DNA from: Tethya wilhelma
Taxonomy: Eukaryota; Porifera; Demospongiae; Tethyida; Tethyidae
DNA length: 64,000 nucleotides
Assembly (NCBI GenBank): GCA_964030475.1
Contig: CAXIPT010000003.1
Span: 3,944,499-4,008,498, forward strand
Direction: 5' to 3'
Positions 1-64,000 of the stretch are shown here, piece after piece (position 1 is the stretch's first letter; the number at the start of each line of letters is the position of its first letter). The translations under genes were made by a program, and so were the position numbers. The notes beneath the pieces are model-generated. The model saw only the letters and a program-made list of their open reading frames with translations. It searched no databases and had not been told where the DNA came from.

Positions 1-877
1 GATATTGAAAGAAGCAAACCAGGAGGTGGGCTAACAAGGGAGTATGTACTGAAGAAAATGAGAGGAATTGTGACCACCACAAGAAAAAACGAAGGTACTA
101 CAATGTTTCTGCATGACTCCCATAACCTGAGATCATCAACTACTGTGACATTATATTCTGATCACAGTACTCATCCTCTACTTTGGACCTGGTAAGAGGA
201 ACACTGGAGACTGGTGCTTTGAAGATGGCTTCATCACTTTCGGAGATCTAGCTGAGCTGTACTGCAACTATTTCAAAGGACGTGTACTCAACATTCACAC
301 AGACTGCAGCTACTCTGGCCAATGGGTGAAGGAGTTAGGGAAGTTCCTGGATGAGCAGGGAGTGAAACCATGTGGACACTCAGCCAGGGAGAAGGGAATA
401 CTGATGAAAGTGAGAGCATCATGCAAGCCAACAGAAATACCATATCGACTACTCTATTCATTGAGAGTATACTTCAACGATAAGAACACTGGGAGGGCAT
501 TAATAGGGGGTTCAGGATTTGAAGTGGCTAAAGAGCAACACACCTACCAGTTTGATTCAACCAGGCTGAGTTGCAATGTACCATCCTTCAAGGAGCCATG
601 CACTTTCTCTCCAGAGTATACATGGAATAGGTGGGAGGCAAGAGAGAGGCTCGTGTTGACAAAAAGTGATGAAATGTGGTGCTACATGATCTTACATGAT
701 GATGAAGAGAAAATTAAGGAATTCAAGGAACTGATATATGCTAGGAAATGTGGTCCAGGCGTGGATTTAAGTAAATATGGGACAGTGGTGAAGAGTGGTT
801 GGGGAAAAGATCCACCCAATGATGTCAAAGAGTGGATGAAGAACAACTATGGGGAAAACTTAACAATTGATTTCTAG
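1..877 (+). CDS. Caspase-fold protein with substituted catalytic dyad (copy 0), 5' end outside window
   Basis: Two exons are visible: up to 94 (donor gtacta) and 168-877 (acceptor cacag). They join in phase to read V-L-I-L-Y-F-G-P-G, and the stop is at 875-877. The first exon carries the end of a small N-terminal domain (GLTREYVLKK) shared with the copies at 55.8-61.9 kb. The second has a caspase/metacaspase-like core: a strand ending FGPG where the family has SGHG, then ITF.DLAELYC, then TDCSYSG where active members have D-x-C-x-S-G. The C-terminal part (about 180 residues) ends with the family motif SGWGKDPPND. The gene lies in an intron of the minus-strand RABGAP1 gene, whose donor is at 994. 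A possible AATAAA lies near 980. Fold assignment is inference from motif order; the lost catalytic residues are seen directly if that alignment holds. Confidence 0.7.
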
Positions 878-994
878 TTTAATGCATAGCTACCAAATTC
901 ATAGTGTATTGCGTATGGCACATTATCTTTGTTCCAAAAAAAAATTATGTACTTGCATAAATATATATCCCAGCAATACTAATAAATAACTAAC

Positions 995-3900
995 CTGCAT
1001 CAGAATCTTCCTGTTCCTCTTGTGCTTTGACCTTTGCCACCTGTCCTGATCCAGATGTGCCCGTTTGGCTCTTGGACCTCACCAGAGGGGAGGGGGTGTG
1101 GCCTGGAGTAGCAGGGTCATCAGAGGTTGAACGATGGGATCGACCAGTCTATAGAGCATGGAGAGTGGGGCACACACAATACAATGGACATTTTGTAACT
1201 TTTGACGTACAAAGTAGTCAAACATAGAACAAGGGTTAGATGACCATACCTCTGGTGTGTTCACAGAAGATGAAGGAGTTGAATCAGACTCCTTGATGTC
1301 TTTGACAGACAATAACTCAACCACTGAGTAAACAGCTCCCTTAGAACTGGTAGCTTCAGACTATATAGGAGGGATAGGACCACATCTACAATGGCAAATA
1401 ATGCACATATTTCCCATACTAACCTTTTTGAGCTTCAGTCTGAACACCTCTGTGTTCTTCTGCCTCTTCTTAGTCAGGGAGGACATCAGATAGCCCATGC
1501 TACCACCCTTGGATACATGGACTTTAACCTCTCTAAGAAAGTCAACATTAATACAGTAACACTTAAACATAGTGGAGTTGTTACAAGCAACAGTATAGAT
1601 CCTACCTTTTGAATCGTACTGGCTCTGTGACACACTCCAGCACCAGATCAGCAGCAATAGTTAAAAACTGCACTCGAACAGCTGGGAAAATATATGCAGG
1701 CAAGTCATTAGCAAGTACTCACACACTGTGAAGAACTTACATTTTGGTGTCTCCTCATTGAGTGATGCCAGGAAAGGAATGGTAGTCTCCCATATCCCAG
1801 CCACTACAAAGGAGTTGTCAGTACTGTTGCATTTCTGTGAGGCAAATGTGGTAAAGATCATCATTCATATTGCAAAGATACATATTTGAAGATGCACACA
1901 GTGCCATGAATTCATACCATGTTGTCCAAGAGGTTCATCTCTGAGCCTTTCACATCCTTCCCAGGTGAAATGAGAAGACCAAAACACCTTCACAAAGAAG
2001 AAAACAGATACACATACAGACAAGAGTTGAACCACACCACATTGAAGACTGGCATCCATTCATTCACTCCAACATACCTCTCCACCAGCAGAGGTCTCTC
2101 TGTGTTGGGCTGAGTGACAGTGAGCACCACCTTCTTCCTGGTGTTGGTCCTCAGCTTGAAGCAGTCCTTGTCCATCTTGACTATGGCATAGGAGGAGCCC
2201 TTCCCATCATCCTCATAGAGGTCCACACTCACATCAAAGAAACAGCTCAGCTCATTGCCAGTCAGAGGAGGAAGACCCTTCTCAACACTCTAATAATGAG
2301 CAACAGTATATATAATACAAGCATACAATGCTAGGCATGTATGTAAAATATAGTTCAGCAGGAAAGTTTCATAAAGTCTAGCTTTCATGGATCATGCATG
2401 ATCCATTCATGAAAGTTATCTGTCATGTTTGATGAGAGACATACACTAAAGTTAAACTCTGTGAAACTTTCCTACCTTAAAACACTGAACACTTTCTTAC
2501 CTTTGTCCTGAATGCCTTGCCAATAGCTTCAAAGACCTTGTGACACTGTAGTGAACATTATTAAGGACAGCTCATAATCAGGTACATACAGGAACATGGG
2601 ATCAGTGGAGAGATTAACATAGTTGTAACAAGTACATAGGTGCAGTGTTTCCCCACAAAAGGGTGCAGTGGGTGCTCCTCCCAAATTTCAATTTGCTCCC
2701 CCTCTTTGATTACATACAAAATTCCCTTTCTAACTATAATACTATGGGACAAACTACTCATTTTCTCTCCCTCACACTTTAACACACTGAGAGATGAGTG
2801 CAATGCAGAGTAAAATGAACTTACAGCTTCTGGTATTCCACACTTGAAGACGTGGCAGTGGTAGATACCACTCCTCTTGTGCCTCACGTTCAAACAGAAA
2901 CAGTCCATGAGCTCGTGAGCATTGCCTCTCGCACAGAACAGGATCATCTTCACAGGGAAGGTAGCCAGAGGCTGTTCGTTCTGAGGGTCCTTCAACATCA
3001 CACTGCCCTCATTGGACATTGGAATGGAGAGGATGACCGGGATGGGCTCGGACATGGCCGCCTGCTGCTTGAGGATGAACATCTTCCTGTTGGCTTCCTC
3101 TTCACTGATCGGAGCATCAACAGACGAGGAGCCAAGGTAGGTGACCCCTCCGAAGAGGACGCTCATGGCGGGCTGGTCCCCCAGGGGGGAGGGGGTGGAG
3201 CGGGGGGACATGTCAGGGAGCTTGACATTGCCAGATACCTCTTCATCACCTGTGGAATGAAATAATGTACTGTAAATACAATGACATTGAAAGTTTAAAA
3301 GTTTTGAGTGGTATTTAGTTAATTTAATGTCCACCAATATAAACAGCATACACTAAGCATACACATAGCCTACCCGAGAGATAAGGCCCTGGTGAGTAAG
3401 GTGGAGAGCCCCCCACGTCAGAGTCACTGGTCAGCACAGAGAGAGGGTGGATCTTTGGCTTGGGAACGGGTGAACTCGATGCTGAGCTGTTTGAACCGGA
3501 GCGAAGGACCAGTGTCACATCCTCCAGACTGGCATTGGAGTCTGGAGACACCCCTCTGGATGAGTGGGACTCACCCTTGACAGCTGTACCACTCACAGAG
3601 TCCTTCTTTGTCGACGTTTCTTCATCTTTATCCTTCTTGCTGTCAGGGTCAGCCACTAGGGTGGAGCCAGAGTACACACTGACATTCTCATCACCGCCCG
3701 TTGAGCTTAATCGGTCATGTGACTCTTCATCCAAGTCCCGTGATACGGAAGCGAGATCACCTGATAAGAGATCGAGGTCATGTGACTTATTGCTCACGGG
3801 ACTATTGGGATAGGGATAATTCTGCTGTAGATACTGCAGCACGGGGGTAGAGGGTTCCACTGATTGAGCCGGGGAATTGATGGTGCTGGTCTCACTGCTA

Positions 3901-5215
3901 GTATCGTCAAAAACCAGCTGGTACTGAGCACCACTGCGAGGCTTGGCTCCAGCACCACTCAAAGGATGATTCAGGCTGCTAGCTGAAGGAGTGTCTGACG
4001 TAGGTTGACTGGAAGAAGATTGTGACGAAGATCTTTCATCAGTTGTCGTGGGTGTGGCTTGAGGAGGTGTCTGCCGCTGGGACTGAGGTGGGGAGGACTT
4101 TTGGTCCGAGGAAGTAGCGTCGTTAGAGAGACTCTTGGCAGTGCCACTGGGAGAGCTCTTCTCACCATTGACGGTGTCTTCTTGTTTAGGTTGACTTGTC
4201 TCCATTGCAATAGAGAGAGAGGGTTTCCTTCTCAGTCTTGATAGAGAATTCAGAAAATGCAATGGCCACTTCGATTTTATATCTGTATCACAGCATTGAA
4301 TGAAAAGTGTAAGCTAGTGTATACATGTAGTATTAAAGATCACACAATTCACCATTACAATAGCTATGCTGACATGCACAGACAACGAACATTGTTTCTA
4401 TTGCTGCAATGAGCAGCATTTCACAATGAACATCCTAGTCATGTAGTACTATTGTAAGATGTACAGTCCACAGTACGTACCAGTTAACATCACACAAACA
4501 GTTGAAGCTTGTACCCCCTTCCTATCAAGGAAAGATCACAACAACTCACCTACTAAATCTACCCTCAACTACACTACACACACACAGAGCAACAATAATA
4601 CTATGTCATATAAGTATTGTGAATGTTGTACACTGGTCTGTGACAGTAGTAAGTACAGTGTTTCCCAAGAGTGCATCCATCTGTATGCCCACACAGGGCC
4701 AACAGTGTGTGCACTAGTGTTGGCTAGCAGGCTTCACAGTATAGCAAAACATTGGGAATTGTGCAAAGGTAAGTGTATACACAACACACGCAGCATTGTG
4801 TGTGTGTTGTGTGTGTGTACTGTCTTTGTCTAGGAGTATGTAGTTGGGCGCATTGAGGGTCAAAGTCCATAGAGACTACATATGCAAATATAGCCACCCT
4901 CTGCTTTCTTCTAAACAGACACACACACACACACATAAGTACATGCATACAAAACACATGCACACAGCTATTGATACTGGCAGAGTGACACACCCATTCA
5001 CTTCTGAAGATATTGTCTAGCTTCACTTGTAGCAAATTCTTTCATTTGACATGCAAATTCTAGCTGATGTAGCGAGCTACCCTGTTCATACTACACTCAC
5101 CTGTTTTGTGTTTTGTTTGCTAGTCTTCACAGGTGAGGTAGACAGTGGTCTCTCATTCTTGTGGCGGCTGCCTGTTGCTGTTCTCCTGTGTGTTGTGCTT
5201 CATCTGGAACACCAA
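995..5215 (-). CDS. RABGAP1: RABGAP1-like Rab GTPase-activating protein, N-terminal PTB half (3' end outside window)
   Basis: Minus-strand gene; approximate exons 5215-5101 (5' UTR, donor gtgagtg), 4205-3374 (ATG at 4205; an in-frame ATG at 4262 is possible), 3249-2825, 2545-2501, 2289-2078, 1987-1918, 1834-1741, 1672-1606, 1532-1424, 1360-1250, 1148-995. The first coding exon is a Ser/Thr/Pro-rich disordered region. Next comes a PTB domain (GGVTYLGSSSVDAP, ILFCARG, HVFKCGIPEA), then the region RABGAP1 shares with kinesin-3 (VSVDLYEDDGKG, KDCFKLR, SPGKDVKGSEMNLLD, NEETPK, VTEPVRFK). Motif order matches vertebrate RABGAP1/RABGAP1L, Rab GAPs acting on endosome and Golgi traffic. The catalytic TBC domain and coiled coil must lie left of position 1, beyond the intron that contains the caspase-fold gene. 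Its first exon sits about 130 bp from the PPIL1 start, suggesting a shared bidirectional promoter. Confidence 0.85.
2382..2414. repeat. Short perfect palindrome in a RABGAP1 intron
   Basis: An 18-base perfect palindrome (TGGATCATGCATGATCCA, 2388-2405) is flanked by CTTTCA on the left and TGAAAG on the right, so about 33 bases can form one hairpin. No direct repeat flank was noticed. Confidence 0.6.
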
Positions 5216-5345
5216 GGAATGACGTAATCCAATACAAATTTCCGTAAAACATCATCAATTTTTCGTAAACTATCGCGGGCTACCTAAAATTTCTTGTAAA
5301 ACATCGTTCACATTCGGACATTTTGCACAAAAAGCATAGAGGAAG
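5216..5345. promoter_or_regulatory. Putative bidirectional promoter between RABGAP1 and PPIL1
   Basis: The roughly 130 bp between the inferred first exon of RABGAP1 (minus) and the ATG of PPIL1 (plus at 5346) must hold both start regions. I see no TATA box. The assignment rests on head-to-head spacing only. Confidence 0.4.
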
Positions 5346-6852
5346 ATGAGTCAAACTGGTCAACCAAAGAAAGTGGTGCTGGAAACTTCCATGGTGGGTT
5401 TTGGTTGAAGTGGTGTAATTTTCCCATAGACCTATTGTCTCCAATTACCGCATGGTGCCATGTTTATCCACCATAGTGTGTCAATGACATAACCATGTGG
5501 CCGAAAAATTCTAATCATGTGTATTTCCATCTGCACCACAGGGGAACATCACTGTGGAACTATATTGGAACCATGCACCCAAAACATGCAGAAATTTTGC
5601 TGAATTGGTGAGTTCTATTTAAAGCACATTCACAGCAGCCGAAACACCCAACATATCCCACCATACAGCCCTTCTCTCATTCATTAATTCCTTCATTCAG
5701 GCTCGTAGTGGTTACTATAGCAACTGCAAGTTCCACAGAATCATTAAGGTATACAATCTCACATTAGCTCTACATTGTATCGATCCCCTTGCTGATGGAA
5801 GCAAGTGACTCTATTACTGCATGCGTTGTTCCCTCGTCAGAACTTCATGATCCAAGGGGGAGACCCCACTGGCACTGGGAGAGGGGGCTCTTCCATATAT
5901 GGGTATGTTGAGACTTGTACTTTGACTACTGCATTCATCGATCTAAAACCCTTGTCAATGAATGAATTAATGTGGATTGCAGTTTGTGTTCTTGGGTTCT
6001 CAATCATGCATACGTACCATATAGTTGGAAATTTTCGTTGGTGTAAAATTTCATATAAACGCGCCAGAAGAAATTTTCGTAGTTTAAATTTCGTATACGG
6101 GGCGCGCCCTCGTATAAAGTAAATGCGGAAGTTAAATTTTCGCAGTTTTAATTTTTGTATAATATTCGAATGGTATACGAAATATACAAAAATTTCCACC
6201 ATATGAAAATTTCCCGCTATATGGTAGCCAGTGGTAGTGATGTTATTATTATGTGCACACACTGGTACTACCTCATTCTAGTCCTCAGTTTGAAGATGAG
6301 ATCCGTGATGACCTGAAACACACTGGTGCTGGGATTATCTCAATGGCAAACAGGTACTATGTGCATGTAAACCACAAAGACTACCAGTTTGAGGAAGCAT
6401 TCATACTTTTCTTTATAGTTTGATTGTTTGTGTGTGGATATTTATTGTTATTGTGTGCTGTACTACTAACATGTGTTTTGTTCCTCCATTGCAGTGGGCC
6501 CAACACAAATGGAAGTCAGTTCTTCATAACATTGGCACCCACACAATGGCTGGATGGTAAGAGCTAAAGTCTTAATGATTGTACGTACATACATTTGAGT
6601 GTTGTGTTGCAACTGCAGGCAAGCACACCATATTTGGACGTGTGTCTGATGGTATGGCAGTTGTCAACAAGATGGGGCTGGTGGCCACTGACTCCAGTGA
6701 TAGGTGCGTACACACTCTTGCATGATCTTATTATAGCAATGTTTGCAAATAATATTTATATCCTTGATCAAAATCAAAGGTATTATGTACTCTCTGTCCT
6801 TTGCAGACCAACAGACACTATCATTATTAGAACTGCATATCCTGTTGATTGA
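5346..6852 (+). CDS. PPIL1: Spliceosomal peptidyl-prolyl cis-trans isomerase PPIL1
   Basis: Eight exons: 5346-5393, 5542-5607, 5701-5748, 5841-5902, 6282-6353, 6495-6556, 6619-6703, 6807-6852. The join reads as one cyclophilin domain of about 165 residues and little else, the size of PPIL1. Diagnostic motifs are [73 protein letters not shown] and a short tail ending AYPVD. The catalytic Arg (FHRII), Gln (MIQGGD) and the FF, W and H positions of active cyclophilins are present. PPIL1 is a proline isomerase recruited to the spliceosome by SKIP. The fourth intron contains a MITE (6017-6224). Remnants of the last exon recur downstream at 11.8 and 14.3 kb. Confidence 0.93.
6017..6224. mobile_element. 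MITE with TA target duplication in a PPIL1 intron
   Basis: The segment has terminal inverted repeats: CCATATAGTTGGAAATTTTC on the left and the near-complement of it on the right (two mismatches in about 20), each bordered by TA (6015-6016 and 6225-6226). The inside is full of shorter inverted AAATTTTCG-type motifs and encodes nothing. TA duplications suggest a Tc1/mariner-type element mobilised in trans. A relative sits in the intron at about 56,590-56,842. Confidence 0.75.
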
Positions 6853-6996
6853 GATGAATAGCTTTGAAAAATTTTCACTGGATGCTATTTAGATCAAATT
6901 CCATTAAGCATGGTGTTCCCAAGTAACATAGGAATGACGACCAATAGCTTGATGAGGCTTCATTCCCATTCATTCAGTTAAAATGAAGGAAAAGTT
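6853..6996. promoter_or_regulatory. PPIL1 3' flank and upstream region of gene A1
   Basis: Only 144 bp separate the PPIL1 stop and the ATG of A1. The segment has diverged copies upstream of A2 (about 11,815-11,998) and A3 (about 14,270-14,458), so it probably holds the A promoter as well as the PPIL1 3' end. No TATA box or polyadenylation signal stands out. Confidence 0.5.
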
Positions 6997-8463
6997 ATGT
7001 CAAGACAGCTCCGCTTTAGCTTTTACTTGCTCGTCTTTACTGCAATAGTTGTAGTGTTGGTTTGCAATGTGTGGGTGTTTGACACATATCTGAGTCACTA
7101 CTTCTTCACTAGAAGTAAATCAATATGGGGCAGGCAGACTGACAGCAGAGAACCTCTGGTTCACGAAGAATCATGTGTGGAAACTTGCATTGCAGATTAT
7201 AGTGAAAACCCTGCTGTACTCAGTGATGCGTTCAGTCCACAGTCTGGATTTAATGGCTTGCTGAATGTGGAGGACACTATGACCAGCCAAACCAGAGGCT
7301 ATATGATCTCATTTCGTTTCTACGAGCAGCAAACTCAAGCGTCTCGCAACCTTTTGCAATTCCAGTGTTTGGCCAATTCAATTGGATCTGTTATTGTGGA
7401 ACCATTCATTGTAGAATCGCTATTTTCATTTCCATTCAACAAGTTTTCATTGACAAGTGATCCCACTGATGAGTTCTTGACTCTCACTGATTTAGTGAAC
7501 ATTGAGCTATGGAACAGAGAAGCACTGGAGCAGTTTGGGTATCAAGCTATGAAAAATTGGAGAGATTTCATTGAGAATGCACCGAAAAACATTATCATTC
7601 ATAGCATACGCTATCGTAAGCCACCGCTGAACACATCCTTCCCAGAAAGAGACTATAAAGTGGTGTGTCCAGATGAGTATTACAAACAGTTTGATCCAAG
7701 TCTTCAATTTCTTGGTCGGTATGGATTCAAGTTGGTCAGGAAATCGTGTTCTGACTTTACAAAGTCTTCAGAGCCTGTGCCTATGCAGACTTTTGTTGAA
7801 AATATTTTTGGTAAATATGAAGCAAGTGAAGTGACAGTATTGATAAATCAGTTCAGAGGGCTTTTTGGTTTCTACCGACTGCCAGTGCTATCAGAATGTG
7901 GCATCAAACATCATAAAATGAGTTTACCACTGATGCCTAGTGACAGGATCCAAACAGATGCCCAGAAGTATTCTAAAGAGGTGTTTGATGGCCGACCTTA
8001 CGTTGCTATCCTAGCGAGGATGGAGAGAGTGGTGTTGAGATACGATAACATTGATCAGTGCATAGATAAGCTTGATTCTGTTTTGAAGCAGTTAAAAGCC
8101 TCAAACAAAATATCGGACATTTTTCTTGCAATGGATGTCGGGAAGTTTGGCAGCCGTGGAGCTGCTGCTAAGAACTTGCAAACTCTTGGCGAGACACTGT
8201 TTCAGCACCTCTATCAGGAGAAGTGGTCGTTTAAGGAATGGGAGGACTCGTTTGAGAGAGTAGCCTCGAGCAATAATCCAGCTTATGTTGCTAATTTACA
8301 GAGAACAATTGCTGCCAATGGAGACTGCATTATTATGTTTGGCGGTGGGGGCTTTCAGGTGCAAGCTAGGTTACTTCATGAGAAGATTCATCCAGATTCA
8401 CAGTGTGTTTATCAAGTGTGCTTTATAAATCCAAGAGGGCTTGTAAATGGTCAATCAGAGTGA
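6997..8463 (+). CDS. Type A intronless single-pass membrane protein A1, possible glycosyltransferase
   Basis: An uninterrupted 488-codon frame from ATG 6997. Residues about 8-28 form one hydrophobic segment (YLLVFTAIVVVLVCNVWVF) preceded by few charges, giving a type II membrane topology typical of Golgi enzymes. The lumenal part has a conserved Cys-rich stem (ESCVETC), then GYMISFRFYEQQTQASRNLLQ, PFIVES, DEFLTLTDLV, VLINQFRG, RPYVAILARMERV, IFLAMDVGKFGS and, near the end, FGGGGFQVQA. The R-x-E in the RPYVAI strand and the late glycine-rich loop vaguely recall the protein O-fucosyltransferase superfamily. That is a guess, and I do not recognise the family firmly. Paralogues A2, A3 and type B follow in tandem. 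The lack of introns contrasts with neighbouring genes. Confidence 0.8.
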   Translation: MSRQLRFSFYLLVFTAIVVVLVCNVWVFDTYLSHYFFTRSKSIWGRQTDSREPLVHEESCVETCIADYSENPAVLSDAFSPQSGFNGLLNVEDTMTSQTRGYMISFRFYEQQTQASRNLLQFQCLANSIGSVIVEPFIVESLFSFPFNKFSLTSDPTDEFLTLTDLVNIELWNREALEQFGYQAMKNWRDFIENAPKNIIIHSIRYRKPPLNTSFPERDYKVVCPDEYYKQFDPSLQFLGRYGFKLVRKSCSDFTKSSEPVPMQTFVENIFGKYEASEVTVLINQFRGLFGFYRLPVLSECGIKHHKMSLPLMPSDRIQTDAQKYSKEVFDGRPYVAILARMERVVLRYDNIDQCIDKLDSVLKQLKASNKISDIFLAMDVGKFGSRGAAAKNLQTLGETLFQHLYQEKWSFKEWEDSFERVASSNNPAYVANLQRTIAANGDCIIMFGGGGFQVQARLLHEKIHPDSQCVYQVCFINPRGLVNGQSE

Positions 8464-8551
8464 TGTTCCAATTATTATAGTGTAAATTGTTGTTACCACA
8501 CAAAAATTAATAACTTTACCATAGAAAATTATCTATGACTTTACCCATTGA
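8464..8551. other. A1 3' flank
   Basis: A/T-rich spacer after the A1 stop; nothing recognisable is encoded. It runs into the remnant of a type B copy beginning about 8,552. Confidence 0.5.
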
Positions 8552-8610
8552 TGGTGCACGGGGCAATATTTAGAAACGCACTCCCAGTAGAAGAAAGGCG
8601 AAAAACAATG

Positions 8611-9422
8611 AAAGCACCACTGTGTGGCGCACAAGCCTCGGCACCCTGGCTAGCACACATACACATACACTGTGTAAAAGAGTGTATTATACCTACATGT
8701 ATGGCCCAGGTGTATCAACAAAACTAATCTACCAATCATAGTATAGTACTGAGGCCCAAGTTAGCCTATAGTCCCCAGGCTCCTCAGCTTAGTAGCCAGT
8801 CAGGCATGTAGTGAAGCTCACTGATACAAACAACACATCTAAGCTCAGTACTAGATCATATAATTTATGACACAGTTCTGAACTTCAGCCTCCTCATCTG
8901 CTCATCATTGCAGTCTGACCAAGCAACACTGCCAACAGTAAGAACAGTACTAGATCATACATTCACAGTTCTACAAAGTGTTATTTCACTTGAGTTACTT
9001 ACCTGACAAAGCAGCTATCTGATTTTAAATATAGTGAACTGGCCTGTACATCCGGGCCACTCTTAGTCTGGCTGGCCAGACTCTCCCCGTGCGAAGAGTC
9101 TGGCCAGCCAGACTAGGCCACTCTATGCAAGCTCAACTGTATTTCTAGATAACGCACATCACATGGGGCGTGATCGATGGGCGCGGTTTCGAAGCCTAAG
9201 CGCTCAGAGATGCACAAAAGCCTCAGATCTCAGAAACTACAGCATTTCGCAAGATCCTACACGACAAATTTCAAGATAATTTTGATTCATGAACGTAAGT
9301 ACCTTCCATTTGGACTCTACAGCTGCCGTTCTTCAGATAACTTAGTAACAGACGGACACACACACACACACACAAAACGACTACCATAACCCTCTGCACG
9401 TGCTACGCACGTGCCGAGGCTT
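8611..9422. mobile_element. About 0.8 kb insertion with 12-bp inverted ends inside the B remnant
   Basis: The insertion separates two stretches of type B similarity. AAGCCTCGGCAC (8633-8644) near its left side is matched by the exact complement GTGCCGAGGCTT (9411-9422) at its right end. It contains no coding frame of note, a short CA run (about 9,357-9,375) and the small hairpin element at 9064-9115. The left boundary lies about 20 bp outside the inverted repeat and no clear target duplication is seen, so the class is uncertain. Confidence 0.55.
9064..9115. mobile_element. 52-bp hairpin insertion with 9-bp target duplication
   Basis: Two perfectly complementary 21-base arms (9064-9084 and 9095-9115, starting TAGTCTGGCTGGCCAG) enclose a 10-base loop. 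The hairpin is flanked on both sides by GGCCACTCT (9055-9063 and 9116-9124), a 9-bp direct repeat that looks like a target-site duplication. Nine bases is the usual duplication length of Mutator-type elements. Confidence 0.75.
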
Positions 9423-10131
9423 AAGGTCTACCGGCTCCTCCTCTGGCACATTATGTGTGTCCAACGGTAGCGGTGGTCCTGCTCTTCGCTTACACAGGCA
9501 GAGACTCCTCAGTGAGCACGGAGTGCATCAGAGTTCCACAGGGATCTGGAGGAGGACATTAGAATAAGAGTATGATCAGCACAAAACGAATAGGTAGTAA
9601 TTAGTCTGGGAACGAGGCTACTAGAACTTCATTTCACGAAATTCGTGACCAGTGCAAGAACTTTTGTAGGAACTACTCCATTGAGAAGTCTGAACAGTGC
9701 TGAACTCAGTAGGGGTACTTATATTCAAGTTACTAACAGACTCATTTCGTTACTATGAGTATAGATAATATTATCTTTGCTATGAGCAACAAACTCAGGC
9801 TGCTTGTAACCTCTTAATAGATCTTTCAAACGCAGTGTTTTGGCGACTCATTTGGCCTTTCATTTTAAATTTGTCATTTGCGATTACCTTTCAACATTTC
9901 TCATCGTCCATTGATCCAACCAGTCAGTTCCTAACTCTCAGTGACCTAGTAGACACAGAGCTCATGAACAGAGAGGCATTCGACCAATATGGATACCACC
10001 CGATATCAAGTTGGAAGGATTTCATCGAGAAGGCTCCAAGACAGGTGATCACCCACTGCATACGGTATCACCATCCTCTCCACATCCCAACACCCCATCA
10101 GGGAGAGGATTATTATTGGAACTGCATATAA

Positions 10132-10979
10132 TTCTATATCACATTTGAGTTGGTGTGTATATGGTAGTTACTTGTACACTATCAGCATGGATATTATAGC
10201 TTATGTTATAATCTATGCTATCAGTATAAAGTCATGGTGAAGCATCTCAGGAGGCTGGAGCTGTATCTTACAAAATTTACTTGCTTTGCTCATCTTCTTA
10301 TAATGACAACTATGTAACAAAGTAGTCTATTCAACTCCTATTATTGAAGACTGAAAGGTACCGGTCCATGGTTACAGAGACTTCAGCACAACCAGAAATC
10401 TTCACGTAAAACAGGCAGGGCAGCGAATATTCGGATTCTAAATAACGCATACTTGTCTAACTGGAAAAGGGTCGTCAACTTGATTTCCACTGTAGCTAAT
10501 GAATTATTAATGAGTATAGAAATGAATGGCTGCCATACGGAGAAGGCGCTTTTCGTCTTGTATCTAGCGACTCAGCTAGAGAGGCAAATAACCGATACAA
10601 AAAGCACGTGAAGACAAAGAAACCAAGTTTATTCGTCCAAGAATCAGCTTCTGAAAGCGAGCGGTCTTCGAGAAAAGTCGTTCCAAGATAGAAGAAGAAG
10701 AAGAAGAAGAAGAAGAAGAAGAAGAAGAAGAAGAAGAAGAAGAAGAAGAAGAAGAAGAAGATGGAGAAAATTGGAGGTTTGGCATACTTTAGTTTGTTAC
10801 TTTAGCGATGGTTTTAGGCTATGTTTTTAGGCTCAATAGAAAGAGAAAAGGCTAAATAGTAGGTTAAGAAGCCTTTTAGTGCCAAGCGCTCAGTTTTTGC
10901 AGAGTTATTCGCGTGAATATGCGCTAATGGGCCATCCGTGCCATTCCTATGTACCCAGTACTACCGTACTGGGAATGAC
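10132..10979. other. Spacer with a GAA microsatellite
   Basis: No gene recognised in about 850 bp. It contains an uninterrupted (GAA)n run at about 10,690-10,760, more than 20 units. The apparent poly-Ser frame on the minus strand is only the repeat translated. Confidence 0.6.
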
Positions 10980-11764
10980 TTTACCCATTGATGGTGCACG
11001 GGGCAATATTTAGAAACGCACTTCCAGTAGAAGAAAGGCGAGAAACAACAAGGTCTACCGGCTGCTCCTCTGGTGTGTCCAACCATGGATATTATAGCTC
11101 GCGGTATCCATGGTCCAACAGTAGCGGTGGTCCTGCCCTTCGCTTTAATACACAGGCAGAGACTCCTCAGTGAGCAATACATCAGAGTTCCACAGGGCAG
11201 AGACTCCTCAGTGAGCACTGAGTGCATCAGAGTTCCACAGGGATCTGGAGAAGGACATTAGAATAAGAGTAATCCTGTATGATCAGCACAAAACGAATAG
11301 GTAGTAACTAGTCTGGGAACGAGGCTACTAGAACTTCATTTCATGAAATTCGTGACCAGTGCAAGAACTTTTGTAGGAACTACTCCATTGAGAAGTCTGA
11401 GCAGTGCTGAACTCAGTAGGGTACTGCTTGTAACCTCTTAATAGATCTTTCAAACGCAGTGTTTTGGCGACTCATTTGGCCTTTCATTTTAAATTTGTCA
11501 TTTGCGATTACCTTTCAACACTCTTATCATCCATTGGTATACAACCAGTCAGTTCCTAACTCTCAGTGACCTAGTAGACACAGAGCTCATGAACAGAGAG
11601 GCATTCAACCAATATGGATACTATCCGATATCAAGTTGGAAGGATTTCATCGAGAAGGCTCTGGAGGCAGGTGATCACCCACAGCATACGGTATATCGCC
11701 ATCCTCCCCACATCCCAACACCCCACCAGAGAGAGGATTATAAAGTTGAATGTCCAATATCCTC
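10980..11764 (+). pseudogene. Decayed type B copy 2
   Basis: Starts with the same upstream block as B copy 1 (CCCATTGATGGTGCACGG, GGGGCAATATTTAGAA). It continues through the signal-anchor region near 11,050 with a duplicated CAGAGACTCCTCAGTGAGCA stretch (about 11,155 and 11,201). It then keeps the LTLSDLVDTELMNREAFNQYGY part at about 11,550-11,620. Multiple indels break the frame and the C-terminal half is absent. It ends where similarity to the PPIL1 3' end begins. Confidence 0.75.
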
Positions 11765-11998
11765 GGTCATAATCAAAGGAATTGTGTACACTCTGTCGAC
11801 AGACACACTGCATATCCTGAGATGAATAGTGTGTGAAAAATTTTAATAGGTGCTAATGAGATTAAATGGCCGTTTAACTTTGAGCATGTATTTCTCAGAG
11901 TGACATAGGAATGATGATCACCAGGTCGACCAGGCTTCATTTCTCATTCATAAACTCAGAACGGAGCACTCGATCAATTTTAAAAAAGAGGAAGAGTT
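11765..11998. repeat. Duplicated PPIL1 terminal-exon relic plus A promoter
   Basis: AATCAAAGG, TGTACTCTGTC-like and GCATATCC..GAGATGAATAG motifs in the same order as the last intron, last exon and 3' flank of PPIL1 (about 6,775-6,900), followed by the region upstream of A1. The relic has lost the coding frame. It shows that the tandem unit carried the tail of PPIL1. Confidence 0.7.
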
Positions 11999-13426
11999 AT
12001 GTCAAGACAGCTCCACTTTATCTTCTACTTGCTCGTCTTTACTGCAATAGTTGTAGTGTTGGTTTGCAATGTGTGGGTGTTTGACACAGATCTGAGTCAT
12101 CACTTCTTTACTAGAAGTAAATCAGTGTGGGACAGGCAGACTGAGGACAGAGAACCTCTGCTTCAGGAAGAATCATGTTTAGAGACTTGCATTGCAGATC
12201 ATGTACGTGAAAACCCTGCTGTATTCAGTGATAGATTCAGTCCACAGTCTGGATTGAATGGCTTGCTGAATTTGGAGGATACTATGACCACCCAAAGCAG
12301 AGGCTACATGCTCTCATTTCGTTACTACGAGCAACAAACTCAAGCGTCTCGCAACCTTCTCCAATTGCAGTGTTTAGCTGATTCAATTGGATCTGTTATT
12401 GTGGAACCATTTATTGTAGAATCGTTATTTTCAATTCCATTCCACAAGTTTTCATTGACCAGTGATCCCACTGATGAGTTCTTGACTCTCACTGATTTAG
12501 TGGACACCGAGCTATGGAACAGAGAAGCACTGGAGCAGTTTGGCTACCAGGCCATGACAAGCTGGAGAGATTTCATTGAGAATGCACCGAGAAACATTAT
12601 CATTCATAGCATACGCTATCGTAAGCCACCACTGAACACATACCCGGTAAGAGACTATGAGGTAGTGTGTCCAGATGAGTATTACAAACAGTTTGATCCA
12701 AGTCTTCAATTTCTTGGTCGGTATGGATTCAAGTTGGTCAGGAAATCTTGTTCTGACTTTACAAAGTCTTCAGAGCCTGTGCCTATGCAGACTTTTATTG
12801 AAAATATTTTTGGTAAATATAAAGCAAGTGAAGTGACAGTATTGATAAATCAGTTCAGAGGGCTTTTCAGTTTCTACCGACTGCCAGTGCTATCAGAATG
12901 TGGCATCAAACACCACACTATGAGTTTACCACTGATACCTAGTGTTAGGATCCAAACAGATGCATGGAAGTATTCTAAAAAGGTGTTTGATGGTCGACCT
13001 TATGTTGCTATCCTAGCGAGGATAGAAAGAGTGGTGGAGAGATATGATGACATTGTTCAATGCATGGATAGGATTGACTCAATCTTGAAGCAGTTGAAAG
13101 CCTCAAACAAGATATCGGACACTTTCCTCACAATGGATGTGGGGAAGTTTGGCAGCCGCGGTGCCGCTACTAAGAACTTACAGCCTCTTGGCGAGACACT
13201 ATTTCAGCACCTCTATCAGGAGAAGTGGTCATTTAAGGAATGGGAGGACTCGTTTGAGAGAGTAGCCTCGAGCAATAATCCAGCTTATGTTGCTAATTTA
13301 CAAAGAACAGTTGCTGCCAATGGAAACTGTATTATTATGTTTGGTGGTGGGGGCTTTCAGGTGCAAGCTAGGTTACTCCATGAGAAGATTCATCCAGATT
13401 CACAGTGTGTTTATTATGTGTGCTAG
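11999..13426 (+). CDS. Type A membrane protein A2, possible glycosyltransferase
   Basis: Intact 475-codon frame, very similar to A1 along its length: same signal anchor, the Cys pair ESCLETC, PFIVES, QFRGLFSFYRLP, RPYVAILARIERV, DVGKFGSRG and FGGGGFQVQA. It ends earlier than A1, at VYYVC, so the A1 tail of about 13 residues is not conserved. The ATG is followed by the same S-R-Q-L sequence in all three A copies, which supports this start. It is preceded by the PPIL1 relic and followed by B remnant 3. Confidence 0.8.
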   Translation: MSRQLHFIFYLLVFTAIVVVLVCNVWVFDTDLSHHFFTRSKSVWDRQTEDREPLLQEESCLETCIADHVRENPAVFSDRFSPQSGLNGLLNLEDTMTTQSRGYMLSFRYYEQQTQASRNLLQLQCLADSIGSVIVEPFIVESLFSIPFHKFSLTSDPTDEFLTLTDLVDTELWNREALEQFGYQAMTSWRDFIENAPRNIIIHSIRYRKPPLNTYPVRDYEVVCPDEYYKQFDPSLQFLGRYGFKLVRKSCSDFTKSSEPVPMQTFIENIFGKYKASEVTVLINQFRGLFSFYRLPVLSECGIKHHTMSLPLIPSVRIQTDAWKYSKKVFDGRPYVAILARIERVVERYDDIVQCMDRIDSILKQLKASNKISDTFLTMDVGKFGSRGAATKNLQPLGETLFQHLYQEKWSFKEWEDSFERVASSNNPAYVANLQRTVAANGNCIIMFGGGGFQVQARLLHEKIHPDSQCVYYVC

Positions 13427-13560
13427 CTCCAAGAGGTCTTATAAATGCTCAATCAGAGTGATGCAGTAAATTTGTTGATAATGCAAACATTCCCTGGTTA
13501 GGTTTATTTGACCACAAACTTGTGACAAATAGGCCAATAACACCACCTACTGTGATCTTT
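13427..13560. other. A2 3' flank
   Basis: Short A/T-rich spacer related to the A1 and A3 3' flanks; nothing else seen. Confidence 0.4.
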
Positions 13561-14214
13561 AATAATTATGATGGTGGGGCAATATTTAGAAACACTTCTA
13601 GCACACAAAAGATATGGCGAAAAACAACAAGGTCTACTCGCTCCTCCTCTGTGTGTCACTGTGTCCAACGGTAGCCGTGGTCCTGCTCTTCGCTTACACA
13701 GGCAGAGACTCTTCAGTGAGCAGTGCATCAGAGTTCCACAGGGATCTGGAGGAGGACATTAGAATAAGAGTATGATCAGCACAAAACGAATAAGTAGAGT
13801 AAGAACTTTTGTAGGAACTACTCCATTGTCAATTTGAGAACAGTGCTCAACTCAGTAGGGGTACTATTAAATGTACTAACAGCCTGAACCAGCAGGGGCT
13901 ACCTCCTCTCATTTCGTTACTACGAGCAACAAACTCAGGCTGCTCGTAACCTCTTCCAAATGCAGTGTTTTGGCAACTCATTTGATCTATCAGTAGTAGA
14001 GCCTTTCATTTTAAATTCATCATTTACGATTACCTTTAGATCGAGGCATTCGATCAATATCAGTGGTTGGAAGGATTTCATCGAGAAGGCTCCGGAGGCA
14101 GGTGATCACCCACTGCATATACGGTATCACCATCCTCCCCACATCCCAACCCCTCACCAGGGAGAGGATTATAAAGTTGGATGTCGAATATCCTCGATTA
14201 AAACATAGATAATA
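13561..14214 (+). pseudogene. Decayed type B copy 3
   Basis: Contains the type B upstream motif, signal-anchor segment (about 13,630-13,700), the GYLLSFRYYEQQTQA coding block at about 13,897-13,945, PFILNS at 14,001, and a WKDFIEKAP block at about 14,070. A deletion removes the SSSIDPTSQFLTLSDL stretch and the rest of the protein. It is joined directly to a PPIL1 relic. Confidence 0.75.
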
Positions 14215-14458
14215 TATTATCTATGATTAAAATCAAAGGAATTGTGTACACTCTGTCGACAGACACACTGCATATCCTGTTGATTGAGATGAATAGAGTG
14301 TGAAAAATTTTAATAGGTGCTAATGAGATTAAATGGCCGTTTAACTTAGCATGTCTTTCTCAGAGTGACATAGGAATTATGATCACCAGGTCGACCAGGC
14401 TTCATTTCTCATTCATAAAAAGTCAAAACGGAGTACTCAATTCAAAAAAGAAAAAGTT
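14215..14458. repeat. Second PPIL1 terminal-exon relic plus A promoter
   Basis: Carries GATTAAAATCAAAGG, GCATATCCTGTTGATTGAG and GATGAATAG in PPIL1 order (compare 6,768-6,870), including the PPIL1 stop region, then the upstream region of A3 ending AAAAAGTT before the ATG. Confidence 0.75.
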
Positions 14459-15913
14459 ATGTCAAGACAGCTCCACTTTATCTTCTACTTGCTCGTCTTT
14501 ACTGCAATAGTTGTAGTGTTGGTTTGCAATGTGTGGGTGTTTGACACAGATCTAAGTCATCATTTCTTCACAAGAAGTAGATCAGTGTGGGGCAGGCAGA
14601 CTAACAGCAGAGAACCTCTGTTTCAGGAAGAATCATGTTTGGAGACTTGCATTGCAGATCATGTAAGTGAAAACCCTGCTGTACTCAGTGATGGGTTCAG
14701 TCCACAGTCTGGATTTAATGGCTTGCTGAATGTGGAGGACACTATGACCAGCCAAGGTAGAGGCTACATGCTCTCATTTCGTTACTGTGAGCAACAAACT
14801 CAAGCATCTGGCAACCTTCTCCAATTGCAGTGTTTGGCTGATTCAATTGGATCTGTCATTGTGGAACCATTTATTGTAGAATCGTTATTTTCAATTCCAT
14901 TCAACAAGTTTTCATTGACCAGTGATCCCACTGATGAGTTCTTGACTCTCACTGATATAGTGGACACTGAGCTATGGAACAGAGAAGCACTGGAGCAGTT
15001 TGGCTACCAGGCCATGACAAGCTGGAGAGATTTCATTGAGAATGCACCGAGAAACGTTATCACTCATAAGATTCAATATCCTGAGCCACCTCTAAATGTA
15101 TCCTACCCAGGAAGAGACTACGAAGTTGTGTGTCCAGATCAGTATTACAACGTTTTTGATCCAAGTCTTCAATTTCTTGAAAAATTCGGATTTAAGTTGG
15201 TCAGAAAGTCGTGTTCTGACTTTTCAAGCTCTTCAGAGCCTGTTCCTATGCAGACTTTCGTAGAGAATATTTTTGGCAAATACAAACCAAGTGAAGTAAC
15301 AGTTTTGATAAATCAGTTCAGAGGATTTTTTAGTTTCCATCGAGTGCCAGTGCTTTCAGAGTGTGGCATCAAACACCACACCATGAGTGTGCCTGTGATG
15401 CCTAGTGTTGGGATCCAAATGGATGCACGCAAGTATTCCAGAGAGGTGTTCGATGGCCGACCTTATGTGGCCATCATGATAAGGATAGAGAAGATAGTGC
15501 TGAGAAATGACAACATTAAACTGTGCACAAATAAAGTTGATTCTATTTTGAAGAAGTTGAAGGATTCACGCAAGATATCAGACATTTTTCTTGCAATGGA
15601 TGTGGGGAAGTTTGGCAGCCGTGGTGCTGCTGTTAAGAACTTACAGCCTGTTGGCGAGACACTGTTTCAGCACCTCTATCAGGAGAAGTGGTCGTTTAAC
15701 GAATGGGAAGATACATTTGAGAAAGTAGCTTCAAACAATAATCCAGCCTATATTGCCAGTTTACAGAAAGCTATTGCTGGCAATGGAGAATGTATTATTA
15801 CGATTGGTGGTGGGGGGTTTCAGGGGCAGGCTAGAATGTTTCATAAGAAGATTCGTCCAAATTCTCATTGTGTTTATGACCTGTGCTCCAAGAGGGCTCA
15901 TAAGAATGAATAA
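14459..15913 (+). CDS. Type A membrane protein A3, possible glycosyltransferase
   Basis: Intact 484-codon frame. The first third is nearly identical to A2, while the middle and end differ more (NVFDPSLQFLEKFGFK, IMIRIEKIVLRNDN, TIGGGGFQGQA), suggesting relaxed or diversifying change or a gene-conversion boundary. Signal anchor at residues about 8-28. The R-x-E strand is retained (MIRIEKI). It is followed after about 180 bp by the intact type B gene, giving the only complete A-B pair. Confidence 0.8.
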   Translation: MSRQLHFIFYLLVFTAIVVVLVCNVWVFDTDLSHHFFTRSRSVWGRQTNSREPLFQEESCLETCIADHVSENPAVLSDGFSPQSGFNGLLNVEDTMTSQGRGYMLSFRYCEQQTQASGNLLQLQCLADSIGSVIVEPFIVESLFSIPFNKFSLTSDPTDEFLTLTDIVDTELWNREALEQFGYQAMTSWRDFIENAPRNVITHKIQYPEPPLNVSYPGRDYEVVCPDQYYNVFDPSLQFLEKFGFKLVRKSCSDFSSSSEPVPMQTFVENIFGKYKPSEVTVLINQFRGFFSFHRVPVLSECGIKHHTMSVPVMPSVGIQMDARKYSREVFDGRPYVAIMIRIEKIVLRNDNIKLCTNKVDSILKKLKDSRKISDIFLAMDVGKFGSRGAAVKNLQPVGETLFQHLYQEKWSFNEWEDTFEKVASNNNPAYIASLQKAIAGNGECIITIGGGGFQGQARMFHKKIRPNSHCVYDLCSKRAHKNE

Positions 15914-16097
15914 GAAGTAGTGTTAATTGTTTATAATGCACATATTCACACTGTTCTGTTTGACCACAAAGAAGCCTAGCAGACCACATCATAATGATCT
16001 ATGACCACATGCTATGTCAGTGGCAGAGCACACCTAAATCATTGGTCACTGGCGGGTGGGGCAATATTTAGAATCCAATTCGCCCAGTAGACAAAAG
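15914..16097. promoter_or_regulatory. A3 3' flank and type B upstream region
   Basis: Contains the GGGGCAATATTTAGAATCC block at about 16,057 that also marks the start of every decayed B copy, so it is probably the B promoter or 5' UTR. Confidence 0.45.
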
Positions 16098-17540
16098 ATG
16101 GCAAGAAAAAAGGTCTACTCGCTTCTCCTCTTCCTGTGTCCAACGGTAGTAGTGGTCCTGCTCTTCGCAAACACAGGTAGAGACTCGTCAGATAGCAGAG
16201 TACCCCAAAGAGATCTGGAGCCAGTGGAGGTGGACACTAGAATCAGAGTAAGATCAGCACAAAACGAACAGGTCGTAACTAAAACTTCATTTTATGAAAT
16301 TCGTGACCAGTGCAAGAACTTTTGTAGGAACTACTCCATTGAGAACAGTGCTCAAATCAGTGGGGGTACTAATACTAACAGAACCAGCAGGGGTTACCTC
16401 CTCTCATTTCGTTACTACGAGCAACAAACTCAGGCTGCTCGTAACCTCTTCCAAATGCAGTGTTTTGGTGACTCATTTGATCTAGCAGTAGTAGAGCCTT
16501 TCATTTTAAATTCATCTTTTGCGATTACCTTTCAACACTTCTCATCGTCCATTGATCCAACCAGTCAGTTCCTAACTCTCAGTGACCTAGTAGACACAGA
16601 GCTCATGAACAGAGAGGCATTCGACCAATATGGATACCACCCGATGTCAAGTTGGAAGGATTTCATCGAGAAGGCTCCGAGACAGGTGATCACCCACTGC
16701 ATACGGTATCGCCATCCTCCCCACATCCCAACACCCCATCAGGGAGAGGATTTTAAAGTTGGATGTCCGAAAGAGTGCTTCAGTAAGTTTGACAAGAGCA
16801 TCAGTTTTCTCAAACGCTACGGATTCGAGCTAGTGAGGGAGTCGTGTTCGAACATCGCCCATTATGCTGGATCTATAATGCCAGAGAACTTCATGGAGAA
16901 TGTCTTAGGCAAATACAAGACAAGTGATGTGACAATTTTGATAAATGAGTTCAGAGGATTCTTTGGTCTCTATCGACTGCCAGTGCTTTCAGAGTGCGGC
17001 ATCAAACACCACAAGTTGAGTGTGCCTGTGATGCCCAGCGTTAGGATCCAAACAGATGCACGCAAGTACACCAGAGAGGTGTTCCATGGCCGACCTTATG
17101 TTGCTATCCTAGCAAGGATAGAAAGAGTGGTCTTCCAACTAAAATATGATATCACGCAATGTGCAAAAGAAGTGGATGCTATTTTAAAACAGTTGAGAGC
17201 TTCACACAAGATATCGGACATTTTTCTTGCAATGGACGTAGGGAAATTTGGCAGCCAAGGAGCATATCTCAAAAAGCTGCAGCCTCATGGAGAAACACTG
17301 TTTCAGCACCTCTATCAGGAGAGCTGGTCCTTCAAACAATGGGAGGAGACATTTGAGAGATTTGCTTCGAGCAATAATTCAGCGTATGTGGCTAATTTAC
17401 AGCGAACAATTGCCGCCAAAGGAGACTGCATCATCATGTTTGGTGGCGGGGGGTTCCAGACCCAGGCCAGAACACTCTACAGGAAGTTCCATCCTGGATC
17501 CAAGTCACAGTGTGTCTTTAAAGTGTGCAGTGATGACTGA
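16098..17540 (+). CDS. Type B membrane protein, only intact copy
   Basis: Start placed at the ATG at 16098 (M-A-R-K-K), directly before the hydrophobic anchor VYSLLLFLCPTVVVVLLF; the frame is open upstream but has no earlier ATG. 480 residues. The lumenal part is homologous to type A across its length: GYLLSFRYYEQQTQAARNL, VVEPFILNSSF, LTLSDLVDTELMNREAF, VTILINEFRGFFGLYRLP, RPYVAILARIERV, IFLAMDVGKFGSQG and MFGGGGFQTQA. Three truncated relatives upstream show that B copies were duplicated with A and then lost. Function unknown; type II Golgi enzyme is the best guess. Confidence 0.8.
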   Translation: MARKKVYSLLLFLCPTVVVVLLFANTGRDSSDSRVPQRDLEPVEVDTRIRVRSAQNEQVVTKTSFYEIRDQCKNFCRNYSIENSAQISGGTNTNRTSRGYLLSFRYYEQQTQAARNLFQMQCFGDSFDLAVVEPFILNSSFAITFQHFSSSIDPTSQFLTLSDLVDTELMNREAFDQYGYHPMSSWKDFIEKAPRQVITHCIRYRHPPHIPTPHQGEDFKVGCPKECFSKFDKSISFLKRYGFELVRESCSNIAHYAGSIMPENFMENVLGKYKTSDVTILINEFRGFFGLYRLPVLSECGIKHHKLSVPVMPSVRIQTDARKYTREVFHGRPYVAILARIERVVFQLKYDITQCAKEVDAILKQLRASHKISDIFLAMDVGKFGSQGAYLKKLQPHGETLFQHLYQESWSFKQWEETFERFASSNNSAYVANLQRTIAAKGDCIIMFGGGGFQTQARTLYRKFHPGSKSQCVFKVCSDD

Positions 17541-17712
17541 AGTATTATATAATTCAATTTCCATTTTTATGTTATTAATTTTGTACATCACTTTCACTAA
17601 TACCCGTACACATTGGCATTACTATATTGAATCACGTCTGTATGATCACTAAGTGACAATATAACTTTATTACAAAATTCTAAACAGTGCAAGTCATAAA
17701 TTTTTTGCCATC
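17541..17712. other. Convergent 3' ends of type B and ABHD16A
   Basis: 172 bp between two convergent stops. On the minus strand an AATAAA occurs at about 17,668-17,673, which suits ABHD16A polyadenylation. Confidence 0.6.
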
Positions 17713-18368
17713 CTAGATGCTGTAGTTGCCAGCACTCGGCACTCTGAAGTACTCCCTAGGCAGTGGAGTGCAGTGTTGACCATCAAAATTGGACATGTAC
17801 TGCTCAGCCTACATAGTGAGACAAATTATAATGTTGGATACAATGTAGCCAGCTTACGAAATCTCTTTGATGTATTAATAGCAGCATTATTATAGCCTCA
17901 TCCCAAGGCCTCTCCCTCCAAAATTTTCAAGGATAGAGAGGCCTAGGGATGAATATCATACACAGCCTCTTACAAGGAAAAGTAGCATCTCTGTTTTCTC
18001 CTCCTTTGACATACCACTTCCTATTAAACAGTTGGCACACACAGAAAAAAAAAGGTAGTGAGTGATATAACCAGGTTCATGGACACATCACAATCTCCCT
18101 CCTTTCCTACCGATAGTCCAAGGATAGGATGGTCCAAACTCTGCCATGTAGAGCTGCAGTGCTGTTGAACACGACCTGCGATTCACCCTTGCCATCACAC
18201 TACCTGCATGCATTATTAAAAAGGATCAACATTACTATTATCTATCGGTCAATGAAAGTGATCATCTAGACCAAGACGACTCACTTCTGTCTGTCTCTGT
18301 CACACCTCTGAGCCATTGCCACAGAGTTTGGAGGGTTTGGTCATTGGCAATGTTGGGATACCTGGGGA

Positions 18369-18417
<49 letters not shown>

Positions 18418-18418
18418 N

Positions 18419-18463
<45 letters not shown>

Positions 18464-21400
18464 CAATGCAGAAGAAAAAATGGATGGATACATATATTAT
18501 GTGAATGGCATATTCAGGCCCAAGATCGACAGCTGCTAAAGACAAACCTGTTTCTCAGCAGCTGGATGAGAATGTAGTTGCCTCTATTTGTTCCAGGATC
18601 ATTCATCCTGAGCACAGAAAGTGGCAAGTGTGAGTGATCACTAGCTATATAACTGTAATCATATTATACTTACTCAGACATCATTTCATCAGACATACGT
18701 CGAATCACCAACACTGGACCATGATATCTACACAAACACACATTGAGTGAAGTCCTGATTCAAAGAAAGGAAAGAGAGAGGAATTTGCTATACCTGCACA
18801 GCTGCTCAGCAATGTTGAGATTGTAGTACTCACTGACCATCCCTCTACAGAATGAATCTGGAGAGAAAACACAACGTTGTGTAACATGAAGGTAGATCAC
18901 AAGTAGTAAGTTGACTACTTACGTAAATAGGGACTAACTCGTGCCTTTACAAGTGGAAAGAGTTCATCAAACGAGGCATCAATCACCTGCAAGGGAGGTG
19001 CACATGACTAATTGGATACAGTTGGACATGATCACTAGTCTACCAATCTTACCACTGCTCCAATGTCAGGGTAGCTCATGGCAGCACAAGTAGCAGAATA
19101 CCCACCTACAGGGACAGAAAGATAATACATAATCATATCAGTGTGAAATGACGTGCATTTATAAGAGAACAGGACAGTTAATGATCAGGCCGTACTACTA
19201 TACAAGCTCTTGGATATAAATAGCACCGTAAGAGGGTGGTACTTGCTGGCTCTGTCAAGTGGTTACTTCGTTTGAGCCCCAAATGTTCAGCGAGTCAGTC
19301 GCTCACTGACTCCCCAGTTCAACACTGGGATGAACCGAATCCACCACTGACGCAATCCAGCACTTTTATCTCTTTTCCAACCATAGAATGGTCTAACGAT
19401 GGTTAATTTTCACTTTCTGGCAGTCATTAGAAGGTGAAATAGGTGCAAACCATTTAATTGGGCAATGTTAGTACTACAAGCAACAATATTCACTGAAATT
19501 TTAATATTATTCATACAGCTATACAACTGTACATTTGTATGTCATTCAGTGAAACATTGCTATTACATGATACATTCTTTGAGCTTTGAAGACTGCATTT
19601 TATTCACTATAAACAGAGTACAATGTAATGCATACCATTATTTTGCTATAAATAGTCACCTTTTGTGTGTCTCCACGCTGGCTAAGTCATGTGGATACTT
19701 CGTTAACATATTGGAAATGTATCTGACCGTCACTCAGCAAAACCGGGTTCGATTCCCGGGCGAGCCTTTCCACAGACGCAATCCAGCACTTTTACTTTTT
19801 TTTTTTCAAAGAATGTATCACCAGAAACACTCACTCTTTCTTTTAATAGAGGTATAAAAGTATTACTTACCAGGAATTGCTTTTTTTGCTGTTACCAAAG
19901 TGTAATGTACAAATAGGCTTGAGTTGTCTCATTTTCACTTCAACCGACACTTGTTTGAAGACTATATTTTACAGGCTATAAGAAAGTAAACGAATACCAC
20001 TTGCTATAAATAGCCACTTTTCATAACTCCTTCTGCTGGCTAGGTCATGTGGATACTTCGTTAACATATTGGAAATGTATCTGACTCCAGATCAGCAAAA
20101 CCGGGTTTGATTCCCGGGCGAGCCTTTCCACAGACGCAATCCAGCACTTTTATCTTTTTTCCTAACAAAAAATCGCCTGAAACACTTACTCATTCTTTTA
20201 AAAGAGCTATGAAAGCAGTTGTATAACACGAGTTGTTTTTTGTGCCACAAAGTCCTGCTTTTCTAAACTTATTCATGACTAGTGTAGGAGTATTTGTACA
20301 CCCATTTGCTATAAATAGTCACTGCATGTAACTCTACCTGCTGGCTATGTCATGTGGATACTTCGTTAACATATTGGAAATGTATCTGACTCTTAATCAG
20401 CTAAACCGGGTTCAATTCCCGGGCGAGCCTTTCCACAGACGCAATCCAGCACTTTTACCTTTTTTTCTAAGAATGTATCACCCAAAACACTCACTCTTTC
20501 TTTTTTAAAGAGGTAAAGAAGTATTAGTTTAGCAGGAATAGTTTTTTTTGTGTGTGTGTCACATTGTTTTCTTTAGCCATTGCAATAGCTTTGGTGGTCG
20601 ATAGAACCTTGCTGCAACTGGTAGGCAGCATAATGATGATGCAACTACCACTTCACCTAAATTCACCCCTAGCCCTGTTTGACGCTTACCTATTGACCAG
20701 GCAAACAGTATAATGTCCTCGAATGCAAACCCCAGCTGGCTGACGGTGAATCGTATCACAACATCAATGGCATTGAACTCCTGCTCAGGAAATGGCAGTC
20801 CCTATAACAACCATACAACAAAATTAATCCTCAATTTGTAAGGATGTATTGAAGTGAAGGGAGGGATTATAATCATGAACATATTGATACATATTACTTA
20901 CTGTCGAATCTCCAAAGCCAGGATGGTTCCATCCTATGGCTGAATATCCACCTACACGGATACACACAAACACACAGTGGTTGCTATAGTATTGTACACG
21001 AGCATGCACGCACACACACACACTCACGGCTAAGAGGAATCTCCATCATGCCTAGCTCATAAAACGCAGCATTTCCCTCACAGCAGATGACCACTTTGTT
21101 CCCCTTGGCAGTCACATCTGGTGAGCCTCTCTTGTCAACAAACATACAGTCAATAGTGTTCCCACCAACTGCCAACAGTCTGGCACGATAGGCATCATGC
21201 TGCACATGTGAGGGAGTGGGTGGGTATTCTTAATAGAGCCCAACATTAAAAGAATTAAGACTTACATTTCTTTTCATCTTAGTTCTGCCTACTGAGAGGT
21301 GGGTACCTGAAACAAACAAACAAATAATAAGGATGATCACCCAATTGTAATAAGATGTGTCGACCATTTTGTGCGAGGTACACATGTACTATCGACTAAC

Positions 21401-22572
21401 CAAGAGCCATATTTAAGACCATGAGAGATCCAGGGTAGATTAGCCTTCTTCCCACAAAATGAGCAGCAAGAAATCTGTTAGGTAGAGGGTAGGAGGGTCA
21501 ATACAGTCATGCATCTCTAGCTACTGGCTTGGTCACATCGTATGTACCTAAGACTAGACAGTGGGAAATGGATGACCTTCTCCACAAAGCCTTTTCTTCG
21601 GGAGCTTGTAACTTTGAGAGGTCTGTGAAGAAAGATGGCCATAAACATGTGTTTGTGTGAAGGACTGAAATGGACTAAAACCTACTTGACTGATGATTCA
21701 TCGTGTCGGAAAGTGATGGGCAGCCCACTGATGTCAAAATCATAGCTACTTATGCCAGTCAGCTTCTCCTGAAGCACAAGAAAACCATGTTATAAGGAAT
21801 AATCAACTGAGAGTTAAGAGATGCATCAATTAAACCTCTGTTGGTCCTATCTTGGTATTCAGTCTCTTGGCAGAGTTAAGAGATCTCAGAAACTCTCCGT
21901 AGGTTTGGTTCCTGAATCGGCCAACTCCTGAACAACATCAACAGTAAACTTACTGTAAATGTGGTCACCCAAAGAGTTATTGCTGCAAGTCTTACCTCGT
22001 ACAATGAAGGCGAGAGAGAAGGAGAGTGGGATGAACGCAATGTTGCGAAACACTGTCAAGAAAACAGCTGCAGAAGGAACTCCTGATCAGAGAAGAGAGG
22101 AAATGTTGGCTAAATTGAATGCTATAGAATAGCATTACCTACCATGACGGATGAGGTAGTAGAAGAGGTACAGTGGAGTGGTATAGAGTGCCACAGACCA
22201 CAGCACACGAGCCTGAGGAGAAACCAAAGAGAAAGTTGACAACATACGACACACATAAGCTTTACTAAAGAATCAACTCTTACCGCCACAATCACATTGT
22301 CAGCATAACGTTCTGCCCTATTAGGCGTATACTCAACTCCCTACAAGACAAACACCCATGGATGCATGGACAAAAATGATAAATTTTATAATTTTCTGGA
22401 ATAATTTCATTTGGCCATGCCCAGCTACCTCATTGGTAGTGCCAGTGTAGTTGAGTCGTCTCAAACTTGGTCCTCTGATGCACTGGAGTAGCCTTATGAT
22501 AGTCCAGGCGCCTCGATTGTTAGCCTGCAGCTGCTGAGACAAGTTACTCATCTTCACTCTGAGCTGCCACAC
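17713..22572 (-). CDS. ABHD16A: Phosphatidylserine lipase ABHD16A
   Basis: Minus-strand gene of about 18 exons, including 22572-22432 (ATG at 22572 or 22551), about 21767-21687, 21622-21548, 21473-21399, 21199-21028, 20951-20902, 20801-20690, 19105-19053, about 18988-18922, 18860-18795, 18727-18674, 18607-18548, 18361-18306, 18199-18111 and 17808-17713 (TAG). Motifs in order: RLLQCIRGPSLRRL, SYDFDISGLPITFR, HFVGRRLIYPGS, NTIDCMFVDKRG, VVICCEGNAAFYE, G-Y-S-A-I-G-W-N-H-P-G-F, FAWSIGGYSAT (nucleophile elbow G-x-S-x-G), VIDASFD, NLNIAEQLCRYHGPVLVIRR, LYMAEFGPSYPWTIG and HCTPLP near the end. The fold is alpha/beta hydrolase; family members make lysophosphatidylserine at the ER membrane. The intron splitting the nucleophile elbow (19106-20689) holds the vault-RNA-like genes. 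It is head-to-head with WDPCP. Confidence 0.9.
18375..18462. repeat. GA microsatellite with an N
   Basis: (GA)n run with a single N at 18418, in an ABHD16A intron beside the acceptor of exon 18361-18306. The N marks an unresolved repeat length or join, and frames across it are artefacts. Confidence 0.9.
19215..19222 (+). promoter_or_regulatory. TATA box of vault RNA gene 1
   Basis: TATAAATA begins exactly 30 bp before the GCTGG start of the RNA, the same spacing as in the other three genes. Confidence 0.75.
19245..19367 (+). ncRNA. Vault-RNA-like Pol III gene 1
   Basis: 123 nt from GCTGG to the TTTT terminator. It has the vault RNA 5' signature: GCTGGCT, then GTGGTTACTTCG (internal A box region; human vault RNAs have GCGGTTACTTCG). 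Ends pair as GCTGG with CCAGC and GTC.AGTGG with CCACTGAC, giving the closed terminal stem of vault RNAs. The middle is more divergent than copies 2-4 and the B box is weak (CAGTTCAACACTGG). Confidence 0.72.
19647..19654 (+). promoter_or_regulatory. TATA box of vault RNA gene 2
   Basis: TATAAATA 30 bp upstream of GCTGG at 19677. Confidence 0.75.
19677..19793 (+). ncRNA. Vault-RNA-like Pol III gene 2
   Basis: 117 nt. GCTGGCTAAGTCATGTGG with TACTTCG supplies the 5' strand and A-box region. The consensus B box GGTTCGATTCC (19745-19755) sits in a CCGGG/CCCGG stem. The 3' strand CCACAGACGCAATCCAGC pairs with the 5' end, and TTTT at 19790-19793 plus a longer T run follow. External TATA plus internal A and B boxes is the promoter layout known for vertebrate vault RNAs. 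Confidence 0.8.
20005..20012 (+). promoter_or_regulatory. TATA box of vault RNA gene 3
   Basis: TATAAATA 30 bp upstream of GCTGG at 20035. Confidence 0.75.
20035..20151 (+). ncRNA. Vault-RNA-like Pol III gene 3
   Basis: 117 nt, close relative of gene 2. B box GGTTTGATTCC (20104-20114) has one change from consensus. Terminal stem and TTTT end are conserved, while the central loop differs (GACTCCAGATCAGC). Confidence 0.8.
20310..20317 (+). promoter_or_regulatory. TATA box of vault RNA gene 4
   Basis: TATAAATA 30 bp upstream of GCTGG at 20340. Confidence 0.75.
20340..20456 (+). ncRNA. Vault-RNA-like Pol III gene 4
   Basis: 117 nt. B box GGTTCAATTCC (20409-20419), conserved terminal stem, TTTT at 20453-20456 followed by a second T run. 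The central segment CTGACTCTTAATCAG resembles a tRNA-Lys anticodon arm, but the 5' half and the TATA spacing fit vault RNA and not tRNA. Confidence 0.8.
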
Positions 22573-22694
22573 GTTGGGTTTAGTGCTGAGTCAGCGATTC
22601 AGAATGGAATTCCGGAATGGAATTTATGGGTTAGTACTCCTCAAGTTCAGCAGATGAGTGTGAGGTGAAGGTCTGAACAGATGGTGGCCAAACT
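22573..22694. promoter_or_regulatory. Putative bidirectional promoter between ABHD16A and WDPCP
   Basis: Only about 120 bp lie between the divergent start codons. No TATA box is seen, as expected for two housekeeping-type genes. Confidence 0.45.
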
Positions 22695-23473
22695 ATGGTC
22701 AGTCTCCTGTGTCATTTGCATTTTTGGACTCTAAAAGCTCTCTCCCCGGGCACTGCAACTGGTATGTATGTTTTCACAGATAACATCTTCACTTGTATGT
22801 TAACAACAAACCTGTGTGTGATGTGTGTACTCTGTTGTGCATTCCATAAATGCAGGTAATGACATTGGTACTCATACCTACCACGAGAAGACGGCCAGTG
22901 AGGTTGAAGAGAGTCCTCTGGACATTTGCCGAAGAAAATGGGCAGAAGGTACATCAATAGTTAGATAGTGTGTGGGTTTATATGGGTGAATGTTGCCATG
23001 CAGATAGAGGAATCACATGGACACCCAGCAACAGACGACCACATCGGCTGAGAGACACACTCAGAGAGTGTGAGGTATTGAGATACACATGTGTATGCAT
23101 ATAGTGAGGCACAAGTCATGCATGTGTGTTGATCCTCATATACAGCAATTGCTGTCAACTCATCCTCCAGTCAGCATTAACTGGATATCACAACACTGCT
23201 CGGTATGCTATGTAATATGTGTGTACAGTTTGTATTCACTCCTTCACTGCACTGTGGATGTGCACACAGGTAGTGTTGCAGGATGGAACTCTGATCACAT
23301 TCACAGTGGCCTGGCACTCTGGAGATGTGGAGAGGATCTTCATTGATAGGTCACTGGTGCCCATGTTGCCAGGGATGATACAAAGTGGTAACTTAAATTG
23401 GAGCTGTTTTCTCCATTTAGCAACCATGTGTTGCATTTCTCTCTCTGTCTCTTTCTCTCTCTTTCTCTCTCTT

Positions 23474-23508
<35 letters not shown>

Positions 23509-26233
23509 TCTCAGCTCACTTCCTGAGCAGGGGTCTACTGCTCACTCTGGCTGGAGATGAACAGCTGGTCGCTGTGACTCTCAAGAAGCCCTCCTCCATT
23601 GATTCTGCCTCACCCAACCCTCTCACACTCACCAAGTCTAATTCGGGACAAAAAATGGAAAAAATCACTTCTCAAAATCCTAACGTAAGTCTATCTAGAG
23701 TTGCGATCAAAGTGAGTGATAGTGATGCTGGTGTTTGATCACCCATACTGTTGCAGGTGGCCTTCTTGAACTGGAAAGGGGTGTCTAGTTGCATTGGTGG
23801 TCGTCACATCACAGTGAACTGCCTGGAGGACATGGCTGTTGTCTGGTGGAGAGACTCTGGGGACTTTGGTGAGGACATGAACAACATCATCTTCTTCACA
23901 AAGAACAGGTATCACCACATGATAATGTGTGTACCTGAGAGTTAGCTATCAGCCAGAGTGATATATGTATGTACCCATGTAGTACCAGTGGTCTGTTTGA
24001 GTACTCCTTTGGCACAGTGTCAGAATACCCACCAGTGGACGTGCAGTTCAGGTGGGCTGGTAAATGTACATTATTGCATGGACAGTAGTCAATATGGACT
24101 GGTGCTCTCCTCCACAGCAAGCTAAAGGCTAATGTGCTCTACACTGTGGAGAGGCTGTCTGACTCATCCTTTACCTGCTACTCATACGAGTGTGAAGAAC
24201 GCAAGGTAAGGTATTATGCAAATGGACCATGCAGCTTGGAACTAGCTATTGTATCCTCCTTGTTTTAGGTGGCAAAAATTTTTGTTGAAACAAGACTGAT
24301 AACAGACTGTGAGCTGATGCTTCAACCTTGCCAGCTTCTCACCCATTTCCTTATGGTTTTTTTCTCCCCATTTCTCTTTCTCTCTCTCTGTAGCGTGTAT
24401 TCTGGTGTGTGACAGAAACAAAGAGGAGACCAAGCTACTTCTGGGCTGTGAAGATGGAACACTTGTCAGTTACTTTTGCTTCTCTCTTATTCACAACAGC
24501 TGGTGTGTATCTATTATCTCCATTCACAGATTCTTCATGACTGTGTGTTGCAGAACCAAGCACAACAGACCATTAAAACATACATTGTAAGTTGTACAAG
24601 CATTCTCTATTGTATTATCAAGATTCATCCATTTGTATAAACACAGTCTCCCATCACTCACGTCCAATGGCACCCTGCTGGTTCATTTGCGTTTGTGTGC
24701 AGCTCCAGTGGAGATATTCAGTGCTACGATCTCGGACTCAATCCTATCATGTTTCAAACTCTTTCAGAAAACCCTTCGCCAACACCTCTACTGCAACTCA
24801 GCTCACACTTCATGTATGCCTATTTCGTACATGTACGCCATGTATTCACAAGTTGCTGCTTGTCATTGTCACAGTTCTCCTGTGAGATTGGAGAGGGTTG
24901 GTTGGGCATCGGAATCAAGAGGAGGGGAGGGGCATGCTGGTTGCCATGACAACTTTATGATGGTCTTTGAGAGGTACAGTTTCATTCCCATCCCTCTTAT
25001 CTCTGTCTAACTGTGTGCGTGTGTGTGTGTGTTCCAGGGGACCAGTGGTACTCTTGAGGTTGGAGCTGGGAGTGATAAGTCGTGGAAAGATAGGACCACC
25101 AGAACTAGTTTCAGAGTACATCAGACACGACAAGATTGAACAAGTCAGAAATTTCTCCTTTTAAAGCTACAATATTAGCGGTATGTTAATTTTTCTGAGT
25201 ATCCATTATTGTTTCTTCAGGCAGCCTCCATTCTAGTCAACATGGACTGGAACTCTCAACCCAGTGATTGTTTCATCTGTTTCATTTTCATCATGGATCA
25301 CTTACTCATTCAGCCACTCTCAGCTGAAACTGAAGGTATAGTATGAAACATGCAGCTGCCATTATGGAAATGGAAATGATCCCAATGTGCCATTCTTGTG
25401 ATGGTTGTTTAGATATGATAGAATCTACCCTAGCAACGTTCCTCAATCCTGACAGACCATTGGTGCCTCAAGTGAGAGACAGTTATAAACAGCATGTCAC
25501 CAATCTCACAAGAAGATACGTTCATCTTCTCCTCAGGTCTGTACTCTTGCTCTGAAAAAGAATAGACTTTTTACTCATGTTTCTAACACTGTTTGTAGAC
25601 ATCGTCGATTGGAAAAGGCATTCCGATATGCTGTGGATTTAGAAGCTAAAGATTTATGCATGGTAAGCAGAGACAGTACAGTATAGCTACTAATACTGAG
25701 TGAGGTATATATTTGTGGTTGTATAGGATGTCCATTTCACTGCATTGGACTGCAATGAACACAGCCTGGCTGAAAAGGCCAAAGACAAAGCAGAGAGCAT
25801 ATCATCTTCATTCCTCACAGGTAGACTGAGTTATATCAATGGTTGTTAAAGAAATTCTGTGACTGTGTATGTGTGCACTTTGTCATGTATGTAGATGTTC
25901 TCCAAGCAGCTGGTCTGAGTCAGTTGAAGAGACCCCCTCCCTCTGCTCTCAAGCTGGGCATGGGTGGTGGATCGGTGGGCAGCTCACCAGCAAGACACAC
26001 GGCAGAGTCCAGTAGAACTAGCCTCCTCTCCTTCACCAACACTCCTGTCAGTCCTCTCCTCGAACAATCTACCCTCTTTGAATCAGGTAAGAGAGAAAGA
26101 CCTTTGTGTACACTATTGCATGGTGAGGTTAGTGTGTGTATGTTTTTGTGCTTCCTGCAGATAACAGCTCTGCTACACCTTCTCATTCAGAAGTAGAAGA
26201 CTTTAGTGACAATGACCCCACACAATCACAATA
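22695..26233 (+). CDS. WDPCP: WDPCP (Fritz) planar cell polarity and ciliogenesis effector
   Basis: About 20 exons: 22695-22761, 22856-22948, 23004-23074, 23146-23202, 23280-23387, 23515-23684, 23757-23908, 23983-24051, 24118-24205, 24394-24464, 24530-24586, 24647-24813, about 24872-24973, 25038-25143, 25221-25335, 25413-25536, 25599-25660, 25727-25819, 25894-26085, 26161-26233. The ATG at 22695 starts MVSLLCHLHFWTLK, matching the family N-terminus. Other matching blocks are DIGTHTYHEK, SNRRPHRLRDTL, IFIDRSLV, RHITVNCLEDMAVVWW, TKLLLGCEDGTLV, VQWHPAGSFAFVCS, VLLRLELGVISRG, ILVNMDWN, RLEKAFRYAVDLEAKDL and MDVHFTALD. WDPCP acts with the CPLANE complex at the ciliary base in other animals. It ends in a low-complexity Ser-rich tail. 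Confidence 0.9.
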
Positions 26234-26337
26234 ACCAGTGATAATACATGACATTATATTATGTTAACATGTTGCATGCATGTGCATTTACAACCATCGA
26301 CCTTTACCAAATCACGTGCTCAAAAAGAAAGAAAAAA

Positions 26338-26607
26338 ATGCAACGAAAAGCAGCTCCTCAATCTGCTGCTGCTATCCAACAGCAAGCCCAACAAGATGCA
26401 GCAGACGAACAGAGTAAAGCCAGAATAGCTGTACTGTCTAATGTACTTGCATTTGGAGCTATAGTGTTGACTTTGAGAGTTGGTGAGTGAAGTTCTCAAA
26501 ATATAGTTTAGAGCAGCTCTATCAAAAGCGTTTTGTGCTGTGATAAATCTTCGTTTACACATGCAGGTCCTTCAGTTTGGAGATTCATAACTGACCAATT
26601 CGTATGA
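26338..26607 (+). CDS. 61-residue single-pass membrane protein, TOM5-like
   Basis: Two exons, 26338-26482 and 26567-26607, join in phase (GG|T) to give a 61-residue protein. An Ala/Gln-rich hydrophilic N-terminus is followed by one hydrophobic helix (VLSNVLAFGAIVLTLRVGPSVW) and a short tail ending DQFV. Size, single helix and the LRV-x-P motif resemble mitochondrial TOMM5, but the N-terminus does not. It lies 105 bp after the WDPCP stop on the same strand. The clean splice join supports a real gene; the name is a weak inference. Confidence 0.55.
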
Positions 26608-26989
26608 CATTTTGATGTTTTTGTATAGTCAATAGTCGATAAACTGAAATGGTTGAGCAAGCACAGTACAGGACAATATCACATTTATTCTGTTCATTAC
26701 ACAACATCTAAGTTATATTTGGGTCTCAAATTCAACACAGTTATTCTTTGCAGTGATTCAACTACAGGTAGATGCATGATCAATGTCAATCAATATCAAT
26801 CAGTAATCAGGGTCTGGGTACTGGGTGGGGCACTATTCTATTTAAAGCCCACTTCCTCGTGGAAAATTTGTGAACTTGCCAAAATTTTGTCCACTTTTGC
26901 AGAAGAAAGTCAGTTGTAAACTTATATCTTCTGAACTCTACCGCTAAGAAAACAAGCTAGTCTGGGAAGAGAACCAGACAGCAACAAAA
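26608..26989. promoter_or_regulatory. DYNC1H1 upstream region
   Basis: About 380 bp between the small gene and the dynein ATG. No further gene is seen; it presumably holds the DYNC1H1 promoter and 5' UTR. Confidence 0.4.
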
Positions 26990-29900
26990 ATGGCTACCGA
27001 TCCTGGCGAAGAAGGCCACAGCATCAGCAGCATGGGCCCGCCAGCTGAGGTAGAACAACTTCGAGCTTACATTCTTCGAGTTGTTCCCGTTCTCTTGGAA
27101 GAAGACGTTCTTCCAGATACGTCAGAGTTTGAAGGACTGGTGAAATCTTCAGAGAGCAAACTCAAAAAGTTTATCGAAGATCCTCAGGAGAGGGCTCTGT
27201 TTGTTCTGAGGACTGTGCCTCCTGAGGAAGAAGAAGGAGAGACAACCGAAGCAAGTTCCTTCAAACCTTCTTACGAAATTCGAGCTGGACTGAATTACAA
27301 CCTTGCACGCTCAATTGGAGTGGCCCTGATAAAACGTGGTGCCATTTTGGAAGCCGACAAATCTGTCCGATCGCAACTCAGGGTGATCAACTTCAGTGAC
27401 GATTCCCCCTTTGAAACACTTCACTCTTACGTCAGAGATGCAGTCACTCCTTTCTTCAATTCCTACATTTCAGCCACGAAAAAGACTAGGTATGTGGTTA
27501 TGAGAACTGAGGGGAAAGGTGACCTTTTTTTACATTGTCTTGTCTTGCTCACACGCATACCCTTATACTTGTTGTTTCTTAATTTTGTAATTTGACTAAT
27601 TGAACCTTTATCGATTATTGATTGGCACATGCACACTCAACAGTGATGGTGATAAGCTTGTACCCTCAGTTCAAAAGAAGATCAATGAACTAGAAGTGGG
27701 TCTGCTTCATCTCCAGCAGAACATTGACATCCCAGAGATCTCCCTGCCCATCCATCCCACCATTCAAGGTGCCGTGAAGAAAGCTGGCAATGGAAAGAAA
27801 CCCTCCGTGGACAGTTTGGGAGACCTGGTCACTGACTCTGTGTTCTTGAATGCCCTTCAGAAAGATGTCAGCAGATGGATCAGGGAGATACAGAAGGTGG
27901 GCTGGCCTTGGTTGATTGTGTAGTAGTGATAGGGCAGTACTGCAGCCATTCATATGTAGATTGATAACTAATTCAAAACCATTGTGTTCACCTGTCTGAC
28001 ATCCATTGTGCATTGTTTCATCCTTGGAAGCTCTTTCTTGCTCCCCCTCTCTCTTTGACCTTATTTGGTGATGCTCCTCTGTCACATGCTGTAAATTCCT
28101 AGTTTTGTGTCCCAAACAGCTGTTGCTTTCCTTTGTGATTCTGTCATGATTGTGTGTGTGGTTTCTTTCCCCTCTAAAGGTAACCCGTCTGGAGAGAGAT
28201 GCCTCCAGTGGAACTGCTCTCCAGGAGATCAGCTTTTGGCTGAATCTTGAGAATGCTCTGGACAAGATCCACCGCAAGAGGAACAGTGCTGAGGTGAACC
28301 TCACTCTGGATGTGCTCAAGGCAGGCAAGAGGTTCCATGCTACTGTCAGCTTTGACTCTGATACAGGTCAGTCAGTGTCCACAGACATTAATCACTCTTC
28401 ACGAAGTTCTTCACTTTTCTTGTTTGTGATTGTTACTCTTTCTTTTGCTTCCACAGGCCTCAATGAAGCCCAGGAGAAGGTCACAGACTACAGTCCCATC
28501 ATGAAAGACTTCCCCATTCATGAACTCCATGCTTCCAACAACTTGGAGGCCATCAAGAATGCTGTCTCTTCGATCTACAACCACTTGAGGAAGATCAGGA
28601 CCACCTCCTACCCTGCTCAGAGGGCCATCTACCTCATAGAGGCCATTTCACGAGATCTGAACACACAGCTACTGAAGGTATTGTGTTGTGTGCAGTGATC
28701 TGTGTACCTGCAATTGTGATATGTTTGTTTACTCTTTTGTTGTCAGGTTCTTGGAACTAGAAAACTGATGCTTGTAACTTACGAGGAATTTGAGCAGGTA
28801 CTATATAATGTAATATATGTTTATTGGTTTAAGTTCCATGGTGTATTAGTTTGTTATTCATTTTCTATTGTCTGTCTTGTTTTCCCCTCGCTGCAGGTCA
28901 TGACTCAGTGTTCTGCTGTGTTTGTCACTTGGGATGATGAGTATGACAAGTTCACTGGCCAGCTGAGGGACATCAGCAAGAAGAAGAGAGAAGACACTCT
29001 CAAGTTCTCCTGGAGAGCTCATTCGGCTCACAAAAAACTGCAAGACAGGATTTTCAGGATGAGAGAGTGAGTTTATTTGTTAGTTTCTCTGTATTTAGTC
29101 ATTTTTTAGGTGTAGTATTTGTACACCTTTTGATTTACTTGTGAAGATTATAATTTTCTTTTCCCCTCAGATTCCGTCGCCAACACGAGCAGCTTCAAGC
29201 TGTCATTGTCCGAGTCCTCCGTCCCACGACAGTCTCCCAGTCCCCCCAGGGAGGGGGTGCCCCCCCACTGTCCGATCAGGGGGACACTGCTCTGGAGACT
29301 GATGACCTCTCGGCTGTCAAAGAGGTCAAACTTGCTTACGAGAACGTGAAGGTTGTGGATTGTCTTGACCTCACACAAGAGGGAAATGCTGGGTGGGAGG
29401 CTGCACTCAAGAGGTGAGTGTGGGGGTTGTAAAACTTGCCATCACTCTGTTGTGTGTGTGTGTTTTTTTTTTTTTGTTTATTGCGGCATCTCCTCCTCTA
29501 GGTATGATGAACGCATTGATCGTGTGGAGACCAAGATAGCAGCTCGTCTTCGTGATCAGCTTGGCACTGCAAAGAGTGCCAATGAAATGTTTCGCATCTT
29601 CTCTCGCTACAACGCTCTCTTTGTTCGAGCTCACATCCGTGGTGCCATCAGGGAGTACCAGACCCAGCTCATACAGCGTGTGAAAGATGACATCGAGTCA
29701 CTGCACAATAAGTTCAAGGTAAGCTTTCAACTTGTTGATATCTTCTCTAACTAGATTACTAGCTTTATTTAGATCTCCCAGCTATGCATGCCACTAGTAT
29801 CGGTCAGCTCCTTTTGGATGTGTATGTGCTTGCAAGCATGATTTTATCTCAATTTAGATGCAGTACAGCAAAACCACGACCCACAAGATGTGCACCAAGC

Positions 29901-32900
29901 TTGATTTCCCTCCAGTCTCCAGTGCCATCATCTGGGCTAGACAGGTGAGCAGTCTGCTTACTGACACCTTCAATCTGTTCAATCTGTTCAATCTCTCTGT
30001 TTTTCTCTGTAAAGATTGAACGTCAGCTTCAGACCTACTTGTCACGAGTTGAGGCTGTCCTAGGCAAAGGTTGGGAGGTCCATGTTGAAGGACAGAAGCT
30101 AAAGCAAGATGGAGATTCTTTCCGACAGAAGTTGAACACTCAGCAGCTGTTTGAGGACTGGAAGAAGAAAGTGGAGTCCAGGCAGCAAGTGGTTCAGGGT
30201 AGAATCTTCAACATTGTGAGCCAACGAACGCGACAAGGAACACTGCTGAAACTGCAAGTCAACTTTGCTCCAGAAACCATCACTCTCGCAAAAGAGGTAC
30301 ATCACTAAAAAAATTAATGATAGAATATTATTTACAATTGGTTACTGTTAATATAGGTTCGAAACTTGAAGTGGCTAGGCTTCAGAGTGCCGTTTGCTAT
30401 CGTGAATCAAGCCAACCAGGCCAACCAGCTCTACCCCCATGCCGTCTCACTGATGGAGAGCATCAGAACCTATGAGCTCACTTGCCAGAAGGTATGCATA
30501 GGAATACAGCTCTTGGTGGTGGGCATTAATTAGAATATACTCCCTATTGTTTGTGCAGATCAACGACCACAAGGGAGTGTCCCCTCTCGTGGCTACCATG
30601 AAAGCTGAAGTACAGGAACTGATCAAAGAGGGCAACCAGCTCACCTGGGAGTCGTACAAACTTGAGAGTTATGTGCAAAAGTTCTCAGAGTGCATTTTCA
30701 ACTTCCAAGAGAGAGTGGATGATGTCCTCTCCTACACCGACCAGATCGATGCTCTCATCATCTCCATGGAGACATGCGAGTACAGATCACAGAACTTCAG
30801 GGAGATCTTGGACCAGATCCAGAAGCTAATTGACGACTTGAACCTCCGATCTTTCTCCAACCTGCCCTCCTGGGTGTCTCAAATGGACAAACAGGTGAGC
30901 AGTAAAAATTAGTTGAGAGACAATGTCCTCTTGTGGTTAATAACTTTTCAGCATGCGCATTTATAACTTTCAACATCTGACATCCTGCATACAATATACA
31001 ACATACAGCATACGACATCCGGAATGCTACATACCAAATACGACCATGCACATTTATATCTTTCCAACATGTGTATTTATAACTTTTCAATATAAACACT
31101 TTCCAACATGCGCTTTATCACTTTCCAACATGATTGTGCATTTAGTGTCCCAGTGTCACTAAATTTNTGACCTGAGTCGATGGCAGAAGCTGCTCATGGA
31201 TGTCAAGTAAGTTTATCACTGATTATTAAGATTGCTTTGATTGATGAACACTTTATCTGATGCCATTCAGGAAGTCCCGTAAGACCATTGATACCACTGA
31301 CACTGTCAAGTGTTTTGGTCCAGTGGAGATCCACTATGGAAAGGTCCAACAGAAGGTCACACTCAAGTACGATTCCTGGCACAGGGAGATCCTCTCAAGG
31401 TTCGGTGGACTCCTGGGAGATAACATGAAGGAGTTCCACAACACTGTTGCTAAGGTACGAACCATCGGTGGGTGGGTGGGGGATTGAGGATGGTGTGAGC
31501 TAGCTGTGATGAACCTTTGGTGTGACTAGAGTCTCTGATTTGTCCACTTGTGGACATGAAGAGAAACCCCTTGGCTGTCTGAGCACATTTTAAATGTTAT
31601 ATTCTAAGATTGTGTCTTAACAGAGCATCAGTATAACCGACTATTCTTGTTTGTCTTTCAGAGCCGTGCAGACCTAGAGAACCATTCGGTTGATGCAGCC
31701 ACCACCTCTGAGGCTGTAGGCTTCATCACTCTCATGCAAGAACTAAAGAGGAAAGTCAGAAGTTGGGAACAGAAAGTGGAGGTCAGTACTCCAGTACTAG
31801 TCTTAGCATTTAGTGCAGAAATTGCCATGGATGTGGTAATGGTCGTCAAGTAAAGATGCTACTATCTGTGTAGATCTTTCAAGCTGGTGAGAAGATCTTG
31901 GATCGTCAGCGGTTCCAGTTCCCCCCAGCGTGGGTCTATGTGGACCACGTCCAGGGAGAGTGGGGAGCCTTCAATGAGATCATGAAGAGAAAGGACGCTG
32001 CAGTCCAGGCTCAAGTTGGAAGCTTGCAGATGAAGATTGTCGCCGAGGACAAGGTTGTTGAGCAAAAGACACAAGAACTTTTGCAAGAATGGGAGAAAGG
32101 AAAGCCTGTTCAGGTATGAATGTTTGTGAGAGGAGGGGATATGTAATGTGCAGTGATTGTTGCATTCGAGTGATGATAACGATTTTCTGAATCTAATGAC
32201 GACCGATTCATTCCTTACGCCACAATTCTCTGACAAGTGCAACAACATACGTACACTGCCTTGCAATTCCATACTAGTGTGACTATGTGTGTTATAGTTG
32301 TGAATCCTCTTCTTTCAATCAGGGTGACCTTCGACCCGATGAAGCAGCTAGCACTCTCACTATCTACGAAGGAAAGTTCACCAGACTGAAGGAGGACAGA
32401 GACAACCTCATCAAGGCCAAGGAGGCTCTTGAGCTGGCTGATCCAGGTGAGCAATATCAGTGCTATTGTTGTTACAGTACGTATTTATCATTTTTGTTTC
32501 TCTGTCCATTTCCCTTCAGGCTTTGTGAGTGGCAACGATGAACGTGTCGTGGTAGCACTGGAGGAGCTGCAGGACTTGAAGGGAGTGTGGACTGAGCTGA
32601 GCAAGATCTGGGAGAAGATTGAAGAGCTGCGTGAGAAGCCATGGCTCTCTGTGGCTCCCAGGAAGATAAGGCAGGCTCTGGACGCCCTCTTGCAACAGCT
32701 GAAGGGATTCCCAGCTCGACTCAAACAGTATGCTTCATTTGAGTATGTCCAAAGCACCCTCAAGATGTATACCAAGGTAAGCAGCACAGTTTTTCCAGTT
32801 GTATATGCACACTACTTACAATTGTTGTGTGGATGTGTATTTTTCCAGGTGAATGTTCTTGTGACAGAGTTGAAGTCTGAAGCTTTGAAGGAGCGTCACT

Positions 32901-33527
32901 GGAAACAGCTGATGAAGAAGCTGCGTGTCTCGTGGCAGCTCCACGATCTCACTCTGGGTCAGGTGTGGGGAGTGAACCTCCAGAAGAACGAACTAGTTGT
33001 CAGAGACGTGATTCTTGTAGCTCAAGGAGAAATGGCACTGGAGGAATTCTTGAAGATGGTATAGCAATGTGGCTTGTGTTTCCTGTAGTACTGTTGTGAA
33101 TTTTTTCCTGACATTATTGTATTGTACCTTTATATCATGTGTACTTCTTCCAGCTTGATTGTTGTGCATTGGTCAGTGGTCATCCATCCTCCCTTCTCCA
33201 TCTATCCCTCTAGGTGCGTGAGTCTTGGCAGAGCTATGAGCTGGACATGATCCAGTACCAGAACAAGTGCCGTTTGATTCGAGGCTGGGACGACCTTTTC
33301 ACCAAGGTCAAAGAGCACATCAACTCTGTGGCGGCCATGAAGCTGTCTCCCTACTTCAAGGTGTTTGAGGACGACGCTCTCGCCTGGGAGGACAGGCTGA
33401 ACAGGATCAACGACTTGTTTGACGTGTGGATCGACGTACAGAGAAGATGGGTCTACTTGGAAGGCATTTTCACGGGCAGTGCCGATATCAAACACCTGCT
33501 GCCTAACGAGAGTCAGCGATTCCAGAG
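26990..33527 (+). CDS. DYNC1H1: Cytoplasmic dynein 1 heavy chain, exon block 1 (tail and linker)
   Basis: Exons: 26990-27489, 27644-27896, 28180-28366, 28457-28677, 28747-28797, 28897-29066, 29171-29413, 29502-29718, 29858-29944, 30015-30296, 30357-30491, 30559-30894, [gap], about 31168-31206, 31271-31454, 31662-31781, 31874-32113, 32323-32446, 32520-32776, 32849-33058, 33214-33527. The translation follows metazoan DYNC1H1 nearly end to end, for example [48 protein letters not shown] and [60 protein letters not shown] and [13 protein letters not shown]. This part builds the dimeric cargo-binding tail (intermediate and light-intermediate chain sites) and the start of the linker. About 150 residues are missing around an N at 31167. 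The last exon ends in phase with the exon at 49586, across a 16 kb intron. Confidence 0.96.
30945..31145. repeat. Degenerate intronic tandem repeat
   Basis: Repeated variants of TTTCCAACATGCGCATTTATAAC-type motifs (for example at about 31,060, 31,090, 31,120) and ACATACGACATAC-type steps; no coding content. It adjoins the N at 31167. Confidence 0.6.
31167..31167. other. Scaffold join or gap (single N) in DYNC1H1
   Basis: A single N lies between exon ...30894 and the exon fragment 31168-31206. The expected family segment between WVSQMDKQ and DLSRWQKLL is absent, so one or more exons probably fell into this join. The flank at about 30,945-31,145 is a degenerate tandem repeat that may have caused it. 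Confidence 0.8.
31499..31588 (+). ncRNA. Candidate C/D-box snoRNA 1 (intronic, DYNC1H1)
   Basis: C box GTGATGA 31506-31512, D' box CTGA 31535-31538, degenerate C' near 31554, D box CTGA 31579-31582, within one small intron. The guide before D is CCCTTGGCTGT, complement of ACAGCCAAGGG; the guide before D' contains GACTAGAGTC, complement of GACTCTAGTC. I remember both as conserved 28S rRNA motifs about 60 nt apart. It is nearly identical to candidate 3 in another intron of the same gene. Confidence 0.72.
32159..32243 (+). ncRNA. Candidate C/D-box snoRNA 2 (intronic, DYNC1H1)
   Basis: Terminal stem GTTGCATT with AAGTGCAAC (8 pairs with one wobble and one bulge), C box GTGATGA right after it, CTGA as D', TGACG-like C', and D box CTGA 32230-32233. 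The guide before D is TTACGCCACAATTCT. I cannot name its target. Confidence 0.65.
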
Positions 33528-34185
33528 GTCTGGTGTGGTGCATGCATGTGCATGTGTGTGTGTGTGTTTAGGGGGGTGATAGTGACAAGAAAGTGTGTGT
33601 ATATACCAATGTCATGTATGGGAGGTGGTGGAAGGGAGTATTACTGGTGTAATTACATTTAGAGTACATATAAATGCAGCATAAAGTCTATAACATGTTG
33701 CGAATGTTACATTCTGAAAGTGAGTATTGCTGTTGGTAATTAACATTCACAGTACATATAATAATTAATTGTATGACATGTCCCAATTTGTTGCATGTTG
33801 ACATTCTCCTGAAACACTATACATAGTTCTCATGGGATGCTCTATTAGTTCTCTGGTATTTTGATGCTCTTCACGGACACTCCCTCTGATCAACCTGTTC
33901 CTGTGGGGGAAGTTTTGTGGGCTATGTTTGTAGAGCATCTTTGTACATGCATGTGTATGTATATAGAAGTTGGCTGGTCTTTCATATTTGTGGTTTTTTC
34001 ATGTTGAAAGTATAACTTTGTTCATATATGGCAACGGCATGGATGTGTTTAGAAAATTTGTGTAAAATGTGTTTAGAAGTTGTTTTCTGTCAGTGTACTA
34101 CCAGTTTCACTGTTTTATACAAAAGTCATTCACTACTTCTTGGCAGTGGTAGCATTAGCTGTTAGTTGTATATAGCTGTTGAGAA
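33528..34185. other. Start of the 16 kb DYNC1H1 intron and upstream region of transporter P1
   Basis: No coding exon seen. It contains the donor after ...CCAGAG and, presumably, the promoter of the first transporter gene. A TATATA-rich stretch at about 33,955 is noted without further support. Confidence 0.4.
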
Positions 34186-36006
34186 ATGGACAGTGATAAC
34201 TGTGAAGAGAGTGAGCTGTTGGTGCCTCAGCTACCCAAGAGGAAGAACACTGTAAATATCTACATTCGAAGGAATCTCTGTCTGCCATCAAAGGCAGCCA
34301 TTTTGATTTTAATCTGGACTCTCATCCTGGGAGCTCTCTATGCCACAGCCATGAATGGGACTGTCATACTTGCTTTTTACATGAGGAAAAGTTTACCAGA
34401 TTTCTCTCTTGCCGTACTCTTCCCCTACACACTCCTTGCCATCTTTTTCCTGTTTTACCCTCTGAATGGATTCCTGGCTGACATCTGCTGTGGCAGGTAC
34501 AAAGCTGTGGTAGTTGGTCTGGCTGTCCTCTTCAGTGCTGGCCTCTTTTTCAGCGTGGATTCTTCGTCCCTGATTGCCAATGGGTTTCACTACTATCATT
34601 ATGACAGTTCCAAATATCTCTATGGATCATTGGCTGGCATTGGTCTAGTACTGTTTGCAGTGGGGATGTCAATGTACCAGGCCAACTTCATCCAGTTGGG
34701 TCTGGATCAGTTGATGGAGGCTCCCAGTCGCTACCTTGGCCTCTTCATACACTGGGTGATGTGGTGCAATGTCGTGGGCACTTGTGTGATCACAATGCTC
34801 TTTGCCTCCTACTATGGCTGTGAGCTCCACAATGGTGCTCGTCCATTCATGACACTACTGTCGTCAGTTCCCTACATGTTTGTGATCATCCTTGCCGTTT
34901 TGCTCCTGTTGAGCTGCTACACTCGTCGATGGTTCTACTCTGAGTCTGGAGACTACAATCCTTACAAGATGGTTCTGAAAGTCCTAAACTTTGCCAGGAA
35001 ACACAAGCGTCCAATTCGCCCAAGTGCTTTCACCTTTCACGATGATGTTAGACCTTCCCGAATTGATTACGCAAAAGAGCGATATGGAGGTCCCTTCACC
35101 TCAGAAGAAGTAGAAGATGTCAAGACGTTCTTAAGAATCTTGCTGGTCTTGTTTTGTCTTGGTCCTGTTTTCATCCTCGAGGTCCCAACATCGTATTTTG
35201 TCTATCCCATCTTTTCTCTGCATGCAGCCGGGCAAGGTAGCAACTCGTTTACTAACTGCACTGCCAAGTGGATCTTTCTGCAGAGTGGTAGCTTACAGTA
35301 TGTTGTGTCACTAGTAGTCATGCCTGTCTATATATGGATCATCTATATCCACTGCAACCGTATACCTAGGATTCTGAAACGCCTATGGGCAGGAATTTTC
35401 ATCTTTCTGCTTGCCGTGCTCAGTATGATTTTGATTGATCTGGTGGGACATGCCGACAAGGAGTCACACAACTCGCAGTGCATGTTTGGGATCAAATTGG
35501 AACGATACGCTTATGTGTCCCTTCCTGAACCGCTCCAGCTGCCATGGTGGGTGCTCCTCTTTCCCAGTGTCCTGCTCGGAGTGGGGCCTCTCTTGGTGAA
35601 CATCACCACACTGGAGTTCATCTCGGCACAGAGCCCTCACTCCATGAAGGGACTGCTGGTGGGACTCTTCTTTGCCATCAAGGGACTCTCTCAACTCTTT
35701 GGTGCTTTCTCCATGGTTCCCTTCTCCTACAGGGATTTGTGGAATAAGGGAAGATTAGCAGACCACCCACCGATCGCCAACTGTGCCTTTGGTTTCTTTA
35801 CCTTCTGTTTAGTCGTTGGATTCATTGGACTCGTTCTCTTCACCATTGTGGCTCGGAGGTACAAGTACCGTCAGCGTGGGGAGCCACCGTACGCCAGCCA
35901 CATCGTGGAGGAGATTGTGAGCAATAACCTCTCCAGAGAGATGCCTCACCTGGACAAGGCAGAGTTTCAAACAGACTCTGTTAATGTAGTCTGTAATACC
36001 ATTTAA
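34186..36006 (+). CDS. POT/SLC15-like transporter P1
   Basis: Intronless 606-codon gene. Multi-spanning protein with a short N-terminal tail. Family motifs: NLCLPSKAA before TM1, YPLNGFLADICCGRYKAV after TM2-3 (the POT GxxADxxxGRY region), QANFIQLGLDQLMEAPSRYLGLFIHW in the middle, DVKTFLRILLVL, FEVPTSYFV-type helix, and EFISAQSPHSMKGLLVGLFFAIKG, which matches the late POT motif. POT carriers move di/tripeptides or related solutes with protons. Substrate here is unknown. It is the first of seven copies nested in a DYNC1H1 intron on the host strand. Confidence 0.82.
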   Translation: MDSDNCEESELLVPQLPKRKNTVNIYIRRNLCLPSKAAILILIWTLILGALYATAMNGTVILAFYMRKSLPDFSLAVLFPYTLLAIFFLFYPLNGFLADICCGRYKAVVVGLAVLFSAGLFFSVDSSSLIANGFHYYHYDSSKYLYGSLAGIGLVLFAVGMSMYQANFIQLGLDQLMEAPSRYLGLFIHWVMWCNVVGTCVITMLFASYYGCELHNGARPFMTLLSSVPYMFVIILAVLLLLSCYTRRWFYSESGDYNPYKMVLKVLNFARKHKRPIRPSAFTFHDDVRPSRIDYAKERYGGPFTSEEVEDVKTFLRILLVLFCLGPVFILEVPTSYFVYPIFSLHAAGQGSNSFTNCTAKWIFLQSGSLQYVVSLVVMPVYIWIIYIHCNRIPRILKRLWAGIFIFLLAVLSMILIDLVGHADKESHNSQCMFGIKLERYAYVSLPEPLQLPWWVLLFPSVLLGVGPLLVNITTLEFISAQSPHSMKGLLVGLFFAIKGLSQLFGAFSMVPFSYRDLWNKGRLADHPPIANCAFGFFTFCLVVGFIGLVLFTIVARRYKYRQRGEPPYASHIVEEIVSNNLSREMPHLDKAEFQTDSVNVVCNTI

Positions 36007-36225
36007 TGTATGGTTGTGAATGTTAGTGTGTGTGTGCGTGTTTAACTTGTTTATCACTCATTGTTTGCAAGACTTACTCCATGTACTACCTGTTTTTGAA
36101 AACATTTTTCTGATTGTTCTTGGGAAAGTACATTTTAGAAAAAAAAGACCATTAAATAACTTTCATTTACAATCAACATTCAGTTAAAGAACTCTTCGAG
36201 AGGTAGCTACATTAGTTCTTTCACA
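36007..36225. promoter_or_regulatory. P1-P2 spacer with a block shared by P2-P4
   Basis: Contains TGTTTTTGAAAACATTTTTC and GGGAAAGTACATTTTAGAAA at about 36,090-36,140. Closely similar blocks lie upstream of P3 (38,244-38,305) and P4 (40,425-40,485), at similar distance from the ATG. Likely a duplicated promoter. Confidence 0.5.
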
Positions 36226-38082
36226 ATGTCCCATAGCACTGCTATTGTCAACTTGGCTCGTAGTGACAGTGTCTCTGGTGAACCATCAAGTCTCTCTGGT
36301 TCCCAAGAGCTGCTGCCCCTCCTCTCAAGACATCATGCTGCTGTTCTCTCAGGAAGGAGAACTCTCTCACTAGTGTGCTCACCAAAGAATGTCTGTGTTC
36401 CATCCAAGGCTGCAGTGATGATTGTACTGTGGGCACTGGTTGTTGGGAGCATTCACGCTACAGGACTCATTACCTGTTCAAAATTAGCTATTGTGTCCGA
36501 GTACAACCTCCTTCTTGCAATTTTCATACCTTACACCCTCCTGGCGTTTGTTCTATTGCTGTATCCTTTAAGTGGATTCCTGGCAGATGTCTACTGTGGA
36601 CGCTACAGGACTGTCATCATCAGTTTGTGTGTTCTGTTGTTGGCATTCATCATTCTCTCAGCTGACACTGCTCTAGTTTTGAAGTATGATTATATCTCAC
36701 CAGACAGTGCACAGTTCATAGCATTCATGATAGTTTTATCTGTGGGATTTGTGATTTTTTCCATCGGTCTTGCTGGCTTTGAAGCCAACTTCATTCAGCT
36801 AGGGTTGGACCAGCTCATGGAGGCATCAAGTCGCTATCTGGGACTCTTCATTCACTGGGTGGTGTGGAGCATTTCATGTGGTTTGTGTGTCCTCCAGATT
36901 ATCTTTACACTGTATCTGTGTAACTACAAAAATATGGCCTTGAAAGCTGTAGTATCCTGCTTACCAGTTGTATTCTCAGTTTCCTTGGCCATCTTGCTCC
37001 TTCTGAGTTGCTACACTCGTCAATGGTTCTACTTGGAGGCTGGGCACCACAATCCTTACAAGATGGTTGTGAAAGTCCTAAACTTTGCCAGGAAACATAA
37101 GCGTCCAATTCAGCGTAGTGCTTTCACCTACCATGAAGATGTTCAGCCATCTCGAATTGACTTTGCCAAAGAGCAATATGGTGGTCCTTTCACCTCTGCA
37201 GAAGTAGAAGATGTCAAGACACTGCTCAGAATTCTAGCTGTCCTCCTCTCCCTGGGTCCTGTGTTTGTCCTCGAGGTACCAACCTCCTACTTCATGTTCC
37301 CTTTGTTTGCTCGACATACTGGCTACATTGAAAGCTTGAGATATATATCCTGCAGTAAGGAGAGAATTTTACTCCAGAGTGGCCTTCTGAAGTACATTCT
37401 GAGTGTGGTTCTCTTTCCAGTGTACATCTGGTTCATCTACTCCCTGTTTCCCAACAACATTCCCAAAATCTTGAGACGACTGTCCTTTGGGATCCTCCTC
37501 TACATAGCTGGTACTCTTGTCATGCTGACTGTTGACCTGGTAGGTCACCTCCTCTCAAAGGAACATGGCCAGTACCAAGCACAATGTATGCTTTCTCTTA
37601 ATAATTACTCAAAGCCTCTCCATCTGCACTGGTGGGTGATTATTCCTCCCAGTGTGGTTCTCTCTGTGGCCCCACTCATCCTACAGGCCACAGTGCTGGA
37701 GTTCATCTCGGCACAGAGTCCCCATCACATGAAGGGACTGCTAGTGGGCGTGTTCTGTGCAATAAGGGGTGTGTCTCGCCTCCTCGGTGCACTCATGCTC
37801 CTCCCCTTCTCACTAAAAACTGTTTGGGCTACTTCTAAGATGACAGGCCACCCCCCACCTGTCAACTGTGGCTTTGGATTCTATCTCTCCACCATCGTCA
37901 CGGCTCTCATTGGTCTCCTCCTCTTCTCCATGGTCTCCAGGAGGTACAAGTACAGACGTCGTGAAGACCCTCCTTACAGTCAGACCATCGTGGAAGAGGT
38001 GTACTCCAGGTACAATGCTCAACGAGGACCTCTCTCCTCTCCCAGCTTAGATCGTCACCAAGGAGAACTGTTCCCTAGGTAG
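36226..38082 (+). CDS. POT/SLC15-like transporter P2
   Basis: Intronless, 618 codons. Shares its N-terminus (MSHSTAIVNLARSDSV) with P3 and P4, so these three form a subgroup. Motifs: NVCVPSKAAVM, YPLSGFLADVYCGRYRTV, EANFIQLGLDQLMEASSRYLGLF, VLNFARKHKRPIQ, EFISAQSPHHMKGLLVGVFCAIRG, and a C-terminal tail PPYSQTIVEEVYSRYNAQRG. Transporter function inferred from the family. Confidence 0.82.
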   Translation: MSHSTAIVNLARSDSVSGEPSSLSGSQELLPLLSRHHAAVLSGRRTLSLVCSPKNVCVPSKAAVMIVLWALVVGSIHATGLITCSKLAIVSEYNLLLAIFIPYTLLAFVLLLYPLSGFLADVYCGRYRTVIISLCVLLLAFIILSADTALVLKYDYISPDSAQFIAFMIVLSVGFVIFSIGLAGFEANFIQLGLDQLMEASSRYLGLFIHWVVWSISCGLCVLQIIFTLYLCNYKNMALKAVVSCLPVVFSVSLAILLLLSCYTRQWFYLEAGHHNPYKMVVKVLNFARKHKRPIQRSAFTYHEDVQPSRIDFAKEQYGGPFTSAEVEDVKTLLRILAVLLSLGPVFVLEVPTSYFMFPLFARHTGYIESLRYISCSKERILLQSGLLKYILSVVLFPVYIWFIYSLFPNNIPKILRRLSFGILLYIAGTLVMLTVDLVGHLLSKEHGQYQAQCMLSLNNYSKPLHLHWWVIIPPSVVLSVAPLILQATVLEFISAQSPHHMKGLLVGVFCAIRGVSRLLGALMLLPFSLKTVWATSKMTGHPPPVNCGFGFYLSTIVTALIGLLLFSMVSRRYKYRRREDPPYSQTIVEEVYSRYNAQRGPLSSPSLDRHQGELFPR

Positions 38083-38371
38083 TGTGGGGCGTGTTTGTTT
38101 AAGCTCTTGTCTGTAAGTATGATTTAATGTAAAATCAAAAATACATGTACTCTTGCTACAAATGTAAATGTATATGTGTGTTACACACTCAAATGTTTCA
38201 AAAACTCACTTTATATGCTCTTATAATATCATTTCAAAAGAATGTCTGTTTTTGAAAATATTCTTCTTATTGTCCTTTGGGAAAATACATTTTAGAAAAA
38301 AATGGACTTTATTGCATTTACGATAAAGCTCTCACCAAAATTAGAGTGGTAGCTACATTAGTTCTTTCAAA
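38083..38371. promoter_or_regulatory. P2-P3 spacer
   Basis: P2 3' flank and the duplicated upstream block (about 38,244-38,305) before P3; no other gene seen. Confidence 0.45.
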
Positions 38372-40273
38372 ATGTCCCACAGCACTGCTATTGTCAACTT
38401 GGCTCGTAGTGACAGTGTCTCTGGTGAACCATCAAGTCTCTCTGGTTCCCAAGAGTTGCTGCCCCTCCTCTCGAGACATCGTGCTGCTGTTCTCTCAGGA
38501 AGGAGAACTCTCTCACGAGTGTGCTCACCAAGGAATGTCTGTGTTCCATCCAAGGCTGCAGTGATGATTGTACTGTGGGCACTGGTTGTTGGGAGCATTC
38601 ACGCTACAGGACTCATTGCTAGTTCAAGAGTAGCCATTAAAGTCAGGGACTATGTTAAGGATGTCCTTCTGCTCGCTGTCTTCATGCCGTACACCCTCCT
38701 TGCGTTTGTTCTCCTGCTGTATCCTCTGAGTGGATTCCTGGCCGATGTCTACTGTGGACGCTACAGGATTGTCATCATCAGTTTGTGTGTTCTTCTGTTA
38801 GCATTCACCATTCTCTCAGCTGACACTGCTCTACTTTTGAAGTATCAATATTTGAATCCCTTTCCAATAAAGAGTGTACAGTTCATATCATTCAGTATAA
38901 TTGCATTTGTGGGATTCGTGATTTTTTCAATTGGTCTTGCTGGCTTTGAAGCCAACTTCATTCAGCTAGGGTTGGACCAGCTCATGGAGGCATCAAGTCG
39001 CTATCTGGGACTCTTCATTCACTGGGTGGTGTGGAGCATTTCATGTGGTGCGTGTCTCCTCCAGATTCTTTTCACATTATTTGTTTGTAATGACACTAAT
39101 TTGGTCTTGGTCACCACAATATTTTTCTTGCCAGTTGTGTTTTTTGTTTTCTTGGCCATCTTGCTCATTTTAAGTTGCTACACTCGTCGATGGTTCTACT
39201 CTGAGGCTGGTCACTACAATCCTTACAAGATGGTTGTGAAAGTCCTAAACTTTGCCAGGAAACACAAGTGTCCAATTCAACGTAGTGCTTTCACCTACCA
39301 TGAAGATGTTCAGCCATCACGAATTGACTTTGCTAAAGAGCGATATGGTGGTCCCTTCACCTCAGAAGATGTGGAAGATGTAAAGACACTGCTCAGAATT
39401 CTAGCTGTCCTACTTTTCCTGGGTCCTGTGTTTGTCCTTGAAGTGCCAAGCTCCTACTTTCTGTTTCCTTTGTTTGCTCAACACACTGGTACTGTTGATA
39501 CCTGGAAAAACATGTCCTGCACTAAAGAGTGGGTATTTCTTGAGGGTGGCCTTCTGCAGTACATTCTGAGTGTGGTTCTCTTTCCAGTGTACATCTGGTT
39601 CATCTACTCCCTGTTTCCCAACAACATTCCCAAGATTTTGAGACGACTGTCCTTTGGGATCCTCCTCTACATAGCTGGTACTCTTGTCATGCTGACTGTT
39701 GACCTGGTAGGTCACCTCCTCTCAAAGGAACATGGCCAGTACCAAGCACAATGTATGCTTGTTCTCAAATCGCAAGAAAATAATACCAGTATCGTATTCC
39801 CCAAGCCTCTCCATCTTCACTGGTGGGTGATTATTCCTCCCAGTGTGGTTCTCTCTGTGGCCCCACTCATCCTACAGGCCACAGTGCTGGAGTTCATCTC
39901 GGCACAGAGTCCCCATCACATGAAGGGACTGCTAGTGGGCGTGTTTTATGCAATAAGGGGTGTGTCTCGCCTCCTCGGTGCACTTCTGCTCTTCCCCTTC
40001 TCACTAAAAACTGTTTGGGGTACTTCTAAGATGACACATCACCCCCCACCTGTCAACTGTGGCTTTGGATTCTATCTCTCCACCATCGTCACGGCTCTCA
40101 TTGGTCTCCTCCTCTTCTCCATGGTCTCCAGGAGGTACAAGTACAGACGTCGTGAAGACCCTCCTTACAGTCAGACCATCGTGGAAGAGGTGTACTCCAG
40201 GTACAATGCTCAACGAGGACCTCTCTCCTCCCCCAGCTTAGATCATCACCAAGGAGAACTGTTCCCTAGGTAG
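38372..40273 (+). CDS. POT/SLC15-like transporter P3
   Basis: Intronless, 633 codons. Nearly identical to P2 and P4 in N- and C-terminal thirds and divergent in the loops after TM2, TM5 and before TM10 (for example QENNTSIVFPKPLHLHWW). This patchwork suggests gene conversion or selection acting on exposed loops. Same POT motifs as P2. Confidence 0.82.
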   Translation: MSHSTAIVNLARSDSVSGEPSSLSGSQELLPLLSRHRAAVLSGRRTLSRVCSPRNVCVPSKAAVMIVLWALVVGSIHATGLIASSRVAIKVRDYVKDVLLLAVFMPYTLLAFVLLLYPLSGFLADVYCGRYRIVIISLCVLLLAFTILSADTALLLKYQYLNPFPIKSVQFISFSIIAFVGFVIFSIGLAGFEANFIQLGLDQLMEASSRYLGLFIHWVVWSISCGACLLQILFTLFVCNDTNLVLVTTIFFLPVVFFVFLAILLILSCYTRRWFYSEAGHYNPYKMVVKVLNFARKHKCPIQRSAFTYHEDVQPSRIDFAKERYGGPFTSEDVEDVKTLLRILAVLLFLGPVFVLEVPSSYFLFPLFAQHTGTVDTWKNMSCTKEWVFLEGGLLQYILSVVLFPVYIWFIYSLFPNNIPKILRRLSFGILLYIAGTLVMLTVDLVGHLLSKEHGQYQAQCMLVLKSQENNTSIVFPKPLHLHWWVIIPPSVVLSVAPLILQATVLEFISAQSPHHMKGLLVGVFYAIRGVSRLLGALLLFPFSLKTVWGTSKMTHHPPPVNCGFGFYLSTIVTALIGLLLFSMVSRRYKYRRREDPPYSQTIVEEVYSRYNAQRGPLSSPSLDHHQGELFPR

Positions 40274-40556
40274 TGTGGGGCGTGTTTGTTTGGCTCTGAT
40301 GATTAAATTTACAATCAAGAGTACATATACTCTTGATAAAATTGTAAATGTGTGTGTGTGTTATAAACCACTAATATGTTTTAACATACTACATACTCTT
40401 TGCACTGTTGTTGTTTTTTGATGAATGCCTGTTTTGTAAACATTCTTCTGAACATCCTTTTGGAAAGTACATTTTTAAAAACTTTCAACATGTATGATCA
40501 ACTTTCATTTAAACAGTTGAAGTCTCCAGAGAAATAGTTATGTTAGTTCTTAAACA
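40274..40556. promoter_or_regulatory. P3-P4 spacer
   Basis: Holds the third copy of the upstream block (about 40,425-40,485) before P4; nothing else recognised. Confidence 0.45.
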
Positions 40557-42458
40557 ATGTCCCACAGCACTGCTATTGTCAACTTGGCACGTAGTGACAG
40601 TGTACCTGATGACTCACTGAGCATCTCTGGTTCCCAAGAGTTGCTGCCCCTCCTCTCGAGACATCGTGCTGCTGTTTTCTCAGGAAGGAGAACCTTCTCA
40701 CGAGTGTGCTCACCAAGGAATGTCTGTGTTCCATCCAAGGCTGCAGTGATGGTTGTACTGTGGGCACTGGTTGTTGGAAGCATTCACTCTGCAGGACTAG
40801 TTGCCAGTTCAAGAGTAGCCATTAGAATCAGGTACTACAAACACATCCTTCTGCTTGCTCTCTTCACACCCTACACCCTCCTTGCATTTGTTCTTCTACT
40901 TTATCCTCTGAGTGGATTTCTGGCAGATGTCTACTGTGGACGCTACAAGATTGTCATCATCAGTTTGTGTATTCTCTTGCTTACGTTCCTCGTTCTTTCA
41001 GCCGACACTGCTCTACTTTTGAAGTATCATAAGTTGATTCCATTTAAACCAAAGAGTACACAGTTCATAGCATTTGGTATAATTGCATTTGTGGGATTCG
41101 TGATTTTTTCTATCGGTCTTGCTGGCTTTGAAGCCAACTTCATTCAACTAGGGTTGGACCAGCTCATGGAGGCACCAAGTCGCTATCTGGGACTCTTCAT
41201 TCACTGGGTGGTGTGGAGCATTTCGTGTGGTGCATGTCTCCTCCAGATTCTCTTCACACTGTTTGTTTGTAATACCAAAAATAAGATCTTGGACACCGTA
41301 ATATTCTTCTTGCCAGTTGCGTTTTTCTTTTTCTTGGCCATCTTGCTCATTTTAAGTTGCTACACTCGTCGATGGTTCTACTCTGAGGCTGGACACTACA
41401 ATCCTTACAAGATGGTTGTGAAAGTCCTAAACTTTGCCAGGAAACACAAGCGTCCGATTCGGCGTAGTGCTTTCACCTACCATGAAGATGTTGAGCCATC
41501 ACGAATTGACTTTGCCAAAGAGCGATATGGAGGTCCTTTCACCTCAGAAGTTGTGGAAGATGTCAAGACACTGCTCAGAATTCTACTTATCCTACTCACC
41601 TTGGCTCCTGTGTTTGTCCTCGAGGTACCAACCTCCTACTTCATGTTCCCTGTATTTGCCCAACACACTGGCTACATTGAGGACTGGAGTAGCATTTCCT
41701 GCACTAAGGAATGGGTTTTTCTTGAGAGTGGCCTTCTGAAGTACATTCTGAGTGTGGTTCTCTTTCCAGTGTACATCTGGTTCATCTACTCACTGTTTCC
41801 CAACAACATTCCCAAGATTTTGAGACGACTGTCCTTTGTAATCCTCCTCTACATAGCTGGTACTCTTGTCATGCTGACTGTTGACCTGGTAGGTCACCTC
41901 CTCTCAAAGGAACATGGCCAGTACCAAGCTCAGTGCCTGCTTGTTCTTGATTATGATAAAAACAAAACCAAAATCGTATCATTACCCAAGCCTCTCCATC
42001 TTCACTGGTGGGTGATTATTCCTCCCAGTGTGGTTCTGTCCGTGGCCCCACTCATCCTACAGGCCACAGTGCTGGAGTTTATCTCAGCACAGAGTCCCCA
42101 TCACATGAAGGGACTGCTAGTGGGTGTGTTTTGTGCAATAAGGGGTGTGTCTCGTCTCTTCGGTGCACTCATGCTCCTCCCCTTCTCATTACGTGTTGTG
42201 TGGGGTACTCCTAGAATGACAGACCACCCCCCACCTGTCAACTGTGGCTTTGGATTCTATCTCTCCACCATCGTCACGGCTCTCATTGGTCTCCTCCTCT
42301 TCTCCATGGTGTCCAGGAGGTACAAGTACAGACGCCGTGAAGACCCTCCTTACAGTCAGACCATCGTGGAAGAGGTGTACTCCAGGTACAATGCTCAACG
42401 AGGACCACTCTCCTCCCCCAGCTTAGATCGTCACCAAGGAGAACTGTTCCCTAGGTAG
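40557..42458 (+). CDS. POT/SLC15-like transporter P4
   Basis: Intronless, 633 codons, same subgroup as P2 and P3 (SRVCSPRNVCVPSKAAVM, EANFIQLGLDQLMEAPSRYLGLF, EFISAQSPHHMKGLLVG). From position 40,891 onwards this gene, its 3' flank and the first 59 bases of P6 are duplicated at 42,911-44,930. Confidence 0.82.
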   Translation: MSHSTAIVNLARSDSVPDDSLSISGSQELLPLLSRHRAAVFSGRRTFSRVCSPRNVCVPSKAAVMVVLWALVVGSIHSAGLVASSRVAIRIRYYKHILLLALFTPYTLLAFVLLLYPLSGFLADVYCGRYKIVIISLCILLLTFLVLSADTALLLKYHKLIPFKPKSTQFIAFGIIAFVGFVIFSIGLAGFEANFIQLGLDQLMEAPSRYLGLFIHWVVWSISCGACLLQILFTLFVCNTKNKILDTVIFFLPVAFFFFLAILLILSCYTRRWFYSEAGHYNPYKMVVKVLNFARKHKRPIRRSAFTYHEDVEPSRIDFAKERYGGPFTSEVVEDVKTLLRILLILLTLAPVFVLEVPTSYFMFPVFAQHTGYIEDWSSISCTKEWVFLESGLLKYILSVVLFPVYIWFIYSLFPNNIPKILRRLSFVILLYIAGTLVMLTVDLVGHLLSKEHGQYQAQCLLVLDYDKNKTKIVSLPKPLHLHWWVIIPPSVVLSVAPLILQATVLEFISAQSPHHMKGLLVGVFCAIRGVSRLFGALMLLPFSLRVVWGTPRMTDHPPPVNCGFGFYLSTIVTALIGLLLFSMVSRRYKYRRREDPPYSQTIVEEVYSRYNAQRGPLSSPSLDRHQGELFPR

Positions 42459-42910
42459 TGTGGGGCGTGTTTGTTTAAGCTCTTGTGTGTTTCTTCCCCA
42501 CTATTGCCTTTTGTTTTACCATTTATGTACCTGTACAGCAGTAGTTATTTTTTCAGGAGATGTTATGTTTGTTGTTGTTTATGTACACACTTTGGATATT
42601 TTATGAAGTCTTGTCATAATCCTCAGGCTCTTGCGTGTGCAGTACCAGCTTAGTGAACAGCTGTGTATGGTTGCTGTTGTCCTTTCAGTTTTGGTCTGTT
42701 GGGCTTTATTCAGAAATTTACTATCGATCAACATCTTATCGTAACAGTTTAAACAACACACAATATTCCCCAAAAGACTTTAATATAACACTGATGCTTT
42801 TACATGATATAGAGTTTATGTTAATTGTTTGTTTAACAGTTAAAGAGAAAGATGGCTGAAGAACCTCGTAAGGAAGCCTCTCCTCTTGCCCCTTGTGTTC
42901 AAGCATCATG
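40891..42910. repeat. 2,020-bp tandem duplication, left unit
   Basis: Unit 40,891-42,910 is repeated at 42,911-44,930. Compared line by line it is almost identical; one difference was seen (T at 40,952, C at 42,972). Unit content: last four fifths of P4, the intergenic region, and the start of the P6 coding sequence. Confidence 0.93.
42459..42851. promoter_or_regulatory. Spacer copy upstream of the chimera
   Basis: Copy of the P6 upstream region (compare 44,479-44,871), placed here by the 2,020-bp duplication. No other gene seen. Confidence 0.5.
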
Positions 42911-44478
42911 TTCTTCTACTTTATCCTCTGAGTGGATTTCTGGCAGATGTCTACTGTGGACGCTACAAGATCGTCATCATCAGTTTGTGTATTCTCTTGC
43001 TTACGTTCCTCGTTCTTTCAGCCGACACTGCTCTACTTTTGAAGTATCATAAGTTGATTCCATTTAAACCAAAGAGTACACAGTTCATAGCATTTGGTAT
43101 AATTGCATTTGTGGGATTCGTGATTTTTTCTATCGGTCTTGCTGGCTTTGAAGCCAACTTCATTCAACTAGGGTTGGACCAGCTCATGGAGGCACCAAGT
43201 CGCTATCTGGGACTCTTCATTCACTGGGTGGTGTGGAGCATTTCGTGTGGTGCATGTCTCCTCCAGATTCTCTTCACACTGTTTGTTTGTAATACCAAAA
43301 ATAAGATCTTGGACACCGTAATATTCTTCTTGCCAGTTGCGTTTTTCTTTTTCTTGGCCATCTTGCTCATTTTAAGTTGCTACACTCGTCGATGGTTCTA
43401 CTCTGAGGCTGGACACTACAATCCTTACAAGATGGTTGTGAAAGTCCTAAACTTTGCCAGGAAACACAAGCGTCCGATTCGGCGTAGTGCTTTCACCTAC
43501 CATGAAGATGTTGAGCCATCACGAATTGACTTTGCCAAAGAGCGATATGGAGGTCCTTTCACCTCAGAAGTTGTGGAAGATGTCAAGACACTGCTCAGAA
43601 TTCTACTTATCCTACTCACCTTGGCTCCTGTGTTTGTCCTCGAGGTACCAACCTCCTACTTCATGTTCCCTGTATTTGCCCAACACACTGGCTACATTGA
43701 GGACTGGAGTAGCATTTCCTGCACTAAGGAATGGGTTTTTCTTGAGAGTGGCCTTCTGAAGTACATTCTGAGTGTGGTTCTCTTTCCAGTGTACATCTGG
43801 TTCATCTACTCACTGTTTCCCAACAACATTCCCAAGATTTTGAGACGACTGTCCTTTGTAATCCTCCTCTACATAGCTGGTACTCTTGTCATGCTGACTG
43901 TTGACCTGGTAGGTCACCTCCTCTCAAAGGAACATGGCCAGTACCAAGCTCAGTGCCTGCTTGTTCTTGATTATGATAAAAACAAAACCAAAATCGTATC
44001 ATTACCCAAGCCTCTCCATCTTCACTGGTGGGTGATTATTCCTCCCAGTGTGGTTCTGTCCGTGGCCCCACTCATCCTACAGGCCACAGTGCTGGAGTTT
44101 ATCTCAGCACAGAGTCCCCATCACATGAAGGGACTGCTAGTGGGTGTGTTTTGTGCAATAAGGGGTGTGTCTCGTCTCTTCGGTGCACTCATGCTCCTCC
44201 CCTTCTCATTACGTGTTGTGTGGGGTACTCCTAGAATGACAGACCACCCCCCACCTGTCAACTGTGGCTTTGGATTCTATCTCTCCACCATCGTCACGGC
44301 TCTCATTGGTCTCCTCCTCTTCTCCATGGTGTCCAGGAGGTACAAGTACAGACGCCGTGAAGACCCTCCTTACAGTCAGACCATCGTGGAAGAGGTGTAC
44401 TCCAGGTACAATGCTCAACGAGGACCACTCTCCTCCCCCAGCTTAGATCGTCACCAAGGAGAACTGTTCCCTAGGTAG
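42852..44478 (+). pseudogene. Chimeric P6-P4 copy P5, start fused out of frame
   Basis: The ATG and first 19-20 codons are those of P6 (MAEEPRKEASPLAPCVQAS). After 42,910 the sequence switches to the interior of P4 in a different frame, giving a 66-residue product that ends at 43,052. The P4 frame stays open from about 42,886 to 44,478 but lacks an ATG at its start and the first membrane helices. A downstream ATG could give an N-terminally truncated carrier; otherwise this is a non-functional by-product of the tandem duplication. Confidence 0.85.
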
Positions 44479-44930
44479 TGTGGGGCGTGTTTGTTTAAGC
44501 TCTTGTGTGTTTCTTCCCCACTATTGCCTTTTGTTTTACCATTTATGTACCTGTACAGCAGTAGTTATTTTTTCAGGAGATGTTATGTTTGTTGTTGTTT
44601 ATGTACACACTTTGGATATTTTATGAAGTCTTGTCATAATCCTCAGGCTCTTGCGTGTGCAGTACCAGCTTAGTGAACAGCTGTGTATGGTTGCTGTTGT
44701 CCTTTCAGTTTTGGTCTGTTGGGCTTTATTCAGAAATTTACTATCGATCAACATCTTATCGTAACAGTTTAAACAACACACAATATTCCCCAAAAGACTT
44801 TAATATAACACTGATGCTTTTACATGATATAGAGTTTATGTTAATTGTTTGTTTAACAGTTAAAGAGAAAGATGGCTGAAGAACCTCGTAAGGAAGCCTC
44901 TCCTCTTGCCCCTTGTGTTCAAGCATCATG
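42911..44930. repeat. 2,020-bp tandem duplication, right unit
   Basis: Second unit of the tandem duplication. The junction at 42,910/42,911 joins P6 codon 19-20 to P4, with only TG shared as microhomology at the breakpoints. Confidence 0.93.
44479..44871. promoter_or_regulatory. Upstream region of P6
   Basis: About 390 bp, probably the native P6 promoter; its exact copy lies before the chimera. Confidence 0.45.
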
Positions 44931-46707
44931 TGTCAAATGTTCACGTCTGTTCAAAGCTCTCCGACCATCTCAGCTTTGCATCCCTTCCAAAGCTGTCCTC
45001 CTCATATTTGTGTGGTCCATAGTGGTTGGAGCCATCCTCTCTAGTGCAGTCTTTGCCTGTGTGTTGATTGCCTTCGAATTGGCAGACATGTTGGACAACC
45101 TCTTCATAGTGGTGCTTGTCTCCTACTCTTTCCTCGCTCTCAGCCTCATGATGTTTTACCCCCTTGCTGGCTTCCTTGCCGATGTCTACTGTGGAAGATA
45201 CAGGACTGTCGTAGCCGGTCTGTCCATCATCTGTTTCTCTGGGCTGATTCTGTCCATCGGTACGTCTATATTGTTCAAGTACTACTTCTCAGACGACCTA
45301 CCAACAACTCAACTGCTCGTAAGTTTCTCTGCCATTGCTCTAGCCTGGTTTATATGCTTTGCCATTGGTCTGGCTGGATACAGAGCCAACATCATTCAAC
45401 TCGGTCTTGATCAACTCATCACTTTCCCGAGTAAGTACTTGGGTCTGTTTGTCCATTGGGTAGTCTGGAGTTACTACGTTGGGATCATGTGTATGAGTGT
45501 GCTATTTGCCAGCCTAATTTGCATTCCAAAGGATGATGTCATGCGAGGAATAGTGCTGAGTCTGCCATTTTTCTTCACAGCTCTGTTGTTGATTCTCCTA
45601 CTCTTCAGTGCCTGCTGTAGGCGATGGTTTCACTCCGAGAAGAGACAGCAAAACTCCTACAAGATGGTGCTCCAGATTTTGAACTTTGCTCGAAAACACA
45701 AGAGGCCTATCAATCGCATGGCCGAGACCTACTGCGATATTGTTAGGCCGTCGAGACTGGACTATGCCAAGGAGCGATATGGTGGACCTTTCACGAGTGA
45801 GCAGGCAGAGGACGTGAAGGCTTTCTTGCGTATTTTTGGCGTTCTCATTTGCCTCTGTTTTGTGTTCATCCTCGAAGTCCCTACATCGTACTTCATGTAT
45901 CCCATCTTTGCTCTTCATGCCGTCGTGGGTGAAAATGTGACCATTGACACCTGCTCCGGCCAGTCTGTTCTCCTGGGATCAGGCAGCTTGAAGTACGTGG
46001 TTGTGGTCGTGTTCACCCCATTGTACATCTTTTTCATCTATTCCGGAACTTTCGTGCGAACCCCAAAGATTTTAGTCCGACTGTGGTGCTCCTACTTGAT
46101 GTATGTCGTTGGTGCCCTGAGCATGCTGCTCACCTACACTGTCGGACACATCATTCGCAGCCGAGACCACTCCTTTTCTAGCAATGGCGCGTGCGTGTTG
46201 AGCAGTACCATCACTCTCAACTACGACTACACCCATCAGGGACTAGCGCTACATTGGGGTGTGCTCATCCTCCCCTGTGTTCTCCTGGGCATGGCTCCGA
46301 TGCTGGTCACCACCACGGCATTCGAGTTCATCTCGGCTCAGAGCCCGCACTCAATGAAGGGGTTCCTTGTAGGCATCTTCTTTGCCACAAGGGGTCTCTT
46401 TCAGTTCATGGGCTCTGTTTTACTCGTACCTTTCTCGATAGAAGAGCTGTGGAATGGTCCCAGACGCAGCGCCATTGCTACCTGTGAGTTTGGCTACTAT
46501 CTCCTCACCATTGTGATCGCGGTGTGTGGGCTGGTGCTGTTCTCGGTGGCTGCCAAGAGGTACAAGTACCGCCGTCGAGGTGAACTGCCCTTTCGTCAGT
46601 CGGACGTGGAAGACATCTACCTTAGAATGATCGATGCTGACCTGTCGCAGGAGAGTAGTTCTTTCAGCGATACAAATAGTATTGTGTGGAGTACCTCACA
46701 GCAGTAG
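44872..46707 (+). CDS. POT/SLC15-like transporter P6
   Basis: Intronless, 611 codons, more divergent than P2-P4. Motifs: LCIPSKAVLL, YPLAGFLADVYCGRYRTV, RANIIQLGLDQLITFPSKYLGLFVHW, FEFISAQSPHSMKGFLVGIFFATRG. N-terminal tail has a CVKCS cysteine pair not found in the others. Stop at 46,705-46,707. It converges with P7. Confidence 0.82.
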   Translation: MAEEPRKEASPLAPCVQASCVKCSRLFKALRPSQLCIPSKAVLLIFVWSIVVGAILSSAVFACVLIAFELADMLDNLFIVVLVSYSFLALSLMMFYPLAGFLADVYCGRYRTVVAGLSIICFSGLILSIGTSILFKYYFSDDLPTTQLLVSFSAIALAWFICFAIGLAGYRANIIQLGLDQLITFPSKYLGLFVHWVVWSYYVGIMCMSVLFASLICIPKDDVMRGIVLSLPFFFTALLLILLLFSACCRRWFHSEKRQQNSYKMVLQILNFARKHKRPINRMAETYCDIVRPSRLDYAKERYGGPFTSEQAEDVKAFLRIFGVLICLCFVFILEVPTSYFMYPIFALHAVVGENVTIDTCSGQSVLLGSGSLKYVVVVVFTPLYIFFIYSGTFVRTPKILVRLWCSYLMYVVGALSMLLTYTVGHIIRSRDHSFSSNGACVLSSTITLNYDYTHQGLALHWGVLILPCVLLGMAPMLVTTTAFEFISAQSPHSMKGFLVGIFFATRGLFQFMGSVLLVPFSIEELWNGPRRSAIATCEFGYYLLTIVIAVCGLVLFSVAAKRYKYRRRGELPFRQSDVEDIYLRMIDADLSQESSSFSDTNSIVWSTSQQ

Positions 46708-46901
46708 TAGTATTGAGCATGCCTGGTGCAAGTTTATTGGGGGACATTTTGCACATTTGTTGACATTGATGTAATTTTTCAAATTGTTTTTTTTTGTTGT
46801 TTTTTTGTTGTTTTTGTATTACATGCAACACTAAAAATGAATCAGAAAGTTAACATTACATCATTGTAGATATAAATACACACCTATTATTCAAATGTTC
46901 A

Positions 46902-48779
46902 CTACACTGTAGAGCATGTACTACTGGACAGGGAATTTGACAGGGATCCATATCCAACATGTCCCTTGCTTTTGGCTGTAGCAGCACCTCTTGTGTTGGC
47001 GATGTAATGCTGATAGACTTTCTCCACGATATGCTGTGAGTAGGGGGGGTCCTCTCTTTGCCTGTACTTGTACATTTTAGCAGCCACGGAGTAGAGCACC
47101 AAGCCTAGCAGTGCAATGAGAATGGTTGTGAGGAAGTAGCTTGAGTCGCAGCTCAGGTGTCTGTCGATTTTCCAGAGACTTATCTTTGAGAATGGAATGA
47201 CGATGATGGCGCTGGCTAGCTGGGAGCATCCCTTGATGGCAAAGAAGACTCCCACCAGCAGTCCCTTCATGGAGTGAGGGCTCTGTGCCGAGATGAACTC
47301 CAGTGTGGTGATGTTCACCAAGAGAGGCCCCACTCCCAGCAGGACACTGGGAAAGAGGAGCACCCACCATGGCAGTTGGAGGGGGGTGTACTTGTAGTGT
47401 CTTGGTGGATCAGAGTGGAAAGTAATTGCAAACATGCACTGATATTTTCCGGTTTGTCGAATGAGCAAGTGTCCCACCACGTCAATGATCAGCATGCTAA
47501 CGACTCCACTGATGTATAGTACAATCCCAAGTGTCAATCGGTTGAAAATTTTTGGTGTGATCCTCCACAGCACTGAATAGATGACCCAGATATAGATCGG
47601 GAAGAAAACCACTCCGACCAGGTGTTTTAGCAGCCCGCTCTCCAGCACAGCCCATCGCATTGTGCAGTTGTTTCCATCAAAAGTGTTACCTTCTCCAGTG
47701 TGTAGGCCAAAGAGGGGAAATAGGAGCTGTGAGGATGGTACCTCAAGAACGAAAATTAGTCCAATGGAGAGAAGGACTGTTAGGATTCTTATGAACGTCT
47801 TCACATCTTCGACCTGCTCAGTTATGAAAGGACCTCCGTAGCCTTCTTTAGCGTAGTCCACACGTGTTGGTCTCTCGTCATCAAGTGAAGTGATGTTTCT
47901 TTTGATCGGGTACTTGTGTGTCCTTGCGTAGTTTAGTACTCTGAAGACTGTTTTGTAAGGGTTGTGCTGTCCTGGTTCGGAGTAGAACTTCTTTCTGTTC
48001 CACAAGCTGAGAGCAAGCAGTAAAATCAGGAGTGCAAAGAACACTGTCGGCAGTAAGCTGAGTAGATTTACTACCTTATTGTTGTCCAGGTGACATCTCA
48101 ATGTTATGAAGAGTGCTGCCACTATGAATGAACCCAGTGTGCAAAACCAGCCCACCCAGTGTATGAAGAGGCCGAGGTACCTACTGGGTGCCTCCATGAG
48201 CTGATCCAGACCCAACTGGATGAAGTTGGCCTTATAGCCCGCCGTGCCAGTTGCAAAGAGAATGAACGCGGCTCCCACCAATGCTCCGAAAATTGTCTTG
48301 ATTGTCTTGTGTCCACTATGTTTGAAGTAGTCCAGTTTTATAAACATCACACTGCTTATGCTTAGGATGAAGAAGGACAGGCACAAGATCCCCAGGCTTC
48401 CCATGACAGTTCTATATCGTCCCCAGTAGACATCTGCCAGGTAGCCGGCCAGAGGGTAGAGAAGAAGGACCATGGCCATGACGGCATAGACCGTCACTAT
48501 TGGAAAAAATAGATTGTGGAAGTGTTTGTAGGTTTTGAGACTTAAGCTGGCAGGGATGCTTCCGTATGTTGCAAAGCCTTCTATGCTTCCTATCACTAGT
48601 GTCCACATGAGGATGATCACAGCTGATCTGGAGGGAAGGCAGATGTTCTTTGGTAGGAAAGCCTTCAGTAGTGTGTTCAGCTTTGGTTTGGTCCCTGGAG
48701 CTGGGAATGGTGGTACAAGATCAGGCCTCTCTGGAGTGAGGAGAAACTCACTCTCACCTGAATTCTCTAGGCGAGACAT
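46902..48779 (-). CDS. POT/SLC15-like transporter P7 (opposite strand)
   Basis: Intronless, 625 codons, the only member of the array on the strand opposite to DYNC1H1. Motifs: NICLPSRSAVI, YPLAGYLADVYWGRYRTV, KANFIQLGLDQLMEAPSRYLGLFIHW, NITTLEFISAQSPHSMKGLLVGVFFAIKG. The late block is closest to P1 (same LLFPSVLLGVGPLLVNITTLEF wording), so P1 and P7 may be the older pair flanking the expanded P2-P6. Confidence 0.82.
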   Translation of the reverse strand: MSRLENSGESEFLLTPERPDLVPPFPAPGTKPKLNTLLKAFLPKNICLPSRSAVIILMWTLVIGSIEGFATYGSIPASLSLKTYKHFHNLFFPIVTVYAVMAMVLLLYPLAGYLADVYWGRYRTVMGSLGILCLSFFILSISSVMFIKLDYFKHSGHKTIKTIFGALVGAAFILFATGTAGYKANFIQLGLDQLMEAPSRYLGLFIHWVGWFCTLGSFIVAALFITLRCHLDNNKVVNLLSLLPTVFFALLILLLALSLWNRKKFYSEPGQHNPYKTVFRVLNYARTHKYPIKRNITSLDDERPTRVDYAKEGYGGPFITEQVEDVKTFIRILTVLLSIGLIFVLEVPSSQLLFPLFGLHTGEGNTFDGNNCTMRWAVLESGLLKHLVGVVFFPIYIWVIYSVLWRITPKIFNRLTLGIVLYISGVVSMLIIDVVGHLLIRQTGKYQCMFAITFHSDPPRHYKYTPLQLPWWVLLFPSVLLGVGPLLVNITTLEFISAQSPHSMKGLLVGVFFAIKGCSQLASAIIVIPFSKISLWKIDRHLSCDSSYFLTTILIALLGLVLYSVAAKMYKYRQREDPPYSQHIVEKVYQHYIANTRGAATAKSKGHVGYGSLSNSLSSSTCSTV

Positions 48780-55785
<7,006 letters not shown>

Positions 55786-55855
55786 GTAAAAGTACAGTAA
55801 AAAAATTCCTTGGTAGATAAAAAAAATCAATGAACATGCAAAAAGAATTTTTTTT

Positions 55856-57085
55856 TTAAGTATCAACAGACCCATACTCCTTTTCTATCTTGTCTCTTAT
55901 TTCGTTGGGAGGGTCTTTGCCCCAGCCTGACTTCAGCACCTGTCCATAGTCAGCTACATCTAATCTTCCACTGGCTACTCTCTCTTTGAAGATTTTTATG
56001 GTTTCATCATCGTCCACTAAGAGGACATAATGCCAGGCTTGTCGACCTTTGTCCTTTCCTCTAACCAGATACACTCTTTCTCCTAGTTTGAATCGCTGCC
56101 AGGTGAGTTCTGCTGGGAATGTGCATGGCATGGTTTTTCTATTGATTTCTCCTTGCAAGTAAGTTCAGTTGAATCTATGCAAGTAAAGTGCTGTGCTTCA
56201 GCTATTTGCCAGCCACTGTGGTGGACACCTAGTGTCCCCTTATTCTTGTCATTGGTATATGATCGGATGGAGTGGTAGAGTCGATGTGGTATCTCGTTTG
56301 ATTTGCATGATGCACTCACAGTCATCAGTATTCCCTTCTCTCTGGCTGAGTGAGCACATGGTTTCACTCCCTGCTCATCCAGGAACTTCATGAACTCCTT
56401 CACCCATTGGCCAGAGTAGCTGCAGTCCCCATTGATGCCAAGTGCACGTCCTTTGAAGTGATTACAGTACAGCTCAGCTAGATCTCTGAAAGTAATAAAG
56501 CCATCTTCAAAACACCAGTCTCCAGTGTTGGTCTTACCAGGTCCATAGTATCGAATATTAACTGTAAAAACAAAATGATTTTTGTTGCGTACTGTATAGT
56601 AGAAAAATTTGGCGGGCTTAAATGTGGCAAATTTTGCTCTTAAGCTCAATTTTGGAGGTGAAAAAACTGCTCTAGTTATGAAGAACGAATCTTGCGAACT
56701 TTCAGACTGCAAAAGTAGGACACTAGTGAAATCTTTTAGTGCCCAAACTGCTAAAGCTAGCTTTACTGCACAGTTTTGATCGGGAACTCGTAACGGTCAT
56801 CGAAATTGTTGAATTTGCCAAATTTTTCCGCTATATTATGGTAAATACATAAGCAAGTACATGGTACTCACTTCCTGGCTGTGTGGTGCTGTTCATGAGC
56901 TGCTCACATGCCTTTAAAGCTGTCTGCTTTGTTTCATCTCTGATAATAGTGACAGTTTTAAAACGCTCTCCATCAATCTCATACCTGGCCTTCATTATGT
57001 TGGCATCATCTTTCCACTGCTCCTGAGGGTTGGGAAGCTTCAGTCTCTTCAGCTTCTCAATGTCCTCTTGTGTCAGTTCAAACAT
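55856..57085 (-). pseudogene. Caspase-fold copy C3, 5' truncated and frameshifted
   Basis: Minus strand, exons 57085-56872 and 56561-55856. Exon 1 begins only at FELTQEDIEKL, and the preceding part of the N-terminal domain (present in C1 and C2) is missing at about 57,087. Exon 2 keeps YYGPGKTNTGDWCFEDGF and GDCSYSG but carries a repeated CCATG at about 56,125-56,135 that shifts the frame in the PCTF region. The downstream frame (TWQRFKLGERVYLV to KSGWGKDPPNE) is otherwise intact. The two lesions make a pseudogene likely; the frameshift could also be an assembly error. It lies antisense in a DYNC1H1 intron. Confidence 0.75.
56590..56842. mobile_element. MITE-like element in the C3 intron
   Basis: Ends are inverted relatives: TATAGTAGAAAAATTTGGC on the left, GCCAAATTTTTCCGCTATA on the right (about 2-3 mismatches). 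The end sequence recalls the PPIL1 intron MITE (TATAG..GGAAA..TTT). No coding content; boundaries approximate. Confidence 0.55.
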
Positions 57086-57150
57086 CCTGTCCTCTTATGT
57101 CATTTTTGTCCATTCTTGTGTCCTTTCCATGAATGATGTCTGTGTTGGTT

Positions 57151-57240
57151 ATTCTCTATAGACTGGTTGATCACATCAGTCAACCTCTGATGACTTGGCT
57201 ACACCAGGCCATACCCCCTCCCACTGATCAAGTCATAATA
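57151..57240 (+). pseudogene. Relic of a RABGAP1 exon
   Basis: On the plus strand the CTCTATAG acceptor and following 60 bases match the RABGAP1 exon that starts at 1148 (minus) at about 51 of 60 positions, including CAACCTCTGATGAC and the ACCCCCTCCC run. It contains an in-frame TGA, so it is not coding. Relative to the neighbouring caspase-fold gene it has the same orientation as in the RABGAP1 locus. Confidence 0.8.
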
Positions 57241-57410
57241 CTGTTATTAGACATAAGATCAGTTTTCATGGATTAATTGTTATCCACAATAATTTTTCAA
57301 CCAAATGAGTTTGTACTCGCATCTATGTTTACACAACCACAAAACTTGAGTATTCAACCAAACTCTTGAATATGCAATGTGTGAAAATTATGTCTGAAAA
57401 ATGAACAAGG

Positions 57411-57650
57411 CTAAAGTCGATCTGGTTTGAGAATGCCGCCGAAAGTGAATTAATGAGATTCATAACCATACTTTTTCTATGGGCCAAATAGCTAACTTTT
57501 GACTGGTAAGGCGTAGGAAGCTGAAAAAGCAACCAAAAGGACGGGAAGATCGAGCACTTTCCAATGGTGCTTGAAATTTTGAAATCGGTTGGATATTTAG
57601 AAAGTTATTCAAGTTTTTCTACCGGCATTCTCAAACCAGATGGACTTTAG
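57411..57650. mobile_element. 240-bp MITE overlapping the end of C2
   Basis: 28-base terminal inverted repeats (57411-57438, starting CTAAAGTCGATCTGG, and 57623-57650) with a single mismatch. If the first CT is flank, TA is duplicated at both ends. The right repeat contains the stop codon used by C2 (57647-57649). The inside is non-coding. Confidence 0.8.
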
Positions 57651-60291
57651 GTTACTCCATAGTTGTTCTGTATCCATTCTATGACATCACTGGGTGGTTC
57701 TTTTCCCCAACCACTCTTGACCACTGTCCCATATTTGGTGGCATCCACTGTATATTTCCCAGCGTTGGCTCCCATTGTCAGTTCCGTGTACTCCTTGATT
57801 TTCTCCTCATCATCATATAAGACCAGATAGTCCCAGCCTTGTTGACCTTGATCTTGTCCTATTGTATATAGCAACTTGAGTCTATATCTTGCCCTGCTCC
57901 TCTCCCAGGTATACTCTGGTGAGATGGTACATGGCTTCTCAAGGGAAGACGCACTGCACACAAGTTCGGTTGATCGATCCCAATAGAAGTGTTGGTCTTT
58001 AGCCACTTTAAATCCTTGACCCCTTCCAAGTATCATCCCAGTGTTCTTATCATTGCGGGTCACTCTCAGTGAATAAAGTAGTCGATATGGTATTTCTGTT
58101 GGCTTGCATGATGCTGCCACATCCATCAGTATTCCCTTCTCCCTGGCTGAGTGTCCACATGGCTTCACTCCCTGCTCATCCAGGAACTTCCCTAGCTCCT
58201 TCACCCATTGGCCAGAGTAGCTGCAGTCTGTAGCAATAATTAGTACACGTCCTTTGAAGTGATTACAATACAGCTCTGCTAGATCTCTGAAAGTGATGAA
58301 GCCATCTTCAAAGCACCAGTCTCCAGTGTTGTTCTGACCAGGTCCAAAGTAGAGGATAAATACTGTATTGTAGTAGAACAAATTGTTGCTAATACAAAAC
58401 TAGCCAAGATATTGTAGTACCTAAATTTTTTCTTGTGTTAGTCAGTACTCCTCTGATTTTCTTCAATACATACTCCCTGGTTAGTCCATATCCTGGTTTG
58501 CTTCTTTCAATACCAACCACATTGCTATCTTTATCTATCTCGTATCTAGCCTTCATGATAGTGGCATCATCCTCTGGAGGGTTGGGAAGATTAAGTCTCT
58601 TCAGCTTCTCAATGTCCTCTTGTGTCAATTCTGCTTTTCGTCTTGGGACAATGTCATCTCCTTGGAGACTCTCACTGGATACTATCATGAGGATGTCTCT
58701 GGGTCCAACTGCAAGGTATAGCTCCGTTCCTTCAACTGTTATTTTCCACTGGAGTGTTGTGTCACTTAGTTGCAATTTTTGTAGCTGAGGTATAAATTAT
58801 GTAGTTGTTATCATGTGCCACGAATATGCATAATATCATTCTTACAAGCTGTAATTCTTCCTCTGACTTCACGTTTGCCTGACCAGTGACTGCTGTGTGT
58901 CCCACAGTGCTCCCTGAAGCTTCATTGTCACATAACTATCAATGGAGACCATGAGAGTATATCCAATCCTGTTTACAGTTTACAATGCTAACACATTAAT
59001 TTACCTCTTGAGATTCCACATTATAGATACATACTCCATCTACTGTCACTTGTAGAGCATTGTAGGATCTGAAGAACTTGCACAGCTCATCATTGTCAAG
59101 TTCAACTGTCCTTGGAAGTGAGAAGATCACTTCTATGCTGTTTAACTTCAGCCCGTACAACTTTGGCACAAGTCGTAGGAGGGAAAACCCATCAGCGAAT
59201 TCATACCTCAGTCTCTCTAGGTCTTCCAGTGTCTTAGTGTACCAGTCATTGCCTAGTCTGATGCTGATGCTGTAGTAGTCTTCTTCATCTAGGTTGCACC
59301 GCCTCTTACCAAGGTACTCCCCAAGTGTGATTTGCTTCCTAAAGGTGGATAGTTCACACTCATACTCTTGCACTATGCTCTCTATGTCAGGGTTATTACA
59401 ACTCTCAACTAATTCAATGAGATAGTCAGGCTGGAGGTAGTCCCAGAAGTAGGACAGAACATCAAACAATTCTTCAATGCTTTTTGTTCTGCGGATTTTT
59501 CTGCTTCTTTCTTCAAATATTTGCCCAAACTGTCCTCTTGTGTCTGAACATGGATGAGTGGCAATTCTTTGAAGCTTTTGTAATGGAGTGTTGCTTTCAA
59601 TAAATGCCTCTTCAACTCTTCTGACTACATCTTCAAATTTTGTCTCAATGGCCTTTACCCTTGCTGACTGTGAGACTGGCTCTGCACTAGTGAAGGTCAG
59701 TTGATAGGGAGAGTGTGGGTCTGAGCCAACACTGATCCCACTGCTGCTCTGAGGAGAGGTGGGCTCTGGGGAGGTTGGAGGAGAGGAAGGAAGAAGAGGT
59801 GAGTGGTCTATAGGTCCCTGGCGAGGTACAAGTGGTGGAACAGGACCGCTAGGCAAATCTGGAATTGAGAATGTTACTATTAATGGAAGTTTTCAGTAAC
59901 AAACCTGGATTTATTAAGACTGTGTAGAATATTGGTGTCCTGTCTAACCTTGTGAGGTTGAGATAATCTCACACAACTTAGAAGCAAGATCTGCCATTTC
60001 AATTTTCAAGAGAGCTCCAATCAGTTTTCTGTAGGTTGCTTTAAACGAAAAGCACTCTTTCCATTTTGTAAGAGTTGCAGCTCTCTTCTCTTTTATACTG
60101 TTATGGTCTTTCTCTATCTCTTCAATCTGTGCTTTACTCAGCCCAAGATGGGGAGCTATATGTTCCCATGATACTAGCTGACCAGAGAATTCCAGAATGT
60201 GTTCATCAGTGATCTGCTTGTTCAGAGAGTCTTGAGAGACATGGTGATGTTCCACCAGTTCTGGTAGAGTTATCCCTCCTGTTGCCATCAA
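57647..60291 (-). CDS. Death-domain protein with dyad-less caspase fold (C2)
   Basis: Minus strand, exons 60291-59949 (ATG at 60288; an earlier exon is possible), 59858-59005, about 58936-58849, 58784-58421, 58362-57647. Order: death domain (LVSWEHIAPHLGLSKAQIEE to LIGALLKIEMADLASKLCEII); Pro/Ser linker; an alpha-helical region of about 220 residues I do not recognise (SIEELFDVLSYFWDYLQPDY, RYEFADGFSLLRLVPKLYG); the N-terminal domain seen in all copies (LQWKITVEGTEL, LMIVSSESLQGDDIVPRR, ELTQEDIEKLKRL); and the caspase-like core with FGPG and TDCSYSG. Death domains usually recruit partners in immune or death signalling; with no dyad the fold would act as scaffold or decoy (inference). The last residues are cut short by a MITE. 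Confidence 0.78.
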
Positions 60292-60762
60292 GAACCTGTA
60301 GCAATGGTTATGTCAAACATTAAACCTTCTTATCTCAGCCTAGCCTGAACACAAGTTCATCTAGCTTAGCCATAGATACTTACCTAAACTGGTAAAATAA
60401 TTTTAGTAGAATTGATGTTTGAGCATCTGTTTTTCTCTGTCCCACCCACTGCATGTGAACTCCTTAAAAGGAGTGCCATTGTGCATGTGAATTCGTGATT
60501 CTTCATCATGAATATGATTAACTTTTCTATCCTCTGGATGTTTACGATTGATGTGGAGCTACTTTGAGTAGAAAAGAAAACATCACTTGGATTAAATAAT
60601 GTGTAAAAGTATGCTGTTTTGCCTAACATGCTGCTTTTCTGCCTCTAATTGGCCTGTTGTGCTCTGTTGGCTATTGATACAGTATAAATAATATGATAAT
60701 AATCAACTGTATTCACAATGACTCAGATACACCAACACAGTAAGTGCTTCATCATAATTATC
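60292..60762. other. Spacer between C1 and C2
   Basis: About 470 bp with the presumed C2 upstream exon or promoter and the C1 3' end; no other gene recognised. Confidence 0.4.
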
Positions 60763-61875
60763 TCAAGTGTATGTTGAGCTATACTCCTTGTCTATCCAGT
60801 CTCTTACTTCATTGGGAGGGTCTTTCCCCCAGCCTGACTTCAGTACCTGTCCATAGTCAGCTACATCTACTGTCCCACTGGCCACTTTCTCTTTGAAGTT
60901 CTTTATAATCTCATCATCATCCATTAGGAGGACGTAATGCCAGGCTGGTCGACCTTTGTCCTTTCCTCTAACAAGATACACTCTTTCTTCAACTTGGAAT
61001 CTCTCCCAGGTGTACTTTGGAGAGAAAGTACACTGTCCCTGTATCACCTTTATACCACACCTAAGGGCCGTGGAGTCCACGCTGGATAGGTGCTGGTCTT
61101 TGGCCACCTCCCAGTTGTTGCCCCAGCTGGCTAGTATCCCATTGTTCTTGTCATTAGTGTATGTTCTTATGGAGTTAAAGAGACGATGGGGTATCTCGTT
61201 GGATTTGGAAGAGCTCCTCACTTTCATGAGAATACCTCTCTCCCTCGCTGAATGGCCACATGGTCGTACCCCATGCTCGTCCATAAACCTGGTGCAGGCT
61301 TTCACCCAGCCTCCAGAGTAGCTGCAGTCGGTCGTTATGACTAGGAGTCTGCTTGTGAAATGTGTAGTGTATAGTTTGGTTAGATCTCTGAAAGTGATGA
61401 AGCCATCTTCAAAACACCAATCTCCAGTGTTCCTCTTACCGGGTCCAATATAGTGAAGAGTTACTGTGGAAAGATATGCACAAAGTTACTATAAATTCTG
61501 ATATTGGTTTGTCTTCTTACTTCCAGCTCTGGTGGTGCTCTTCATTAAGAGTTCACAGGCTTTCAAAACCAACTCTTTTGTCTCTCCTCTCATGACTGTG
61601 ATTGAGCTGTAGTCTTCTCCATCAATCTCATACCTGGCCCTCATGATACTGGCATCATCTTTCCACTGCTCCTGAGGGTTGGGAAGCTTCAGTCTCTTCA
61701 GCTTCTCAATGTCCTCTTGTGTCAGTTCAAACATCCTTCTTGGGACAATGTCTTCTCCTTGGAGACTCTCACTGGACACTATCATGAGGACATCTCTCTG
61801 GCAGTTGGCAGCATAGATTGTCTTTCCTTGAAATGTAGACTGCCATTGCATCTTAGATGGTGAACTGTCAGCCAT
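60763..61875 (-). CDS. Caspase-fold protein with substituted dyad (C1), intact two-exon copy
   Basis: Minus strand, exons 61875-61521 and 61463-60763, joined in phase (A|TA). ATG at 61875 begins MADSSPSKMQWQ. No death domain. N-terminal domain: MQWQSTFQGKTIYAANCQRDVLMIVSSE, RRMFELTQEDIEKLKRLKLPN. Caspase-like core: TLHYIGPGKRNTGDW, GFITFRDLTKLY, TTDCSYSGGWVK, HGVRPCGHSARERG. C-terminal part YTWERFQVEERVYLVRG to KSGWGKDPPNEVRDW. As in the other copies the usual His is Pro and the usual Cys is Ser. About 350 residues. It lies antisense in the DYNC1H1 intron. Confidence 0.8.
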
Positions 61876-62019
61876 TTTGTGTGACCACTGCTAATATGAC
61901 TTTTGAAATCTGTTTTTCCCCCATGAATAGTTGAAATACAATATTCATATCAGAATAACAATGGAGCATACATATTACACCCCACCCACACATGCACATC
62001 ACATTCATGCATACTCCCT

Positions 62020-62065
<46 letters not shown>

Positions 62066-62101
62066 AAACAAGTCACACACACACACACACACACTCTATA
62101 G
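61876..62101. repeat. End of the intron with CA microsatellites
   Basis: Two (CA)n runs at about 62,023-62,062 and 62,075-62,094 end only a few bases before the CTATAG acceptor of the next dynein exon. The usual polypyrimidine tract is replaced by CA repeat. Confidence 0.7.

Positions 62102-64000
<1,899 letters not shown>

Follow-up and report, generated by a model that had tools for sequence, protein, structure and literature searches.

What function vault RNA has is a question of long standing. PMC10498592 assigns the human vault RNA genes to the type 2-hybrid class of Pol III genes, which have both internal and upstream elements. TEP1 is named as a vault protein in PMC11855390, and PMC11277228 gives the TROVE domain as common to TEP1 and Ro60. 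Vault RNA has also been listed for the cnidarian Hydractinia by Rfam-based annotation, according to PMC11067881; thus, vault RNA outside the bilaterians is not new. In human VTRNA1 triple knock-out cells, PMC13404743 reports no sensitisation to the tRNA-cutting SLFN11 and only a modest effect of menadione. These results mean that a link between vault RNA and tRNA enzymes, which a vault RNA shaped like tRNA would fit, is not established in humans.

In their build, the genes described here find their nearest analogy in the YrlA-type Y RNAs of bacteria, in which a stem that binds a TROVE protein (Ro) is joined to a tRNA-like module. The sponge genes are predicted to be eukaryotic Pol III genes, their reported Rfam matches include no Y RNA family, and we know of no parallel in bacterial Y RNAs to their diversified anticodon loops.

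In the present study, we analysed a 64-kb stretch of DNA (the window) and the 124.6 Mb assembly to which it belongs. The sponge origin assigned by the first-pass annotation was confirmed, as the cytochrome b encoded on a mitochondrial-type contig of this assembly shares 98% identity with that of Tethya sp., 96% with that of T. minuta, and 93% with that of T. citrina; by this sequence comparison, the genome is that of a Tethya-type demosponge. The window contains four tandem genes of the vault RNA type, all on the + strand. Our best explanation, to which we assign a probability of about 0.7, is that these genes and their relatives elsewhere in the genome encode Pol III vault RNAs that carry an unchargeable tRNA mimic as their central domain. 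The computed features behind this explanation are the family match, the promoter spacing, a cloverleaf with covariation, and the diversity of the anticodons. In the literature that we searched (among it PMC10914904, PMC13404743, PMC10498592, PMC11277228, and PMC11067881), neither a vault RNA from a sponge nor one with a tRNA-like domain is described, and the novelty of both is limited to that literature; Stadler et al. 2009, 'Evolution of vault RNAs', lies outside it and could contain related cases.

Vault RNA genes in the window and in the genome

The first-pass annotation had proposed four tandem vault RNA genes in the window, with copy 1 as the most divergent, and had named the Rfam covariance model beforehand as a refuting test. 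All four copies scored above the gathering score of the Vault model (RF00006; 34): copy 1 (19243..19367) with 41.5 bits, copy 2 (19675..19793) with 40.1 bits, copy 3 (20033..20151) with 37.5 bits, and copy 4 (20338..20456) with 37.1 bits, at E values from 8.9e-6 to 1.6e-4 in 64 kb. The alignments span model positions 1 to 99, that is, the full length of the model. The features tested therefore support the assignment of the window genes to the vault RNA family, and copy 1 is the most divergent. That first reading was supported as to the family and incomplete in other respects, since it missed a tRNA cloverleaf around the B box, anticodons that are specific to each copy, and six further genes.

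The four genes lie in an intron (19106..20689, - strand) of an ABHD16A-like gene. The intron boundaries were read by eye from splice sites and exon frames on the - strand; thus, the RNA genes are antisense to their host. The exons joined in this way match Pfam Abhydrolase_1 (4.8e-7), and the name ABHD16A is given for a presumed similarity to the human protein. The intron was also said to split the G-x-S-x-G codons. It does interrupt the codon of the last Gly in F-A-W-S-I-G, where Ala takes the place of the first residue of the motif.

TATA boxes at 19215..19222, 19647..19654, 20005..20012, and 20310..20317 (all + strand), identified by their spacing and by a scan for the layout, precede GCTGG by exactly 30 bp in all four window copies, and TATA stands at -30 in all ten copies found genome-wide (see below). 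The pattern TATA-26 nt-GCTGG-4..12 nt-GTGG matched the four vault genes and nothing else on both strands of the window; its matches on one strand of 200 mononucleotide shuffles summed to two. The A-box region GTGG.TACTTCG was present in every window copy. A B box of the GGTTCGATTCC type had been claimed for three copies, which is true in a loose sense: copies 2 and 4 carry the exact form GGTTCRANNCC, copy 3 reads GGTTTGATTCC, and copy 1 lacks a B box. Genome-wide, seven of ten copies have the exact B box and two have a strict A box. The TTTT end also proved to be present in each window copy, 2 nt past CCAGC. In all ten copies TTTT follows CCAGC by 0-7 nt and is absent internally, the latter being weak evidence for any one copy because 19-43% of shuffles contain an internal run. 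With TATA at -30 throughout and the internal boxes in exact form in part of the copies, the layout of the sponge genes resembles that of the human vault RNA genes.

The 3' vault signature CCACNGACGCNATCCAGC, with at most one mismatch, was found at ten places in the assembly, and the 5' signature was found at nine, namely all of these except window copy 1; the control with the reversed pattern gave no place in either case. Besides the four genes of the window, which is on contig C3, there are five on contig C2 (17.3345-17.3359 Mb; RF00006 42.3, 37.5, 36.3, 32.6, and 29.0 bits) and one on contig C1 (25.5254 Mb; 37.2 bits). The Vault model was thus above its cut-off in eight of the ten copies, and the last two on C2 were below it. 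Of 5712 candidates in the genome, the Vault family search scored 49 and matched eight. The count of ten comes from the two pattern searches, so a copy without either signature would escape it. Like the window array, the C2 array is in an intron, that of a WDR35/IFT121 gene (PF25170, 1.8e-25), and in sense orientation; host introns therefore hold nine of the ten genes as two tandem arrays. Neither signature matched the general genome-contig or viral-contig collections, which are without sponge genomes as such. The C1 copy looks as if it had been duplicated from C2 copy 3 together with the upstream flank, and directly downstream of it units of about 30 bp are repeated in tandem (L010:1540-1760).

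The tRNA-like central domain

Beyond Vault, the only Rfam matches above threshold in the whole window were three to the tRNA model (RF00005; cut-off 29), each inside one of copies 2-4. The cores were placed at 19697..19767 in copy 2 (31.7 bits at 19704-19759; ends set to correspond to those that ARAGORN gave for the other two), at 20055..20125 in copy 3 (ARAGORN; 32.4 bits at 20062-20117), and at 20360..20430 in copy 4 (ARAGORN; 36.6 bits at 20367-20422), all on the + strand. The five C2 copies scored 40.1-51.7 bits, and RF00005 was thus above the cut-off in eight of the ten copies (31.7 to 51.7 bits). It did not match window copy 1, which gives a three-armed junction as a single-sequence fold, nor the C1 copy, which has lost most of its T arm. 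ARAGORN called a tRNA in seven of the ten, and none in human vtRNA1-1.

We folded an alignment of eight copies (A1; C3 copy 1 and the C1 copy excluded) with RNAalifold, with no structure supplied. In the consensus, the outer stems of the vault type close onto D, anticodon, and T arms: GCUGG/CCAGC is followed by GUC..UGUGGA/UCCACA..GAC, by a short closing stem, and then by the three arms. The pairing of the 5' and 3' ends noticed in the first-pass annotation is therefore part of the consensus. The two outer helices never vary among the eight copies; thus, the pairing there is without support from covariation.

Covariation was counted on a structure written from the RNAalifold fold, against shuffles that take no account of relatedness. 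In this structure 97.2% of cells pair, versus at most 48.8% when the partners are slid. Double-sided changes occur in 16 cells, compared with 5.8+-1.8 in the shuffles (0 of 500 as high), and are confined to the three tRNA-type arms. Two other counts speak against covariation: five pairs show double changes, which is not unusual (127 of 500 shuffles as high), and the seven further pair types are fewer than in the shuffles (500 of 500 as high).

The lowest-energy folds of single sequences were mixed. C3 copies 2 and 4 gave a full cloverleaf with the closing stem, and C3 copies 1 and 3 as well as C2 copies 1 and 2 came near to it. C2 copies 3, 4, and 5 and the C1 copy took up other structures in the centre, and in C2 copy 5 the outer vault stems did not form either. 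Despite this, the sequence landmarks of tRNA speak for the cloverleaf: in the nine copies other than window copy 1, U8, A14, and the GG of the D loop are kept in 8, 9, and 9, respectively, and the T loop reads TTCRA in all except window copy 3 (the T loop of the C1 copy was found by a script, and the other eight were read from the alignment). The best reading of the modelled fold and the landmarks is that the central domain of these vault RNAs is a tRNA cloverleaf core. Compared with other vault RNAs, the sponge genes share the full-length model match, the outer stems, the TATA box (with exact internal boxes in part of the copies), the T-run end, the tandem arrangement, and a genome that encodes MVP domains. 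They differ in this cloverleaf, which is about 20 nt longer than the central domain of the vertebrate type, and in that each copy with an anticodon carries another triplet.

Diversity of the anticodon loops

No two of the nine copies with an anticodon share the same triplet. In the window, the loops are CCGTCAC in copy 2 (19727-19733; triplet GTC), as read from the sequence and alignment, CTCCAGA in copy 3 (20085-20091), and CTCTTAA in copy 4 (20390-20396), all on the + strand; the latter two are identical to sampled loops of tRNA-Trp and tRNA-Lys-CTT, respectively, of the same genome. The C2 loops are TTCGCTC, CTGCCGC, TTAGGGT, CTAATAA, and CTAAAAA, and the C1 loop is TTCGGAT. The sampled tRNA nearest to the cores of C3 copies 2-4 is Asp-GTC, so copy 2, with its triplet GTC, may represent the starting state.

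The strongest alternative, to which we give about an even chance, is that the tRNA-like core serves these vault RNAs only as a promoter (A and B boxes) and a scaffold, and that the anticodon loop drifts free of selection. If the loop between the boxes had drifted in this way, its matches to real tRNA loops would mean little. On a tree built from the rest of the gene, with the nine copies other than C3 copy 1, columns 32-38 of the loop require 3, 1, 4, 4, 6, 3, and 4 changes (25 parsimony changes in total), whereas the 112 columns outside the loop average 0.56 changes and never exceed 3. It speaks against free drift that U33 is the quietest loop column, with one change against 4, 4, and 6 at positions 34-36. 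The rates themselves suit drift better: in the eight copy pairs compared, of 45 possible, the loop outpaces the rest of the gene in six (p<0.05) and the flanks, which differ by 29-55%, in just one (p=0.008, uncorrected), so that its rate is near that of the flanks. We therefore do not claim that the loop changes faster than neutral sequence. Several loops are also imperfect as tRNA loops, such as those with C33 in C3 copy 2 and T37 in C2 copy 1.

Three of the nine loops are identical to sampled tRNA loops of the same genome (Trp-CCA, Lys-CTT, and Pro-AGG), and four more are one base off. The catalogue contained 18 loops, remaining from 30 kinds after exclusion of 12 judged mitochondrial or repeat-derived, and it is biased, as the query was enriched for isotypes mostly guessed from the vault loops themselves. 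When random triplets were placed with positions 32, 33, 37, and 38 fixed, at least three exact matches arose with p=0.004, and the summed distance to the catalogue gave p below 1e-5. When the observed triplets were dealt among the copies, the corresponding values were p=0.027 and p=0.0008. With 48 loops (30 further tRNA loops and the 18 sampled), there were four exact matches (p=0.012 random, 0.010 shuffled), and the summed distance gave p=0.0003 for random triplets and 0.0017 for triplets shuffled among copies. All of these tests ignore common descent. The modest p values of the exact matches with the enriched 18-loop catalogue (0.004-0.027) leave room for drift; the better fit of the triplets to their own 37/38 context than to that of other copies (p 0.0008 and 0.0017 with 18 and 48 loops, respectively) argues against it. 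The fourth exact match, to Ile-AAT (C2 copy 4), was not confirmed in the genome. The pattern search for it gave three places, namely the vault copy, one repeat-like match to the tRNA model, and one further place, with one place for the reversed control, so that the fourth match is tentative.

Other origins and possible roles

The genes might instead encode another Pol III RNA that is not a vault RNA by descent, the likeness of the outer stem being due to shared promoter boxes. The scores in the window exceed the Vault cut-off by a small margin (3-8 bits), two of the ten copies are below it, and the central domain is unlike that of human vault RNA. However, the match extends over the whole model, where the 3' GCGC.UCC.GC segment is no promoter element, and the genome encodes MVP domains; we consider this origin improbable. 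The MVP shoulder domain (PF11978) was found at two places, C2:19.641-19.645 Mb and C7:0.226 Mb, and by these domain matches the sponge genome probably has more than one MVP gene. TEP1_N had no match in the genome, and its controls were equally silent. Two near-equal shoulder matches lie 3 kb apart on C2.

Less probable still is that genuine tRNAs lie within a longer transcript and are excised from it for translation. ARAGORN names seven with different anticodons, and RF00005 reaches 51.7 bits. D, anticodon, and T arms are shared with tRNA, as are U8, A14, GG, and TTCRA in nearly all copies and canonical loops in some. A 7-pair acceptor with free CCA ends was not found; instead, a short, interrupted closing stem of 4 or 5 pairs passes through internal loops into the vault stem and is continuous with it. 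Two copies have no match to the tRNA model, and ordinary Asp, Trp, Lys, Gly, Pro, and Ala tRNA genes are present elsewhere in the genome. We reject functional tRNA genes on the acceptor end: the sponge RNAs, TATA-led and embedded in vault stems, are not tRNAs because a free acceptor end is missing.

Copies of a tRNA-derived SINE, which the first-pass annotation had set as a refuting outcome, are the least probable of all and are rejected, for tRNA-derived repeat families do exist in the genome, but the signature occurs at ten places only in 124.6 Mb (nine in two tandem arrays; none for the backwards pattern), and the TATA box has a fixed position at -30, upstream of the transcribed part.

We thus return to vault RNAs with an unchargeable tRNA mimic, from which we infer transcription, vault binding, protein docking, and any anticodon-specific role. 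RNA polymerase III would transcribe the genes from the TATA box fixed at -30 together with the internal promoter boxes, and the T run would end transcription. The outer vault stems would lengthen the acceptor stem of the tRNA considerably, with interruptions; as this leaves the tRNA-like part without a free 3' CCA end, it should not be chargeable in the usual way. The outer stem may dock the RNA to the vault, to its RNA-binding partner, or to a TROVE protein. The tRNA elbow formed by the D and T arms might then be displayed, perhaps along with the anticodon arm, to tRNA-handling proteins, such as modification, repair, and cleaving enzymes, with each paralogue presenting a different triplet.

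Mimicry of tRNA at the level of the elbow seems to us reasonably likely. An anticodon-specific function is plausible but less likely than not. Equally tentative is the idea of an anticodon-mimic array, in which different anticodon arms on unchargeable tRNA bodies would bait, sense, or divert the enzymes by which tRNA anticodon loops are cut, modified, or mended. If that idea were true, the short central domain and the B box of vertebrate vault RNA might be remains of a tRNA fold. The tRNA-mimic domain offers a concrete hypothesis for the function of vault RNA, namely that tRNA-handling enzymes are dealt with by vaults or by the RNA partners of vaults. The ten copies are natural variants on which to test it. 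The finding also bears on the origin of vault RNA in early animals.

Some further features were observed. Sequences like Ala-AGC and Ser/Leu tRNAs, which are tRNA-derived repeats or large tRNA-like families, are near-identical on many contigs (L044-L046, L056-L073). In the window, four single-exon open reading frames of 475-494 aa in the same direction, without a Pfam match, occupy 6997-17540. Between 34186 and 48779 there are tandem single-exon open reading frames of about 530-633 aa, and the four that we tested match PTR2/POT peptide transporters.
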